This document shows positions 1-64,000 of a DNA stretch of 64,000 nucleotides, piece by piece (the first letter of the stretch is position 1; every line of letters starts with the position of its first letter). The stretch is from Gammaproteobacteria bacterium (GTDB lineage: Bacteria > Pseudomonadota > Gammaproteobacteria > Enterobacterales > Permianibacteraceae): assembly GCA_016182845.1 (NCBI GenBank), contig JACPFT010000005.1:310001-374000 (forward strand), written 5' to 3'. Below the pieces are notes generated by a model. The model saw only the letters and a program-made list of their open reading frames with translations. It was not told the origin of the DNA and searched no databases. The position numbers and the translations under genes are program-made.

Positions 1-29
1 AACAAGTGTTTTACTGCCCTGTCGCCACC

Positions 30-680
30 ATGCCAGAACCTCTTGCCACGGAACGCGCATCGACCAAGACGCGTATCCTGGACGCCGCCGAGTGGTTATT
101 CGCTGAACGCGGTTTCGCGGAAACCTCGCTGCGCAATATCACCAGTCGCGCCAACGTCAACCTAGCCTCGGTCAATTATCATTTCGGCTCCAAGAAATCC
201 CTGATTCAGGCGGTGTTCGATCGCTTTCTGCGCGAGTTCTGCGACAAGCTTCACCATGAGTTGACGGCTCTGGAGCAACGCGGCACACCCTGTGCTCTGC
301 CTCAGGTTCTGGAATCCGTATTGCCGGCCTTGTTGCACATCGACACGCTGCGCCCGAATGGTGCGGCGATCTTCATGCGCCTGTTGGGACGCGCCTATTC
401 GGAAACCCAGGGGCATATGCGACGCTTCATGTTCGAGCACTACGGCAATGTCATGGAGCGCTTCAACCGTCAGATCATGATGGCTTGTCCCGGTCTGCCT
501 CCGGTGGAGCTGTTCTGGCGTCTACACTTCATGCTGGGCTCGGTCGTGTTCACCCTGGGCGGAGGCGAGGCGCTACGGGAAATCGCCCAGGCCGACTTCA
601 ATGAACGAGCGGAATTGGAGTCGGTGGCGCGCAAGCTGATCCCCTTCCTGGCCTCGGCCATGCAGGCGCCCGCCGCCTAG
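30..680 (+). CDS. psrA: TetR-family regulator, PsrA-like
   Basis: DNA-binding repressor of the TetR family. The N-terminal helix-turn-helix (about residues 10-55) contains the motif LASVNYHFGSKKSLIQAVF, which closely resembles Pseudomonas PsrA, a fatty-acid-responsive regulator of beta-oxidation; the remainder is the ligand-binding and dimerisation domain. The gene lies 49 bp upstream of fadE on the same strand, which fits control of beta-oxidation. I chose the ATG at 30; the frame also has a GTG at 6, and because the window begins here the upstream signals are missing, so the start is uncertain. The TetR call is firm; the PsrA assignment rests on motif memory and context. Confidence 0.8.
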   Translation: MPEPLATERASTKTRILDAAEWLFAERGFAETSLRNITSRANVNLASVNYHFGSKKSLIQAVFDRFLREFCDKLHHELTALEQRGTPCALPQVLESVLPALLHIDTLRPNGAAIFMRLLGRAYSETQGHMRRFMFEHYGNVMERFNRQIMMACPGLPPVELFWRLHFMLGSVVFTLGGGEALREIAQADFNERAELESVARKLIPFLASAMQAPAA

Positions 681-729
681 GCGCCTCACTTTCACGCGTT
701 AAACGAACTGGATTTTTCAACGAGGACGA

Positions 730-3192
730 ATGATGGTCACTTTCTGGCAGCTGCTACTGCTGATCGCCTTGCTCGGCGTCAGCACATACCGTTCCATGGG
801 CAAGGAATCCGGCCTGGGGCTGGCGGCCGCCGGCTTGTTCCTGGCGACACTCATCGGCCAATTCGCCCTGCTGCCCTGGTTGTTGCTGGGCGCCGTTGCA
901 GCGGTGTTGATGCTGGACGATCTGCGCCGGGAAAAGCTGGTGCGGCCGGTGTTCAAGCTGTTCAAGAAAGTCCTGCCGCCCATGACCAGCACGGAGCGCA
1001 CGGCGCTGGAAGCCGGCGATGTCTGGTGGGATGGCGAATTGTTCCGTGGCCAGCCGGACTGGAAGCAGCTGCATGCCTATCCCAAGCCGGTCTTGAATGA
1101 CGAGGAGCAGGCCTTCCTGGACACGCAAGTGGAGCAGCTCTGCGCCATGCTCGACGATTTCAAGATCGTCAACGAAGAGAAGGATCTGCCGCCGGAAGTC
1201 TGGGCCTATATAAAGAAGGAAGGATTCTTCGGGATGATCATTCCGAAGAGCTTCGGCGGTCTCGGTTTTTCCGCCATCGCTCATTCCACCATCGTGTCCA
1301 AGATCGCCACTCGCTCGCTGACGGCGGCGGTGACCGTCATGGTGCCGAATTCGCTGGGCCCGGCGGAATTGCTCCTGCACTACGGTACCGACGAGCAAAA
1401 AAATCATTACCTACCGCGCCTGGCCACTGGCGAGGAAATCCCCTGTTTCGCACTGACCTCGCCGGAAGCAGGCTCCGATGCCGGAGCCATCCCGGACAAG
1501 GGCATCGTCTGCATGGGCGAGCACGAGGGCAAGGAAACCTTGGGTATCCGCCTGACCTGGAACAAACGCTATATCACCCTGGCGCCGGTGGCGACGGTCG
1601 TGGGCTTGGCTTTCAAGCTCTACGATCCGGAGCATCTGCTCGGCGACGAGGCCGATCTGGGCATTACCTGCGCCCTGATCCCGCGCGATCATCCCGGCAT
1701 GGAAATCGGCAACCGCCATATTCCCATGTACACGGCGTTTATGAACGGCGTGACGCGCGGCAAGGATGTGTTCATTCCCATCGACTGGATCATCGGCGGT
1801 CCGAGCTACGCGGGGCAGGGCTGGCGCATGCTCATGGAATGCCTGTCGGCGGGTCGCGCGATTTCCCTGCCGGCCCTGGCCACGGCCACCGGCAAGCTGT
1901 GCTATCGCATGACCGGCGCCTATGCCCGTCTGCGCAAGCAATTCAAGATGGCCATCGGTCAATTCGAGGGCGTGGAAGAGGCCCTGGCGCGCATCGCCGG
2001 CTTTACCTACCAGCTGGAAGCGGCGCGCGTGATGACCGCCGGCTCGGTGGACCTGCAGATCAAGCCTTCCGTGCCCAGCGCCATCGCCAAGTATCACATG
2101 ACGGAAATGGGCCGTAAGGTCATCAATGACGCCATGGATGTGCACGGCGGTCGCGGCGTCATCGCCGGCGAGCGCAATTACCTGGCCCATGGCTACATGG
2201 GCACGCCGATTTCCATCACCGTGGAAGGCGCCAATATCCTTACCCGCAACCTGATGATCTTCGGACAGGGCGCGGTGCGTTGCCATCCCTTCGTGTTCCC
2301 GGAAATGGAAGCGGCGCAGAATCCGGATTTCGAGGAAGGTCTGCGCCAGTTCGACAAGCTGCTCATGGGCCATGTGGCCTATGGCATCGGCAATTTCTTT
2401 CGCACCCTGATCATGGCGCTCACTGCCGGGCGCATCGCCAAGTCGCCGGTGACCGGTCCGACGGCGCCGTTCTATCAGCAGCTGACGCGCATGAGTGCGG
2501 CCTTGGCTCTGGTGTCCGACATGGCCATGATGGTCCTGGGCGGCGATTTGAAGCGGCGCGAGCGCCTCTCGGCACGTCTGGGCGATGTTCTGTCCCAACT
2601 CTATCTCGCTTCGGCCGTGCTCAAGTATTACCAGGATCAGGGCAGCCAGGCCCAGGATCTGCCCTATGTGCGCTGGTGCGTGAAGCGTTCCCTGTGGGAA
2701 ATGCAGCATGCCTTCGATGAGTTCCTGGGTAATTTCCCCAACAAGATCCTGGGCACGCTCCTGCGCTGGACGGTCTTCCCCTACGGCAAGCGTTATCTGC
2801 TGCCTTCCGACCGCCTGGACCGCAAGCTGGTCGCCGCCATGCTCGACACCAGCGAGATCCGCGAGCGCATCACCCAGGCGAGTTACACCGGCAAGGACGA
2901 TAACGACATCACCGGCCGCATGGAAAATGCCTTCCAGAAGGTCCTGGCGGTCCTGCCCCTGGAGAAGCGTATCGGCAAGGCCGTGCGCGACGGTCAGGTA
3001 GAGAAGCGGGTCGATCCCCTGGAAGTCCTGCGACTGGCGGTGGCCGCCGGCGTGATCAGCGAGGACGAGGCCGAGCTGATCAAGCAGGCCGAGGCGGCGC
3101 GTTCCGATGCGATCCAGGTGGACGATTACAGCCAGGACTATGTGAAGGGCGTGCAAGCGGCCAAGCCGGCCAAGCGTGGCAAGGCGGCTTAA
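730..3192 (+). CDS. fadE: Acyl-CoA dehydrogenase FadE
   Basis: Catalyses the first, FAD-dependent oxidation of acyl-CoA to trans-2-enoyl-CoA in beta-oxidation. The 820-residue length matches the long FadE class rather than the 380-residue acyl-CoA dehydrogenases. Two hydrophobic segments near the N-terminus (about residues 5-20 and 32-58) suggest membrane association. The dehydrogenase core (about 130-510) contains CFALTSPEAGSDAG and DVHGGRGVIAGERNYL, and a C-terminal extension of the DUF1974 type follows. The ATG at 730 follows a GAGGA ribosome-binding sequence. It lies directly downstream of the PsrA-like regulator and is closed by the terminator at 3216. Confidence 0.93.
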   Translation: MMVTFWQLLLLIALLGVSTYRSMGKESGLGLAAAGLFLATLIGQFALLPWLLLGAVAAVLMLDDLRREKLVRPVFKLFKKVLPPMTSTERTALEAGDVWWDGELFRGQPDWKQLHAYPKPVLNDEEQAFLDTQVEQLCAMLDDFKIVNEEKDLPPEVWAYIKKEGFFGMIIPKSFGGLGFSAIAHSTIVSKIATRSLTAAVTVMVPNSLGPAELLLHYGTDEQKNHYLPRLATGEEIPCFALTSPEAGSDAGAIPDKGIVCMGEHEGKETLGIRLTWNKRYITLAPVATVVGLAFKLYDPEHLLGDEADLGITCALIPRDHPGMEIGNRHIPMYTAFMNGVTRGKDVFIPIDWIIGGPSYAGQGWRMLMECLSAGRAISLPALATATGKLCYRMTGAYARLRKQFKMAIGQFEGVEEALARIAGFTYQLEAARVMTAGSVDLQIKPSVPSAIAKYHMTEMGRKVINDAMDVHGGRGVIAGERNYLAHGYMGTPISITVEGANILTRNLMIFGQGAVRCHPFVFPEMEAAQNPDFEEGLRQFDKLLMGHVAYGIGNFFRTLIMALTAGRIAKSPVTGPTAPFYQQLTRMSAALALVSDMAMMVLGGDLKRRERLSARLGDVLSQLYLASAVLKYYQDQGSQAQDLPYVRWCVKRSLWEMQHAFDEFLGNFPNKILGTLLRWTVFPYGKRYLLPSDRLDRKLVAAMLDTSEIRERITQASYTGKDDNDITGRMENAFQKVLAVLPLEKRIGKAVRDGQVEKRVDPLEVLRLAVAAGVISEDEAELIKQAEAARSDAIQVDDYSQDYVKGVQAAKPAKRGKAA

Positions 3193-3215
3193 ACCTATAA
3201 TCGGCGCCATGAAAA

Positions 3216-3238
3216 GCGGACCTTCGGGTCCGTTTTTC
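3216..3238 (+). terminator. Rho-independent terminator after fadE
   Basis: A GCGGACC stem with a TTCG loop pairs with GGTCCGT and is followed by a T-run. It lies 24 bp after the fadE stop codon. Confidence 0.85.
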
Positions 3239-3534
3239 TTTGCTCGAAAGGGTTACCTCGTTAGAGGCGCCTCAGGTCTTTTAAAATTGATGCAGCGCAA
3301 TATTCCTGTCATCGAGCCCGCAGACAATTCCTCCAGCACTCACAAACTCTTCGCCGAGCCGATTCGTCGAAGTCATTACTAGGGTAGCGACCCGGGCTCC
3401 GTGCCTTCCGAAACTTGTTTCAGATGACATATCCGCTGACATCTGGAACCCCCTGGAAATGCGCGGCTGCACTAGCGTAGAGCCTGGAACACGAGCTTCC
3501 CGCCCGCATGTCCTACGTGTCGAAGGAGTGAATC
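3239..3534. other. Intergenic region before a small exported protein gene
   Basis: About 300 bp without a convincing gene. The only recognisable signal is a ribosome-binding site, GAAGGAGTG, at its right end. Short open frames here lack coding features, and I found no clear promoter. Confidence 0.5.
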
Positions 3535-3813
3535 ATGAAAGCCCGTCTGCTGTTCAAGACCCTGCTGGTTTCCACGATGCTGCTTTCTGGGACGGTTTCC
3601 GCCTCGGTGGATGCCGACCCGGGGATCGAGCGCCTGACCGTGACGCCCGATGCCATCCAGCTGCAAATGTTGTTGGCACAGCGCGCCATCCGCCAGGAAT
3701 TGGCCGCCCAGTTCGATTGGCAGGCCATTGCCCTGGAAAGCCTGCGCAATGTTCTGGCTCAACCCATCGTCGCCGAGCTCGGCGCCGACTCGCGCGATTA
3801 CGCGGGCCGCTGA
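3535..3813 (+). CDS. Small exported protein of unknown function
   Basis: A 92-residue protein whose first ~23 residues (MKARLLFKTLLVSTMLLSG, then SASA-like sequence) form a typical Sec signal peptide, so a mature periplasmic polypeptide of about 68 residues is expected. The mature part is mostly predicted helix, with alternating Leu, Ala and Gln and no cysteine. A good GGAG ribosome-binding site precedes the ATG. It converges on mnmC, with the two stops 5 bp apart. I do not recognise a family. Confidence 0.6.
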   Translation: MKARLLFKTLLVSTMLLSGTVSASVDADPGIERLTVTPDAIQLQMLLAQRAIRQELAAQFDWQAIALESLRNVLAQPIVAELGADSRDYAGR

Positions 3814-3817
3814 GTCT

Positions 3818-5788
3818 TCAAGACCGGGAGGCGCGTGCCTTTTGCAGCTCGCGGATCAGGAAGCGGGCTGGGCATAGCGCCTCGGCGAGCGCGGCCGGCA
3901 AAGGGCTGGGCTCGCCGCTGAGCTGAGCGGCGAGAAATTCCGCGCTGAGCGGCGCCGTGGTTAGCCCGCGCGAGCCATGGGCGATATTGAGGTAGAGCCC
4001 GTCCTGATAGCGGGGCGGGGCATAATGCTCCGGCGCGAAGCCGCGCCAAATCTCGGCATAGTCTTCGCGAAACGCGGCGAAGTCCGGTAATGGCCCGACT
4101 ATGGGCAGGTGATCGCGGCAGCTCAAGCGGTAGCCCACCCGGCCCTCCGCGAGGGGCGGCAAGTTCAGTTCCAACTCCGGCAATACCCGCCGGAGCTTTT
4201 CCCGGTTTTCCTCATGCTCGGTTTCGCTGAGCGCGTATCCCTCCACGCCGCGCTCGTAGCTGGCGCCCAGGCAATGCCGGCCCCGATGTAGCGGCGTCAT
4301 ATAACCCTCGTAGCAGAGCACCTGCTCCAGCTTTTGGCTTGAGGCACTCGGTTCGGCGTAACTGACCTGGCCGCGTACCCGTCCCAGCGGCAGTTCCGAA
4401 CTCCAGGCCTGCCCGTAACTGGCGCTGCCAGTGGCGAGGATCAGCACCGGCGCCCTGGCCAGCCCGCCGTCTTGACCATCCAAGAGCACCCAAGTGCCGG
4501 CAGGATCTCGCCGCCAGTGCGCAATGTCGGCGCCGTAATGCAGTCGGATCTGCGGATGTTCCAGCAGGGCGGCGCAGAATACTCCCGGCTCCAGCCATCC
4601 TCCTTCCGGGAAACACAGGCCGCCATGGGGCGCGGGCCAGGGCAGGGCGTCGCCGGGCAGCTCGCGCAGGACCGCGGCCGGGAGGCCCAAGCCGTCCAGG
4701 ATGGCCTGCCACTGGGCGCGGCGCTCCTCGTCATGGGCCAGCATCAACACGCCGCAGCTTTCGCCGGGAAAGTCCTTGCCTTCACCGCGCAGGCGGCCGA
4801 GCTGGCGCAGGGCAAAGCCATAGGCGCTGAGAAACAGACGCGTGGCCGGCGTGTAGCGGCTGTGCAGATGGGGATAGAGGGCGCCGGCCAGATTGCCCGA
4901 GGCTTCGGCGCCGGGCCGGCCGTGGCGCTCGAAGACCTCGACCCGCCAGCCCCGTTCGGCCAGGGCATGGGCCGTGGTGGCGCCGGCGAGGCCGGCGCCG
5001 ATGATGAGAGCATGGCGTTCTCCGGGCGGCGCCGGCCAGCGGAACCAGGGCGCCTCGGCCTTGCGCGGCGCGCCGGAGAAACGGCCCTGGAGCATGTCCC
5101 GCTTCGGGCCGAAACCCTTGACCTTGTCCACGACGAAACCAGCCTCGGCCAGGCCCCGGCGCACGAAGCCGGCGGCCGTGTATGTGGCCAGGGTCGCGCC
5201 TTCCCGGGATAGCCTGGCCATCTGCGCGAACAGACGCGGATTCCACAGCTCCGGATTCCTGTTTGGCGCGAAGCCGTCCAGGAACCAGGCGTCCACCAGG
5301 CCCTGGTCTGGCGCATCCGCCTGCGCGAATTGTTCCGTGGCGTCGCCGAACAGAAGGGTAAGGCGCACTCGCCCTCCAGCCAGCACCAGGCGGTGCCAGC
5401 CGGGCACGGCATGGGGATATTGCGACTGCAGTTCGTCAGCGTAGTCACGCAGCTCCGGCCAGGCGGCCAGGGCACGGCCCAGGTCGGCGCGGGACAGCGG
5501 GTAGGCCTCGGCGGAGAGGTAATGCAAAAAGGCGTCGGCGGGCAGGTCCGCTAGGGCGAAGGCCCGCCAGGCCAGGAGGAAGTTCAGCCCGGTGCCGAAG
5601 CCGGTTTCGGCGATGGTGAAGACGCGGCGCGTGCTGAAATGCGCCGCGAAGCGCTCCGGCAGGCGGTTGTGGCGCAGGAACACGTAGTCGCTCTCGGCGC
5701 AGCCGCCGGCGCGGGAGAAATAGATGTCGTCGAAGCGGGACGAGCGGGGATTACCGTCTTCGTCCCAGGCTAGCTCGGCGTTGTGCAA
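3818..5788 (-). CDS. mnmC: Bifunctional tRNA mnm5s2U biosynthesis protein MnmC
   Basis: Carries out the last two steps of wobble-uridine mnm5s2U formation: FAD-dependent removal of the carboxymethyl group, then SAM-dependent methylation. The N-terminal methyltransferase domain (about residues 1-245) has the family motif AETGFGTGLNFLLAWRAF, and the C-terminal oxidoreductase domain (about 260-640) has the FAD Rossmann motif IIGAGLAGATTAHALAERG. Its 656 residues fit the fused enterobacterial-type enzyme. The only possible start after the in-frame stop is TTG at 5788; the first residues align with remembered E. coli MnmC, so TTG appears genuine. It follows folE on the same strand, with repeat DNA between them. 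Confidence 0.95.
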   Translation of the reverse strand: MHNAELAWDEDGNPRSSRFDDIYFSRAGGCAESDYVFLRHNRLPERFAAHFSTRRVFTIAETGFGTGLNFLLAWRAFALADLPADAFLHYLSAEAYPLSRADLGRALAAWPELRDYADELQSQYPHAVPGWHRLVLAGGRVRLTLLFGDATEQFAQADAPDQGLVDAWFLDGFAPNRNPELWNPRLFAQMARLSREGATLATYTAAGFVRRGLAEAGFVVDKVKGFGPKRDMLQGRFSGAPRKAEAPWFRWPAPPGERHALIIGAGLAGATTAHALAERGWRVEVFERHGRPGAEASGNLAGALYPHLHSRYTPATRLFLSAYGFALRQLGRLRGEGKDFPGESCGVLMLAHDEERRAQWQAILDGLGLPAAVLRELPGDALPWPAPHGGLCFPEGGWLEPGVFCAALLEHPQIRLHYGADIAHWRRDPAGTWVLLDGQDGGLARAPVLILATGSASYGQAWSSELPLGRVRGQVSYAEPSASSQKLEQVLCYEGYMTPLHRGRHCLGASYERGVEGYALSETEHEENREKLRRVLPELELNLPPLAEGRVGYRLSCRDHLPIVGPLPDFAAFREDYAEIWRGFAPEHYAPPRYQDGLYLNIAHGSRGLTTAPLSAEFLAAQLSGEPSPLPAALAEALCPARFLIRELQKARASRS

Positions 5789-5794
5789 GTTCTT

Positions 5795-5872
5795 ACTTGA
5801 TGAGCTTGAGGTACATGTTTACTTGATGAGTTTGAGGTGCTTGTTCATTTGATGAGTTTGAGGAATTCGTTG
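5795..5872. repeat. Three tandem 26-bp repeats at the folE 3' end
   Basis: Three consecutive units begin at 5795, 5821 and 5847 with exactly 26-bp spacing. Each carries the core TTGATGAG(C/T)TTGAGG. Read on the minus strand, the first unit encodes the FolE C-terminus (FLKLIK, stop), and the next two re-create short peptides ending LKLIK-stop downstream. The outer unit abuts the TTG start of mnmC. This looks like replication-slippage duplication of the folE tail. Confidence 0.9.
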
Positions 5873-6396
5873 CGCGTTTCCTGTTTGTTGCGGAAAGCGC
5901 CCAGCATGACCGAGGTGGTCATCACGGAGTTCTGCTTTTCCACGCCGCGCATCATCATGCACATATGCTTGGCCTCGATGATGACACCGACGCCCAGGGC
6001 GCCGGTGACCTGCATGATGGCTTCGGCGATCTGCTTGGTGAGATTTTCCTGGATCTGCAGGCGGCGGCCGAACATGTCGACGATTCGCGCGATCTTCGAC
6101 AGGCCGATGACCTTGCCGGTGGGGATGTAGCCCACGTGGGCTTTGCCGATGAAGGGCAGCATATGGTGTTCGCACATCGAGTACAGCTCGATGTCCTTGA
6201 CGATCACCATCTCCGAGTTGTCGGACTCGAAAATCGCGCCGTTGACCACGTCCTCCAGGCTCTGGTGATAGCCGCGAGTCAGGAACTGCATGGCTTTCGC
6301 GGCGCGTTGGGGCGTGTCGCGCAGGCCGTCGCGGTTCAGGTCCTCGCCGAGGCCAGTGATGATGTCGGCATACAGTTGGTCGATGGGCTTGCTCAT
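5845..6396 (-). CDS. folE: GTP cyclohydrolase I
   Basis: Converts GTP to 7,8-dihydroneopterin triphosphate, the first step of tetrahydrofolate synthesis and also of queuosine synthesis, whose later genes queE and queC occur in this window. Diagnostic sequence: [20 protein letters not shown] with the zinc Cys/His residues, and the C-terminal zinc-site cysteine in [14 protein letters not shown]. The 183 residues fit the family. I chose the ATG at 6396 (MSKPIDQLY); an upstream in-frame start at 6426 would add ten residues not typical of FolE. The 3' end lies in the 26-bp tandem repeat. Confidence 0.95.
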
Positions 6397-6433
6397 CAAG
6401 GGCGTCCGGTGTGCAAAGTGCGCCATTTTACTA

Positions 6434-6477
6434 GGGTCTGTTTACCTTTACCACGCGAAGCTGCGGTAAACGGACCC
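6434..6477. repeat. Hairpin-forming inverted repeat between two minus-strand genes
   Basis: A 13-bp arm, GGGTCTGTTTACC, pairs with GGTAAACGGACCC with one G-U position and an 18-nt loop. The loop holds a second copy of TTTACC, so two stems are possible. It lies between the end of the unknown gene at 6487 and the start of folE. There is no clear U-tract, so it may be an attenuator, an mRNA-stabilising structure or an operator. Confidence 0.6.
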
Positions 6478-6486
6478 TGATGGGGG

Positions 6487-7020
6487 CTAGGAAAACAGCC
6501 GGCGCCAAAAGGACTGCTTGGCGGCGGGAGCGTTGGCGGCGCGGGCCTGTTGGTAGCCCATGACCAGGTCTCGGGTATGATCGGCGAGGATTTCCCAGAA
6601 ACGCTCGAAATGGCTACGGCGCGGCAGCTCGCGCAGGATGTCGATGCTGGGCTTGAAGTTCTGGCTTTGCAGCTGGCGCGGCGTCCGGCCGGTGGCGATG
6701 ACCAGGCAGAGCTGGAGCAGCTTGTCCTCGGCGGCATAGCGCCGGTCGTTGTCCGTGGCGGTCTTGATTTCCTTGGCCTGGAAATGGGCATCGTAGGGCA
6801 GCAGGCCGCGATCCAACAGGGGTTTCAGGGCCTTGAGGGCGTATTGGCGCTTGGCGATGCTGACGATGGGATGGTCCCGGCCGTTTTCGGCAATGAGTTC
6901 GCGTAAGGCCGACAACCCGTTGATATCCCGGGACAGCCCGGCGATGTCCAGTATTCGGTCGATATGAAAATGGGGTTGGTCGAGATCGATACCGAAAAGG
7001 GAGTCGAGATCCATGGGCAT
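6487..7020 (-). CDS. Hypothetical protein, about 177 residues
   Basis: A soluble-looking protein with no signal peptide or membrane segment. It begins MPMDLDSLFGIDL and is rich in Arg, Leu and Asp; the middle reads TATDNDRRYAAEDKLLQLC and the C-terminus ends in basic and aromatic residues (FWRRLFS). I do not recognise a family. The frame is open as far as 7194, but those extra codons run into ltaE, which is divergent; I prefer the ATG at 7020, with 7014 as an alternative. It is followed on the same strand by the hairpin at 6434 and then folE, so co-transcription with folE is possible. Confidence 0.6.
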   Translation of the reverse strand: MPMDLDSLFGIDLDQPHFHIDRILDIAGLSRDINGLSALRELIAENGRDHPIVSIAKRQYALKALKPLLDRGLLPYDAHFQAKEIKTATDNDRRYAAEDKLLQLCLVIATGRTPRQLQSQNFKPSIDILRELPRRSHFERFWEILADHTRDLVMGYQQARAANAPAAKQSFWRRLFS

Positions 7021-7129
7021 GCCGCCAGCGACTTGTATTTGCACATCATAGTCATGAAGCGCGGGGCTTGTCCTGGGCGCTTGTACTGGATTAGCGTGAT
7101 GGCTTTCCCCCTTCCATCGCGAGTCGTCC

Positions 7130-8131
<1,002 letters not shown>

Positions 8132-8203
8132 TCCCGGCCATGGGCAAAGCCCGGGCGCGGGACTACAATACGCCACCTTTTTCTCTAGCCTGGAATGAAT
8201 GCC

Positions 8204-8692
<489 letters not shown>

Positions 8693-8710
8693 GCACAAAC
8701 TAGGAAGATG

Positions 8711-8847
8711 AACCGCGAAGACCACCAAGGCCGCGAAGCAAGAGTACAAGTAGGCATGCGCCAGTCTCTGCTCCATAAACGCTTACGGGTGTTAGCAGAT
8801 GTTACTCGAACTTCTTAATCTTTGCGGCCTTCGTGGCCTTTGCGGTT
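8711..8847. repeat. Dispersed inverted-repeat element, family A
   Basis: Arms of about 28 bp at 8711-8738 and 8820-8847 are imperfect inverted copies built from iterations of (A)CCGCGAAG/CCAAGG-type words. They enclose about 80 bp of unrelated DNA and fill the gap between the YchJ-family gene and pdxB. A related pair with AACCGCCAAGACGCCAAG arms occurs at 53935-54121, which makes this a dispersed family and not a local hairpin. Confidence 0.7.
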
Positions 8848-8862
8848 GATTTCAAAGCCCTT

Positions 8863-9943
8863 ATGCTGATCCTCGCCGATGAAAACATGCCCTTGGCCGC
8901 CGAGTTGTTCGGGCGGCATGGGGAAGTGCGGCTGAAAGCCGGGCGGAGCATGACTCCTGCCGACGTGGCTCACGCCGACGCCTTGCTGGTGCGCTCGGTC
9001 ACAAGAGTCGATGCGGCTCTACTGGCCGGTTCGCCCCTGCGCTTCGTGGGCTCCGCCACCATCGGCATGGATCACCTGGATCTGCCCTGGCTGGAAGGGC
9101 AGGGCATCGCTTACGCCAATGCCCCTGGCTGCAATGCCGAGGCGGTGGCCGAGTATGTGCTGGCCTCCCTGTTGGTCCTGGCCGAGCGGGATGGCTGGCG
9201 GCTGGAGGACAAGTCCCTGGCCATCGTCGGCGTCGGTCACGTGGGCCGCGCCTTGCGACGCAAGCTCGCCGCCCTGGGGCTGCGCCTGGTCCTGGTGGAT
9301 CCCTTCCGCGCCGAGCACGAGACTGGCTTCTCGCCCCTGGACGAGGCCTTGGCCTGCGATATCGTCAGCCTGCATGTGCCGCTCACCAAGACCGGCCCGC
9401 ATCCGACCTGGCATCTGTTCGATGCGGCCCGCATCGCCGCCCTCAAGCCCGGCGCCATTCTCATCAACGCCGCGCGCGGCGCGGTGGTGGACAACCAGGC
9501 CCTCAAGGCCGCGCTCAAGGCCAAGCAGCGGCTGTCCGTGGTGCTGGATGTGTTCGAGAACGAGCCGCGCATCGACGCGGAGCTGGTGCCCCTGTTGGAT
9601 CTGGCCACGCCCCATATCGCCGGCTACAGCCTGGACGGCAAGCTACGCGGTAGCCTGATGGTTTACGCGGCATTCTGCCGGCATTTCGGTATTCCGGCAG
9701 TCACTCCGGAGCTGGCCGAGCTGGACATGCCGGCATTGCCGGCGGTGCACTCCGCCAGCCTGGCCCAGGCCGTCTGGGCCTGTTACGACCCACGCCGCGA
9801 CGATGCGGACCTAAGAGCTTCCCTAGCCGAGCCCGAGCCGGCCCTGGCCTTCGACCGCTTGCGCAAGAACTATCCGCCGCGTCGGGAATTCCCGGCCTTG
9901 GAAGTGCAGGGCGTCGCCGCCGGCTGGGTGGATACCCTGGGAT

Positions 9944-9957
<14 letters not shown>
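8863..9957 (+). CDS. pdxB: Erythronate-4-phosphate dehydrogenase
   Basis: NAD-dependent D-2-hydroxyacid dehydrogenase family enzyme of the DXP-dependent pyridoxal-phosphate pathway, oxidising 4-phosphoerythronate. It begins MLILADENMPLAAELFG, typical of PdxB. The NAD-binding fold has VGVGHVGRALRRKL, with catalytic-region motifs INAARGAVVDN (Arg), FENEPRID (Glu) and TPHIAGYSLDGK (His). The GYSLDGK sequence and the C-terminal dimerisation extension separate PdxB from other family members. I chose the ATG at 8863; an upstream in-frame start lies inside the repeat element. Its 3' end overlaps the convergent diguanylate cyclase gene by 14 bp. Confidence 0.93.
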
Positions 9958-11053
<1,096 letters not shown>

Positions 11054-11183
11054 GGCTTCTCCATCTCGCGCTACACGCGGCATTCTCACCGCCCCCTCCG
11101 GCAAAAAGCAACGCACGGACTTGGCATAGTGTAGGCGTGCGGCGCACACTATGGGGCTTTAATAGCTCCCGCATAGGATTCCC

Positions 11184-13649
11184 ATGGCCAAGGTCAAGCC
11201 GCTGTCCCCCTCCGCCCTCTATCACGCTTGCGATCCCAAGGCCTTCGGCTTCCGCACCACGGCGGAAGTGGAGCCTCTGCAGGGCTTCGTCGGCCAGGAG
11301 CGGGCCGAGCGCGCGGCCCGATTCGGCGTGGGCATTGAGCGGGAAGGCTATAACCTGTTCGTGGTCGGGCGCAGCGGTGTGGGCAAGCACCACCTTCTGC
11401 GCCAGTTCCTGGAGCAGGCGGCTCTGGCCAAAGCCACGCCGCCGGATTGGATCTACGTCAACAACTTCATCTCCCGTCGCCAGCCGCTGGCCATGCGCCT
11501 GCCGCCCGGACGCGGCCAGCGCCTAAAGGACGACATGCAGGCCCTGGTCAAGGAACTGCGCACCGCCATCACCAATGCTTTCGAGCACGAGGACTACCAG
11601 AGCCGTGCCGATCGCGTGAAAGAGGGGGGCGACGAGCGCAATAAGGGCGCCTTGTTGGAGCTCGCCAAGCAGGCTGAGGAAAAGGGCATCAAGCTGATCC
11701 AGCAGACCCCGGGTGGCTATGCCTTCGCCCCGGTCGTCAACGGCGAAGTGGTGGACTCCGAGGCCATCGACGAGATGAGCGAGCGGGCGCGCAAGAAACT
11801 GCGCCGCGACATGGCCGAATTGGAACGCCAGCTCCAGGAACTGCTCAAGCAGATCAATAAATGGACCCAGGAAGCCCGCGACGCCCTGCGCCTCTTGAAC
11901 GAAGAGGTCACGCGCTATGCCATGGCCCATCTCACCGACGCCCTGAAGCGGCGCTATTCCGATCTGCCGGAAGTCCTGGATTTCCTCTCGGCCGTGGAGG
12001 CCGACCTGGTCGACAATGTCGATGTCTTCCTGGGCGAGAGCGAAGAGGCCGCCGATGCCGTGTCCTCGGTGTCGCCGGAGAACAACATCCCGCCGCGTTA
12101 CCAGGTCAATGTCGTGGTCAGCCATTGCGAGGATGCCGGCGCGCCCGTCGTGATCGAGGATCTGCCCACCTATCAGAACCTGGTAGGCAATGTGGAGCAC
12201 GTGACCTACATGGGCACCGTGGCCACCGACTTCACCCTGATCCGCCCGGGCGCCCTGCACCGCGCCAACGGCGGCTATCTGCTGGTGGATGCCGAACAGC
12301 TGCTCAGCCAGCCCTATGCCTGGGACAGCCTGAAGCGCGTGCTGCGTTCCGGCGAGATCCGTATCGACTCCCTGGAGCGCATGCTCACCGTATCCGGCAC
12401 CGTGTCCCTGGAGCCCCAGGCCATTCCCCTGGACTGCAAGATCGTGCTGCTCGGCGAGTACGACATCTATTTCGATCTGATGCATTACGATCGCGAGTTC
12501 GGCCGGCTGTTCAAGGTCCTGGTGGACTTCTCCGACGACATGCCGCGCAGCCTCGACAACGAGACCCTGTTCGCGGGCCTGCTGGCGGGCATCATCGAGA
12601 AGGAAGGCCTGCGTCATCTCAGCAAGAAGGCCTTCGCCCGCGTCGTCGAATACAGCGCCCGCCTCACCGACGACGGCCACAAACTGACCCTGCGCGCCAG
12701 CTGCATCGCCGACCTGCTGCGCGAGGCCGATTTCTGGGCGAGCCAGGTCCAGGCCAAGCTCATCGACCGCGTCCATGTGGATGAGGCCATCCGCGAGCGC
12801 GACTACCGCTTCGGCCGCTTCCGCGACGAATCCCTGGCCGAGATCCACAAGGGCATCGTCATGATCGACACGGCCGGCGAGGTGGTGGGCCAGACCAACG
12901 GCCTGACCGTCATCGAGCTGGGCGAATACCTCTACGGGCAGCCCAGCCGCATCACCGCGACGGTGCGTCATGGCGACGGCGAAGTGCTGGATATCGAACG
13001 CAAGGTCGAGCTGGGCGGCGCCATCCATTCCAAGGGTGTGATGATCCTCTCCGCCTTTATCGGCGCCCGCTTCGGCAAGACCGATCCGATCTATCTCGCC
13101 GCCAGCCTGGTCTTCGAGCAGTCCTATGGCATGGTGGACGGCGATTCGGCCTCCATGGCCGAGATGATCACCCTCTTGTCCGCCGTGGCGAACGTGCCGG
13201 TCAGGCAGTGCCTGGCCATCACCGGCTCCATGAACCAGCTGGGCCAGGTCCAGCCCATAGGCGGGGTCAACGAGAAAATCGAAGGCTTCTTCGACATCTG
13301 CAAGGCCCGCGGTTTCGTGCCGGGGCAGGGCGTGGTGATCCCGAGCCAGAATGTCGCACATCTGATGCTGCGCGAGGATGTGGTCGCCGCCTGCAAGGCC
13401 GGACAGTTCAGCATCTATGCCGTCAGCCACGTCGACGAGGCCACGGAGCTGCTGTTGGGCATAACGGTCGGCACGGCCAATGCCAAGGGCCAATATGCCA
13501 AGGGCACGCTCAACCGCATCATCCAGGACAAGCTGGCGGCACTGGTCGAGCAGGAGCATGCCAGCCACGACGACGAAAAGCCCAAGAAAGACAAGATCAA
13601 GAAAGACAAGAAGAACGACGAGCCGGGCGAAGCCGAGATGGCTAACTGA
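11184..13649 (+). CDS. Lon-family AAA+ protease (LonB/YcbZ type)
   Basis: ATP-dependent serine protease of the Lon superfamily in the shorter architecture, without the LonA N-terminal domain. Visible parts: Walker A-like VVGRSGVGKHH near residue 60, a charged helical insertion (about 125-260) and Sensor/AAA segments with RPGALHRANGGYLLVDAEQL. The C-terminal proteolytic domain (about 560-770) has the catalytic serine in VDGDSASMAEMITLLSA and the lysine in GGVNEKIEGFFDICKARGF. The extreme C-terminus is a Lys/Asp-rich tail. The 821 residues suit this group. Substrates are unknown. Confidence 0.92.
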   Translation: MAKVKPLSPSALYHACDPKAFGFRTTAEVEPLQGFVGQERAERAARFGVGIEREGYNLFVVGRSGVGKHHLLRQFLEQAALAKATPPDWIYVNNFISRRQPLAMRLPPGRGQRLKDDMQALVKELRTAITNAFEHEDYQSRADRVKEGGDERNKGALLELAKQAEEKGIKLIQQTPGGYAFAPVVNGEVVDSEAIDEMSERARKKLRRDMAELERQLQELLKQINKWTQEARDALRLLNEEVTRYAMAHLTDALKRRYSDLPEVLDFLSAVEADLVDNVDVFLGESEEAADAVSSVSPENNIPPRYQVNVVVSHCEDAGAPVVIEDLPTYQNLVGNVEHVTYMGTVATDFTLIRPGALHRANGGYLLVDAEQLLSQPYAWDSLKRVLRSGEIRIDSLERMLTVSGTVSLEPQAIPLDCKIVLLGEYDIYFDLMHYDREFGRLFKVLVDFSDDMPRSLDNETLFAGLLAGIIEKEGLRHLSKKAFARVVEYSARLTDDGHKLTLRASCIADLLREADFWASQVQAKLIDRVHVDEAIRERDYRFGRFRDESLAEIHKGIVMIDTAGEVVGQTNGLTVIELGEYLYGQPSRITATVRHGDGEVLDIERKVELGGAIHSKGVMILSAFIGARFGKTDPIYLAASLVFEQSYGMVDGDSASMAEMITLLSAVANVPVRQCLAITGSMNQLGQVQPIGGVNEKIEGFFDICKARGFVPGQGVVIPSQNVAHLMLREDVVAACKAGQFSIYAVSHVDEATELLLGITVGTANAKGQYAKGTLNRIIQDKLAALVEQEHASHDDEKPKKDKIKKDKKNDEPGEAEMAN

Positions 13650-13719
13650 GTCGGCGAGAAACGGACCGGGTTGCCGGCCTGTGCCATACTCATGCTATCG
13701 GCGCCCCTTGGAGGCGGCC

Positions 13720-13929
13720 ATGAATCAACGGGAAGAAGTGGTTTGGACCGAAAACCTGTCCGACCCCCGACTCAGCCAACGCGGCCAAGTCCTGGAAGCG
13801 AGCCAGGCCTGGATCGGTAGCGCCCTGCGCGTGCCCGACCCGCGCTGCGATACGGCGGCCCGGCGGGAGAGCAAGAGCAACGCCCTGGTGATCACCGGGG
13901 CGGCTATATGGCTCGGCGGGAAGCCCTAG
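13720..13929 (+). CDS. Small protein of unknown function, first of a paralogous pair
   Basis: A 69-residue soluble protein preceded by a GGAGG ribosome-binding site. It shares a spaced pattern with the next gene: EEVVWT near the start, then D.RL..R, then (I/V)G.AL.VP.PR.D and ITG.A..GG near the end. The pair therefore arose by tandem duplication and diverged. The longer upstream open frame is out of phase with lon and is not coding. I do not recognise a domain. Confidence 0.6.
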   Translation: MNQREEVVWTENLSDPRLSQRGQVLEASQAWIGSALRVPDPRCDTAARRESKSNALVITGAAIWLGGKP

Positions 13930-13986
13930 GGCGCTTGGCGAAAAGTGTGAATGGCGTCACACTGAGTCGTGGTTGAAGGAGTAGTT

Positions 13987-14217
13987 ATGGCTCACAAACG
14001 TGAAACCGAAGAAGTCGTCTGGACCCCCGACATGCCGGACCGCCGCCTGAACGACCGGCGCGCGGGCCTGGAGCGGCGTCAGGCCGTAGGCCAGGCCCTG
14101 CATGTCCCGACGCCCCGCAACGATGGCGACCGCCGGCAGAATGATAGGCGTCGCATGACCCTGACGATCACCGGCCGCGCCATGAACGGCGGTTTCGAGG
14201 GAGAGGACGAAAGCTGA
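13987..14217 (+). CDS. Small arginine-rich protein, second of a paralogous pair
   Basis: A 76-residue protein homologous along its length to the preceding gene (EEVVWT, VGQALHVPTPRND, LTITGRAMNGG). It is much richer in arginine, with DRRLNDRR and DRRQNDRRR suggesting an approximate repeat that might bind nucleic acid or membrane; that is inference. The ATG at 13987 follows AAGGAG. It is followed by a strong palindromic terminator. Confidence 0.68.
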   Translation: MAHKRETEEVVWTPDMPDRRLNDRRAGLERRQAVGQALHVPTPRNDGDRRQNDRRRMTLTITGRAMNGGFEGEDES

Positions 14218-14247
14218 GCGGCGTGCCTGCCGCGAACGGAAAGAAAA

Positions 14248-14275
14248 AAGGCCGGTTTAAACCGGCCTTTTTATT
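14248..14275. terminator. Bidirectional-type terminator
   Basis: A perfect palindrome, AAAGGCCGGTTT and its complement, is flanked by an A-run on the left and a T-run on the right. It can therefore end transcripts of the small-protein pair on the plus strand and of tRNA-Val on the minus strand. Confidence 0.9.
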
Positions 14276-14280
14276 CGATG

Positions 14281-14356
14281 TGGTGGGCGCTGAGGGGTTC
14301 GAACCCCCGACAATCGCCTTGTAAGGGCGGTGCTCTACCAGCTGAGCTAAGCGCCC
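14281..14356 (-). tRNA. tRNA-Val (anticodon UAC)
   Basis: 76-nt cloverleaf with a GGGCGCT acceptor start, TAGCTCAGCTGGTAGAGC D-arm, anticodon TAC at 14323-14321, GGTTCGAACCC T-arm and encoded CCA at the 3' end. Confidence 0.96.
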
Positions 14357-14370
14357 GATAGAGGACGCGC

Positions 14371-14399
14371 ATTTTAATGCTACTTGACGTTAACGTCAA
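14371..14399 (-). promoter_or_regulatory. Sigma-70 promoter of tRNA-Val
   Basis: On the minus strand, TTGACG and TAAAAT are separated by 17 bp, followed by a GC-rich discriminator, as expected for a stable-RNA promoter. The -35 hexamer lies in a perfect 16-bp palindrome (14384-14399, TTGACGTTAACGTCAA). Confidence 0.65.
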
Positions 14400-14482
14400 T
14401 CAAGCGAAGGCCATGCCATCCCAATGAAACCGGCCCGTCTGCTACACTAGACGCCTTTTTCGACAACGACCCAAGAAACGCC

Positions 14483-15883
14483 ATGACCGTAGTCACTCGC
14501 TTCGCGCCCAGCCCGACCGGCTATCTGCACGTCGGCGGCGCCCGTACCGCCCTGTACTCCTATCTCTATGCCCGCAAGACCGGCGGAAAGTTCATCCTGC
14601 GTATCGAAGACACCGATCTGGAACGCTCCACGCCCGAGGCCGTGCAGGCCATCATGGACGGCATGAACTGGCTGAACCTGGAGTGGGACGAGGGTCCGTA
14701 CTACCAGACCCAGCGTTTCGACCGCTACAAGGACGTGATCCAGGACATGCTCAAGGCGGGCACGGCCTACCGCTGCTACTGTTCCCGCGAGCGCCTGGAC
14801 GCCCTGCGCGAAGAGCAGATGGCCACCAAGCAGAAGCCGCGCTATGACGGGAAATGTCGCCATCTGGACCACTACCCGACCGATCTGCCCCATGTGATCC
14901 GCTTCAAGAACCCGGAAGACGGCGTGGTGGCCTGGAAGGACATGGTGCGCGACACCATCGAGATCGCCAACAAAGAGCTGGACGACCTCATCATCGCCCG
15001 CACCGACGGCACGCCCACCTATAACTTCACCGTGGTCGTCGACGACACCGACATGGGCGTGACCCATGTGGTGCGCGGCGAGGACCATATCTCCAACACC
15101 CCGCGCCAGATCAATATGATCAAGGCCCTGGGCAAGGCCCTGCCGGAATACGGCCACGTGCCCATGATCCTGGGCGACGATGGCGCCAAACTGTCCAAGC
15201 GCCACGGCGCCGCCAGCGTGATCGAATACCGCGACATGGGCTATGTGCCCGAGGCCCTGATCAACTACCTGGTGCGCCTGGGCTGGTCCCATGGCGACCA
15301 GGAGATCTTCACCCGCGAGGAGATGATCGAGTTCTTCGATCCCCACGACGTTAACCGCGCGCCCTCGGCCTTCAACACCAAGAAACTGCTCTGGGTCAAC
15401 CAGCAGTACCTGAAGACCCTGGACCCGGCCTATGTGGCCAAGCACCTGGAATGGCATTTCGCCAACCAGGGCCTGGATCCGGCTAGCGGCCCGGTCCTGG
15501 CCGAGCTGGTCGTCGCCCAGCGCGAGCGCGTGGAGACCCTGAAGGAGATGGCCGAGAAGAGCCGATTCTTCTACGAGGACTTCGAAGCTTACGACGAGAA
15601 GGCCGCCGAGAAGAACCTGGGCGCCGAGGCCCAGCCGGCCCTGGAGCGCATCGCTGCCGAGCTGGCGGCCCTGGCCGACTGGCAGGACGAGCCGATTCAC
15701 CAGGTGATTCTCAAGACCGCGGAAGTGCTGGACATGAAACTGGGCAAGGTGGCACAGCCAGTGCGCGTGGCTCTGACCGGCAACACGGTCTCGCCGCCCA
15801 TCGACATGACCATCCGCATGCTCGGCAAGGACCGTGCCGTGGCGCGCCTGCAGCGTGCCATTGCCTACATTTCGAGCAAGTGA
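14483..15883 (+). CDS. gltX: Glutamyl-tRNA synthetase
   Basis: Class I aminoacyl-tRNA synthetase charging tRNA-Glu. The HIGH-type motif is [16 protein letters not shown] near residue 10 and the KMSKS-type motif is KLSKRHGA near residue 240. The Cys-containing segment CYCSRERL...CRH is the usual zinc-binding region, and the C-terminal anticodon-binding domain is complete. The ATG at 14483 gives 466 residues, matching the family; the open frame runs further upstream through unlikely sequence. It is followed by three tRNA-Glu genes, its own substrates. Confidence 0.97.
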
Positions 15884-15903
15884 AATTATTTGAAATCGAA
15901 GTG

Positions 15904-15932
15904 TTGACAGGGGGTAGGGACGTGCTTAGAAT
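15904..15932 (+). promoter_or_regulatory. Strong sigma-70 promoter of the Ala/Glu tRNA cluster
   Basis: A consensus TTGACA, a 17-bp spacer and TAGAAT are followed by a GCGCG discriminator typical of stringently controlled stable-RNA promoters. It lies about 65 bp before the first tRNA-Ala. Confidence 0.85.
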
Positions 15933-15997
15933 GCGCGTCTCTCGCATCGAGAGACTTACGAAGCAAAATAAAAACGCTAAGTAAGTCAACAGGATAC

Positions 15998-16073
<76 letters not shown>

Positions 16074-16147
16074 AATCCTGTAAATCTCGGTGGTCGGTTG
16101 TGAAAGAGCCGGCCCGGTCTCCAGAAGGGACTGTTGGGAAACGATGC

Positions 16148-16223
16148 GTCCCCATCGTCTAGAGGCCTAGGACACCGCCCTTTCACGGCAGTAACCGGGG
16201 TTCGAATCCCCGTGGGGACGCCA
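16148..16223 (+). tRNA. tRNA-Glu (anticodon UUC), copy 1
   Basis: 76 nt with GTCCCCA acceptor, anticodon TTC in loop CTTTCAC and encoded CCA. The anticodon stem CCGCC/GGCAG contains a C-A mismatch (positions 28-42), where the remembered E. coli gene has a C-G pair. Confidence 0.96.
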
Positions 16224-16326
16224 CTTAAACAGAGCGAACGATTTACCAGGATCGCTCGTTCGCCGGTTGAGATGCCGGCCTTCGCGGAACGTGTGAAAGA
16301 CGCCCGCGTCGTAGGCAAGTTATTGC

Positions 16327-16402
16327 GTCCCCATCGTCTAGAGGCCTAGGACACCGCCCTTTCACGGCAGTAACCGGGGTTCGAATCCCCGTGGGGACGC
16401 CA
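16327..16402 (+). tRNA. tRNA-Glu (anticodon UUC), copy 2
   Basis: Identical in sequence to copy 1, including the C-A position in the anticodon stem. Encoded CCA. Confidence 0.96.
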
Positions 16403-16444
16403 CTCTTCAGATGCGCTACACTAGTGGCGAATCGACAAGGGTAC

Positions 16445-16520
<76 letters not shown>

Positions 16521-16522
16521 AC

Positions 16523-16552
16523 AAAAAACCCGGCTTCATGCCGGGTTTTTTC
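16523..16552 (+). terminator. Terminator of the tRNA array
   Basis: AAAAAACCCGGC pairs with GCCGGGTTTTTT across a five-base loop, giving a stem followed by a long T-tract. Confidence 0.92.
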
Positions 16553-16623
16553 TTTTAAGTAGGGCATCGGCGCCGCTTGCCCTCGAGCGGTGCGCCTGCT
16601 AGCTTTCGTGCTAGGTGAGTATT

Positions 16624-16699
16624 GTCCCCTTCGTCTAGTGGCCTAGGACTTCGCCCTCTCACGGCGGCAACAGGGGTTCGAACCCCCTAGGGGACGCCA
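16624..16699 (+). tRNA. tRNA-Glu (anticodon CUC)
   Basis: 76 nt with GTCCCCT acceptor, loop CTCTCAC giving anticodon CTC, and encoded CCA. It lies downstream of the array terminator, so it may depend on read-through or its own promoter. Confidence 0.93.
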
Positions 16700-16702
16700 A
16701 TC

Positions 16703-16736
16703 AAAAAAACCGCAGGTTAAGCCCTGCGGTTTTTTC
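16703..16736 (+). terminator. Terminator after tRNA-Glu(CUC)
   Basis: AAAAACCGCAGG pairs with CCCTGCGGTTTTT. The A-run and T-run on either side would also serve the convergent yciA transcript. Confidence 0.9.
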
Positions 16737-16779
16737 TTGTCCGGCCAGCTGGCTGGAGCTCGGCATACTTGGCCTATCG

Positions 16780-17187
16780 CTAGCCATCAAGCTTGGGTAC
16801 TGCGCGCTTTTGCCCTTTGTCGTCGATGGCGACATAGGTGAAATCCGCCTCGGTCACCTTCAGATAGGCACAGACCTCCTCCCGGATCACCGGCTGGATC
16901 CAGGTTTCCAGATGCAAGCGGATCGAGGTCGTGCCGATATGCAGGATCTTGCCGTAGCAGCACACCACGTCGCCGACCTTCACCGGCCGGATGAACTTCA
17001 TGCTGTCCACGGCAATGGTCGCGACGCGGCCCTTGGCCAGTTCCTTGGCCAGGATGCCGCCGGCGATGTCCATCTGGGACATGATCCAGCCGCCGAAGAT
17101 ATCGCCATTGGCATTGGTATCGGCCGGCATGGCCAGGGTGCGCAGGATCAGGCTGCCTTCCGGCAGTGGACAGGATTCGTTGCTCAC
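16780..17187 (-). CDS. yciA: Acyl-CoA thioesterase, YciA type
   Basis: Hotdog-fold hydrolase that cleaves acyl-CoA. The N-terminal motif ADTNANGDIFGGWIMSQMD holds the catalytic Asn/Asp region of the YciA/BACH family, and VCCYGKI and YVAIDD follow. The GTG at 17187 is preceded by a well-spaced GGAG and gives 135 residues, close to E. coli YciA (132); upstream codons in the open frame are not family-like. Divergent from yebC. Confidence 0.9.
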   Translation of the reverse strand: MSNESCPLPEGSLILRTLAMPADTNANGDIFGGWIMSQMDIAGGILAKELAKGRVATIAVDSMKFIRPVKVGDVVCCYGKILHIGTTSIRLHLETWIQPVIREEVCAYLKVTEADFTYVAIDDKGQKRAVPKLDG

Positions 17188-17323
17188 ATGAAACTCCGGG
17201 CAAAAACCTCTCTTAGCATGGGGCCTTTTGGCGTGGCCGGCCAGTCCGTGTAGAATACGGCCAGCTTTTCGACCGTCATCGGTTATTTCTCGCCGCCTTG
17301 GCGACACGTTTTTGGAGCATGAC

Positions 17324-18070
17324 ATGGCTGGACACAGCAAATGGGCCAATATCCAACACCGCAAGGGCCGTCAGGATGCCAAGCGCGGCAAGATCTTCAC
17401 CAAGATCATCCGTGAGATCGTCACCGCCGCGCGCCTGGGCGGCGGCGACCCGACCTGTAATCCGCGCCTCCGCGATGCCATCGACAAGGGCCTGTCCAAC
17501 AACATGACCCGCGACACCATCGAGCGCGCCGCCAAGCGCGGTGCTGGTGGCGAAGAAGGCGGCAACATGGAGTCCATGACCTACGAGGGTTATGGTCCTG
17601 GTGGCGTCGCCGTCCTGGTCGAATGCCTGTCCGACAACCGCAACCGCACCGTTGCGGAAGTGCGCCATGCCTTCACCAAGTGCGGCGGCAACCTGGGTAC
17701 CGACGGCTCCGTGTCCTATCTCTTCGCCAAGAAAGGCCAGATCGTGTTCGGTGAAGGCGCCGATGAAGACAAGATCATGGAAGTGGCCCTGGAATCCGGC
17801 GCCGAGGACGTGGTGAGCGAGGAGGGCGCCGTCGAGGTCCTGACTGCCCCGGAAGACTATTTGAACGTCAAGGCGGCCCTGGATAAAGCCGGCCTCAAGT
17901 ACGAGCAGGCCGAGATCACCATGATCCCTTCCACGTGGGCGGAACTGGCCGAGGAAGACTTGGCGGCCAAGATGATTAAGATGCAGGACATGCTGGAAGA
18001 TCTGGACGATGTGCAGAACGTCTGGTCGAATGCCGACATTCCGGTCGAGCTCATGGAAAAACTGGGCTGA
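17324..18070 (+). CDS. yebC: YebC/PmpR-family regulator
   Basis: 248-residue protein of the YebC/TACO1 family, which has been described both as a transcriptional regulator (PmpR) and as a translation factor aiding ribosomes at difficult peptide stretches. It begins [20 protein letters not shown], the family hallmark. The ATG at 17324 follows GGAG. It heads the conserved yebC-ruvC-ruvA neighbourhood and is closed by a terminator at 18088. Confidence 0.96.
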
Positions 18071-18087
18071 GCTCAGGCACGATAGGA

Positions 18088-18112
18088 CGGGGAGCTGCGC
18101 TCCCCGTTTTTA
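18088..18112 (+). terminator. Terminator between yebC and ruvC
   Basis: The stem CGGGGAGC pairs with GCTCCCCG over a TGC loop and is followed by a T-run, ending 12 bp before the ruvC start. It may attenuate read-through from yebC into ruvC. Confidence 0.85.
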
Positions 18113-18123
18113 TTTGAGGTGTT

Positions 18124-18648
18124 ATGGCCATCATTCTCGGCATCGATCCCGGCTCCCGCATCACCGGCTACGGCGTGGTGCGCGCCCTGGGTCCTTTCAA
18201 GCAGGAATACCTGGGCTCGGGCTGCATCCGCGTTGCCGGCGATTCCATCGGCGAGAAGCTAAAAATCATTCACGATGGAATCACCCAGTTGATCGCCATG
18301 TACCATCCCGATCAGGTGGCCATCGAGCGGGCCTTTCTGGGCAAGAGCGCGGACTCCATGCTGAAGCTGGGTCAGGCCAGGGGCGTCGCCATCGCCGCTG
18401 TGGCGTTACAGGGCATGGACGTCGCCGAGTACTCGGCACGCCAAGTGAAAAAAGCCGTGGTGGGCACCGGCGCGGCCGCCAAGGAGCAGGTGCAGCATAT
18501 GGTCAAGCAGCTACTGAAGCTGCAGGGCGCGCCCCAGGCCGATGCCGCCGATGCCTTGGCCATCGCCATCTGCCATGCCCATAGCTTCACGACCCTGAAC
18601 CACCTGGGCGGCGCGACGCGCATCCGCGACGGGCGACTGCGGGAATGA
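18124..18648 (+). CDS. ruvC: Holliday junction endonuclease RuvC
   Basis: Resolves Holliday junctions as a dimer together with RuvAB. The N-terminal [16 protein letters not shown] carries the first catalytic aspartate; [22 protein letters not shown] carries the catalytic glutamate; and the C-terminal [14 protein letters not shown] carries the last acidic pair. The 174 residues match the family. Confidence 0.97.
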
Positions 18649-18659
18649 CGAGGCCTAGG

Positions 18660-18703
18660 CCGTTCGTTCTGAGTCGGGCCGTGGAGGCCCGCATCGAAGA
18701 CGC
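18660..18703. repeat. Possible degenerate family B repeat
   Basis: CCGTTCGTTCTGAG followed by the hairpin GGGCC-GTGGA-GGCCC and ATCGAAGA resembles the intergenic repeats at 29467, 30250, 53973 and 62247, but one arm is degenerate. It fills the ruvC-ruvA gap. Confidence 0.4.
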
Positions 18704-18735
18704 GATGCCAACACAAGAAATTACCGAGAAAACAC

Positions 18736-19347
18736 ATGATCAGCCAGTTACGCGGAACCCTGAAAGAAAAGCTGCCGCCGGAAATCGTCCTGGACGTGGC
18801 CGGCGTCGGCTACGAGCTACTCTGCCCCATGACCACCTTTTACCAGCTGCCCGAACTGGGCAAAGAGGTCTTGCTCCATACGCATTTGTCCATTCGCGAG
18901 GATGCTCATGTGCTGTTCGGCTTCGCCGCCAAGGCCGATCGCGCCCTGTTTCGCGAGCTGATCAAGGTTAATGGCATAGGTCCGAAACTGGCCCTGTCCA
19001 TACTCTCCGGCATGGAGCTCGCCGATTTCGTGCGCCGCGTGCATGAGGGGGAGGTGAGTGCCCTGACCAAGATCCCGGGCGTGGGTAAGAAAACCGCCGA
19101 GCGCCTGGTGGTGGAAATGAAGGACAAGCTCAAGGACTGGGAATATTTCACCGGCCGACCCCAGCTCATGAATCTTAGCCAGCCGGCGGTAGCATCGGCC
19201 GATGAGCCGGTGCAGGAAGCCGTCGCCGCCTTGGTCGCCCTGGGCTACAAACCCCAGGATGCCTCCAAGGCCATCGCGAAAATTGAACAAGCCGGCATGA
19301 AGTCCGAGGAGTTGATCCGCGCCGCCTTGAAGGCCATGGTCAAGTAA
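18736..19347 (+). CDS. ruvA: Holliday junction DNA helicase subunit RuvA
   Basis: Tetrameric junction-binding protein that loads the RuvB motor. It begins MISQLRGTLKEK; two helix-hairpin-helix motifs are visible (VNGIGPKLALSILSGM and IPGVGKKTAERLVVEMKDK), and the C-terminal RuvB-contacting helical domain is present (EAVAALVALGYKPQDASKAI). The 203 residues are normal. In most relatives ruvB follows directly; here a three-gene cassette of about 3.2 kb intervenes. Confidence 0.97.
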   Translation: MISQLRGTLKEKLPPEIVLDVAGVGYELLCPMTTFYQLPELGKEVLLHTHLSIREDAHVLFGFAAKADRALFRELIKVNGIGPKLALSILSGMELADFVRRVHEGEVSALTKIPGVGKKTAERLVVEMKDKLKDWEYFTGRPQLMNLSQPAVASADEPVQEAVAALVALGYKPQDASKAIAKIEQAGMKSEELIRAALKAMVK

Positions 19348-19425
19348 GGAAGCCGGCGGAAATAAAGCGGTGCTGGCCAATTGCCGGCAAGTGAGTTAAG
19401 TTCGGGTTTTTCGAGGTAGTGCACT

Positions 19426-20283
19426 ATGGATGGTGGAATCGTCAAGCCGGGTAGCCTGGTCATCGTTGGCTGCGGCTTACATCCGGGGCAGATGACCCTG
19501 GAGGCCAAGAGTCATATCGAGCATGCCGATGTCGTGCTGGCGGTAGTGCCCGCTCCGCTGTCCTACTACCAACTCAGCACGCTGACCACGCGCCTGGAAT
19601 CCATGACCTGCTTTTATGATGGCAGGCCGCGCCCCGAGACCTACGCCGCGATGACGGCGCGCATGGTGGAATGCGTCAAGGAAGGCAAGCAGGTCTGCGC
19701 CGTGTTCTACGGCCATCCGGGTGTGTTCGTCACGCCTAGCCATGCCGCCTTGCGCCAGCTGCGCGAGGAAGGCTATTCGGCACGCATGTTGCCGGGTATT
19801 TCCGCCGATGCCTGTTTGATCGCCGATTTGGGCGTGGATCCGGCGGAGCATGGTTGCCAGTCTTACGAAACCACGTCCTTCCTGCTGACCCAGCGTTTCC
19901 ACAATCCCGAAGCGGCGCTGATTCTGTGGCAGGTGGGGTTGGCGGGCGAGTTGAGCCTGAAGTCTTTCAAGCCGGGCCAGCATGGGCTTGATGCCTTGGT
20001 GCAAGTGCTTGGGCAATGGTATGAGCCCGAACATCGCGTTTGCCTGTACGAGGCACCGATACTGCCGACCTTCGCACCGCGCATCAGCTGGTTGTGCCTG
20101 TGCGATCTGCCGAACGCCGAATTGAAAGAATACAGCACCCTGTTCGTGCCGCCCCGAGTCCGGGCCACCTTGGTGGAAGAGCGCCTGACCTGGCTTGATG
20201 CCGAGGACGCCGATCTGCAGGCCTACGAACGTGTGCCCATGGCGGAACTCTCACCCGAGCGCTTGAGCTCCATGGGATCATGA
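19426..20283 (+). CDS. Putative split-borosin peptide alpha-N-methyltransferase
   Basis: A 285-residue tetrapyrrole-methylase-fold SAM methyltransferase. It resembles the borosin enzymes OphMA and SonM more than cobalamin or RsmI enzymes. Shared landmarks from memory of OphMA: GSLVIVGCG near residue 9, QMTLEAKSHIE, FYGHPGVFV (94-102) then PSHAAL, EGYSARMLPGISAD with CLIADLGVDP, and STLFVPP near the end. Residues matching the OphMA catalytic set appear as Tyr64, Arg69, Tyr73 and Tyr95. Unlike fungal OphMA it carries no fused core peptide; the next gene encodes a candidate substrate. Predicted function: SAM-dependent N-methylation of backbone amides in the partner peptide. It lies between ruvA and ruvB. 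Confidence 0.85.
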   Translation: MDGGIVKPGSLVIVGCGLHPGQMTLEAKSHIEHADVVLAVVPAPLSYYQLSTLTTRLESMTCFYDGRPRPETYAAMTARMVECVKEGKQVCAVFYGHPGVFVTPSHAALRQLREEGYSARMLPGISADACLIADLGVDPAEHGCQSYETTSFLLTQRFHNPEAALILWQVGLAGELSLKSFKPGQHGLDALVQVLGQWYEPEHRVCLYEAPILPTFAPRISWLCLCDLPNAELKEYSTLFVPPRVRATLVEERLTWLDAEDADLQAYERVPMAELSPERLSSMGS

Positions 20284-20333
20284 TCCAAGAACACCGTTTC
20301 CCTGTCCAATAGTGATAATAAAAGGAGCACATC

Positions 20334-20609
20334 ATGTCGAAGAAGCTGGCGGATTTCTTTCAGAAACTGTCCACAGACGCTGGATTCCTGGGGCAGTTCA
20401 ATTCGGGGGCGACACCGACCGATCTGGCGCGGAATCGCGAGGCGCTAATGAACGCGGAAGGCTTGAGCGAAGACGACAAGAATGTCGTGCGCGGGCATGA
20501 CAACGCGGCTGCTGATGCCGTGCTGCGCCGGCAACTTGGTATCCAGTTGGATGGCTGGAGTAACACCAGCAACACGAACGTCAATATTTCAAGAGTTCAA
20601 AAAGCATAG
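20334..20609 (+). CDS. Putative split-borosin precursor peptide
   Basis: A 91-residue protein with a strong AAAGGAG ribosome-binding site, 50 bp after the methyltransferase. Its N-terminal ~65 residues (LADFFQKLSTDAGFLGQF ... EALMNAEGLSEDDKNVV) follow the helical pattern of the borosin-binding domain of SonA-type precursors and the clasp region of OphMA, a fold often annotated as LigA-like or resembling Nif11 leaders. The C-terminal tail from about residue 69 (GIQLDGWSNTSNTNV and onward) lacks helix signals and is the likely core. It has no cysteine, and is rich in Asn, Ser and Thr, unusual beside the aliphatic cores of fungal borosins. Which residues would be methylated cannot be told from sequence. 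Confidence 0.8.
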   Translation: MSKKLADFFQKLSTDAGFLGQFNSGATPTDLARNREALMNAEGLSEDDKNVVRGHDNAAADAVLRRQLGIQLDGWSNTSNTNVNISRVQKA

Positions 20610-20632
20610 TTCATTATTAGCCCATTCAACGT

Positions 20633-22657
20633 ATGCACCTTATGCGGCTTTTTGGAGTATTCCTTGCGCTGATGCTTAGCTTCGCGGTATCAGCCGAGGA
20701 TACTTCCAATTCATTGATTAGTTGGGAACGCCTGGTTAATGAAGGTGGGGCCGATGCAGGGGAGGCATATTACAATCTCATAAAGTTTTTTGGCCTGACC
20801 GAGCCCAAGCGCGCGTTGAGGCATATTGCCTCGGCAGAAGCTTATTTCAAACAACATCCCAACATACATTGGCAGTCTTTGATTAAGTCGGAGCATGCAT
20901 ATGTTCTGATGTCCGACGGTCAATTGACCGAGGCCATGGCAAAGGCCCTGGAAAGTATTGAATACGCGACGCGGAATCGTGAGCCTCAGGCGTTGGCTCG
21001 GGCCATTATGAATCGTGGCAGTGTGCAATATTCGATAGGCGACTTTGAGACCGCACTTCAAAGCTACCAAGATGCCGGGAAGCGGTATGAGGTACTAGGC
21101 GACACGTTGGGCGTCTTGAGCGTTGATAAAAATATCGGAAATGTGCTTGTTCAAATGGGGCAATACGAACAGGCCGAAGCCATTTACCGGGACATTATCA
21201 AGCGCAGTCAACGAGATCCTCGTTTTGAAGGAGAGTGGGCCGTCGCAGAAGAGGGTTTGGCACGAACGCTGTCGTATATGGAGCGGTTGGATGAGTCGCT
21301 GCCTCATTTTCGAGAGTCTATCCGATTGACCGAGCGTCAACAGCAAGGCAAGGCGATGCAATATACCTTGTCGGGCATGGCCACGGTTTTGTTGAAGCTT
21401 GGAAAAAATGAAGAAGCCTTGGCAACGGTGGAACGCGCTATTGACACGATGCGGCGGGGCGAGGCCGGATTGTTCCTCGGTACGCTCTTGACGCTGAAGT
21501 CGGAAATTCTACTCGCATCGGGACGAAAGGAAGACGCACTCCTTTCCGTGCAGCAAGGATTAAGCTTTGCGGAGAGCCAAAAGGATGCATTCGGGTTATC
21601 TGCGGCTTGGGAGGCCCTATCGGTTGTTTATAAGGCTCAAGGGCAGTACCAGAGGGCGCTTGAAGCGATAATGCAGTCTCAGACGATCCGGGAGAAAATG
21701 ACAAATGAACGGGCCTTGGCCCGAGTAGCCGTTCTGGCCGCTGCTTACCAAGCCGAAAGAACTCAGCACGAAATTGACGTCCTGAATGCGAAAACCAACG
21801 CACAACAGGCAGAGCTCCAGAACCAAAGGAATCAAACCTACTTCTTGGCGACTTTGTCGCTGTTGACCTTGTGCGTGCTTGGATTCGGCCTTTACCGGAG
21901 ACATAACCAACAGATCGTCGCCGAACACCAGCGTGTCAACGACAAGCTGGTCGAATTGGACAGGGTCAAGGACCAGGTGCTGGCCAATACGTCTCATGAG
22001 CTGCGCACGCCGCTGAATGGTATCGTCGGCTTGAGCGAGCTCTTATTGTCGGATGAGTTGACGGACGAAGCGCGCAGCCATGTGCAGATGATTGCCGACA
22101 GCGGTCGGCGCTTGACCCGCCTAGTCGATGATCTGCTGGATCTGTCCAGTATGCGTCAAGGCAAGTTTGTCCTGCATCAGGCCGCCGTGGAGCTGGCGCC
22201 ATTGGTGCGCCAGGTCATCGCCCTGTCGGCATCGGCGGTGCTCGGCAGGCCGGTTCGCTTTCATAACCAGGTGCCGAATGAGCTTCCCAAGGTCTGGGCC
22301 GACAAGGAGCGGCTGCTGCAAGTCCTTCACAACCTGATAGGCAATGCCGCCAAGTTCACCGAGAAGGGAGCGGTGACGGTGAATGCCAACCTGGAAGGGG
22401 GGATGGTGCGCGTGTCGGTCGTGGATACCGGCGGCGGCATCCCGCCGGAGAAGCTGCACACCATTTTCGACGCCTTCGAACAGGCCGATTCGGGAATGAC
22501 GCGACGCCACCAGGGGGCAGGCTTGGGCCTCGCCATCGCCCGCCAACTGGTGGAACTGCATGGCGGCCAGATTGGCGTCCAGTCCACGCCGGGGACGGGC
22601 AGCCTGTTCTGGTTCACCCTGCCTCTAGCCATGGGCAAGCCCCTCGGGCAATCTTGA
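20633..22657 (+). CDS. TPR-sensor histidine kinase in the borosin cassette
   Basis: A 674-residue kinase with a signal peptide (LFGVFLALMLSFAVSA), a periplasmic tetratricopeptide-repeat region (about 40-370), a coiled coil, and one membrane segment (LATLSLLTLCVLGFGLYRR). A cytoplasmic HisKA domain (NTSHELRTPLNGIVG) and HATPase domain (HNLIGNAAKF, DTGGGIPPEK, GAGLGLAIARQL) follow. No receiver or response regulator is adjacent, so the partner is unknown. It begins 23 bp after the precursor gene, so co-transcription is likely. The 5' two-thirds is visibly poorer in G+C than neighbouring genes, suggesting separate ancestry. Starts at 20633 or 20642 are both possible. A sensor role for the RiPP pathway is inference. 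Confidence 0.85.
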   Translation: MHLMRLFGVFLALMLSFAVSAEDTSNSLISWERLVNEGGADAGEAYYNLIKFFGLTEPKRALRHIASAEAYFKQHPNIHWQSLIKSEHAYVLMSDGQLTEAMAKALESIEYATRNREPQALARAIMNRGSVQYSIGDFETALQSYQDAGKRYEVLGDTLGVLSVDKNIGNVLVQMGQYEQAEAIYRDIIKRSQRDPRFEGEWAVAEEGLARTLSYMERLDESLPHFRESIRLTERQQQGKAMQYTLSGMATVLLKLGKNEEALATVERAIDTMRRGEAGLFLGTLLTLKSEILLASGRKEDALLSVQQGLSFAESQKDAFGLSAAWEALSVVYKAQGQYQRALEAIMQSQTIREKMTNERALARVAVLAAAYQAERTQHEIDVLNAKTNAQQAELQNQRNQTYFLATLSLLTLCVLGFGLYRRHNQQIVAEHQRVNDKLVELDRVKDQVLANTSHELRTPLNGIVGLSELLLSDELTDEARSHVQMIADSGRRLTRLVDDLLDLSSMRQGKFVLHQAAVELAPLVRQVIALSASAVLGRPVRFHNQVPNELPKVWADKERLLQVLHNLIGNAAKFTEKGAVTVNANLEGGMVRVSVVDTGGGIPPEKLHTIFDAFEQADSGMTRRHQGAGLGLAIARQLVELHGGQIGVQSTPGTGSLFWFTLPLAMGKPLGQS

Positions 22658-22658
22658 C

Positions 22659-22687
22659 TTGCGTCAAGGGGTGGTCATCCCTAAACT
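22659..22687 (+). promoter_or_regulatory. Candidate promoter for ruvB
   Basis: TTGCGT and TAAACT are separated by 17 bp, ending 45 bp before the ruvB start. The match is modest, but an independent promoter is plausible because ruvB is separated from ruvA by the cassette. Confidence 0.35.
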
Positions 22688-22732
22688 ACCCGCATCTAGC
22701 GTCTAACGCCCCTCCAAACCACAAGATATCCG

Positions 22733-23743
22733 ATGATCGAAGCCGACCGGCTGGTCTCGCCCATTGCTCGCGAGAAGGAAGATGTCGTGGATCGGGCCAT
22801 CCGTCCGACCCGTTTGGCCGATTACACCGGCCAGGCACCCGTGCGCGAGCAGATGGGCATCTTCATCGATGCGGCGCGGCGCCGGGGCGATGCCCTCGAT
22901 CACGTCCTGATCTTCGGTCCGCCGGGCCTGGGCAAGACCACGCTAGCCAATATCATCGCCAATGAGATGGGGGTCGGCATCAAGCAGACCTCGGGTCCTG
23001 TCCTGGAAAAGCCCGGCGATCTGGCCGCGCTCCTAACCAACCTGGAGCCGGGCGATGTGCTCTTTGTCGATGAAATTCATCGACTTAGTCCCGTGGTCGA
23101 AGAAATCCTCTACCCCGCCATGGAGGACTACCAGCTCGACATCATGATCGGCGAGGGGCCGGCAGCCCGTTCCATCAAGCTGGATCTGCCGGCTTTCACG
23201 CTCGTTGGCGCGACGACGCGCGCCGGCATGCTCACCAGCCCCCTGCGCGACCGCTTCGGTATCCTGCAGCGCCTGGAATTCTATTCGGTGGCCGAACTGA
23301 CCACGATTGTGCAACGTTCGGCGCGTATCCTTGGCCTAAAGATGGAAGACGACGGCGCCGTGGAGATCGCGCGCCGGGCGCGGGGCACGCCGCGCATCGT
23401 CAACCGCCTGCTGCGCCGGGTCCGCGATTACGCGGAAGTGAAGGCCGACGGTCGCATCAGCGCGACCGTGGCAGCCCGCGCCCTGGATATGCTAGACGTG
23501 GACGATCAGGGCTTCGACGCCCAGGATCGGCGGCTACTGCTGGCCATCATCGACAAGTTCGACGGCGGGCCGGTGGGCGTCGAATCCCTGGCGGCCGCCA
23601 TCGGCGAGGAACGGGACACCATCGAGGACGTGATCGAGCCCTATCTGATCCAGCAGGGTTATGTGCACCGCACGCCGCGCGGCCGGGTGGCCACGTCCCG
23701 GGCCTATCTGCATTTCGGCCTGGATCGGGACGAGAAGGCATGA
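22733..23743 (+). CDS. ruvB: Holliday junction branch-migration ATPase RuvB
   Basis: Hexameric AAA+ motor for branch migration. Walker A is [15 protein letters not shown], Walker B is [10 protein letters not shown], sensor sequence is [21 protein letters not shown], and the C-terminal winged helix ends in [16 protein letters not shown]. The 336 residues match the family. Its stop overlaps the ybgC start (ATGA). Confidence 0.97.
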
Positions 23744-24177
23744 ACGCGCGCGACGAATTCGTTTTTCCGGTTCGGGTCTATTACGAAGACACGGACTGCG
23801 CCGGCATCGTTTATTACGCCAATTACCTGCGCTTTTTGGAACGGGCACGTACGGAGTGGCTGCGCGCCCTGGGCTTCGCTCAGGATCTGTTAATCGAACA
23901 GGGTGTAGCCTTCGCCGTCACACGGGTAGAGCTGGACTACAAGAAAGCCGCGAGATTCAACGAGTTGCTGCATGCTCTCTGCCAGGTTGAGCAGGTCGGC
24001 AGGGCCAGCATGGAATTCGTGCAGTCGGTGGTCAATGCCGCCGATCCGAGCATCGTCTATGTGTCAGGCCGGGTGAAGGTGGCCTGCATTTCCATGGACG
24101 CTATCAAGGTGCGTCCCATTCCCGAAGCATTGCGCGGCTTGCTGGTGAACGAATCCAGCGAGCCGGTGACCCAATAA
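23740..24177 (+). CDS. ybgC: Tol-Pal-associated acyl-CoA thioesterase YbgC
   Basis: Hotdog thioesterase with the 4-hydroxybenzoyl-CoA thioesterase signature [20 protein letters not shown], including the catalytic aspartate. It is the conserved first gene of the tol-pal cluster and overlaps ruvB by four bases, indicating coupled translation. 145 residues. Confidence 0.94.
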
Positions 24178-24195
24178 AATAGAAGGTAGAAGACC

Positions 24196-24888
24196 GTGCA
24201 AGGTGAGATGTCCGTACTTAGCCTGCTGATGCATGCCACTCTCGTGGCCAAGCTGGTGCTCGTGATCCTGGTGGCCGCCTCCATGGTGTCCTGGACCATG
24301 ATCTTCCAGCGCATGCGCATCATTCGTGAAGCCCGCGCCGATTTTGACAAGTTCGAAGACCGTTTCTGGTCCGGTATCGACCTCAACAAACTGTACATGG
24401 ACCTGTCCTCGCGCCGGGAACCGCCGCGCGGCCTGGAAACCGTGTTCATGTCCGGATTCAAAGAGTTCGCACGCCTGTCCAAGCAGGCCGGCGCCACCGC
24501 CGACGCCATCCTGGTCGGCTCGGCGCGCGCCATGCGCGTGGCCCTGACCCGCGAAGTCGACAAGCTGGAAACCAATCTGCCCTTCCTGGCAACGGTGGGT
24601 TCCATCTCCCCCTATATCGGCCTGTTCGGTACGGTCTGGGGCATCATGAATTCCTTTATTTCCCTGGGCGCACAGAAGAATGCTTCCCTGGCCACGGTCG
24701 CCCCGGGCATCGCCGAGGCGCTGATCGCCACCGCCGTCGGCCTGTTCGCCGCCATCCCGGCCTATATCGCTTATAACCGTTTCTCCACTCACGTCGAGAA
24801 GATCGAGACCGAGTACGACAATTTCGTCGAGGAATTTACCGGTATCCTCCAGCGCAAGGCCGTCGAAGGCCGCCGCGCCGGCGAGTAA
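24196..24888 (+). CDS. tolQ: Tol-Pal inner-membrane protein TolQ
   Basis: Proton-channel subunit with TolR that energises TolA during cell constriction. Three membrane helices are visible: an N-terminal one (LVAKLVLVILVAASMVSW) and two after residue 130 within the conserved region FLATVGSISPYIGLFGTVWG and EALIATAVGLFAAIPAY. The start is either GTG 24196 (AAGG nine bases upstream) or ATG 24208 (AAGGTGAG closer); both give a normal protein. Confidence 0.95.
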   Translation: MQGEMSVLSLLMHATLVAKLVLVILVAASMVSWTMIFQRMRIIREARADFDKFEDRFWSGIDLNKLYMDLSSRREPPRGLETVFMSGFKEFARLSKQAGATADAILVGSARAMRVALTREVDKLETNLPFLATVGSISPYIGLFGTVWGIMNSFISLGAQKNASLATVAPGIAEALIATAVGLFAAIPAYIAYNRFSTHVEKIETEYDNFVEEFTGILQRKAVEGRRAGE

Positions 24889-24906
24889 GGACGGAAGCCT
24901 AAGAGC

Positions 24907-25332
24907 ATGGCCAAGCGTAAACACCGCAAGCTGGTCTCCGAGCTGAACGTCGTGCCCTATATCGACGTGATGCTGGTGCTGCTGGTGATCTTCATGGTCA
25001 CCGCCCCCATGATCACCGCCAGCGTCAGCGTCGACCTACCGCAATCCAAGGCGCTGCCTTCGCCGCCTAAGGACCAGCCGCCGATCCTGGTGCAAGTGGA
25101 CTCGGCTGGCGTCGTGTCGCTGAAACTGGGCGATCTGACCGTCGGCGTGGTCAGCGACGAGGAGTTGGTGACCTCGGTGAAGACCCATCTGGCGGACCCC
25201 AAGAATGCGGGCACAGCGGTTTATGTGGGCGGTGACAAGGCCGTGGCCTATGAAAAGGTCATCAAGGCCCTGGGCGTGCTGGCCGAGGCTGGCGTAGCCA
25301 ATGTCGGCCTTATGTCGCAATCTGAGCAATAA
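24907..25332 (+). CDS. tolR: Tol-Pal inner-membrane protein TolR
   Basis: ExbD/TolR family protein with one N-terminal membrane helix. The sequence VVPYIDVMLVLLVIFMVTAP contains the conserved proton-relay aspartate. A periplasmic domain of about 95 residues follows. 141 residues; 18 bp after tolQ. Confidence 0.95.
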   Translation: MAKRKHRKLVSELNVVPYIDVMLVLLVIFMVTAPMITASVSVDLPQSKALPSPPKDQPPILVQVDSAGVVSLKLGDLTVGVVSDEELVTSVKTHLADPKNAGTAVYVGGDKAVAYEKVIKALGVLAEAGVANVGLMSQSEQ

Positions 25333-25359
25333 GTTTCGAGCAGGAAGGAAGTAGACGGC

Positions 25360-26346
25360 ATGAGCGAGAAACGCGGATACAAGTTGCCGGCCATCCTGGC
25401 CGTGGGCTTGCACGTCCTCATCCTCATCTTCCTCGTCGTCAAGTTCGACTGGTTCAAGGACGAGGAAATCATCGCCAGCGGCACGCCGGGCCCCATCATC
25501 AATGCCACGGCGGTCAATTCCGTCCAGGTGGAAAAGCAGCTGGACAAGCTGGCTGAGGCCAAGAAGAAGCAGCTGGACAAGGAGCGGCGCGAAAAGGAAA
25601 AAGCCCAGAAGGAGCTGGAAAAGCTGGAGGATCAGCGCAAGGAGGCCGAGGCCGAGGCCAAGGCCGCGAAGGAGAAGGCCGCGAACGATAAGCGCGAGGC
25701 CGAAGAAGCTGCGCAGAAAAAGGAAGAGTTGCTGAAGCAGCGGCAGCAGGCCGAGGAAGAGGTCAAGGCCGCCGAGGCGAAACGCGTTGAAACCGCGAAA
25801 AAGCTCGAAGAGCAGCGCCGCCAAGAAGTCGTCGAGCAGAAGAAAAAAGAACAACTGAAGCGTAAGGAACAAGAAGAAAAGGAACGCAAGCTCGCCGAAG
25901 CGAACAAAAAGAAGGAAGAGGCCGAGAAAAAGAAGAAGGCCGAAGCCGAGAAGAAGAAAAAAGCCGAGGTGGCGCGCAAGAAGGCCGAGCGGGAAGAATT
26001 GGAACGACAGATGGCCGAGGAGCTGGCTGCCGAGGCCGGTGAAGTGTCGGCGGCGCGTGCCGCGCAGACCGCGTCTCGCGCGGGCCAGTATGGTGCATTG
26101 ATCGAGTCGCACGTCCGCCGTTTCCTGACCGGCGTCCCTCCAGAATTCAAAGGTTCAGTGGATATTCAATTCAAGATTGCTATTGATGGGTCTGTGATTG
26201 CTATAGGTAGTTGCGATGGCGACATCAATGTCTGTTCACGGGTCACCGCGGCGATTCAAAAGGCGAATCCCTTACCGCCGCCGCCCGACGAAGATGTGAT
26301 GAATTTATTGAATAGCAATGCTGTTCAATTTATTCCTAATCCCTAA
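25360..26346 (+). CDS. tolA: Tol-Pal protein TolA
   Basis: Links the inner-membrane TolQR motor to TolB-Pal at the outer membrane. It has an N-terminal membrane helix ([18 protein letters not shown]), a long Lys/Glu/Ala-rich coiled coil (about residues 55-230) and a C-terminal globular domain ending [15 protein letters not shown]. 328 residues. Confidence 0.94.
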
Positions 26347-26377
26347 GCGCCATTGGCTGCATTTAAGGAACTTGGCG

Positions 26378-27727
26378 ATGATATTGCGCAATTTGATTGG
26401 TCTAGTTGGCTTCGGTCTAACGCTGGCGTTCTCGACCGCGACCTTTGCGGAGAGCAAGTTCGTAATCCGTGGCGCCGCCGATAATGCCATTCCCGTGGCC
26501 GTGGCGCCCTTTCGCTTCAATGGCATGCAGGTTCCGTCGGAGAACCTGGCCCGCGTGATCGGCGATGACCTCCGTCGAACCGGCCAGTTTACCCCCAAGG
26601 CCGATGCCGAGATGCCCCAGGCGCCGAGCACGGCCGCCGAGGTGGACTACGGCCGCTGGCGCCAGGCGGCGGTAGATTACCTCGTCGTCGGCCAAGTCAA
26701 CGAACTGGGCCCGGATCAGTATGAAGTGCGCTTCGAGCTGGTGGACGTGTTTGGCCGCCAGGGCGGGGCGGGGCTGTTGCAGGGCGGTCAGCTGATGACT
26801 GGAGGCACTAACGTCCTGGAGGCGCGCGTGGCGCGCATCGGCGGTGATGCCTTCCGGCGCTATGCCCACCAGATCAGCGACGTGGTCTACGAGAAGCTGA
26901 CCGGCGTGCGCGGCGCCTTCTCCACGCGCCTTGCCTATGTGCAAGTGGAGATGAATTTGCGCGACGCATACCAGCTGTTTGTCGCCGATTACGACGGTTC
27001 TAATCCGCAACGGGTTCGCGCGTCCCGCATGCCCATCATGTCGCCGTCTTGGTCGCCGGATGGACAGAAACTGGCCTATGTGACGTTCGAGAACCGCCGT
27101 AGCGAAGTCGTTATTCACAGCATTTATCAGAATCAACGCCAGGTTGTGGCCAACTTCAAGGGCATCAACGGCGCGCCGGAATGGTCGCCCGATGGCCGCT
27201 CGCTAGCTCTGGTGCTGTCCAAGGACGGCAATCCGGACATCTACCTCATGGATCTGGCTTCGCGCAGCCTGCGCCGCGTGACCAATACCCCGGCCATCGA
27301 GACCGAACCCTCGTTCTCGCCGGACGGCCAGACCCTGTACTTCACCTCGGATCGCGGCGGCAGGCCCCAGGTTTACAGCACCAGCCTTGCGAGTGGTGCG
27401 ACGCAGCGTGTAACATTTACCGGCATTTACAACGCCAGTCCCAGCCTGAGCCGCGATGGCAAGAAAATGGTCCTGTTGCACCGCGACAACACCGGCTTCA
27501 AGATCGCGAGCCAGGATCTGGCCAGCGGCCAGATCAGCGTGCTGACCGAAACCTCCCTGGATGAGTCGCCCACCGTGGCGCCCAACGGCAGCATGGTCAT
27601 TCACGCTACCAGCCTGGGACGCAACCGTATCCTGAACCTGGTCTCGGCCAACGGCCGTTACCGCAGCAAACTGCTGTTCGGTCGCGGCGATCTGCGCTCG
27701 CCTGCCTGGTCGCCGTTTCTGAATTGA
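26378..27727 (+). CDS. tolB: Tol-Pal periplasmic protein TolB
   Basis: Periplasmic beta-propeller that binds Pal. It has a signal peptide ending near TATFA-ES, an N-terminal domain, then repeated WSPDG/FSPDG blades ([43 protein letters not shown]). The ATG at 26378 follows AAGGA; the longer open frame overlaps tolA and is less likely. 449 residues. Confidence 0.95.
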
Positions 27728-27795
27728 ACCCAGGCCATTGGCTGGCCCTGACGAATTAACTGTTTGAATTTGCTAAAACTTGTAAGGAAAACCTC

Positions 27796-28299
27796 ATGAA
27801 GCTGATTACCCTGGTTACCGCCCTGGTCCTGTCCCTGAGCATGGCCGCCTGTACCACCACCAAGACCAACACCGGTTCCGGCACCGAAGGCACGGGCTCT
27901 GGCATCGATGCCAATGCCGCTTCCCAGATGAGCGCCGCCGAAGCCCAGGCCGAAGAGCTGCGCCGCCTGCGCGAGCAGGGCAAGATCGTCTACTTCGACT
28001 TCGACTCCAATGTGATCCGTCCGGAATACAACGAGATCCTGGCGAACCACGGTCAGTTCCTGGCCCAGCACCCGGAACAGAAGATCGTGATCAACGGCCA
28101 TACCGATGAGCGCGGCAGTCCGGAATACAACATCGGCCTCGGCGAGCGTCGTGCCAAGGCCGTGGCCACCATCCTGATGAGCCATGGCGTGCAGCCCAGC
28201 CAGATCGAAACCGTGTCCTATGGCGAAGAACGTCCGGCCGATGCCGGCCATAGCGAAGAATCCTGGGCTCAGAACCGCCGTGCGGAACTGATGTACTGA
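27796..28299 (+). CDS. pal: Peptidoglycan-associated lipoprotein Pal
   Basis: Outer-membrane lipoprotein that anchors the envelope to peptidoglycan. The signal peptide ends in SMAAC, the lipidated cysteine. The C-terminal OmpA-like domain has IVYFDFDSN and NGHTDERGSPEYNIGLGERR, the diaminopimelate-binding region. 167 residues. An AAGGA site precedes the ATG. Confidence 0.95.
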   Translation: MKLITLVTALVLSLSMAACTTTKTNTGSGTEGTGSGIDANAASQMSAAEAQAEELRRLREQGKIVYFDFDSNVIRPEYNEILANHGQFLAQHPEQKIVINGHTDERGSPEYNIGLGERRAKAVATILMSHGVQPSQIETVSYGEERPADAGHSEESWAQNRRAELMY

Positions 28300-28305
28300 G
28301 ATTTT

Positions 28306-28379
28306 CTTACGCTTCGGCGTAAGTGATTGAAAAACAACCCGGTTTGTGTGGCATTCACAAGGAGCGCCACACCCCGGGT
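28306..28379 (+). other. Two hairpins between pal and cpoB
   Basis: A perfect 7-bp stem with TTCG loop (CTTACGC/GCGTAAG, 28306-28323) is followed by a longer stem in which AACCCGG and TGTGTGGC pair with GCCACAC and CCGGGTT (28336-28379). There is no T-run directly after either. They may protect the abundant pal mRNA 3' end or attenuate cpoB; that is inference. Confidence 0.55.
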
Positions 28380-28431
28380 TGGATTGTTTTAGGGCAGTGA
28401 CTGCCTAACGGTAGGTTCCAAGGGTGAATCC

Positions 28432-29451
28432 ATGAAGCGCGTGTCGGTTTTTCGTATCGGTGTCTTTAGCCTGGCCTTGGCTACGGCGGGCCTGGCCCAG
28501 GCGGCTAGCCCGGTGGCTGGCGACTATGAAGAGTCCTATTCGGCCCAGGGCAATGACCTGAGCCGCCTGGAACGCCTGTCCGACGACGAGCGCCTAGCCC
28601 GCCTGGAACGCCTGCAGGACTCTGGCGTCAAGTACCAGGGTCAACTCTTGCAACAGATCCAGCAGCTTCAGCAACAGTTGGCGGAACTGCAGGGCACCCT
28701 GGAGGAAACCCAATACAAATTGCGGCAGCTGGAGCAGCGTGGCGGCGTTGCGGGCGCGGCGCCAGCTGGCACCCAGACCTACTCGACCCAGAACGGCTAC
28801 ACCGTGGCGCCGCCCCAGGACGCCATGCCCGTCGATCCTAGCCAGTCGGCCGTGCAGTCCGCACCGCAAACCGCGCCGGGCGCGGCCATCGATCCGAACC
28901 AGCCCCTGCCGGATACTCAGGGCACCGCGTCCGCCGATACGGGCATGGGTCCCGGCTTCGGCGGCGCCATTTCCACAGGCGCGCCCAGCCCGGCCGGCGC
29001 CGCGCCGGCCCAAGTGCAGCTCCCGGCTTCGGCCCAGGCGGCTCCGGCCCTGGTTCAGCCGCCCAGCGCCAACGAGCTGGCGGACCTGGACAAGGCCTTC
29101 CAAATGGTGCGCAGCAAGCAGTACGACGCGGCGGCGGCGGCCTACAAGCAGTTCATCGGCAATTACCCGAACAGCGAGAGCACGCCCACGGCCCATTACT
29201 GGCTGGGCCAGGTGTATTTCGCCAAGCGGGATTACGATGCCTCCCAGAAGGAATTCCAGACCGTGCTGGAGCGCTACCCGGGTCATGCCAAGACCGACGA
29301 GGCCATGCTCAAGCTGGCCTATATTCACCAGAGCAAGGGCAATAATCCCAAGGCCATCAGCGTCTACAACGAGATCCTGAAGCGCTTCCCGGGCAAGCCC
29401 TCCGCCCAGTTGGCCGGCAAGCGCCTGGAGGCGCTGAAGAAGAGCGGTTGA
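28432..29451 (+). CDS. cpoB: Cell division coordinator CpoB (YbgF)
   Basis: Periplasmic protein that coordinates Tol-Pal with peptidoglycan synthesis. It has a signal peptide ending GLAQAA, a Gln/Leu-rich coiled coil (about residues 60-102), a long Pro/Ala-rich linker (about 105-215) and a C-terminal TPR domain (AHYWLGQVYFAKRDYDAS, MLKLAYIHQSKGNNPKAI). The linker is longer than in E. coli. 339 residues. Confidence 0.92.
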   Translation: MKRVSVFRIGVFSLALATAGLAQAASPVAGDYEESYSAQGNDLSRLERLSDDERLARLERLQDSGVKYQGQLLQQIQQLQQQLAELQGTLEETQYKLRQLEQRGGVAGAAPAGTQTYSTQNGYTVAPPQDAMPVDPSQSAVQSAPQTAPGAAIDPNQPLPDTQGTASADTGMGPGFGGAISTGAPSPAGAAPAQVQLPASAQAAPALVQPPSANELADLDKAFQMVRSKQYDAAAAAYKQFIGNYPNSESTPTAHYWLGQVYFAKRDYDASQKEFQTVLERYPGHAKTDEAMLKLAYIHQSKGNNPKAISVYNEILKRFPGKPSAQLAGKRLEALKKSG

Positions 29452-29466
29452 TTCCGTTCGGGTGGG

Positions 29467-29544
29467 AGTCCGTTCATCCTTCGACTTGGCCTGTCCTGAG
29501 CTTGCCGAAGGGCCGCTGGCGCGGCTACTCAGGACGAACGGACT
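29467..29544. repeat. Dispersed inverted repeat, family B
   Basis: The ends AGTCCGTTC and GAACGGACT enclose CTTCGACTTGGCCTGTCCTGAG and ACTCAGGACGAACGG words. It lies in the cpoB-queE gap. The same vocabulary recurs at 30250, 53973 and 62247. Confidence 0.75.
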
Positions 29545-29589
29545 TTGAGCATCTTGTCGCCGCCGCTTGTTCCGATTTTGTAGAGTTCC

Positions 29590-30228
29590 ATGACCCAGCT
29601 TCGCATCACCGAGATCTTCCATTCCCTGCAGGGCGAGAGCCGCACGGTGGGCCTGCCCACGGTATTCGTGCGCCTGACCGGCTGCCCTTTGCGTTGCGTC
29701 TGGTGCGACACCGAGTACAGTTTCACCGGCGGCACCAAGCGCGAGCTGGACGACATACTCGCGGAAGTCGCTTCTTATGGCGCGGACTATGTCTGCGTCA
29801 CCGGCGGCGAGCCTCTGGCGCAGAAGGCCTGCCTGGAACTGCTCAGCGCGCTCTGCGACGCCGGTTACGAGGTGTCCCTGGAGACCAGCGGCGCACTGGA
29901 TATCGCGCCGGTGGACCCGCGCGTCGTGGTGGTCATGGACCTGAAGGCGCCGGGCTCGGGCGAGCTGGCCAAGAACCGCTGGGAAAATCTGGCCCACATC
30001 AAGGCCCAGGATCAGCTCAAGTTCGTGATCGCCGACCGCCAGGACTACGACTGGTCGCGCATGGTCATCGACCAGCACGGCCTGGCCGGGCGCTGCGAAC
30101 TCCTGTTCTCACCGGTCCATGGCTCGTCGCCGCGCCAGCTGGCGGAGTGGATTCTGGCGGACAAGCTGAAGGTGCGCATGCAGGTCCAGCTGCACAAGTA
30201 TGTGTGGAATAACGAGCCGGGGCATTGA
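29590..30228 (+). CDS. queE: 7-carboxy-7-deazaguanine synthase
   Basis: Radical-SAM enzyme converting 6-carboxytetrahydropterin to CDG in queuosine biosynthesis. It begins MTQLRITEIFHSLQGES, with the 4Fe-4S motif CPLRCVWC (Cys32, Cys36, Cys39) and VTGGEPL for SAM binding. 212 residues. It is separated from queC by a family B repeat, but both belong to the same pathway as folE in this window. Confidence 0.95.
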   Translation: MTQLRITEIFHSLQGESRTVGLPTVFVRLTGCPLRCVWCDTEYSFTGGTKRELDDILAEVASYGADYVCVTGGEPLAQKACLELLSALCDAGYEVSLETSGALDIAPVDPRVVVVMDLKAPGSGELAKNRWENLAHIKAQDQLKFVIADRQDYDWSRMVIDQHGLAGRCELLFSPVHGSSPRQLAEWILADKLKVRMQVQLHKYVWNNEPGH

Positions 30229-30249
30229 GCGAGGCTCGATGTCTTCACT

Positions 30250-30352
30250 CCGTTCGCCCTGAGTAGAGACTCGCAGAGTCTCGTATCGAAGGGCTCCAGC
30301 CGATGAAGCGCCCTGCGATACGCCGCTGTCGCGGCTACTCTGGGCGAACGGG
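30250..30352. repeat. Dispersed inverted repeat, family B
   Basis: The arms CCGTTCGCCCTGAGTAG and CTACTCTGGGCGAACGG face each other at the ends, and the interior has a second hairpin (GAGACTC-GCA-GAGTCTC). It fills the queE-queC gap. Confidence 0.8.
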
Positions 30353-30382
30353 CTTTACCATCGGGCGTATAGGAATAATGTG

Positions 30383-31057
30383 ATGAGCAATAATCGCGCG
30401 GTAGTGCTGCTGTCCGGCGGCCTGGATTCGGCGACGGTTCTGGCCATGGCGAAGGACCGGGGCTTCGAGTGTCATGCCCTGAGCTTCGATTATGGCCAGC
30501 GCCATCTGGCGGAGATCGAGGCCTCGGATCGTATCGCCGAGGCCTTCGGCGTCAGTCACAAGACCCTGAAACTGGATCTGCGCAGCATCGGCGGTTCGGC
30601 CCTGACCGATGAGCATATCGCCGTGCCGGAGACGCCGACGGAAGGCATTCCCGTGACCTATGTGCCGGCGCGGAACACGGTGTTTCTATCCTTGGCCTTG
30701 GGCTATGCCGAGGTTCTGGATGCCGATCACATCTTCATCGGCGTGAATGCCGTGGATTACTCGGGCTACCCGGATTGCCGCCCGGCCTTCATCGATGCCT
30801 TCGAGCGCATGGCCAATCTCGCCACCAAGGCGGGCGTGGAGGGGCATCGACTCACGATCGAGACGCCCATCATCAGTCTTTCCAAGGCCCAGATCATCGC
30901 CGAAGGCCTGAAGCTAGGTGTCGATTATTCCCTCACCGTGTCCTGCTACCAGGCGGACGCGCAGGGCAGGGCTTGCGGGCGCTGCGATTCCTGCCGTCTG
31001 CGCCGGGAAGGCTTCATGGCTGCCGGCGTCGCCGATCCCACCCGCTACCAGGCCTGA
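30383..31057 (+). CDS. queC: 7-cyano-7-deazaguanine synthase
   Basis: ATP-dependent conversion of CDG to preQ0. The PP-loop is [15 protein letters not shown] near the N-terminus, and the C-terminal zinc site is [17 protein letters not shown]. The ATG at 30383 is eight bases after AGGA; a GTG one codon earlier is possible. 224 residues. In the remembered Pseudomonas order, nadA comes soon after; here a sulfur operon intervenes. Confidence 0.95.
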
Positions 31058-31097
31058 ATCCTTCTCGGGGCGGCAATGCCGGTGCCGTGTTTCAAAT

Positions 31098-31133
31098 ATT
31101 AGGTATTGCTAATTAAGATTTTGCTCATATAAT
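31098..31133 (+). promoter_or_regulatory. ArsR operator overlapping the arsR promoter
   Basis: The palindrome ATTAG-N6-CTAAT (31098-31113) overlaps a -35-like TTGCTA (31106-31111), which is 16 bp before a perfect TATAAT (31128-31133). The same half-sites with the same spacing recur at 31484. The -10 ends six bases before the arsR ATG, so the transcript probably starts at or next to the initiation codon. Confidence 0.72.
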
Positions 31134-31139
31134 GCGGGC

Positions 31140-31451
31140 ATGGAAGCTCTCGACCGCCAAGCCCTGCAACGCATGCAGGCCAATGCCAAACAGGCCGAGG
31201 CCTTGCTCAAGTCACTGGGTAATGCCAAGCGCCTGATGCTGCTCTGCCATTTGCTACAGGGCGAACTCCATGTGTCCGAGTTGGAGGAGCGGGTCGGCTT
31301 GTCCCAGTCGGCCCTGTCCCAACACTTGGCGCGCCTGCGCGAACAGGGCATCGTGGCTTGCCGCAAGGAGGGCACGACGGTCTACTACCGCATCCAGAAT
31401 CCGGCGGTGATGGAAGTTCTGGGCCTCTTGCACAAGTTGTATTGCAGCTGA
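31140..31451 (+). CDS. ArsR-family repressor, BigR/SqrR/YgaV-like
   Basis: A 103-residue winged-helix repressor. RLMLLCHLLQGELHVSELEERV and LSQSALSQHLARLREQGIV closely follow persulfide-sensing BigR. Cys36 and Cys102 sit where that group forms a tetrasulfide or disulfide to release DNA; Cys74 is extra. Predicted job: repress itself and the operon starting at 31554 until persulfide accumulates. The ATG has essentially no 5' leader after the TATAAT, so leaderless translation is likely; an internal Met12 is an alternative start. Sensor type is inferred from motif positions and from the persulfide dioxygenase in the operon. Confidence 0.85.
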   Translation: MEALDRQALQRMQANAKQAEALLKSLGNAKRLMLLCHLLQGELHVSELEERVGLSQSALSQHLARLREQGIVACRKEGTTVYYRIQNPAVMEVLGLLHKLYCS

Positions 31452-31483
31452 GGCGCGCCAGGGCCCCGCGCCGCGTTCGTAAC

Positions 31484-31499
31484 ATTAGCTGCGTCTAAT
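31484..31499 (+). promoter_or_regulatory. Second ArsR operator, before the sulfur operon
   Basis: ATTAG-CTGCGT-CTAAT has identical half-sites and spacing to the palindrome at 31098. It overlaps a TAATAT -10-like sequence and lies 55 bp before the DUF2892 start. Confidence 0.7.
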
Positions 31500-31553
31500 A
31501 TAGCAACCGGCCTGTGCCGCTACTGACATCGTCCCCAAGCTATGAGGTGAACC

Positions 31554-31760
31554 ATGAATATCGATAAGGCCGTGTTCCGTTTTGCCGGCAGTGTCATTCT
31601 GCTCAGCCTGGTCCTGTCACAGTGGCACTCGCTGCATTGGCTGTGGCTGACCGCCTTCGTGGGCCTGAACATGCTCCAGGCTTCCTTCACCGGCTTCTGT
31701 CCCCTGGCCAGGCTTCTTGCCAAGCTGGGCATCGAGTCCGGTCCGGCCTTTTGCGAGTGA
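31554..31760 (+). CDS. DUF2892 small membrane protein
   Basis: A 68-residue inner-membrane protein with two hydrophobic helices (AGSVILLSLVLSQ and LHWLWLTAFVGLNMLQASF) and the conserved segment GFCPLARLLAKLG. This domain is the membrane part of the YgaP rhodanese and occurs alone in sulfur-metabolism loci. Its exact job is unknown. It is the first gene of the operon downstream of the second ArsR operator. Confidence 0.85.
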   Translation: MNIDKAVFRFAGSVILLSLVLSQWHSLHWLWLTAFVGLNMLQASFTGFCPLARLLAKLGIESGPAFCE

Positions 31761-31768
31761 GGTGTGCC

Positions 31769-32809
31769 ATGCGCTGGCTGTTGCTGATCGCCGCCCTGAG
31801 CACCGGCCTGGCGGGCCAGGCTCTGGCCGACACGCTGGAGAGCGTGGTGGCACGGGCTCAAGCCATGGCGGTGGATCGCCGTTTCGACGGCCTGGTGGCG
31901 GCCGTGCACCAGAGCACGGTCTCGGCGGAGACCTCGGGCCGGGTGGCGGCGGTATTCGTCGATGTAGGTGACGTCGTGCCCGCCGGCACGGTCATCCTGT
32001 CCCTGGTGGGCAAGGAGCAGCGCGAGACGCTGAACCAGGCCGAGGCGGCCCTGGCCGAGGCGCTCGCTCAGCGCGAAGGTCTGGCTCGGGAGTTCCAGCG
32101 CCTGACCGAGTTGACGGCGCGCAAGCTCGGCTCCCGCGCCGAGCTGGATCGGAGTCGGGCGGCCTTCGACGCCGCCAAGGCCCGGGTCGCCGGCGCCGAG
32201 GCGGCCCTGAAGCGGGCCCGCGAGCAGGTCGGGTATACCGACCTGCGCGCGCCCTATGCCGGCACGGTGTCGGCGCGCCACGTGGAAGTGGGCGAGGCGG
32301 TGCAGCCGGGCACGCCCCTGCTCACCGGCTTCGATCCGAAGGCCATGCGTGTCCTGGTCGATCTGCCCCAGACCCTGGCCGCGACCCTGCGCGGCGGCGG
32401 CCAGGCGCGCGTTCTGTTGGACGGGCAGGCCGTGGCGCCGGCCAAGTTTCTCTTGCACCCGACGGCCGATTCGCGCACCAGCACGATCCGCGCCCGCCTG
32501 GACATGCCCGAGGGCACGCCGGGTCTATACCCGGGGCAGTTCGTGCCGGTCGTGGTGAGCCTGGGGGAAACCGAGCGCCTGATGATCCCCGAGCGCGCCC
32601 TGGTGCGCCGTTCCGAGATGATCGGCATCTACGTCCTGCGCGAGGGCCGGCCGGAGCTGCGCCAACTGCGGTTGGGTCACCGCCTCGGCGAGACCGTGGA
32701 GGTCTTGAGCGGCCTGGCCCCCGGCGAGCGCGTGGCCCTGGACCCCGTGGCGGCGGATCGCCTGCTGGTTCGCGAGCTGCGAGGCGGGGAGGGTCACGAT
32801 GGGCGTTGA
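31769..32809 (+). CDS. RND efflux periplasmic adaptor subunit
   Basis: Membrane-fusion protein bridging an RND pump and an outer-membrane channel. It has a signal peptide (MRWLLLIAALSTGLAGQALA), then a lipoyl-like half-motif (SGRVAAVFVDVGDVVPAG), a helical hairpin (about 90-140), the second lipoyl half (LRAPYAGTVSARHVEVGEAV) and a beta-barrel. I chose the ATG at 31769 because the signal peptide begins there; the upstream open frame overlaps DUF2892. No outer-membrane factor gene is nearby. 346 residues. Confidence 0.9.
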   Translation: MRWLLLIAALSTGLAGQALADTLESVVARAQAMAVDRRFDGLVAAVHQSTVSAETSGRVAAVFVDVGDVVPAGTVILSLVGKEQRETLNQAEAALAEALAQREGLAREFQRLTELTARKLGSRAELDRSRAAFDAAKARVAGAEAALKRAREQVGYTDLRAPYAGTVSARHVEVGEAVQPGTPLLTGFDPKAMRVLVDLPQTLAATLRGGGQARVLLDGQAVAPAKFLLHPTADSRTSTIRARLDMPEGTPGLYPGQFVPVVVSLGETERLMIPERALVRRSEMIGIYVLREGRPELRQLRLGHRLGETVEVLSGLAPGERVALDPVAADRLLVRELRGGEGHDGR

Positions 32810-35800
32810 GCTCGATGTCACCGGCCGGCTGGCCGGCGCGGCCAGCCGCTCGCGCCTGACCCCGCTTCTGGCCCTGGTCGGCCTGCTACTGGGCCTCGTG
32901 GCGGCCATCGTCACGCCGCGCGAGGAAGAGCCGCAGATCGACGTCACCATGGCCAATGTGCTCGTGGCCTTTCCGGGCGCCGACGCGGGGGAGGTGGAGA
33001 GCCTGGTGACCGAGCCCATGGAGCAGATCCTGGATGAGCTGGAGGGCCTGGAGCACGTCTATTCCGTGTCCCGTCCGGGCGAGGCGCTGCTGACCGTGCA
33101 GTTCGAGGTGGGCATTCCCCGCCGCGAGGCCCTGGTGCGCCTGTACAACGCCATTTATTCCAACCTGGATTGGCGTCCGGCCGGGCTGGGCGTGTCCATA
33201 CCCCTGGTCAAGCCCAAGAGCATCGACGACGTGCCCATCCTGGCCCTCACCCTGAGCACGGCCGACCCGGCGCGCGGCGCCTACGAGCTGCGCAAGCTGG
33301 CCCACGCCCTGGAGACCGAGATCAAGCGGGTTCCGGGCACGCGCGACATCGTCATCATCGGCGGTCCGCGCAGCATCGCCCAGGTGGCCCTGGAGCCGGC
33401 TCGATTGGCGGCGCGCGGCCTGTCGGTCGCCGAGCTGCGCCAGGCGCTGCAGGCTAGCAACCCGGTCAGCCATGCCGGTGCCACGGTGGCCGGCGACCGC
33501 CTCGTGCCCATCCAGGCGGGCGAGTTCCTGCGCGATGCGGCGGAGCTGTCCGAGTTGGTGGTGGGTATGCACGAGGGCCGCCCGGTCTACCTGCAGGACG
33601 TGGCGCAGATCCGCGAAGGCCCGGCGGAGAACACGAGTTATGTGTGGACGGCGGCGCCCGGTTCGGCGGTCCAGCCGGCGGTGACCCTGGCCATCGGTAA
33701 GAAGCCGGGCGAGAACGCGGTGGAGGTGGCCGAGCGGGTGTTGGCGCGTGTCGAGGCCCTCAAGGGCAGCCATATCCCGGCCGGGGCGAACCTGGCGGTC
33801 ACGCGCAACTATGGTCAGACCGCCGGCGACAAGGCCGCCAAGCTGATCCAGAAACTGAGTTTCGCCACCCTGTCCGTGGTGGCCCTGGTACTCCTCGCCC
33901 TGGGTCGGCGCGAGGCCGTGGTCGTGGGGGCCGCCGTGGTCCTGACCCTGGCCCTGACCCTGTTCGCCTCCTGGGCCTGGGGCTTTACCCTGAACCGCGT
34001 GTCCTTGTTCGCCCTCATCTTTTCCATCGGCATCCTGGTGGACGACGCCATCGTCGTGGTGGAGAACATTCACCGCCACCTCGCCCTGAAAGGCGGCGCA
34101 CTCCTGGCGCTGATCCCGGGGGCGGTGAGCGAGGTGGGCCGGCCGACGGTGTTGGCCACTTTTACGGTCATCGCGGCGCTCTTGCCCATGGCCTTCGTCA
34201 GCGGCCTGATGGGGCCTTATATGAGTCCCATCCCCATCAATGCGTCCTTGGGCATGCTGATCTCGCTGGCCGTGGCCCTGACCGTGACGCCCTGGCTGTC
34301 CGGCCGGCTGCTGGGCGGCCATGCCCCGGTCCAAGCAACGGGGGAGGGGGCCCTGGACCGGCTGGCGGGACGGGTGATCACGCCCTTCCTGGGGGCCGCC
34401 GGCCGGCGCCGCCGCTACCGGTTGGGCTACTCGCTCGTCGGTCTCATCGTCCTGGCCTTGGGCCTGGCGGCGGCCAAGCTGGTGGTGTTCAAGATGCTGC
34501 CCTTCGACAACAAGAGCGAATTCCAGGTGATGCTGGATATGCCGGAGGGGACGCCGGTGGAGCGCACCAACGCGGTGCTCGCCGAGCTGGCGGGAGTGCT
34601 CCTGCGCCTGCCCGAGATCCGCGATCTGCAGGCCTATGCCGGTACGAGTGCGCCCATCAGCTTCAACGGCCTGGTGCGCCAATACGATCTGCGTCAGGAC
34701 GCCCATCTTGGCGATCTGCAGGTCAATCTGCGCGGCAAGCAGGAGCGCGAGCGCAGCAGCCATGCCATCGCCCGCGCCGTGCGTCCGAGCCTCGCGGCCA
34801 TCGCCGCGCGCCACGGTGCCGCGCTGAAGGTCGTGGAAGTGCCGCCCGGTCCGCCGGTCATGGCGCCCATCGTCGCCGAGCTCTACGGACCGGATGCACG
34901 CCAGCTTGTGGCCAAGGCGCGGGACTTGCGCCGGCGCTTCGCCGCCACGGCGGACATGGTGGACGTGGACGATAGCCTGAGCGCCGAGGCTTCGCGCCAG
35001 ATCGTGGTGGTCAACCGCCAGCGGGCGGCGCACCTGGGGATTTCCCAGGCCGATATCGCCGCCACCCTGGCGGCGGCCCTGAATGGCGAGGATGTCGCCT
35101 ATCTGCACGGCGGCGCCGCGCGCGAGCCGGTGCCAGTGCGACTGCTCCTGCCGGTGGCCGACAAGGGCCGCATCGAGGATGTCTTGGCCCTCAAGCTGCG
35201 CGCCCGCAGCGGCGCCCTGGTGCCGATGTCCGAGGTGGTGAGCGTGCGGGAAGCCGGCTGGGACGGGGCTATCCACCACAAGGACTTGCTGCCGGTGGTC
35301 TATGTGACCGGCGATGTGGCCGGCGCCCTGGATAGCCCGCTCTACGCCATGGGCCAGCTGGTGAGCGAACTCGACGGCAACACCGAGCAGCATTTTGTCG
35401 CCCAGCCGGACACCAACCGGGGCTTTTCGGTGAAGTGGGACGGCGAGTGGCAGATCACCTACGAGACTTTCCGCGACATGGGCCTGGCCTATTCGCTGGG
35501 TTTGGTGCTGATCTACCTGTTGGTGGTGGGTCAGTTCGGCTCCTACCGCGTGCCCCTGGTGATCATGGCGCCTATACCCCTGACCCTGATCGGCATCCTG
35601 CCGGGCCACGCGCTCCTGGGCGCCCAATTCACCGCCACGTCCATGATCGGCATGATCGCCCTGGCCGGCATCATCGTGCGCAATTCCATCTTGTTGGTGG
35701 ATTTCATCAGGATGGAGAGGGCGGCGGGCGTGCCTTTGGAAGAGGCGGTGGTGCGCTCGGCGGCGGTGCGCGCCAAGCCGATTGCCCTGACCGCCGTGGC

Positions 35801-35960
35801 GGCCATGCTCGGCGCCCTGTTCATCCTGGACGACCCGATCTTCAACGGCCTGGCGGTCAGCCTGGTGTTCGGCATCCTGGTTTCGACGCTGCTGACGCTG
35901 GTGGTCATCCCCTTGCTGTATTACAGTCTGCTGCGCCGGCAAGCTACCGGACAGGAATAA
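32799..35960 (+). CDS. RND efflux pump permease subunit
   Basis: A 1053-residue AcrB/MexB-superfamily transporter with twelve expected membrane segments and two large periplasmic loops. The proton-relay aspartates are present in GILVDDAIVVVENI. The TM10 position that is Lys940 in AcrB is Arg here (GIIVRNSILLVDF). It overlaps the adaptor gene by 11 bases. The substrate cannot be read from sequence. Its place between the ArsR operator and persulfide-handling genes suggests export of a sulfur compound or a toxic by-product; this is inference. Confidence 0.92.
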   Translation: MGVELDVTGRLAGAASRSRLTPLLALVGLLLGLVAAIVTPREEEPQIDVTMANVLVAFPGADAGEVESLVTEPMEQILDELEGLEHVYSVSRPGEALLTVQFEVGIPRREALVRLYNAIYSNLDWRPAGLGVSIPLVKPKSIDDVPILALTLSTADPARGAYELRKLAHALETEIKRVPGTRDIVIIGGPRSIAQVALEPARLAARGLSVAELRQALQASNPVSHAGATVAGDRLVPIQAGEFLRDAAELSELVVGMHEGRPVYLQDVAQIREGPAENTSYVWTAAPGSAVQPAVTLAIGKKPGENAVEVAERVLARVEALKGSHIPAGANLAVTRNYGQTAGDKAAKLIQKLSFATLSVVALVLLALGRREAVVVGAAVVLTLALTLFASWAWGFTLNRVSLFALIFSIGILVDDAIVVVENIHRHLALKGGALLALIPGAVSEVGRPTVLATFTVIAALLPMAFVSGLMGPYMSPIPINASLGMLISLAVALTVTPWLSGRLLGGHAPVQATGEGALDRLAGRVITPFLGAAGRRRRYRLGYSLVGLIVLALGLAAAKLVVFKMLPFDNKSEFQVMLDMPEGTPVERTNAVLAELAGVLLRLPEIRDLQAYAGTSAPISFNGLVRQYDLRQDAHLGDLQVNLRGKQERERSSHAIARAVRPSLAAIAARHGAALKVVEVPPGPPVMAPIVAELYGPDARQLVAKARDLRRRFAATADMVDVDDSLSAEASRQIVVVNRQRAAHLGISQADIAATLAAALNGEDVAYLHGGAAREPVPVRLLLPVADKGRIEDVLALKLRARSGALVPMSEVVSVREAGWDGAIHHKDLLPVVYVTGDVAGALDSPLYAMGQLVSELDGNTEQHFVAQPDTNRGFSVKWDGEWQITYETFRDMGLAYSLGLVLIYLLVVGQFGSYRVPLVIMAPIPLTLIGILPGHALLGAQFTATSMIGMIALAGIIVRNSILLVDFIRMERAAGVPLEEAVVRSAAVRAKPIALTAVAAMLGALFILDDPIFNGLAVSLVFGILVSTLLTLVVIPLLYYSLLRRQATGQE

Positions 35961-35964
35961 GCTT

Positions 35965-36411
35965 ATGCATAGCCAGACTATCGACCTGATCTGCCCGGCC
36001 TGCCAGGCCGGCAATCGTATCCCCACCGAACGCCTGGAGCAGGGGCCGCGCTGCGGGCGCTGCCAGGCGCCGCTGTTTCCTCTGGAGCCCATGGCCCTCT
36101 CCGGCGATGCCCTGGCGCGGCACGTGGCCCACGATGGCCTGCCCCTGCTGGTGGATTTCTGGGCGCCCTGGTGCGGGCCCTGCCGTGGGATGGCGCCCCA
36201 TTTCGCCGCGGCGGCTCAGCGCGTCGGCTTTGCGGCACGCTTCGCCAAGCTCGACACGGAAGCCGAGCCCCAGGCGGCTGGCCTTTACCAGATCCGCTCC
36301 ATTCCCACCCTGATCCTGTTCCACGAGGGTCAACTCCTCGCTCGCCACTCGGGGGCCTTGGACACTCCGGGCCTCCTGGCTTGGCTCGCCGCCCAGAGAC
36401 CTTTCGCTTGA
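35965..36411 (+). CDS. Thioredoxin-2 type protein
   Basis: A 148-residue thioredoxin with an N-terminal zinc-binding extension (CPAC and CGRC pairs) as in TrxC, followed by the redox centre WAPWCGPCRGMAP and the cis-proline loop IRSIPTLILF. In this operon it may reduce persulfides or regenerate the dioxygenase substrate. Its stop overlaps the TTG start of the next gene. Confidence 0.9.
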   Translation: MHSQTIDLICPACQAGNRIPTERLEQGPRCGRCQAPLFPLEPMALSGDALARHVAHDGLPLLVDFWAPWCGPCRGMAPHFAAAAQRVGFAARFAKLDTEAEPQAAGLYQIRSIPTLILFHEGQLLARHSGALDTPGLLAWLAAQRPFA

Positions 36412-37178
36412 GCGTGTTGGCCTACGGTCTGGCCCTGTTCGTTGGCCTGGTCCTGGGGCTGGTCGGCGGCGGCGGCGCCTTGCTGGCCATGCCGGTCCTG
36501 GTCTATGTCATGGGTGTGGCGCCCCTGCCGGCCACCGGCGCTTCCTTGCTGGTGGTCGGCCTGTCCAGCCTGATCGGCGCCCTGGGCTATGCCCGGCGTG
36601 GCCTGGTGGATGGCCTGGCCTTGTTGTATTTCGGCCTGCCCTCGGTGTTGAGCGTGTGGTTGGCACGCGCCTGGCTGTTGCCGGCCCTGCCGGACTCCGT
36701 GGCCGGCGTGGACAAAGGGCGGTGGCTGATGATGGCCTTCGCGGGACTGATGCTGTTGGCGGCTTGGCGTATGGCTGCGCCGGCGAGCCTGCCCCGGCTG
36801 GAGCGCCATCCGTTGCGCCTGGGGCTGCAGGGCCTCGCCGTAGGCGCGGTGACCGGGACGGTGGGGGCGGGCGGCGGCTTTTTGATCGTGCCGGCCCTGG
36901 CCATGGGCGCGGGCTTGGCCCTGAACCGGGCGGTGGCCACCTCCCTGGCCATCATCGCCATCAACAGCGCCGTGGGCCTGATGGCCTCGCTCAAGGGCAC
37001 GGGCCTGCCGGACAGCCAGCTGTTGGCGGGCTTCGCCGGGGCGGCGGTCTTGGGCCTGCTCCTGGGCTTGAAGCTGGCGCCGCGCATGCCCGCGGCGGGC
37101 CTGCGCAAGGGCTTCGCGGCATTCACCGCCGTGCTGGGCGTCCTGGTCCTGGCGCGGGAGATAGGGAGCTTGTTATGA
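36408..37178 (+). CDS. TauE/SafE-family sulfite/anion exporter
   Basis: Multi-pass inner-membrane protein with about eight helices and the two-fold repeat of the TauE/SafE family: LGLVGGGGALLAMPVL in the first half and VGAGGGFLIVPALA in the second. Members export sulfite, sulfoacetate or related anions; sulfite is the product of the dioxygenase encoded next. The start is ambiguous: TTG at 36408 gives a four-base overlap with the thioredoxin gene, while GTG at 36414 is also possible. Overlaps the following gene by ATGA. Confidence 0.88.
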   Translation: MSVLAYGLALFVGLVLGLVGGGGALLAMPVLVYVMGVAPLPATGASLLVVGLSSLIGALGYARRGLVDGLALLYFGLPSVLSVWLARAWLLPALPDSVAGVDKGRWLMMAFAGLMLLAAWRMAAPASLPRLERHPLRLGLQGLAVGAVTGTVGAGGGFLIVPALAMGAGLALNRAVATSLAIIAINSAVGLMASLKGTGLPDSQLLAGFAGAAVLGLLLGLKLAPRMPAAGLRKGFAAFTAVLGVLVLAREIGSLL

Positions 37179-38035
37179 GTTTGATCGTTCAGGCATTTTT
37201 CCATGCCGACACCGGCACGGTGTCCTATGTCGTCGCCGACCCGGCGAGCGGCGCGGCGGCGGTAGTGGACTCGGTACTGGACTACGAGCCGAACTCGGGC
37301 ACCGTGAGCAGCGGCGCCGTCGAGGCCATCTCGGCCTACTTGCACGAACACGGGCTGCGGCTCGCCTGGATCCTGGAAACCCATGTGCATGCCGATCACC
37401 TGAGCGGCGCGGCTTGGCTCAAGTCCCGCCACGGCGGGCAGATCGCCATCGGCGAGGGCGTGCGCGGCATCCTGCGCCATTGGCAGCCGATCTTCGCCGG
37501 CAGCGGCGTGCAGGCCGAGCCCGTGCACTTCGACCGCCTGGTGGTGGACGGCGAACGCCTGCCCCTGGGCGGGCTGAGCATCGAGGTGATGGCCACGCCG
37601 GGTCATACCGACTCCTGCGTCAGTTACCGTATCGACGATGCCGTGTTCGTCGGCGACACCTTGTTCATGCCCGATGTGGGCACGGCACGCTGCGACTTCC
37701 CGGGCGGCGATGCCCTGGTGCAGCACCATTCCCTGCGCCTGCTGCTCAGCCTGCCGGATGAGACGCGGGTGTTCACAGGCCACGATTATCCGCCGGAGGG
37801 CAGGGCGCCGGCCTGGGAGGCGAGCGTCGCCGAACAGCGCGCCGGCAATGCCATGCACCCGGATGCCGATGCCGACAGCTATGTGGCGGCGCGCCGGGCG
37901 CGGGACGCCAAGCTGATGGCGCCGCGCCTCTTGATGCCGGCCTTGCAAGTGAATCTACGCGGCGGACGGCTGCCGGAGCCGGACGCGGCGGGGCGGCGCT
38001 ACCTGCTCATCCCCTTGCGCGGTGCGGCAATTTGA
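37175..38035 (+). CDS. Metallo-beta-lactamase-fold persulfide dioxygenase (ETHE1/Blh-like)
   Basis: Predicted to oxidise glutathione persulfide to sulfite. The metal motif is THVHADH (His70, His72, Asp74, His75); further ligands are in TPGHTDSCVSY, VGDTLFMPDVGTARCDFPGG and FTGHDYPP, and the last two segments are characteristic of ETHE1-like enzymes rather than glyoxalase II. 286 residues. It is the last gene of the operon, coupled to the exporter by an ATGA overlap. Its presence is the main reason to read the ArsR protein as a persulfide sensor. Confidence 0.88.
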   Translation: MSLIVQAFFHADTGTVSYVVADPASGAAAVVDSVLDYEPNSGTVSSGAVEAISAYLHEHGLRLAWILETHVHADHLSGAAWLKSRHGGQIAIGEGVRGILRHWQPIFAGSGVQAEPVHFDRLVVDGERLPLGGLSIEVMATPGHTDSCVSYRIDDAVFVGDTLFMPDVGTARCDFPGGDALVQHHSLRLLLSLPDETRVFTGHDYPPEGRAPAWEASVAEQRAGNAMHPDADADSYVAARRARDAKLMAPRLLMPALQVNLRGGRLPEPDAAGRRYLLIPLRGAAI

Positions 38036-38048
38036 CGGCGTCGCAGGG

Positions 38049-38054
38049 TATAAT
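38049..38054 (+). promoter_or_regulatory. Candidate -10 element of nadA
   Basis: A perfect TATAAT lies 30 bp before the nadA start, with no convincing -35 at the usual distance. It may be weak or activator-dependent. Confidence 0.4.
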
Positions 38055-38084
38055 GGGGGCTAGGTGTTCTGTCGAGTTGTAGCC

Positions 38085-39140
38085 ATGAGTGTGCCCGCCG
38101 GCCGTCTGATCAGCGATTATCCCCTGCCCAAGCCGCCCCTGCCCCTGAGCGATGCCGAGCGCGAGTCGTACCGCGAGCAGATCAAGCGCCGCCTGGTGGC
38201 GGAGGACGCGGTTCTCGTCGCCCATTACTACACCGACCCGGAGATCCAGCAGCTGGCCGACGAGACCGGCGGCTGCGTGGCCGACTCCCTGGAGATGGCG
38301 CGCTTCGGCAATGCCCATAGCGCCAAGACCCTGGTGGTGGCCGGCGTGCGCTTCATGGGCGAGACCGCGAAGATCCTGACGCCGCATAAGCGCGTCTTGA
38401 TGCCCACCCTGGAGGCGACCTGCTCCCTGGATCTGGGCTGCCCCATCGACGAGTTCAGCGCCTTCTGCGATGCCCACCCGGATCGGGAGGTGGTGGTCTA
38501 TGCCAATACCTCAGCGGCGGTGAAGGCCCGTGCCGATTGGGTGGTCACCTCGTCCATCGCCGTGGAGCTCATCGAACACCTGAGCGCTCAGGGTAAGAAG
38601 CTGATCTGGGCGCCGGACCGCCACCTGGGCCGCTATGTGCAAAAGCAGACCGATGCCGACATCGTGCTCTGGCAGGGCGCCTGCATCGTGCACGACGAGT
38701 TCAAGCACCAGGCCCTGCTCAACCTGAAGGCTCAGTACCCCGAGGCGGCGGTGCTGGTGCACCCGGAATCGCCGGAAGCGGTGGTGGCCATGGCCGACGT
38801 GGTGGGTTCCACCTCCCAGTTGATCAATGCCTGCAAGACCCTGCCGCAGCAGAAGGTCATCGTCGCCACCGATCAGGGCATCTTCTACAAGATGCAACAG
38901 GCCGCGCCGGGCAAGGAGCTGATCATCGCTCCCACCGGCGGCGAGGGGGCGACTTGCCGCTCCTGCGCCCATTGCCCCTGGATGAAGATGAACCAGCTCA
39001 AGAACCTGGCGGAAGTCTTCGACGCGGGCGACAACGAGGTGTTCATCGACATGAGCCTGCGCGAACGGGCGCTCTTGCCGCTCAATCGCATGCTGGACTT
39101 CGCCAAGAGCCTGAAGCTCGCCGTGAAGGGCAATGCCTGA
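38085..39140 (+). CDS. nadA: Quinolinate synthase
   Basis: 4Fe-4S enzyme that condenses iminoaspartate with dihydroxyacetone phosphate in de novo NAD synthesis. It has [32 protein letters not shown], an internal cluster cysteine in [11 protein letters not shown], and the C-terminal [13 protein letters not shown]. The ATG at 38085 gives 351 residues; an upstream in-frame start adds seven unlikely residues. Closed by the terminator at 39161. Confidence 0.96.
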
Positions 39141-39160
39141 GACCGACACGCTTTGTTACT

Positions 39161-39187
39161 AAGGCACTGCTTGCAGTGCCTTTTTTC
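39161..39187 (+). terminator. Terminator after nadA
   Basis: AAGGCACTGC and GCAGTGCCTT form a ten-base perfect stem with a TT loop, followed by a T-run. Confidence 0.92.
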
Positions 39188-39234
39188 TTGGCGGATAGTA
39201 GCGGCGCACCGTTAGACAGCCGAGGGACGATACG

Positions 39235-40053
39235 ATGAAACATTGGCAGGCCGCGATCTTGAGTCTGGGCATGAGCATGTCGGGGGCCGCTCAGGCGGCG
39301 CTGGATGCCGATACGGCCAAGATACTGGGTGAGGCCATGACCCACCAGCGCCGCGCCGAGGGCAATACCGCCCGCGACGTCTACCGCCATCCCATGGAAA
39401 CCCTGGATTTCTTCGGTCTGAAGCGCGACATGACCGTCGTCGAGATCTGGCCGGGCGGTGGCTGGTACGCCGAGCTGCTGGCCCCAGTCCTGGCCGAGCA
39501 GGGCAGCTACTACGCCGCCCATTTTCCCGCCGGGACCAAGAGCGAGTATTTCCGTAAGACCCTGGCCAAGTTCCAGGCCAAGCTCGCCGCCGATCCGGCC
39601 TATGCCAAGGTCAAGCTCACCGAGTTCTCGCCGCCCGCCAAGCTGGACATCGCGCCGAAAGCCTCGGCCGATCTGGTTCTTACCTTCCGCAATGTCCATA
39701 ATTGGATGAAGGCCGGGGCCGCCAAGGAGGCTTTCCAGGCCATGTACCAGGCCCTCAAGCCGGGCGGCGTGTTGGGCGTGGTGGAACATCGGTTGCCGGC
39801 CGATCGGCCCCAGAGCGAGCAGGCCGAGAGCGGCTATGTGCAGGAATCCTATGTGATCGACCTGGCCGAGGCTGCCGGCTTCAAGCTGGAAGCCCGTTCC
39901 GAGATCAATGCCAATCCCAAGGATACGGCCGATCATGAGGGCGGCGTCTGGTCGCTGCCGCCCACCCTGGATCTGGGCGAGAAAGATAAAGCGAAGTATC
40001 TCGCCATCGGCGAGAGCGATCGCATGACCCTGAAGTTCGTGAAGCCGCGTTAA
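39235..40053 (+). CDS. Exported class I SAM-methyltransferase-fold protein
   Basis: A 272-residue protein with a clear signal peptide (HWQAAILSLGMSMSGAAQA) followed by a class I methyltransferase-like fold: VVEIWPGGGWYAELLAP corresponds to motif I, DLVLTFRNVHNW to motif IV, and ALKPGGVLGVVEHR to motif V. Periplasmic location is odd because SAM is not known to be available there, so it may bind another ligand or may not be catalytic. Similar exported proteins occur in proteobacteria as predicted methyltransferases; no role is established. Confidence 0.82.
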   Translation: MKHWQAAILSLGMSMSGAAQAALDADTAKILGEAMTHQRRAEGNTARDVYRHPMETLDFFGLKRDMTVVEIWPGGGWYAELLAPVLAEQGSYYAAHFPAGTKSEYFRKTLAKFQAKLAADPAYAKVKLTEFSPPAKLDIAPKASADLVLTFRNVHNWMKAGAAKEAFQAMYQALKPGGVLGVVEHRLPADRPQSEQAESGYVQESYVIDLAEAAGFKLEARSEINANPKDTADHEGGVWSLPPTLDLGEKDKAKYLAIGESDRMTLKFVKPR

Positions 40054-40087
40054 GCGGCGGCCACCACAAGACCGCAAGGAGGTTTTT

Positions 40088-40741
40088 GTGCTTACGCTCT
40101 ATGGAACTCCCGTCAGCAACTTCTACAACAAGGTCAAGCTGGCCTTGCTGGAAAAGGGCATCCCCTTCGTCGAGGAATTCGCCGCGCCTTCCCAGGAACC
40201 CGAGTTCCTGGAGAAGAGCCCCATGGGCAAGATCCCCTTCATCAAGGACTCCAACGAGTACATCTTCGAGTCCGGGGTGATCCTCGAGTACATCGAGTCC
40301 CTGTACCCGCAGAAGAACCGGCTGATGCCGGCAACGCCCTGGGCGGCCGCCGTGTGCCGCTCCATCATCACGATCATCGAGCTATACCTGGACGGCCCGG
40401 CTCGGCGCTTGCTGCCGGCGGCCTTCTTCGGCGCGCCGACCACGCCGGAGGAAGTGCAGAACGTTCAGGCCGAGCTGGATCGCGGCGTGGCGGCCCTTAA
40501 GCGCCTGGTCAAGTTCAATCCCTGCATTGCCGGCGGCGATCTGAGCTATGCCGACATCTGCGCCATCACCGTCCTGCCCATGGTGAGCATGGTGATGACC
40601 ACGCTGGGCGGTAAGGACCCCCTCGCCGACTGGAAGGAGTTGCAGGACTATTTCGCCTTCTTGCGCACGCGCCCCCATGTGCAGCGCGTCGAGGCGGAAG
40701 CCAAGGCGGCCCGCGAGGCGTTTATCGCCAGTAAGAAGTAA
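40088..40741 (+). CDS. Glutathione S-transferase family protein
   Basis: Thioredoxin-fold N-terminal domain (LTLYGTPVSNFYNKVKLALLEKG ... GKIPFI, FESGVILEYIE) and an all-helical C-terminal domain with the AGGDLSYADICA motif. The GTG start at 40088 follows AAGGAGG. 217 residues. The glutathione-contacting residue and substrate are uncertain. It is 34 bp after the exported methyltransferase-like gene, so the two may be co-transcribed. Confidence 0.9.
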   Translation: MLTLYGTPVSNFYNKVKLALLEKGIPFVEEFAAPSQEPEFLEKSPMGKIPFIKDSNEYIFESGVILEYIESLYPQKNRLMPATPWAAAVCRSIITIIELYLDGPARRLLPAAFFGAPTTPEEVQNVQAELDRGVAALKRLVKFNPCIAGGDLSYADICAITVLPMVSMVMTTLGGKDPLADWKELQDYFAFLRTRPHVQRVEAEAKAAREAFIASKK

Positions 40742-40759
40742 TTGGGGATAGGGAAGACA

Positions 40760-40785
40760 AAGCCGGCATCACGCCGGCTTTTTGT
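40760..40785. terminator. Terminator between the GST gene and pilU
   Basis: AAGCCGGC and GCCGGCTT form an eight-base stem with an ATCAC loop and T-run. It lies between convergent genes and could serve both, although the T-run favours the plus strand. Confidence 0.88.
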
Positions 40786-40791
40786 TTTGGC

Positions 40792-41934
40792 TTAGAGCTC
40801 CGTATCGAAGCGCATTTCGCCGCCGGCCGCCGGTGTGGTGGCCGGGACCGGCTTGGGTTCGGGATTGGGGCTTCCCGTGGCGCCCAGGCGCATGCGCAGG
40901 GACAGGTCGGTACGCGATTCGGCGTTGTGCAGGGCCAGTTCCTTGGTGATGGCGCCGCGCTGGTAGAGATTGAACAGGGACTGGTCGAAGGTCATCATGC
41001 CGTCGTTGTAGTTCTTGTCGATGGCCTTGTGCAGGTCTTCCAGGAAACCGCGCTGCACGATTTCGCCGATTTCCGGCGCCATGAGCAGGATCTCCGTGGC
41101 GCAGATGCGCTTGCCGTCGATGCCCCGCACCAGGCGCTGGGAGACGATGCCGCGCAGCACGCCGGACAGCTCTTTCATCACCTGTCCGCGATTCTCAGTT
41201 TCGAAGAAATTTCTCACGCGTTCAAGAACTTGCTTGCTGTTATTGCCGTGGATCGTGGCCAGAACGAGGTGTCCGGTCTGGGCATAGGACAGGGCGTATT
41301 CCATGGCCTCGGTATCGCGGATCTCCCCGATCAGGATGACGTCCGGCGCTTCGCGCATGGCATTCTTCAGCGCATGTCGGTAAGAGCGGGTATCCACGCC
41401 GATCTCGCGCTGATCGACGATGGACATGCGGTGATCGTGCAGGAACTCGATGGGATCCTCGATGGTCAGGATATGGGAGCTGTCGCGACGGTTGCGAAAG
41501 TCGACCATGGCCGCCAGGGTTGTGGACTTGCCCGAGCCCGTGGGGCCGCAGACCAGCACCAGGCCGGAGCGTTCCATGACCAGCTCGGTGATCTTCTTGG
41601 GCAGCCCCAGGCTCTCGAAGGCCGGGATCTGGGACTTAATGTGGCGCATCACCATGCCCACTTCGCCGCGCTGGCGGAAGACGTTGACGCGGAAGCGTCC
41701 CACTTCCGGCACGGAATAGGCGAAATTCAGCTCCCACTCCTGCTCGAACTCGCGGATCTGCTCGGCGTCCATGAGCTTGTAGGCGATTTCCTTGATGGAG
41801 CCGGGCGGCATGGCGGCCTGACCCATGGGGGTGGATACGCCCTCGATCTTCATATGCGGCGGTGCCCCGACGCTGAAGAACAGGTCGGAGGCATTCTTCT
41901 GGGCCATGAGGCGCAACAACAGGGTGATATCCAC
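40792..41934 (-). CDS. pilU: Type IV pilus retraction ATPase PilU
   Basis: Hexameric ATPase that assists PilT in pilus retraction and twitching. The N-terminal domain begins MDITLLLRLMAQKNASDLF; Walker A is CGPTGSGKSTTLAAM, the Asp box is ILTIEDPIEFLH, Walker B lies in PDVILIGEIRDTEAM, and the His box is HLVLATIHGNN. The segment GRFRVNVFRQRGEVGMVMRHI and C-terminal Pro-rich tail favour PilU over PilT. No pilT neighbours it. 380 residues. Confidence 0.9.
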   Translation of the reverse strand: MDITLLLRLMAQKNASDLFFSVGAPPHMKIEGVSTPMGQAAMPPGSIKEIAYKLMDAEQIREFEQEWELNFAYSVPEVGRFRVNVFRQRGEVGMVMRHIKSQIPAFESLGLPKKITELVMERSGLVLVCGPTGSGKSTTLAAMVDFRNRRDSSHILTIEDPIEFLHDHRMSIVDQREIGVDTRSYRHALKNAMREAPDVILIGEIRDTEAMEYALSYAQTGHLVLATIHGNNSKQVLERVRNFFETENRGQVMKELSGVLRGIVSQRLVRGIDGKRICATEILLMAPEIGEIVQRGFLEDLHKAIDKNYNDGMMTFDQSLFNLYQRGAITKELALHNAESRTDLSLRMRLGATGSPNPEPKPVPATTPAAGGEMRFDTEL

Positions 41935-42083
41935 CGCAAGACTCCTATCTCGGCACCGCGTGCCTGGGCGGGAACTAGGGAGGCTTCGAACAGGTCGAAA
42001 GCGTCCTTAACTTGCTATTCATAATAGCGGGAGATGGACAAAGCCAGAAAGAACCGCGACTTAAGGAATTTTTATCGACGGCA

Positions 42084-42112
42084 TTGCAAAAGGGGAAGAC
42101 TTTGCATAACAT
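42084..42112 (+). promoter_or_regulatory. Candidate promoter of tRNA-Ser
   Basis: TTGCAA and TAACAT are separated by 17 bp, followed by a GC-rich discriminator, 39 bp before the tRNA. Confidence 0.45.
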
Positions 42113-42150
42113 ACGCGGCCTCGCAACGTTGAAGACGTTCTGCGGGATCC

Positions 42151-42238
42151 GGAGAGGTGTCCGAGTGGCTGAAGGAGCACGCCTGGAAAGTGTGTATACG
42201 GCAACGTATCGCGGGTTCGAATCCCGCCCTCTCCGCCA
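42151..42238 (+). tRNA. tRNA-Ser (anticodon GGA)
   Basis: 88-nt class II tRNA with GGAGAGG acceptor, anticodon GGA in loop CTGGAAA, a long variable arm (TATACGGCAACGTATC region), GGTTCGAATCC T-arm and encoded CCA. Confidence 0.95.
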
Positions 42239-42246
42239 GGTAAAAG

Positions 42247-42280
42247 AAAAAGCCCCAGCTAGCTGGGGCTTTTTCTTTTT
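42247..42280. terminator. Terminator after tRNA-Ser
   Basis: A perfect 28-bp palindrome, with arms starting AAAAAGCCCCAGCT, is flanked by A-rich and T-rich sequence. It can also act on the minus-strand kinase operon that ends at 42333. Confidence 0.93.
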
Positions 42281-42332
42281 CGAGGACCCGAACGGTAGTT
42301 AGAACCCCGAAGGGGTGAGCCCGTAGTCGGCT

Positions 42333-43559
42333 TCAAGCCCGGTCCGGCCAAACGATCTCGATGCGCGCTCCACCCAGCATCGGGGCCGACAGCAACTTAG
42401 CCTTACCCCCGTGCAGCAGGCTGGCTCTGACCACGATGTAGAGCCCCAACCCGAATCCCTTCTCGCGCAGTCCTCGTCCACGTTCACTCTGCGAAAAGGG
42501 CTTGAGCAGGGACCGTCGCGCCTCGGGCGGTACGCCCTCCCCATCATCGTCGACACAGATGCGACAGATGCCATGCCGGCGCTCGGCCCGCACGCTGACT
42601 TTCGACCTGGCGAAACGGGTTGCGTTGGCCAGGATGTTTTCGAGGGCGCGCGTCAAGGCGAAAGGGTCGGCATGGACGACAAGCTCTTCCTTGGCGAGAA
42701 GTTCCAACACCGTGCCGCTTTGCGTTCGCCGGTAATTGTCGAGCAATCGGTAGAGCAGGGCATTGAGATCGATCGGCGCCAACTGCACGACGGGATTCAG
42801 GCTTTCCTGCTTGGCGAACGCCAGGTACTGGGTGGCGATTTGCTCCAATTCGTCGAGATCGGTTTTGAGCTGTCGTTGCAGTTCTCCAGGGTCCGCGGAT
42901 TGCAACGCTAGGCTGAAGCGCATGCGCGCGATGGGCGTGCGCATATCATGAGCGACGAAATGGGTGCTTTCCTTTTGCACCTCAAGCAGCTGTCTGACCT
43001 GGGTGATGGTTCGATTCAGGGCGTGGGCAATGGGGGCCACCAGGCTGCCGTCCTGAACATTTACCGGGAAGGCCTTCTCGTCGCGTGCCAATCGCGTGAT
43101 GTGGTCTTGCAGCCTGGCCAGATCGCGGAAAGCGGGCGCAAGCAGAAATAAGAGAATGAGCGCAATACCTCCAAAAAAGATCAGGTAGAGCGCTAGGCCG
43201 CTGGGCGTAGCCGATTCGGGATCGTCAAAGGGGCCGTACATGAACAATTGCTGTGATTGGTCACGCAAGACATAGACGATGGCGCCGTTCTGGAGACGCC
43301 ATGCAAACGTACCGTTTTCCTGAAGTTCCCGTTGCCGTTCATCGTTCAGTTGCAGGTCATCGCGGTGGATGGTGCGCAATTGGGCATCGCTACGCGCCGT
43401 GCAGGGCTGTTCGTCCAGCAATTGGCAGCGCACGGCACTCAGCGGCACCCAATAATCGGCCGGTGCCGCCGTGGTGGAGAAGAAGCCCTCGATGCCTAAG
43501 GCGATCAGGATGATCGTGACCAGGATCAGGGCGTAATACTTCCAGAATTGCCGGTTCAT
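42333..43559 (-). CDS. Sensor histidine kinase, RstB-like
   Basis: Two membrane helices (YYALILVTIILIALGIEG and LYLIFFGGIALILLFLL) frame a periplasmic sensor of about 95 residues with two cysteines (45 and 53). The HisKA box is FVAHDMRTPIARMRF with His204 as phosphate acceptor, and the HATPase domain has NILANATRF, DDDGEGVP and GFGLGLYIV. Its start overlaps the stop of the response-regulator gene by four bases. The stimulus is unknown. 408 residues. Confidence 0.92.
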   Translation of the reverse strand: MNRQFWKYYALILVTIILIALGIEGFFSTTAAPADYWVPLSAVRCQLLDEQPCTARSDAQLRTIHRDDLQLNDERQRELQENGTFAWRLQNGAIVYVLRDQSQQLFMYGPFDDPESATPSGLALYLIFFGGIALILLFLLAPAFRDLARLQDHITRLARDEKAFPVNVQDGSLVAPIAHALNRTITQVRQLLEVQKESTHFVAHDMRTPIARMRFSLALQSADPGELQRQLKTDLDELEQIATQYLAFAKQESLNPVVQLAPIDLNALLYRLLDNYRRTQSGTVLELLAKEELVVHADPFALTRALENILANATRFARSKVSVRAERRHGICRICVDDDGEGVPPEARRSLLKPFSQSERGRGLREKGFGLGLYIVVRASLLHGGKAKLLSAPMLGGARIEIVWPDRA

Positions 43560-44284
43560 GGCGCGGAGTGACCGCGTTCGCAGAAGACATAACCTTTACC
43601 CCAGACGGTGCGGACTTCGTAGGGGCAGCCTGGGACCGCGTCCAGCTTCTTTCTCAACCGGCTGATTCTACCGTCGATAGTGCGATCCAGTCCGTCGTAC
43701 TCGCGGTTCGCGCCATAATTGAACAGGAAATCCCGGCTCAATACGGTTCCAGGGTGCTTGGCAAGCAACCAGAGGAGCGCGAATTCGTGTTCGCTGATGC
43801 GCAATACCTGTCCGCTCGTGTGACACTCACGCGTCGTTTTGTCCAGGGTGAAGTCGCGAAAGCAGAGTTGATGACTGTCGCCCGAGGCCACGCGGCCTGC
43901 CTGGCGCATATGGCTCTTGATGCGAGCGAGCAGAATATCCGGGTCGACGGGCTTGATGACAAAATCCACAGCGCCAAGCTCAAAGCCCTTTATTTGCAGT
44001 TCCTTGGTGTCGACCGCCGTGAGGAATAGGAATGGCGTGTTGATATCGAGGCGAATCCGCTCCATCAGATGGAAGCCATGCGTGTCCGGTAGCATCAGGT
44101 CGCAGATAACGAGATCATAGGCGTGCAAGCGCACGCAACGCAAAGCGTCGCTGCCGTTGTAAGCCTGATCGACGAGATACCCATGTTCACCCAGGAAACG
44201 AGCGATCAACTCCGCAAGACGGACGTCGTCCTCAATGAGCAGCACATGGCCTTGAGCGTCTTGTTCAGAAACTGAACCAGGCAT
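43556..44284 (-). CDS. OmpR/RstA-family response regulator
   Basis: The receiver domain has acidic pair IEDD, phosphate-accepting Asp62 in VICDLMLPD and the conserved lysine in FVIKPVDP. The C-terminal winged helix has the OmpR pattern (LRISEHEFALLWLLAKHPG, RTIDGRISRLRKKLD, RTVWGKGYVF). It overlaps the preceding DUF3019 gene by 20 bases and the kinase gene by four, so all are translationally coupled. 242 residues. Confidence 0.94.
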   Translation of the reverse strand: MPGSVSEQDAQGHVLLIEDDVRLAELIARFLGEHGYLVDQAYNGSDALRCVRLHAYDLVICDLMLPDTHGFHLMERIRLDINTPFLFLTAVDTKELQIKGFELGAVDFVIKPVDPDILLARIKSHMRQAGRVASGDSHQLCFRDFTLDKTTRECHTSGQVLRISEHEFALLWLLAKHPGTVLSRDFLFNYGANREYDGLDRTIDGRISRLRKKLDAVPGCPYEVRTVWGKGYVFCERGHSAP

Positions 44285-44699
44285 GACGCCTCCGGGGTCT
44301 GACCGCAGGGACGTAACTGGCCAACTCGACGCGAACTTCGCCTTGAGTCAGGGCCTCGGTTCCCTCGCGCAGGAAGAACCGGGTCGTTCGCGTCAGCAAC
44401 AAATCGACTTCATGTTGCCAGTTTTTCTGTCCTGATTTGCATGCCAATAGCACCTCCTTGCCGTCATCCATGTACAGGCATAACTCCTTCTGGAGGCCTT
44501 CGCTGTGGATAGTGAACTGCAAGTGGCAGTGTTTTGAACGAGTCCCGCGTTCGCAGATCTGGGGGCGAACATCCATTCGGACGCTTTCGGATGGGGAGGA
44601 GGGCGGCAGGGCATAGGCTGCCGCGGATTGCGTGAGCAAAATACCCGCTGTCAGCACGACGCTGGGCGTCAGCTTCTCAAGCGAGCAGGTGTTGTGCAT
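44265..44699 (-). CDS. DUF3019 exported protein
   Basis: A 144-residue protein with a signal peptide (SVVLTAGILLTQSAAAYA) and four cysteines in the mature part (CERGTRSKHC, LCLYMDDG, ACKSGQ), consistent with two disulfides in the periplasm. DUF3019 genes accompany RstAB-like systems and MipA proteins in Shewanella-type gammaproteobacteria; their role is unknown. The ATG at 44699 overlaps the mipA stop (ATGA). Confidence 0.85.
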   Translation of the reverse strand: MHNTCSLEKLTPSVVLTAGILLTQSAAAYALPPSSPSESVRMDVRPQICERGTRSKHCHLQFTIHSEGLQKELCLYMDDGKEVLLACKSGQKNWQHEVDLLLTRTTRFFLREGTEALTQGEVRVELASYVPAVRPRRRHAWFSF

Positions 44700-45538
44700 C
44701 AGTAACTGACCCTTATGCCGGCAAACCAAGCCGTTAACCCACGCTTTCCGCTGAACGGGCTTTCCTGGAAGGTGTCAGCTAGCCATGACTTTCGACCGAA
44801 TGCGATCAAGGAAAAATGCTGGGTGAGCGGATACTGCATGTCCACTTGCAGATAGGGATTTATCGCGCTCTGTGGTCGGTATGTGTGGAGGCTTTCGGGG
44901 AACTCAGCAGGTCTCGGATTGTAATAGTAATCGATCAGATCGCGGGCCTTGTAAGTGCCCCCGAACTCGGTTCCGATGCGCAAGTCGCCGAACCGCAGCG
45001 CCTCGTCGTACCTCACGCCGAATGCCGCTTCATAGCCGTTGTAAACCGAGTTGACGTCGTGCTTCAGTTCCAGCCAGGACGAGAGGTTCTCGCCAAGATA
45101 GTTGAAGCGGATTCCGCCGTTGATGGCGATTTTCCGGCCCTCGACGGGGCCTGGGTGGTCCGTGCCGAAGGGCGTCGGTATGACCTGGCTTAAGAACAGA
45201 AGCCGGTCTGCTCCCGCATAATTGGCATAGAGCCCGTCGATGTTCGGCGATATCTGAGCATCGATTTGAAATCGTTCGGATTCGAACAGGGCATAACCCA
45301 GGGTGCCGTTGTCGAAGAACCAGCGCTCGCCGTAATAGGCGATGCTGGGCAGTAGGCGCAAGTGAATGTCGTCGGCGGCAACGTAGGGGGTCTGCGCATA
45401 GCCTTCCCCAAGGCTGAGGCTGAGGTGGAGTTCCTGGGTCGTTATGGATTCTTGAGCGTAGGCGCAAAAATTGAGCGCGATGCCGGTGAGCGCGATAACG
45501 GAAGGGCGTGGGCTTGAAATTCGGTTTGCAGCTTTCAT
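44699..45538 (-). CDS. MipA/OmpV-family outer-membrane protein
   Basis: A 279-residue exported beta-barrel protein of the MltA-interacting/OmpV family. The signal peptide ends near NFCAYAQE, and the barrel has the alternating pattern and family elements PSIAYYGERWFFDNGTLGY, FNYLGENLSSWLELKHDV and the terminal aromatic motif (FAGIRVSY). First gene of the four-gene operon. I chose ATG 45538 because the signal peptide starts there; in-frame ATG 45568 is also possible. Confidence 0.85.
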   Translation of the reverse strand: MKAANRISSPRPSVIALTGIALNFCAYAQESITTQELHLSLSLGEGYAQTPYVAADDIHLRLLPSIAYYGERWFFDNGTLGYALFESERFQIDAQISPNIDGLYANYAGADRLLFLSQVIPTPFGTDHPGPVEGRKIAINGGIRFNYLGENLSSWLELKHDVNSVYNGYEAAFGVRYDEALRFGDLRIGTEFGGTYKARDLIDYYYNPRPAEFPESLHTYRPQSAINPYLQVDMQYPLTQHFSLIAFGRKSWLADTFQESPFSGKRGLTAWFAGIRVSY

Positions 45539-45844
45539 CAAATCGTACACGGAGCAATGTCGGCGCATTGTAGCGGAGCCTTTCTCCGCGATGAGTCCCG
45601 GAGAGAGTGTACACGACTTCCAACTGGTCAGACGGCGCTCGTTGGCTGTTTGCAACTACTTCATTTCATTTAAAAACTAGTCTATTGAACCGACGTGTCA
45701 AGGGCTTAAGCCTGCACACTTCTGCACAATTAACCGGGGGGCGCCCTATCGCGTCATGGCCTGTGACTCTGTTGAGATTCGAGAGGCCCGAAAGCTAAGT
45801 CTCGGGCAATAAATAAACAAATGTTATATCTCTCAGGAGGCCAC
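45539..45844. other. Divergent regulatory region between mipA and the protease
   Basis: About 300 bp between divergent genes. It holds the perfect 8-bp palindrome GTGTACAC (45607-45614), a partial copy CGTACAC near 45544, a CCCGA/TCGGG hairpin near 45787-45806 and an AT-rich stretch before the protease RBS. The response regulator may bind here, but no operator can be assigned. Confidence 0.45.
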
Positions 45845-48800
45845 ATGCTGCTGAAAAAGCGCGCCCTGGTCGCCGCACTCGCCGGACTGTATTCGTTCGG
45901 CGCCGGTGCTGCGGCTACCCATGCTTCCGTTTCCGACCAGCCCTTGCTCAAGGCCGCGGATTTGTCCGCCGAGGCCGTGGAGAGCATGAAGCGTTCGCAC
46001 GCGGTCAAGCGCGTGCCGACCGGTGGTCGCGAAATGGTGGGCGTAAACCGTCATTTGGGAACCCCCAGCGCCAAGACCAAGTATGTCCGCGCAGCCGACG
46101 AATCCGGTATCCAGACCTATATCGTGCGCTTGAAGGGGCAGCCTTCAGCGCTGTACGACGGCTCGATTTCCGGCCTCAAGGCCACGTCGCCGCGTTTCCG
46201 CGACGGGGCCGAGACCAAGCTGCTGGCCTCCAACAAGCTGGTCACCACACCGGGCAAGCCGGATAGCGCACTCAATGCCTATCGCAGCTACCTGAAGTCG
46301 CAGCAGAGCGGCTTCCTGTCCAAGGCCACGGCCACGCTGGGCGCCTTCGAGCTGCGCCATCAGATGACCGACGCCATCAATGCCATCACCGTGCGCATGA
46401 CCCCGGAACAGGCCGAGCGCATGGCCAAGATGGGCGAGGTTGTCCAGATCCAGCGCAGCAAGACCTACCAGTTGCACACCGATGTCGGTCCTCAGCACAT
46501 CGGCGCCGCTCAAATCTGGGACGGCAGCGTGACGAAGGACAATCTGCCCTACCAGGGCGAAGGTGTGCTGGTCGGCGTCATCGATACCGGCATCAACACC
46601 GACCATCGGTCCTTCAAGGCCACGGGCGACGACGGCTACGCGGTGCAGAACCCGCTGGGCAGCGGCAACTACCTGGGCGATTGCGCCAAGGCCGAGTTCG
46701 CCGCGCTATGCAACGACAAGCTGATCGGCGTGCGCAGCTACGAGGCCGTCACGGATACCTATGACGACGACGAGTTCCAGGATCCGAACAAGCCCTGGTG
46801 GGAGCCGAATGTCCTCATCCGTCCCAAGAACGGCGAGGACTATGCCGGCCATGGCAGCCACACCGCCAGCACCGCCGCCGGCAACGTCGTGACCGACGTG
46901 CCCTATGTGGGCATGAGCATAGGCGCGGGCGACGGCGAGCCGACCGGCTTCAGCATGGGCCGCGTGTCCGGCGTCGCGCCCCACGCCAACGTCGTCGCCT
47001 ACCAGGTCTGCTATCCGGTGGGCGGCTGCCCTGGCGAGGCCATCCTGGCGGGTATCGAGGATGCCGTGAGGGACGGCGTCGATGTCATCAACTTCTCCAT
47101 CGGCGGCATGGAGTCCTTCCCCTGGGAAGACGCCTTCGAAATGGCCTTCCTGGCTGCCCGCGAGGCGAATATCGCCGTGGCGGTGTCCGCCGGCAACTCC
47201 GGCCCTGGCGCCATGACCACCGACCACAGCTCGCCCTGGCTGCTGTCCGTGGCGGCGGCTAGCAACGAGCGCATCGTGTCGGTGACCGGCAAGAGCCTGA
47301 CCGGCCTGTCCGGCGGCGACACCACGCCGCCGGAGACGCTCAGCGGCAAGGGCATCTCCGGTTCCATCACCGGCGACATCGTGCTGGCCAGCAACTACGG
47401 CGACGAGCTGTGCCTGAACGACTTCCCGGCCGGTACCTTCACGGCCAACCAGATCGTGGTCTGCAAGCGCGGCGAGAATGCCCGCGTCGAGAAGGCGGTG
47501 CATGTCAAGGCCGGCGGCGCCGGCGGCTTCGTGCTCTACAACGCCGTTCCCTGGGGCGAAGGCTCGGAGATGATCGACGACGTCTATGCCCTGCCGGGCA
47601 TCCAGCTCGACCATTACAGCGGCACCAGCCTCGTGACCTGGCTGAGCAGCGGCACGGGCCACCAGGGCGCGATCACTACCGCCGATATCGCCAAGACCCC
47701 GGTCCAGGCCGATATCGTGGCCAGTTTCTCCTCGCGCGGTCCGGCGGCGACCTATGACGGCCATATCACGCCCTCGGTCGGCGCGCCCGGCACCCATATC
47801 TACGCGGCCTATGCCGACGAGCATCCCTTCGACGCCGGCGGCGGCCTGTCGGCGGACTGGAGCATGCTCCAGGGCACGTCCATGGCCAGCCCTCATGTGG
47901 CCGGCGCCATGGCGCTGCTGCGCCAGGCCCACCCGGACTGGACGGCGGCGGAAGTGCAGTCGGCCCTGCAATCCACCGCGACGCCGGCCATGACCAAGCC
48001 CTTCGAGTGGTCGGATATCACGCCCGCGGGCCTGTACGATGCCGGCTTCGGCATCATCAACGTCGCCAAGGCGGTCCAGGCCGGCCTGGTGTTCGACGAG
48101 AAGGGCGAGAACTACCGCGCTGCCAATCCCAACGAGGGCGGCCGTCCCTCCCAGTTGAACGCCCCGGAACTGGTGGATCTGCACTGCGCGGGCGGCGCCT
48201 GCACCTTCGTGCGTAGCGTGCGCGCCACCCGCGACGGGACCTGGACCGCGACCGTCAGCACCGAGGAACTGGCCGCCAAGGCCGAGGTCCTGCCCGCGCA
48301 GTTCAGCCTGAAGGCCGGCCAGACCCAGAACATCGTGGTCAAGGTCGACGTCAAGGACCTCACCGCCCTGGGTTCCGGCGGTATCGGCGGTTCCGCCGGC
48401 AAGGAGATCCACGGCTTGGTCAAGCTGACCCCGGCCGATGCCTCCATGCCCGAGCAGCGCATGCCCATGGTCTTCGCCGTGGAGCAGGGCTCGATGCCCC
48501 TGACGGTCAATCTGACCGGCCACGCGGATAGCGGCCGCCAGGTGTTGAAGGACATCGGCGGCCCGGCCATCAGCGCGCTGACCACCCGGACCTATGCCCT
48601 GACCGCGCCCCTGGTGGACGAGGAAATCAGCCTGAAGCAGCCGGACGACTACCGCACGCCTTTCCAGCGCGACAACGTCACCGAGCAGCCCGAGACCTTC
48701 AAGATCTACTGGGTGGACGTACCGGAGGACGCCAAGCGCCTGGTGGCCGAGATTGGCTCGCGCAGCAAGTCCGAGGGCTACAAGGAGGCATGGGAGCGCG

Positions 48801-51103
48801 GCGACGCCGACGTCGTGATCGGCTTTGACGCCAACGGCGACGGCGAGGTCCAGCCCCAGGCCGAGGGCATCTGCATCTCGACCTCGGAGTTCGACAACGA
48901 CTTCTGCAATATCAACAAGCCGGAAGCTGGCCGTTACTGGGTCATCGTCTACAACTTCCAGCACTGGGGCTATCAGATCCCGACCGACACCTACCCGGTG
49001 CGCATCGCCGTGGTCGGCTCGGCGTCCGAGCCGCGCCTCGGCGTGAGCGGTCCCGCGTCCACGGACGGCATCAACAAGTTCGATCTGACCGTGAACTGGG
49101 ACGTGCCGGAACTGGCCCAGGGCAAGACCCTGTTCGGCGGCTTCGATGTCGGCACCGACGCCGGCAATCCGGGCAACCTGGGCTTCGTGCCGGTCAAGCT
49201 GACCCGCGGCGTCGACGGGCTGAGCCTGGCCACCAGCCAGAGTGCGGCCAAGGTCGGCGACGTCATCGACTTCCGCGTGCACCTGCTGGAAAACACCAGC
49301 GGCGCGGCCCGCGATGTCGAGCTGGCGGCGACCCTGCCCGAGGGCCTGAGCCTCGTGCCCGGCTCGGTGAAGCTGAAGTCCGCCCTGGCCGACAAGCTGA
49401 CGGTGGACGGTTCGACGATTTCCCTGGCCTATAGCCAGGAGGACTCCTCGACCTGGAAGCCGGCCTACGCGGTCACGACCAGCCAGACCGACGCCCAGTG
49501 CCGCACGCCGGACTTCGGCCCCTACACCTATGCCAACGGCGGTGCCGACGGCGGCTACGTGGAACTCGACAAGTTCGGCATCGAGGCCAGCCCGGTCTTG
49601 AGCGGCACGGGCTACCAGGAGCCGCTGCGTTACCCGCTCTCGGCCCTGTTCGGCGACGACACCAAGCTCGCGCTGTTCAATAACTTTGCCTACGCGTCTT
49701 TCGACAGCTTCTCCATCGCCACCGGCGGCTGGTTACAGATCGACACGCAGCCGAAGTTCTTCAACGACTATGCCCAGTTCCCGTACTTCAGCTTCAGTCT
49801 GCCCTATGTCATGGTGGCCGGCCTGTGGCGTGAGAGCAGCTTCCTCAAGAACCGCGTGATGGGCACGCCCTATGTCAACGACTGGTTCGCGGGCGAGTTC
49901 TCTGGCGTCAGTCTCGCGGGCGGCACGGCCGAGTACCGCGACGGTGAACTGGTTCCGTCCAAGCACGTCATCGTCGACTGGCGCGGTTCGCGTAGCCAGG
50001 AAGTCGTCGGCTACGACTGGATGACCGGCGAGTTCAGCATGGACGACAAGGACGACCGCTTCCGTTTCCAGGTCATCATGAACCCGGACTATCGCTTCGG
50101 CGATGACGAACCGGAAATCGTCATGGCTTACCACAGCGTCGAGTTCGGCGGCGAGGGCGAGTGGGGGTCCGTCGGCCTGAACGGCTATGCCGGCGGCTTC
50201 GGCGGCTTCGGCCCGGTCGAGGGCACGTCCGGCGTCAGTTTCGCCTTCGACGATCTGAGCAAGAAGCTCAGTAACGGTCTCGTGGTCTGCTACGACTATG
50301 TCGGCCCGGAATCCACCCAGGTGGACATCCGTTTCCAGGCGCGCGTCAACGACAGTGCTTCGGGCGAGGCCCAGGTGGTCAGCCTGACGCACAACATCGC
50401 GGGCGTATCGGAACAGTCCGTCACCAAGTCCATCACCGTCAACGGCAACCTCAAGCTGGCCGGCTGGGATGACCAGGTGATCGACGAGGACGAAGCCCTG
50501 GAAGGCCTGATGCTCGCCTACACCGATCTGGATACCGGCGCCAACACCGTGACCGTCTCCGGTGAGCACATCACCGGCGTCGTGCATGGCCACAGTGCCG
50601 GTTCGAGCTTCGATGTCATCCCGGATGTGGACTTCAACGGCGAGACCACCGTCACGGTGACCGTCGCCGACAACCTGCACCCGAACGACAAGAGCGCCCA
50701 GAGCTTCAAGCTGACGGTGAACCCGAAGGCCGATGCCCCGACCGCCGCCGTGAAGGCGTCGGCCCTGAGCATCACCCAGGGCCAGAGCGCCACGCTGGAC
50801 GGCAGCAACTCGCTGAACCCGGACGGCGACGCGACCATCACCTGGACCGGCCCGGGCAGCATCGCCAGTGCCAATGCCCTGGTGACTCAAGTCTCCGGTC
50901 TGAGCGTCGGCAGCCACGAGTTCACCCTGACCCTGGCCAACGGGGAAGGCACGAGCTCGGCCAAGGTGGTCGTGACCGTCAATGCCGCCTCGATGCCGGC
51001 GCCGACTCCGGCTCCGTCCTCGGGCGGCGGCGGTGGCGGCTCCTTCCCGCTGCTGGGCCTGGTGCTCCTGCCCCTGCTGGCCCTGCGCCGCAAGCCGGAG
51101 TGA
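45845..51103 (+). CDS. Giant S8 subtilisin-type protease with GlyGly-CTERM tail
   Basis: A 1752-residue secreted protease. It has a signal peptide (KRALVAALAGLYSFGAGAAA), an I9-type propeptide (TYIVRLKGQPSALYDG), and a peptidase S8 domain with catalytic Asp247 in GVIDTGINTDH, His336 in GHGSHTAST and Ser679 in GTSMASPHVAGAM. A protease-associated domain is inserted between His and Ser (about 500-595). A long C-terminal region (about 700-1690) has Fn3-like, cadherin-like and PKD-like segments. The C-terminus has Pro-rich linker, SSGGGGGGSFPLLGL, a hydrophobic helix and RRKPE: a GlyGly-CTERM sorting signal processed by rhombosortase. The ATG at 45845 follows AGGAGG. Divergent from the two-component operon, which may regulate it. 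Confidence 0.94.
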   Translation: MLLKKRALVAALAGLYSFGAGAAATHASVSDQPLLKAADLSAEAVESMKRSHAVKRVPTGGREMVGVNRHLGTPSAKTKYVRAADESGIQTYIVRLKGQPSALYDGSISGLKATSPRFRDGAETKLLASNKLVTTPGKPDSALNAYRSYLKSQQSGFLSKATATLGAFELRHQMTDAINAITVRMTPEQAERMAKMGEVVQIQRSKTYQLHTDVGPQHIGAAQIWDGSVTKDNLPYQGEGVLVGVIDTGINTDHRSFKATGDDGYAVQNPLGSGNYLGDCAKAEFAALCNDKLIGVRSYEAVTDTYDDDEFQDPNKPWWEPNVLIRPKNGEDYAGHGSHTASTAAGNVVTDVPYVGMSIGAGDGEPTGFSMGRVSGVAPHANVVAYQVCYPVGGCPGEAILAGIEDAVRDGVDVINFSIGGMESFPWEDAFEMAFLAAREANIAVAVSAGNSGPGAMTTDHSSPWLLSVAAASNERIVSVTGKSLTGLSGGDTTPPETLSGKGISGSITGDIVLASNYGDELCLNDFPAGTFTANQIVVCKRGENARVEKAVHVKAGGAGGFVLYNAVPWGEGSEMIDDVYALPGIQLDHYSGTSLVTWLSSGTGHQGAITTADIAKTPVQADIVASFSSRGPAATYDGHITPSVGAPGTHIYAAYADEHPFDAGGGLSADWSMLQGTSMASPHVAGAMALLRQAHPDWTAAEVQSALQSTATPAMTKPFEWSDITPAGLYDAGFGIINVAKAVQAGLVFDEKGENYRAANPNEGGRPSQLNAPELVDLHCAGGACTFVRSVRATRDGTWTATVSTEELAAKAEVLPAQFSLKAGQTQNIVVKVDVKDLTALGSGGIGGSAGKEIHGLVKLTPADASMPEQRMPMVFAVEQGSMPLTVNLTGHADSGRQVLKDIGGPAISALTTRTYALTAPLVDEEISLKQPDDYRTPFQRDNVTEQPETFKIYWVDVPEDAKRLVAEIGSRSKSEGYKEAWERGDADVVIGFDANGDGEVQPQAEGICISTSEFDNDFCNINKPEAGRYWVIVYNFQHWGYQIPTDTYPVRIAVVGSASEPRLGVSGPASTDGINKFDLTVNWDVPELAQGKTLFGGFDVGTDAGNPGNLGFVPVKLTRGVDGLSLATSQSAAKVGDVIDFRVHLLENTSGAARDVELAATLPEGLSLVPGSVKLKSALADKLTVDGSTISLAYSQEDSSTWKPAYAVTTSQTDAQCRTPDFGPYTYANGGADGGYVELDKFGIEASPVLSGTGYQEPLRYPLSALFGDDTKLALFNNFAYASFDSFSIATGGWLQIDTQPKFFNDYAQFPYFSFSLPYVMVAGLWRESSFLKNRVMGTPYVNDWFAGEFSGVSLAGGTAEYRDGELVPSKHVIVDWRGSRSQEVVGYDWMTGEFSMDDKDDRFRFQVIMNPDYRFGDDEPEIVMAYHSVEFGGEGEWGSVGLNGYAGGFGGFGPVEGTSGVSFAFDDLSKKLSNGLVVCYDYVGPESTQVDIRFQARVNDSASGEAQVVSLTHNIAGVSEQSVTKSITVNGNLKLAGWDDQVIDEDEALEGLMLAYTDLDTGANTVTVSGEHITGVVHGHSAGSSFDVIPDVDFNGETTVTVTVADNLHPNDKSAQSFKLTVNPKADAPTAAVKASALSITQGQSATLDGSNSLNPDGDATITWTGPGSIASANALVTQVSGLSVGSHEFTLTLANGEGTSSAKVVVTVNAASMPAPTPAPSSGGGGGGSFPLLGLVLLPLLALRRKPE

Positions 51104-51159
51104 AGAATCCGGCGGCTCTGCTCGGGCCGCCGGGTGTTGAGCGTGAGAGCGTGAAACTT

Positions 51160-51186
51160 GCCCCGGGTTAAACCGGGGCCTTTTTC
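51160..51186 (+). terminator. Terminator after the giant protease
   Basis: GCCCCGG pairs with CCGGGGC across GTTAAA, followed by a T-run. Confidence 0.85.
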
Positions 51187-51230
51187 TCCCGCGCTTCGAC
51201 ACGGTTACAGACACGGCGCCGGGCATTGCA

Positions 51231-51259
51231 TTGCAATCCCCGGCGCCTTCACCGATAAT
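51231..51259 (+). promoter_or_regulatory. Promoter of the 4.5S RNA gene
   Basis: TTGCAA and GATAAT are separated by 17 bp, followed by a GC-rich discriminator. Transcription would begin about 25 nt before the mature 5' end, as for E. coli ffs, whose leader is removed by RNase P. Confidence 0.7.
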
Positions 51260-51290
51260 GCGCCCCGCGTCCGTTCGGATGCGACCGTTA

Positions 51291-51402
51291 TGGTCGCCCC
51301 ATCGGTCCCCTCGCAACGCTAGGCTGTGAACCCCGCCAGGTCCGGAAGGAAGCAACGGTAGCGGCTGATGCGTGTGCCGGGGTGTGGCTGGTGGGGGGAC
51401 CA
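51291..51402 (+). ncRNA. ffs: Signal recognition particle 4.5S RNA
   Basis: The central loop signature CAGGTCCGGAAGGAAGCA is the conserved SRP domain IV that binds Ffh. The flanks fold back along the molecule and the ends TGGTC and GACCA pair, giving a hairpin of about 112 nt. Confidence 0.95.
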
Positions 51403-51616
51403 CCTTATTTATGTCTCGCGCCGGGCTTCCTGCCCTTTGCGAGACGTCGCGAGTCCGGTACACAGCCCGGGGCTGTCCACCGCTTTTCGGCTCGCGGCTT
51501 CGCCGTCCCGCACATCCTGTGCTCCTACTCGCGCCTCGTGGTAGGCATCCGTGCCAAGACTCGCGGCCCCCGCTGTGCTAGGATTTCGCCCTTCCCAAGG
51601 CATTACGGTCTGCCCC

Positions 51617-53533
51617 ATGAGTTATCAGGTCCTGGCCCGCAAGTGGCGTCCCAAGAGTTTCCATACCCTGGTCGGCCAGGAGCATGTGCTTAAGGCGCTG
51701 ATCAATGCCCTGGACTCGGATCGCCTGCACCATGCCTATTTGTTCACCGGAACGCGCGGCGTGGGCAAGACCACGATCTCGCGCATCCTCGCCAAGTGCC
51801 TGAACTGCGAGACCGGCGTCAGCTCCACGCCTTGCGGCCAGTGCTCGGCCTGCGTCGCCATCGACGAGGGCCGCTTCGTCGACCTCATCGAGGTGGACGC
51901 CGCCTCGCGCACCAAGGTCGAGGACACCCGCGAACTCCTGGACAACGTGCAGTACCGCCCCACGGCCGGCCGCTACAAGGTCTATCTCATCGACGAAGTG
52001 CATATGCTGTCCAATCACAGCTTCAATGCGCTCCTGAAGACCCTGGAAGAACCGCCGCCGCATGTGAAGTTCCTGCTGGCCACCACCGATCCCCAGAAGC
52101 TGCCGGTCACCATCCTGTCGCGCTGCCTCAAGTTCCATTTGAAGAACCTGACGCCGGAGCGCATCGAGGGGCATCTGGCCCATGTCCTCGGCCAGGAAGG
52201 CCTGGATTTCGAGGCATCGGCACTGCGTCTGCTGGCCAAGTCGGCGCAGGGTTCCATGCGCGATGCCCTGTCCCTGCTGGACCAGGCCATCGCCCATGGT
52301 CAGGGCCGGGTCGAGGACGGCCAGGTGCGCGAGATGCTGGGCGTCATCGACCGGGATCATGTCTACCGCATCGTCGATGCCCTGGCGGCCGGCGAGGGTG
52401 AGGCCCTGCTGGCCGCCGTGGCGCGCTGCGCCGAGTTCAGCCCGGATTTCGAGGGCGTGCTCAACGAGCTGCTCTCCCTGCTGCACCGCGTCGCCGTGGC
52501 CCAGGCCGTGCCGGACCTGGATCTCGCGGTCTTCGACGACGGCGAGGCCGTGGCGCGCTACGCGAGTCTACTCAGCCCCGAAGACGTGCAGCTCTACTAC
52601 CAGATCGGCCTGCACGGCCGCCGCGACCTGCCCCTGGCGCCCGATGCCCGCGAGGGCCTGGAGATGAGCCTGCTGCGCATGCTGGCCTACCGCCCGGAGG
52701 AGGGCGGTGAGCCGCCGCCGCCGCGCCGGGAGCGAGTGCCCGAGCAGGGCCCGGCGAGCGTGTCCGTGCCACGTCCGGCGCCGGTCAGCGCGCCGGCCGC
52801 CGTCAGCGCGGCCGCGCCCCTGCCGGTCGAGCGGTCCCGTCCGGCGGAACCGGCTCCCGTGTTGGAGTCCCCCGCCAGTTTTTTCGCTGAACCGGCCGCG
52901 CCCGTCGCGGCCGGGCAGGGCGCCCGTGCCGCCATCGCCCAGGCCCGGGCCGCCATGCATGCCGCGCCGCTGAGCGCGCCGGCGGCATCGACCCAAGTTC
53001 AGCCGCGGGTCCAGCCCGAAGCCGAGCCGGTGCGGCCCAACAGTCCGCCGCGTTTATCCCTGGTGGAGACGCCGGCGCCGCTCAAGCCCGAGGCCGTGGC
53101 TGTCGCCGAGGCCAAGCCGGTTCCGGCCCCGGATGAGGGCGTGCAGGAGGCTGCCCGCGCGGGCCAGTGGTGGGCCATCGTCGAGTCCCTGGGCTTGGCC
53201 GGCCCCGCCGAGCAACTGGCGCTGAACACGGCCCTGGTGGAGCACAAGCCGGGCGAGTGCCGCCTGGCCCTGGATGCCACCGGCCAGGCCTTCAATACCT
53301 CGGCGCGGATCGACAAGCTGGCCGAGGCGCTCACGGCCTATTTTGGCCAGCCCACCAAGCTGGTGATCAGCGAGCTGCCGGTAGCCGATGAAACGCCGGC
53401 CCAGCGCCGCCGACGCATCGAGGCCGAGCGCCTGGCGGCGGCCACCGAATCCCTGGCCCGGGACGAGATCCTGGCCCGGCTCAAGAGCGGCTTTCATGCC
53501 GAGCTGGTAGAAGGTAGTATCAGGGCCCTTTGA
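51617..53533 (+). CDS. dnaX: DNA polymerase III subunit tau/gamma
   Basis: Clamp-loader ATPase and polymerase organiser. Walker A is GTRGVGKTTISRILAK; the zinc module has CLNCETG and CGQCSAC; DEVHMLSNHSFNALLKTLEEPP holds Walker B, and TILSRCLKF the arginine-finger SRC motif. A long Pro/Ala-rich linker (about 375-510) precedes the C-terminal tau domain that binds the polymerase. I saw no AAAAAAG-type slippery site, so a gamma form by the E. coli mechanism is not evident. ATG at 51617 (MSYQVLARKWRP); 638 residues. Confidence 0.96.
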   Translation: MSYQVLARKWRPKSFHTLVGQEHVLKALINALDSDRLHHAYLFTGTRGVGKTTISRILAKCLNCETGVSSTPCGQCSACVAIDEGRFVDLIEVDAASRTKVEDTRELLDNVQYRPTAGRYKVYLIDEVHMLSNHSFNALLKTLEEPPPHVKFLLATTDPQKLPVTILSRCLKFHLKNLTPERIEGHLAHVLGQEGLDFEASALRLLAKSAQGSMRDALSLLDQAIAHGQGRVEDGQVREMLGVIDRDHVYRIVDALAAGEGEALLAAVARCAEFSPDFEGVLNELLSLLHRVAVAQAVPDLDLAVFDDGEAVARYASLLSPEDVQLYYQIGLHGRRDLPLAPDAREGLEMSLLRMLAYRPEEGGEPPPPRRERVPEQGPASVSVPRPAPVSAPAAVSAAAPLPVERSRPAEPAPVLESPASFFAEPAAPVAAGQGARAAIAQARAAMHAAPLSAPAASTQVQPRVQPEAEPVRPNSPPRLSLVETPAPLKPEAVAVAEAKPVPAPDEGVQEAARAGQWWAIVESLGLAGPAEQLALNTALVEHKPGECRLALDATGQAFNTSARIDKLAEALTAYFGQPTKLVISELPVADETPAQRRRRIEAERLAAATESLARDEILARLKSGFHAELVEGSIRAL

Positions 53534-53600
53534 ACCGGCCCGACCCTTTTTTACTGTGGCGGCCGGCTTCCGGTCCGCGAGAACGACGAGGTAAACGATC

Positions 53601-53927
53601 ATGATGAAAGGCGGTTTGGGCGGTCTGATGCGTCAGGCCCAGGAAATGCAGACCCGCATGCAGAAGACCCAGGAAGAGATCGGCCGCATGGAAGTGCAAG
53701 GCGTCGCCGGCGCCGGCCTGGTGAAAGTCACCATGACCGGCCGCCACGAAGTGCGCCGCGTCGAGCTGGACGACAGCCTGATGAGCGAGGACAAGGAGAT
53801 GCTGGAAGACCTCCTGGCCGCCGCCGTCAACGACGCCGTGCGCAAGGTCGAGGAAGTCACCCGCGACAAGATGGCCGGCGTCACGGCGGGCATGCCTCTG
53901 CCTCCGGGCATGAAGCTGCCGTTTTAA
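53601..53927 (+). CDS. ybaB: YbaB/EbfC nucleoid-associated protein
   Basis: A 108-residue DNA-binding protein with the family start [20 protein letters not shown] and the conserved [20 protein letters not shown]. It lies in the universally common dnaX-ybaB-recR order. Confidence 0.95.
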
Positions 53928-53934
53928 GAATTTT

Positions 53935-54121
53935 AACCGCCAAGACGCCAAGAGTTTGAGGGGCGGGAAAATCCGTTCGTGCTGAGCCTGTCGAAGTGCG
54001 AGCGGGTTTTCCATTGCGTTAGTGGCCTGTCGCTCGCCCTTCGACAGGCTTAGGGCGAACGGGAATCTCAGTCGCCGTCTAATTGACATTCCCCTTGGCG
54101 TTCTTGGTGTTCTTGGCGGTT
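53935..54121. repeat. Nested family A and family B inverted repeats
   Basis: The outer arms AACCGCCAAGACGCCAAG (53935-53952) and an inverted copy ending CTTGGCGGTT (to 54121) belong to family A. Inside, CCGTTCGTGCTGAGCCTG (from 53973) and its inverse, CAGGCTTAGGGCGAACGG (to 54062), belong to family B. The composite occupies nearly all of the ybaB-recR gap. Confidence 0.82.
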
Positions 54122-54140
54122 AATCTTCCGGTTTTATCCC

Positions 54141-54737
54141 ATGGAACTGAGCCCCCTCATCCGTCAGCTGATCGACGCCCTGCGCGTCCTGCCCGGCGTC
54201 GGTCCGAAATCCGCCCAGCGCATGGCCTTCCATCTGCTGGAGCGCCAACGCGAGGGCGGCCTGGTGTTGTCCCAGGCCTTGGCGCGGGCCATGGAGCAGA
54301 TACGCCACTGCGTCTCCTGCCGCACGCTCAGCGAGACTGAGCTTTGCCCGCTGTGCTCCAGCACGCGCCGCGATCCCAGCCTGCTCTGCGTGGTGGAGAG
54401 TCCGGCCGATATCCTGGCCATCGAACAGACCGGCGGTTATTCGGGGCGCTACTTCGTGCTCCTGGGCCATCTCTCGCCCCTGGACGGCATAGGTCCGCGC
54501 GAGTTGGGCCTGGACGAGCTGGCCGAGCGTCTGCGCGAGCCCGAGCTCAAAGAAGTGATCCTGGCCACCAACCCCACGGTGGAGGGCGAGGCCACGGCCC
54601 ATTACATCGCCGAACTGGCCCAGGGCCTACCCATCACGGTGAGCCGCATCGCCCACGGCGTGCCCCTCGGCGGTGAGCTGGAATTCGTCGACGGCGGCAC
54701 CCTGGCCCACGCCTTCAGCGGGCGCCGGCCGCTGTAA
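54141..54737 (+). CDS. recR: Recombination protein RecR
   Basis: Works with RecO and RecF to load RecA at gaps. The N-terminal helix-hairpin-helix is [17 protein letters not shown], the C4 zinc finger is in [16 protein letters not shown], and the Toprim domain has [21 protein letters not shown] and [14 protein letters not shown]. 198 residues. Confidence 0.96.
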
Positions 54738-54833
54738 GGCGCCCCCGGACGGGCTTGATCCAGCGCAGTTTTGTCCCGCCGAAGCGGGACCTGCAAGCCG
54801 CCGCGCATACGCACATTTGCTTTCGGAGGTCCC

Positions 54834-55466
54834 ATGGAACTGGTGAATCCCAAGGTCGAGACTTACTGCCACGAGCAAACCCAGGCCGAACCCGAGCTCC
54901 TGCAGGCCCTGGCCGAGGACACTCGCGCCCACATGCCAATGGCTCAGATGCTTACCGGGCGGCTGGAAGGGCGCTTCCTCAAGCTGCTGGTCCAGCTCAC
55001 CGGCGCCCGGCGCATCCTGGAAATCGGCATGTACACCGGCTATTCGGCCCTGTCCATGGCCGAGGCGCTGCCCGAGGACGGCGAGCTCATCACCTGCGAT
55101 ATCGACCCGGCCGCCGAGGCCTTCGCCAGGCGCTATTTCGCCCAAAGCCCCCACGGGCACAAGATCCGCGTGGCCATGGGGGCGGCCCTGGACACTATCG
55201 CCGGCCTGAGCGGCGAGTTCGACCTGGTGTTCCTGGACGCCGACAAGGAGAGCTACCCGGCTTACTACGAAGCCGTGCTGCCCTTGCTGCGCCGCGGCGG
55301 CCTCCTGGTCGTCGACAACAGCCTGTGGTCGGGCAAGGTGCTTAAGCCCGAGGATGAGGCTTCCCTGGCGATTGCTGAACTGAACACGCGCATCGCCGCC
55401 GATCCGCGCGTGGAGAACGTGCTGCTGACCGTGCGGGACGGCGTCAACCTGGTGCGCAAGCGCTAG
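54834..55466 (+). CDS. Class I SAM-dependent O-methyltransferase
   Basis: A 210-residue O-methyltransferase family 3 protein, of the catechol/caffeoyl-CoA type. It has SAM motif ILEIGMYTGYSALSMAEALP, metal-binding or catalytic FLDADKESYPAYYE and LLVVDNSLWSGKV. The ATG at 54834 follows GGAGGT; the longer frame lacks a ribosome-binding site. Substrate unknown. Confidence 0.9.
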   Translation: MELVNPKVETYCHEQTQAEPELLQALAEDTRAHMPMAQMLTGRLEGRFLKLLVQLTGARRILEIGMYTGYSALSMAEALPEDGELITCDIDPAAEAFARRYFAQSPHGHKIRVAMGAALDTIAGLSGEFDLVFLDADKESYPAYYEAVLPLLRRGGLLVVDNSLWSGKVLKPEDEASLAIAELNTRIAADPRVENVLLTVRDGVNLVRKR

Positions 55467-55566
55467 GGCTTGAAAGCCCCTCTGCCAACCCCATATCCCT
55501 TCACGAATTGCAAGGTCATGCCTTCCCGCATGGCCGTGGTCTTTGTGTGTTTTGGAGTGATCCCCG

Positions 55567-57471
55567 ATGAGCGCCACCCCCAATAAGGAAACCCTGAGCT
55601 TTCAGGCGGAAGTGAAGCAGTTGCTGCACCTCATGGTGCATTCCCTGTATTCCAACAAGGAAATCTTCCTGCGCGAGCTGATTTCCAATGCCGCCGACGC
55701 CGCCGACAAGCTGCGCTTCAAAGCCCTGGCCGACGACAAGCTCTGGGAAACCGAACCCAATCTCAAGATTCGCATCACCGCCGACAAAGCCGCGCGTACC
55801 CTCACCATTGCCGACAATGGCACAGGCATGACCCGCGACGAGTGTGCCCAGAATCTGGGCACCATCGCCCGCTCCGGCACGGCGGAATTCTTCCAGCAGC
55901 TGTCCGGCGATCAGCAGAAGGACGCCAAGCTCATCGGCCAGTTCGGCGTGGGCTTCTATTCCGCCTTCATCGTCGCCGACAAGGTGACGGTGCGTACCCG
56001 CGCCGCCGGCCATGAAGCCTCCCAGGCGGTGATCTGGGAATCCGCCGGCGACGGCTCCTACACCCTGGAAACGACCGAGAAGGCCGGGCGCGGCACGGAA
56101 ATCACCTTGCACCTGCGCGAGGGCGAGGACGAGTTTCTGGACGACTGGCGCCTGCGCTCGGTGATCACCAAGTATTCCGATCACATCTCCCTGCCCGTGG
56201 AAATGGTCAAGCCCTTCCATGGCGAAGAGAAGGACAAACCCGAGACTCCCGAGTACGAGGCGGTGAACCGCGCCACTGCGCTGTGGTTGCGCGACAAGAA
56301 GGAGCTGAAGGACGAGGAATACACCGAGTTCTACAAGCACATCGCCCATGATTTCGAGGACCCGCTGACCTGGACCCACAACAAGGTCGAGGGCAACCAC
56401 GAATACACCAGCCTGCTCTACATCCCGGGCCGCGCGCCCTACGATCTGTGGAACCGGGAGAAGGCGCACGGCCTGAAGCTCTACGTGCAGCGCGTGTTCA
56501 TCATGGACGACGCGGAAGTGTTCCTGCCGACTTACCTGCGCTTCGTGCGCGGCCTTATCGACTCCAACGATCTGCCGCTCAATGTGTCGCGCGAGATCCT
56601 GCAGGAGTCCAAGACCAGCCGCGCCCTGCGCGAGGCCACCGCCAAGCGCGTGCTGTCCATGCTGGACAAGCTGGCCCAGGACGACGGGGAGAAATACCAG
56701 AACTTCTGGAACGAGTTCGGCAATGTGCTGAAGGAAGGCCCGGCCGAGGACTTCGGCAACCGCGAGGCCGTCGCCAAGCTCCTGCGCTTCAGCTCGACCC
56801 ATACCGATGCCGAGAAGCAGGATGTCTCCATCCAGGACTACATCGGCCGCATGAAGCCCGAGCAGAAGGCCATCTACTACATCACCGCCGAATCCTTCGC
56901 CACCGCCAAGAATTCGCCGCATCTGGAGATCTTCCGCAAGAAGGGCGTCGAGGTCCTGCTCATGGCCGAGCGTATCGACGAGTGGCTGATGTCCCATCTG
57001 GAGGAGTTCGAGGGTAAAAAATTCGTCTCGGTCACGCGCGGCAAGCTGGACTTGGGCGAGCTGGCCGACGAGGAGGAGAAGAAGGCCGAGGAAGCGGCGC
57101 AGACGGAGTACAAGAGCCTGATCGAACGCGTGAAGACCGCCCTGGGAGACAAGGCCAAGGACGTTCGCGTCACCTCGCGTCTGACCAGCTCGCCGGCCTG
57201 TATCGTCGCCGACGACAAGGACATGAATCTGCAGCTGCAGCGCCTGCTCAAGCAGGCCGGCCAGGCCATGCCCGAACCCAAGCCCATCTTTGAGCTGAAT
57301 CCGGAACATGCCCTGGTCAAGCGCCTGCACGACGAGGCCGACGAGACTCGCTTCGAGGATCTGGTGGCCGTGCTCTTCGATCAGGCCTTGCTCGCCGAGT
57401 CCGGCCAGCTGAACGATCCGGCGGCCTTCGCGGCGCGCCTGAACAAGCTGTTGCTGGAACTGGTGCGCTAA
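55567..57471 (+). CDS. htpG: Chaperone HtpG (bacterial Hsp90)
   Basis: ATP-dependent chaperone. The N-terminal GHKL ATPase domain begins [31 protein letters not shown], with DNGTGM and [11 protein letters not shown]. The middle domain includes RVFIMDD and [11 protein letters not shown], and the C-terminal dimerisation domain is complete. 634 residues. The segment upstream, 55467-55566, carries no recognisable sigma-32 promoter to my eye. Confidence 0.97.
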
Positions 57472-57484
57472 GACCGTGAAAAAT

Positions 57485-57521
57485 GAAGCCTGTGGCGACA
57501 AGACGCCGCAGGCTTCTTTTT
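57485..57521 (+). terminator. Terminator after htpG
   Basis: GAAGCCTGTGGCG pairs with CGCCGCAGGCTTC (one wobble) over a six-base loop, followed by a T-run. Confidence 0.9.
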
Positions 57522-57600
57522 GATTCTCCGTGTTTTTCCCTTGGCACCGACCTCGGCGCCTGCTATCTAAGTAGTCATTGCCTTCAGTCAGGGTTCAGGC

Positions 57601-59034
57601 ATGACTATCGCGGCGGCCGTACTGCGCCATCTCAAATCCAATCACATCGTGTTTCGCGAGTGCCCTCATCCGCGTGCCGCCAATTTGAGCGAATCGGCGC
57701 ATCACTGCGACCTGGCGGGCTTCGAAGTGGCGCGGACCGTCCTGCTGCGCGACGAGCATGGCCCCCTGATGGCCGTGCTGCCGCTCAACACCCAGATCGA
57801 TTTCAATCGCTTGCGGATCGCCACGCGGCGTAGCCTCCGTCCGATCTGCGGACCCGAAGTGGACCGCCTGTTCCCGGACTGCGCCCCCGGCTGCCGACCG
57901 CCCTTCGGCGAGCTCTACGGACTGCCGGTGGTGGTGGAGCGCAGCCTTACCGATCTGCCCCAGGTTTATTTCGAGCCGGGTTGCCCCAGCTCCCTGATCC
58001 GGGTGTCGGGCAAGGACTTCGCCTTCCTCCTGGGCCGCGCGCCGCGTGCCGAGTTCGCCGCGCTGACCGAAACGGGCGCCGCGCCAACCTGCTTGTCCAA
58101 CGAGGCGGTCCTGGAACTGGCGCGGGAGACCCATTACGCGCCGCCCGACGACGAGGAAGTGCGCAAGCGCCTGGAGCAGGTCTACCGCCTGCCGGCCATG
58201 CCGGCGGTGGCGACACAAATCCTGAGCCTGGTGGCCAATCCCCAGTGCACGGCCAAGGAGCTGGCGGAACTGGTGGAGATGGACCCCAGCATAGCCGCCC
58301 AGGTGATTCGCTATGCCCGCTCCTCCTTCTTCGGCTACCGGGGCTCGGTGGACTCGATTCAGATCGCCATCACCCGCGTCCTGGGGTTCGACATCGTCTG
58401 CAATCTGGCGGTGGGTATCGCCGCCGGCCGCTTGTTCAAGCTGCCCAACGAGGGGCCCCTGGGTTTGAATGCCTTCTGGCGGCATGCCGTGTACACCGCC
58501 TCACTGGCCCAGGCCCTGGTGCGTCGCATGCCCGACGCCAGCCTGGTCAAACCGGGCACGGCCTATCTGGCCGGCCTCCTGCACAATATCGGCGTGCTGC
58601 TGCTCGGCCATATGTTCCCGCCGGAATATGCCTTCCTCAACAAGCTCCTGGCCCTGAAGCCCGAGTGCCCGCTGCCCATTCTGGAGCGGCGGCTGATGGG
58701 CATGGGCAGCGCCCACAAGCTGATCAGCTTGGGCCATGCCCAGATGGGCGGGCGGCTGATGCGCCACTGGAATCTGCCGGAGGAGGTCATCGCCGTCACC
58801 GAGCGCCATCACGAGACCGTGGTGGAGGGCCCGGCGACACCCTATGTGCGCCTGATCCAGGTGGTTAACGCGGTGTTGAGCCGCCAGGGCATCGGCGATG
58901 CCGCCTGCAGCGAAATCTGTCCCGGCTGGCTGGAGTCCTTGGGGCTGTCATTGGAAGCGGTGGATGCGGTGGCCAGCCAGTTGTTCGCCGGCGGCGAGGA
59001 CCTGGATCGGGTGGCCCGGCTGATGTCCAGCTGA
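57601..59034 (+). CDS. YbaK-like plus HDOD signal protein
   Basis: A 477-residue fusion. The N-terminal ~155 residues resemble the YbaK/ProX aminoacyl-tRNA deacylase fold (RECPHPRAANLSESAHH, VLPLNTQIDFNRL, FGELYGLPVVVERSL). The C-terminal ~285 residues are an HDOD domain (LPAMPAVATQILSLVANP, LAELVEMDPSIAAQVIRYA, LLHNIGVLLLGHMFPPEY, VTERHHE), a non-catalytic HD relative found in signalling. Whether the first domain still edits tRNA is unknown. It stands alone with its own start 84 bp after the htpG terminator. Confidence 0.85.
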   Translation: MTIAAAVLRHLKSNHIVFRECPHPRAANLSESAHHCDLAGFEVARTVLLRDEHGPLMAVLPLNTQIDFNRLRIATRRSLRPICGPEVDRLFPDCAPGCRPPFGELYGLPVVVERSLTDLPQVYFEPGCPSSLIRVSGKDFAFLLGRAPRAEFAALTETGAAPTCLSNEAVLELARETHYAPPDDEEVRKRLEQVYRLPAMPAVATQILSLVANPQCTAKELAELVEMDPSIAAQVIRYARSSFFGYRGSVDSIQIAITRVLGFDIVCNLAVGIAAGRLFKLPNEGPLGLNAFWRHAVYTASLAQALVRRMPDASLVKPGTAYLAGLLHNIGVLLLGHMFPPEYAFLNKLLALKPECPLPILERRLMGMGSAHKLISLGHAQMGGRLMRHWNLPEEVIAVTERHHETVVEGPATPYVRLIQVVNAVLSRQGIGDAACSEICPGWLESLGLSLEAVDAVASQLFAGGEDLDRVARLMSS

Positions 59035-59159
59035 TATGTCAATTTGCCCTCCCCGTTAGCGCGCAAAAATATTGCGCGGCAACCGACGTCTGTGTAATTC
59101 TTCGCCTTTTTCATCGCGCAACCCCATGCGCGGCTGCATCGGCCCTCGTTTGGCTTTAG

Positions 59160-59822
<663 letters not shown>

Positions 59823-59839
59823 GCAGCCCCCTGCCCAGC

Positions 59840-59866
59840 AAAGGCCGTGCACCCGCACGGCCTTTT
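59840..59866. terminator. Terminator between adk and the serine hydrolase
   Basis: AAAGGCCGTGC pairs with GCACGGCCTTT over a four-base loop and is followed by T residues. It lies between convergent genes. Confidence 0.88.
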
Positions 59867-59871
59867 GCGTT

Positions 59872-60852
59872 TCAGAAGGCTACGCCTGACCGCAGGGCCT
59901 TGCGTACCCGCTCGCGCAAGCCAAGTTCCGGCGCGAAGGCCAGTGCGCCGTCCGTCAGGGGCCAGATCCGGTTCTCCAGGACCACGAGGCTGGTCCGGCT
60001 CTCCGGGTAGTAGAGCAGTAGGGTCGTGTAACCCCCCGGCAGATAACCGGAGTGGCCCAGTTCGGTAAAGCCCTCCGAGGTGTCGATCTGCAGGCCGTAG
60101 CCGTAGCCGAGCCGGCCGAAAATCGGGTGCTCGCGGCTCATGCTGGCGCTCAGCATGGCCTGGCGGCTGGCCCGGCTGAGCAGGGGGCTCTCGTGCAGGC
60201 AATGGTTCCAGGCCAGGAGATCCCGCGCCGTCGAAACGATCTGGCCGGCGGGTACTTCCTGGCGCGATAGGGGGCGGTCGAGTTTTCGAGCGCGGCCTTG
60301 GGGGTCGGTGTCCTGGCCGGGCAGCACCTCCCGGGCGCTGCCGTCGGCTCGTGTATCCTCCATGCCGCAGCGGGCGAACAGCTCACCTGCCAGCGTGGCG
60401 AAGGATTTTCCGGTTTGCTTTTCCAGGAGCCTGCCCAGGAACTGGTAGCCGAGATTGCTGTAGGCGAAGGTCTTGCCCGGCTCGGCGGCCGGCGGCTGCT
60501 CTTCGGCGCGCAGGCCGGAGCTGTGGTTGAGCAAGTGCCGGACTTGCAGGCTCCTAGGCCAGATGCCGGACCGTTCCGGCCAGTAGCGGACCAGGGGCGT
60601 ATCCAGGGCCAGTTGGCCGCGATCCACGGCCTGGAGCACCAGGGCTGCGGTGATCTGCTTGCTGATGGAGGCGATGAGGAAGCGGCTGTCGCGGGCGATG
60701 CCCGGGCTGCGTTCCTCGTGCACCAGGCGTCCGCCCTGTTCGACGAGCGCGATGCCCTGCAAGGGTCGAGTCGCGGTAGGGGCCGCGTTCAAGACGGGGA
60801 GGCCGAGCAGCCAGAGGCCGGCGGCGAGGGTGAGGCGCGTGAACCTGCGCAT
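59872..60852 (-). CDS. Beta-lactamase-family serine hydrolase
   Basis: Exported class C beta-lactamase/penicillin-binding-protein-like hydrolase. It has a signal peptide (FTRLTLAAGLWLLGLPVLNAA), the nucleophile motif SISKQ (SxxK), YSN (YxN) in FAYSNLGYQFLG, and a C-terminal HSGYLPGG equivalent of the KTG box. 326 residues with the ATG at 60852. The family covers carboxylesterases, peptidases and beta-lactamases; the substrate cannot be told. Confidence 0.88.
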   Translation of the reverse strand: MRRFTRLTLAAGLWLLGLPVLNAAPTATRPLQGIALVEQGGRLVHEERSPGIARDSRFLIASISKQITAALVLQAVDRGQLALDTPLVRYWPERSGIWPRSLQVRHLLNHSSGLRAEEQPPAAEPGKTFAYSNLGYQFLGRLLEKQTGKSFATLAGELFARCGMEDTRADGSAREVLPGQDTDPQGRARKLDRPLSRQEVPAGQIVSTARDLLAWNHCLHESPLLSRASRQAMLSASMSREHPIFGRLGYGYGLQIDTSEGFTELGHSGYLPGGYTTLLLYYPESRTSLVVLENRIWPLTDGALAFAPELGLRERVRKALRSGVAF

Positions 60853-60893
60853 GGATGCTACCCAAAAAGCCGCCAGTATACGCCGGGTTTCAG

Positions 60894-62180
60894 CTACAGC
60901 AGATCCCGCAGCCGGAACCAGGCCATGGCCAGGACCAGGGCCGGCGTGCGCAGCCAGCGGCCGCCGGGGAAGGGCCGATGGGGGATCTTCGCGAACAGAT
61001 CCAGGCGGCTGGCATCGCCATGCACGGCCTCGGCGATCAGCTGTCCCGCGAGGCCGGTGAGCGCCATGCCGTGGCCGGAGAAGCCTTGCGCGAAGTAGAG
61101 GTTGCCGTCCAGGCGGCCGAAGTGGGGGGCGCGGTTCATGGTGATATCGACGAAGCCGCCCCAGCACCAGTCCATGCGTACGTCGGCGAGCTGGGGATAG
61201 ACGGCGAGCATGCGCCGGCGCAGGGATTCCTTGAGACGCGGCGGATCGAAGGTCGAGTAGCTGACCCGGCCGCCGAACAAGAGTCGGTGATCGGCGGACA
61301 GGCGGAAATAATCCAGGACGAAATTGGTGTCGCAGACCGCCGCATTATTGCGGATAAGGCTAGCGGCACGGGCTTCGCCCAAGGGCTCGGTGGCCGCGAT
61401 ATAGGTGCCCACCGGCATGATTCGGCGCCAGAGCTCCGGGACCAGGCCATCGATATAGGCATTGCCGCAGACGACCACGGTCTGGCAGCGCACCCGGCCA
61501 GCCGCGGTGTGCAGGACCGGCGCGGCGCCGCGTTCCAGACGCAGCACGCGGCTGTTCTCGTAGATCCGCACGCCCGCTCGTGCGGCGGCTTCGGCCAATC
61601 CTAAGGTGTAGTTGAGCGGGTGCAGGTGCCCGCTATGGGGATCCCAGAGTCCGCCCCGATAGCGCGGGCTGTCCACGACCTCCCGCAACCGCTCCCGGTC
61701 CCAGAGCTCCTGGCCCCCGTAGCCGTAGTGGCGCTCCAGGTGCTCGCGGTATTCTTCCAGTTCCTGGAGATGGCGCGGCTTGATGGCGGCATGCACGTAG
61801 CCCATCTGCAGCTCGCAGTCCATGCCGTGGCGAAGCACGCGCTGGCGGACGATGCCCATGGCCTCCCGGGACAGGGCGAACAGTTTTTGCGCATCGGCCA
61901 GGCCCAGGTAGCCCTCCAGCTTGCGCATGTCGCAGGCGTAACCGGTCAGGATCTGTCCGCCGCTGCGTCCCGAGGCGCCCCAGCCGACCCTCGCGCCCTC
62001 CAGCAGAATCACCGAATGGCCGCGCTCGGCCAGGTTCAGCGCCGCCGACAGGCCGGCGAGCCCGCCGCCGATGACGGCCACCTCGGCGCACTGTTCGCCT
62101 TCCAGGCAAGGGTGAACCGGGTGGGCATTGGCCGTGGCGGCGTAATAGGAATCGATATGTGCCGGGCGCTGGTCGTTCAT
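60894..62180 (-). CDS. puuB: Gamma-glutamylputrescine oxidase-like FAD oxidoreductase
   Basis: DAO-family flavoenzyme of putrescine degradation. The N-terminal DSYYAATAN is typical of PuuB-type enzymes; the FAD motif is VIGGGLAGLSAALNLAERG, then VGWGASGRSGGQILTGY, and the C-terminal FAQGFSGHGMALTGLAGQLIAEA. 428 residues. It lies downstream of the puuA-like gene on the same strand, separated by a family B repeat, which strongly supports the pathway assignment. Confidence 0.9.
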   Translation of the reverse strand: MNDQRPAHIDSYYAATANAHPVHPCLEGEQCAEVAVIGGGLAGLSAALNLAERGHSVILLEGARVGWGASGRSGGQILTGYACDMRKLEGYLGLADAQKLFALSREAMGIVRQRVLRHGMDCELQMGYVHAAIKPRHLQELEEYREHLERHYGYGGQELWDRERLREVVDSPRYRGGLWDPHSGHLHPLNYTLGLAEAAARAGVRIYENSRVLRLERGAAPVLHTAAGRVRCQTVVVCGNAYIDGLVPELWRRIMPVGTYIAATEPLGEARAASLIRNNAAVCDTNFVLDYFRLSADHRLLFGGRVSYSTFDPPRLKESLRRRMLAVYPQLADVRMDWCWGGFVDITMNRAPHFGRLDGNLYFAQGFSGHGMALTGLAGQLIAEAVHGDASRLDLFAKIPHRPFPGGRWLRTPALVLAMAWFRLRDLL

Positions 62181-62246
62181 GGGGGTGATTGGGCGCAGTT
62201 GTGCGGCGGAAGCCGGGATATTGGACGAAAATGTGGCATCTAATTT

Positions 62247-62341
62247 TCCGATCGTCCTTCGACAGGCTCAGGACGAACGGAAGCTCAGCGAGTTACCTAC
62301 CAAAAGTCCGTTCGTGGTGAGCCTGTCGAACCATGATCGGA
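62247..62341. repeat. Dispersed inverted repeat, family B
   Basis: Two 35-bp imperfect inverted arms (62247-62281 and 62307-62341) carry the words CTTCGACAGGCTCAGGACGAACGG and TCCGTTCGTGGTGAGCCTGTCG (each shorter in shared core). This is the cleanest example of the family in the window. It sits between puuA and puuB. Confidence 0.85.
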
Positions 62342-62387
62342 CTTTGCGGAGATGCCAAGGGTGTCCGCTTCCAGCCGGACGGGATGC

Positions 62388-63758
62388 TCACACCGTGCGC
62401 AGATACCATTCGTATTCCAGGGTGGTTACCTGATGGTTGAATTTTTCGAACTCCTCCCGCTTACAGGTCCGGTAGACATGGCAGAAGTCGGCGCCGAAGT
62501 ATTCGCTCAAGATCCCGGCTTTCTTGAAGTCGGTCAGGGCATGCAGCCAGGTGCGCGGCACGCTGGGCTTGTGCTGGGTATAGGCATTGCCCACGGTCAT
62601 GGGCGGCGGCTCTACCTGGTGGGCGATGCCGTGGTGCATGCCGGCCAGGATCGCCGCGACCACCAGGTAGGGATTGGCATCGGCGCCGCTGACCCGGTGC
62701 TCGATGCGCTTGGCGTCTTCCGGGCCGGCGGGGATGCGGATGGCGCAGGTTCGGTTGTTGAAGCCCCAGGCCGGGGCCAGGGGCACGAAGGCGTCGGGCT
62801 GGAAACGCCGGTAGGAATTGGCATTGGGCGCGAAGATGGCCATGGATTCGGGCATGGCCAGGGTCAGGCCGCCGATGGCGTGGCGCAACAGGTCCGAACC
62901 GATCATGTCCTTGCCCACGAAGACATTATTGCCCGCTTCGTCCAGGAGGGAGACATGCACGTGCATGCCGCTGCCGGCCTTGTCCTGGTAAGGCTTGGCC
63001 ATGAAGGTCGCCTCCATGTCGTGGCGCAGGGCCACGCCCTTGATTAGACGCTTCAGGAGCACGGCGTCGTCGCAGGCCTGCAGCGCGTCCGGGGTATGGG
63101 TCAGGTTGATCTCGTACTGGCCGGGGGAGAATTCGCTGACCGCCGTGTCGGCGGGGATGTCCTGGGTGTCGGCGGCGCGCTGCACGTCCTCGATGAAGTT
63201 GGCGAAGTCGTCCAACTCGTTGAGCCCGTAAACCTGGGTTGTCTTCAGGCGCTCACCGGTGGCCGGCGAGAAGGGCGTCTGGGGCTTGCGGTCGACTGTG
63301 CGTTCCTTGTCGATAAGATAAAACTCAAGCTCGACGGCGACGACCGGGGTCAGCTTCATCTTCTCGAAGCGTTCCTGGACCCGGGCCAGGACATGGCGCG
63401 GGTCGGCATAGAAGGTCGTGCCATCGTCATTGAGCATGGCGATCATGACCTGGGCCATGGGCTTGTGGTGCCAGGTGGTCGGCTTCAGGGTGTCGGGCAC
63501 CGGCCAGCACACCAGGTCGCGGTCACCCTCGTCGAAACCTAAGCCGGTGGCGTCGGAGGTGTCGCCCGTGATGTCCATGCCGAAGATCGACACGGGCAGG
63601 GAAACGCCCTTCTTATAGGCTTTGAGGAGGGTGTCGCGGTCGATGCGCTTGCCGCGTGGGATGCCGTTGATATCGGGGATGAGCAGGTCGATGGTGTGGA
63701 TGTCGGGATTCTCCCTGAGGAAGCTTTCCGCCTCCCGACAGTCGGTTTTCACGAACAT
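62388..63758 (-). CDS. puuA: Gamma-glutamylputrescine synthetase-like protein
   Basis: Glutamine-synthetase-superfamily ligase joining glutamate to putrescine. It has VVAVELEFYLID, EINLTHTPDAL, GSGMHVHVSLLDEAGNN, a lysine-containing ATP segment FAPNANSYRRFQPDAF and IRIPAGPEDAKRIEHR. 456 residues. The order with puuB and the lack of an adenylylation-site loop favour PuuA over GlnA. A GGTGA ribosome-binding site precedes the ATG at 63758. Confidence 0.92.
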   Translation of the reverse strand: MFVKTDCREAESFLRENPDIHTIDLLIPDINGIPRGKRIDRDTLLKAYKKGVSLPVSIFGMDITGDTSDATGLGFDEGDRDLVCWPVPDTLKPTTWHHKPMAQVMIAMLNDDGTTFYADPRHVLARVQERFEKMKLTPVVAVELEFYLIDKERTVDRKPQTPFSPATGERLKTTQVYGLNELDDFANFIEDVQRAADTQDIPADTAVSEFSPGQYEINLTHTPDALQACDDAVLLKRLIKGVALRHDMEATFMAKPYQDKAGSGMHVHVSLLDEAGNNVFVGKDMIGSDLLRHAIGGLTLAMPESMAIFAPNANSYRRFQPDAFVPLAPAWGFNNRTCAIRIPAGPEDAKRIEHRVSGADANPYLVVAAILAGMHHGIAHQVEPPPMTVGNAYTQHKPSVPRTWLHALTDFKKAGILSEYFGADFCHVYRTCKREEFEKFNHQVTTLEYEWYLRTV

Positions 63759-63774
63759 GATGTCACCAGTGTTA

Positions 63775-63801
63775 AATATATTGCTATGTGTTGTCGCACA
63801 A
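63775..63801 (-). promoter_or_regulatory. Candidate puuA promoter and near-palindrome
   Basis: On the minus strand, TTGTGC and TATATT are about 15 bp apart upstream of puuA. TTGT-CGC-ACAA (63791-63801) overlaps the -35 and could be an operator. The spacing is short of ideal. Confidence 0.35.
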
Positions 63802-64000
63802 TCCTAGTGGAGCCGAAGCCCGGATCGAAGTCAAGTGCGGCCGCAGCATTGCCGGGCGATTCGGCCGTTACGCCCTGTGAGGCGCATGGATTGGGCTTCC
63901 TGTCCCCGATGGGCCTTTTCTTGAAAAGATGGAGAGCAACGGCTTGCCGCCCGTCTATGCCCTGTGATATTGATTAAAATAATGAACACGTCAGCCCTCA
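63802..64000 (+). other. Right-end intergenic region with a possible gene start
   Basis: No supported gene is seen to about 63980. The last 19 bases begin ATGAACACGTC at 63982, preceded by AT-rich sequence, and may be the first codons of a plus-strand gene (MNTSAL) cut by the window edge. No ribosome-binding site is clear. Confidence 0.3.

Follow-up and report, generated by a model that had tools for sequence, protein, structure and literature searches.

A split-borosin gene pair with an Asn-rich predicted core adjoins a TPR sensor kinase and may serve in signalling

Results

A three-gene cassette between ruvA and ruvB

The analysed stretch of 64,000 nucleotides (hereafter the window, in which all coordinates of its features are given) contains a cassette of three genes on the forward strand, encoding a borosin-type methyltransferase, a separate precursor peptide and a sensor histidine kinase with a TPR domain. 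We explain the cassette as a three-gene split-borosin system, probably with a role in signalling, and give this explanation as a whole a probability of about 0.6.

The cassette (19348–22732) separates ruvA (18736–19347) from ruvB (22733–23743). The precursor ORF follows the methyltransferase gene on the same strand after a gap of exactly 50 bp, and the sensor kinase ORF follows after another 23 bp. The first-pass annotation had described the enzyme and the precursor, and this pair stood; its reading was incomplete in that it ended before the third gene. Among the window ORFs, no immunity, transport, exporter or protease gene was found in the cassette, between ruvA and ruvB, and promoter and terminator scans gave results at chance level. 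The G+C content is 55.6% in the sensor gene and 59.1% in the enzyme–precursor pair, versus 63.6% in the window. The lower G+C of the cassette and the split between ruvA and ruvB may reflect horizontal arrival. Elsewhere, the window encodes a subtilase-family protein that is very long, at 1760 aa (45821–51103).

The methyltransferase

The first gene (19426–20283, +) encodes a borosin-type peptide backbone alpha-N-methyltransferase of 285 aa, which contains the three motifs FYGHPGVFV, EGYSARMLPGISAD and STLFVPP reported previously. Among PDB sequences its best matches were SonM chains (E 1.5e-57), followed by OphMA, dbOphMA and MroMA (about 1e-42 to 1e-48), while uroporphyrinogen and precorrin methylases matched at 6.5e-5 and worse. 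The proposed active-site pattern Tyr64/Arg69/Tyr73/Tyr95 aligned with Y58/R67/Y71/Y93 of SonM, mutants of which have lowered or abolished activity, and F101, W168, Q169, E148 and E175 of the window enzyme correspond to the SonM lock residues F99, W166, Q167, E146 and E173. The roles of these active-site and lock residues have been established for SonM (PMC8429565). Across 46 aligned enzymes, the equivalents of SonM R67, Y71, Y93, F99, E146, W166 and Q167 were invariant, that of Y58 was Tyr except in three cyanobacterial rows, and that of E173 was Glu in the window enzyme.

Membership of a shared superfamily (Pfam TP_methylase, 5e-17) would also suit an ordinary tetrapyrrole or RsmI-type methylase standing beside an unrelated small ORF. 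However, the best full-length matches were of the SonM/OphMA type and not RsmI or cobalamin methylases, SonM ranked ahead of any tetrapyrrole methylase by about fifty orders of magnitude, and the NCBIfam cobalamin and siroheme models all scored far under their cut-offs. Profile comparisons also place a precursor with a borosin binding domain (BBD) next door, whereas neither a BBD nor a TPR sensor was seen at two siroheme-synthase-type TP-methylase paralogue loci that served as controls. We therefore rejected the ordinary methylase, which is hardly credible here.

The precursor and its leader

The predicted ORF of 91 residues lies at 20334–20609 (+), behind the ribosome-binding site AAGGAG (20322–20327). 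It is not a chance ORF: in Bowmanella, Lacimicrobium, Planctobacterium, Kangiellaceae and two genomes of the source family, close homologues of the methyltransferase are directly followed by a homologue of the precursor. Within the source genome, a search with the precursor returned only itself and one match at chance level, and Pfam and NCBIfam models gave no match.

As had been anticipated, the structure model combines a helical N-terminal part with a flexible tail: it has five helices (residues 3–14, 16–22, 28–41, 46–56 and 59–75) and, from residue 71 on, a tail modelled with low confidence. From these predicted helices and alignment A4 we assigned residues 1–66 (20334–20531) to the leader with the BBD. 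This boundary is approximate, as the last helix extends past residue 66. The SonA-type nature of the leader, also suggested earlier, was borne out through profiles. A profile of 12 precursor relatives had SonA chains as its best PDB matches (E 0.008), a second profile, built from precursors that accompany more distant enzymes, matched SonA at 5.5e-18, and the two profiles matched each other over the leader with a probability of 96.4 and E 1e-9. Since the single-sequence phmmer search of the PDB reached SonA only at a non-significant E of 1.1, the BBD homology is drawn from these chained comparisons and not from the window sequence by itself. Foldseek comparison of the precursor model with PDB and viral structures gave nothing significant; among the PDB rows, all with E >5, a Nif11 RiPP leader came first and a borosin methyltransferase seventh.

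The pair thus has the features of a type IV split borosin, namely an enzyme of the SonM/OphMA family with the active-site residues, an adjoining separate precursor and, via profiles, a BBD. An aliphatic core as in SonA, which is usual in split borosins but does not define them, is missing from the window precursor. We regard the assignment of enzyme and precursor to a split-borosin pair as highly probable.

An Asn-rich core marks one clade

The Asn/Ser/Thr-rich core, which the first-pass annotation had singled out as unusual, proved to belong to a wider type: polar tails that are rich in Asn and share an invariant Trp are the hallmark of a single clade with strong support. In alignment A4, Trp75 was invariant in 12 sequences and was followed by an Asn-rich tail; Asn made up 22% of the residues after the Trp, against 7% before it. 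This combination occurs in Alteromonadaceae, Kangiellaceae and the source family. The tail reads W-x-G-L-x(4)-N-x-D-N-K-x-N-I in Bowmanella, Lacimicrobium and Planctobacterium, and QWNNNANNNTNNNIG in one genome of the source family. The window tail (SNTSNTNVNIS) is a divergent member of the type, with four Asn, three Ser and two Thr in 16 residues. In locus L012 the unit NYAGNTDNT occurs twice, like the repeats of multi-core precursors. In a methyltransferase tree that included SonM, the enzymes beside Asn-tail precursors formed a single clade (15/15 rows, support 100/98).

Alignment A4, the tail duplication in L012 and the Asn content together suggest a core region at residues 69–91 (20538–20606; GIQLDGWSNTSNTNVNISRVQKA), whose extent is a prediction. 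By analogy with SonM, this tail is very likely to be the methylated part of the precursor.

The sensor kinase

The third gene (20633–22657, +) encodes a protein of 674 aa with Pfam matches to TPR_12 (5.7e-23), HisKA (1.8e-20) and HATPase_c (7.1e-30). Hydropathy indicates a signal-peptide-like N-terminal hydrophobic segment (residues 3–21; 20639–20695) and a transmembrane segment (residues 402–420; 21836–21892). In between, Pfam and model helices place a TPR domain at about residues 80–340 (20870–21652), in a region modelled with high confidence as helices (residues 42–335). The HisKA phosphoacceptor domain, with the motif SHELRTPLNG, lies at 21968–22162 and the catalytic HATPase_c domain at 22301–22630. 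With the phosphoacceptor His, the HATPase_c domain and the membrane segment, the protein has the make-up of a membrane sensor histidine kinase. Most likely, the TPR domain is periplasmic and the histidine kinase cytosolic. In Foldseek searches the model resembled solved kinase regions, GacS first, a result that reflects mainly the kinase domain and is silent on the ligand of the TPR domain.

Co-inheritance of enzyme and sensor

The 80 nearest named loci include 46 from Gammaproteobacteria. In 38 of these 46, the gene for a TPR sensor with a kinase or GGDEF output lies no more than 1.2 kb away on the same strand as the enzyme gene; several of the other eight were cut by contig ends. We compared 31 genes, that of the window included, at the same place relative to the enzyme. 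TPR_12 was found in 27/31, GGDEF in 16/31 and HisKA with HATPase_c in 14/31, so that 30/31 carried a GGDEF or HisKA/HATPase output domain, and all 31 had a membrane segment at residues 346–425 by hydropathy. The loci of Bowmanella and Lacimicrobium add a gene for a receiver-GGDEF protein. Because only four places in the source genome are similar to the TPR half of the window sensor, adjacency of enzyme and sensor by chance is very unlikely, as a rough estimate and not a formal test. One TPR kinase of the source genome (L122) has no borosin enzyme adjoining.

The TPR halves of the Asn-clade sensors also formed one clade (97/98), in a tree with long branches, and distances between TPR halves correlated with those between methyltransferases (Mantel r 0.85, 0/999 permutations), although such agreement can arise from linkage without interaction. 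One genome (G002) contains both an Asn-type cassette (L005) and another cassette (L007), each of which keeps its own sensor type; species history alone does not explain this. In three loci (L073, L080 and L091), TPR, GGDEF and methyltransferase occur in a single ORF. The ORFs of L073 and L091 carry borosin methyltransferase matches themselves, with Pfam matches to GGDEF plus TP_methylase for L073, whereas L080 was judged from its length and the overlap of the enzyme match. These ORFs of ~838 aa (+; L073, 4240–6756; L080, about 4273; L091, 4237) have a BBD ORF just upstream.

Regulators are common in RiPP clusters. The N-methylated peptide could accordingly have an outward job (antimicrobial, metal binding or membrane activity), in which case the sensor would do no more than control the operon or detect some unrelated signal. 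The TPR part is indeed fast evolving (best identity 24% for the window sensor), and the sensor outputs vary between kinase and GGDEF. We nevertheless consider this reading unlikely: the one-ORF TPR-GGDEF-methyltransferase proteins and the TPR neighbours found in several phyla suit a tighter connection than a usual cluster regulator would have, and genes for immunity, transport and proteolysis are absent between ruvA and ruvB.

The one-ORF proteins, which join enzyme and sensor in three genomes, could instead suit a methylated precursor that stays whole in the cytosol, acting as a small regulatory protein on the kinase or the enzyme, with methylation as a protein switch. The lack of a protease or exporter in the cassette is in line with this, as is the lack of a hydrophobic signal segment in the hydropathy profile of the precursor. 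However, the TPR half that tracks the enzyme is most likely across the membrane, and a multi-core precursor elsewhere in the source genome suits peptide release. We judge a purely cytosolic regulator quite improbable and retain signalling by the peptide through the sensor as our reading.

Other loci

The multi-core precursor belongs to a second split-borosin locus of the source genome, on contig C14 (L002, about 821–2403, −; L128, 6362–7944, −). Its enzyme is 45% identical. In its precursor, about ten repeats of 10 residues (DAAIIKGYA), encoded by a 30-bp tandem array, come after a BBD. No sensor adjoins this locus.

Outside the Gammaproteobacteria, the methyltransferase has other TPR neighbours: a TPR protein plus a Ser/Thr kinase-AAA protein in cyanobacterial loci, a BTAD-NB-ARC-TPR activator in Chloroflexota loci, a Ser/Thr kinase-TPR protein in an acidobacterial locus and a cyclase-AAA-TPR protein in an alphaproteobacterial locus. 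Non-gammaproteobacterial loci with TPR neighbours bearing kinase, STAND or cyclase domains are L020, L030, L042, L085, L022 and L019. These neighbours support the link, but are suggestive only, as some of these groups commonly encode TPR proteins.

Several further arrangements were observed. In L134 (4137–5778), two overlapping tandem borosin enzymes precede one precursor and one sensor. The L134 cassette adjoins a metK-like gene, and the L133 cassette has metE- and metF-like genes nearby. In contigs labelled Thermoplasmata (archaeal MAGs; L054, L075), a methyltransferase of the borosin type has a neighbour that is BBD-like. L040, L058 and L090, where the enzymes form a related clade, encode short putative precursors whose tails are acidic (DDDDNVPSEEP) and whose leaders had no match to the BBD profile.

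Discussion

Comparison with known systems

The closest characterized system is SonM/SonA of Shewanella oneidensis, a type IV split borosin (PMC8429565). It shares with the window the separate enzyme and precursor, the same active-site and lock residues, and a precursor in which a helical BBD leader precedes the C-terminal tail. In contrast to SonA, whose core is aliphatic, the window precursor has a polar core with Trp and an Asn-rich make-up, behind a leader that is ~9 residues longer, and the side clamp of the window enzyme is short (6 residues versus 10 in SonM). A related locus of Shewanella waksmanii likewise has a sensor gene downstream, of the TPR-GGDEF type, whereas the window sensor has a histidine kinase output. 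The fused fungal borosins OphMA, dbOphMA and MroMA have a homologous methyltransferase domain (about 1e-44), but their hydrophobic cores are fused to the enzyme. We know of no sensor gene with these fungal borosins.

Bacterial borosins with a GGDEF-containing domain are already known, according to the Figure 1 legend of PMC11395268. As that legend presents them, they share the link between borosin enzyme and GGDEF signalling, and the one-ORF proteins of L073, L080 and L091 may be of this kind; the window differs from them in its separate, kinase-type sensor and its Asn-rich core. Our literature search, which covered work outside the main split-borosin surveys, returned no description of the Asn-rich core clade or of the TPR-kinase association, and none joining borosins with TPR sensors; SO1478/SO1479 appeared in the SonM paper only. 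Hence, split borosins and, in part, their GGDEF link are known, and the variant with Asn-rich core and kinase is apparently new; we claim it only as a variant.

The RRNPPA receptors of Firmicutes are cytoplasmic TPR receptors for peptides from short genes (PMC9765709). They resemble the window, by analogy only, in pairing a TPR protein with a short peptide gene. In the window, by contrast, the TPR domain forms part of a membrane kinase, with a signal-like N terminus before it and a membrane segment after it by hydropathy, and the peptide is probably N-methylated. The relation between TPR and peptide seen in the window operon is one of co-inheritance.

Proposed mechanism

In the mechanism that we propose, the methyltransferase, probably a dimer like SonM, would bind the separate precursor through its helical leader, and the C-terminal tail would thread the active site. 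Methylation would affect at least one backbone amide in the stretch around Trp75 and beyond it. The methylated peptide, whole or cleaved, would then most likely serve as a ligand or regulator of the TPR sensor, which would relay the signal by phosphotransfer; the recipient in the nearest named relatives would apparently be a receiver-GGDEF protein. Methylation and its positions, export or cleavage, and the binding of peptide to TPR are steps that we infer. The action through the sensor is proposed because of the co-inheritance, the one-ORF fusions and the precedent of peptide binding by TPR receptors of the RRNPPA type (PMC9765709). Topology is the weakest point: the enzyme is cytosolic and the TPR half probably periplasmic, and the route of the peptide is unexplained by any exporter or protease nearby. 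The TPR sensor may also sense something other than the peptide.

We read the cassette as a new split-borosin subfamily; whether its peptide works in signalling through the co-inherited sensor is in our estimation evenly balanced. The broader idea that backbone N-methylated peptides are a signal class of Gram-negative bacteria, with an Asn-rich peptide sensed by a TPR kinase or diguanylate cyclase and swappable outputs, is tentative, and we lean against it.

Implications

No type IV borosin pathway had been tied to a final natural product in the paper that defined split borosins (PMC8429565). A pair that is inherited with a TPR sensor, and joined with it in one ORF in three genomes, turns the purpose of split borosins into a concrete genetic and binding question: a signalling role for these product-less peptides is directly testable through the sensor kinase that travels with them. 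The Asn-rich core clade also raises the question whether borosin enzymes methylate polar, Asn-flanked amides. If they do, borosin enzymes would find wider use as peptide-modifying tools.
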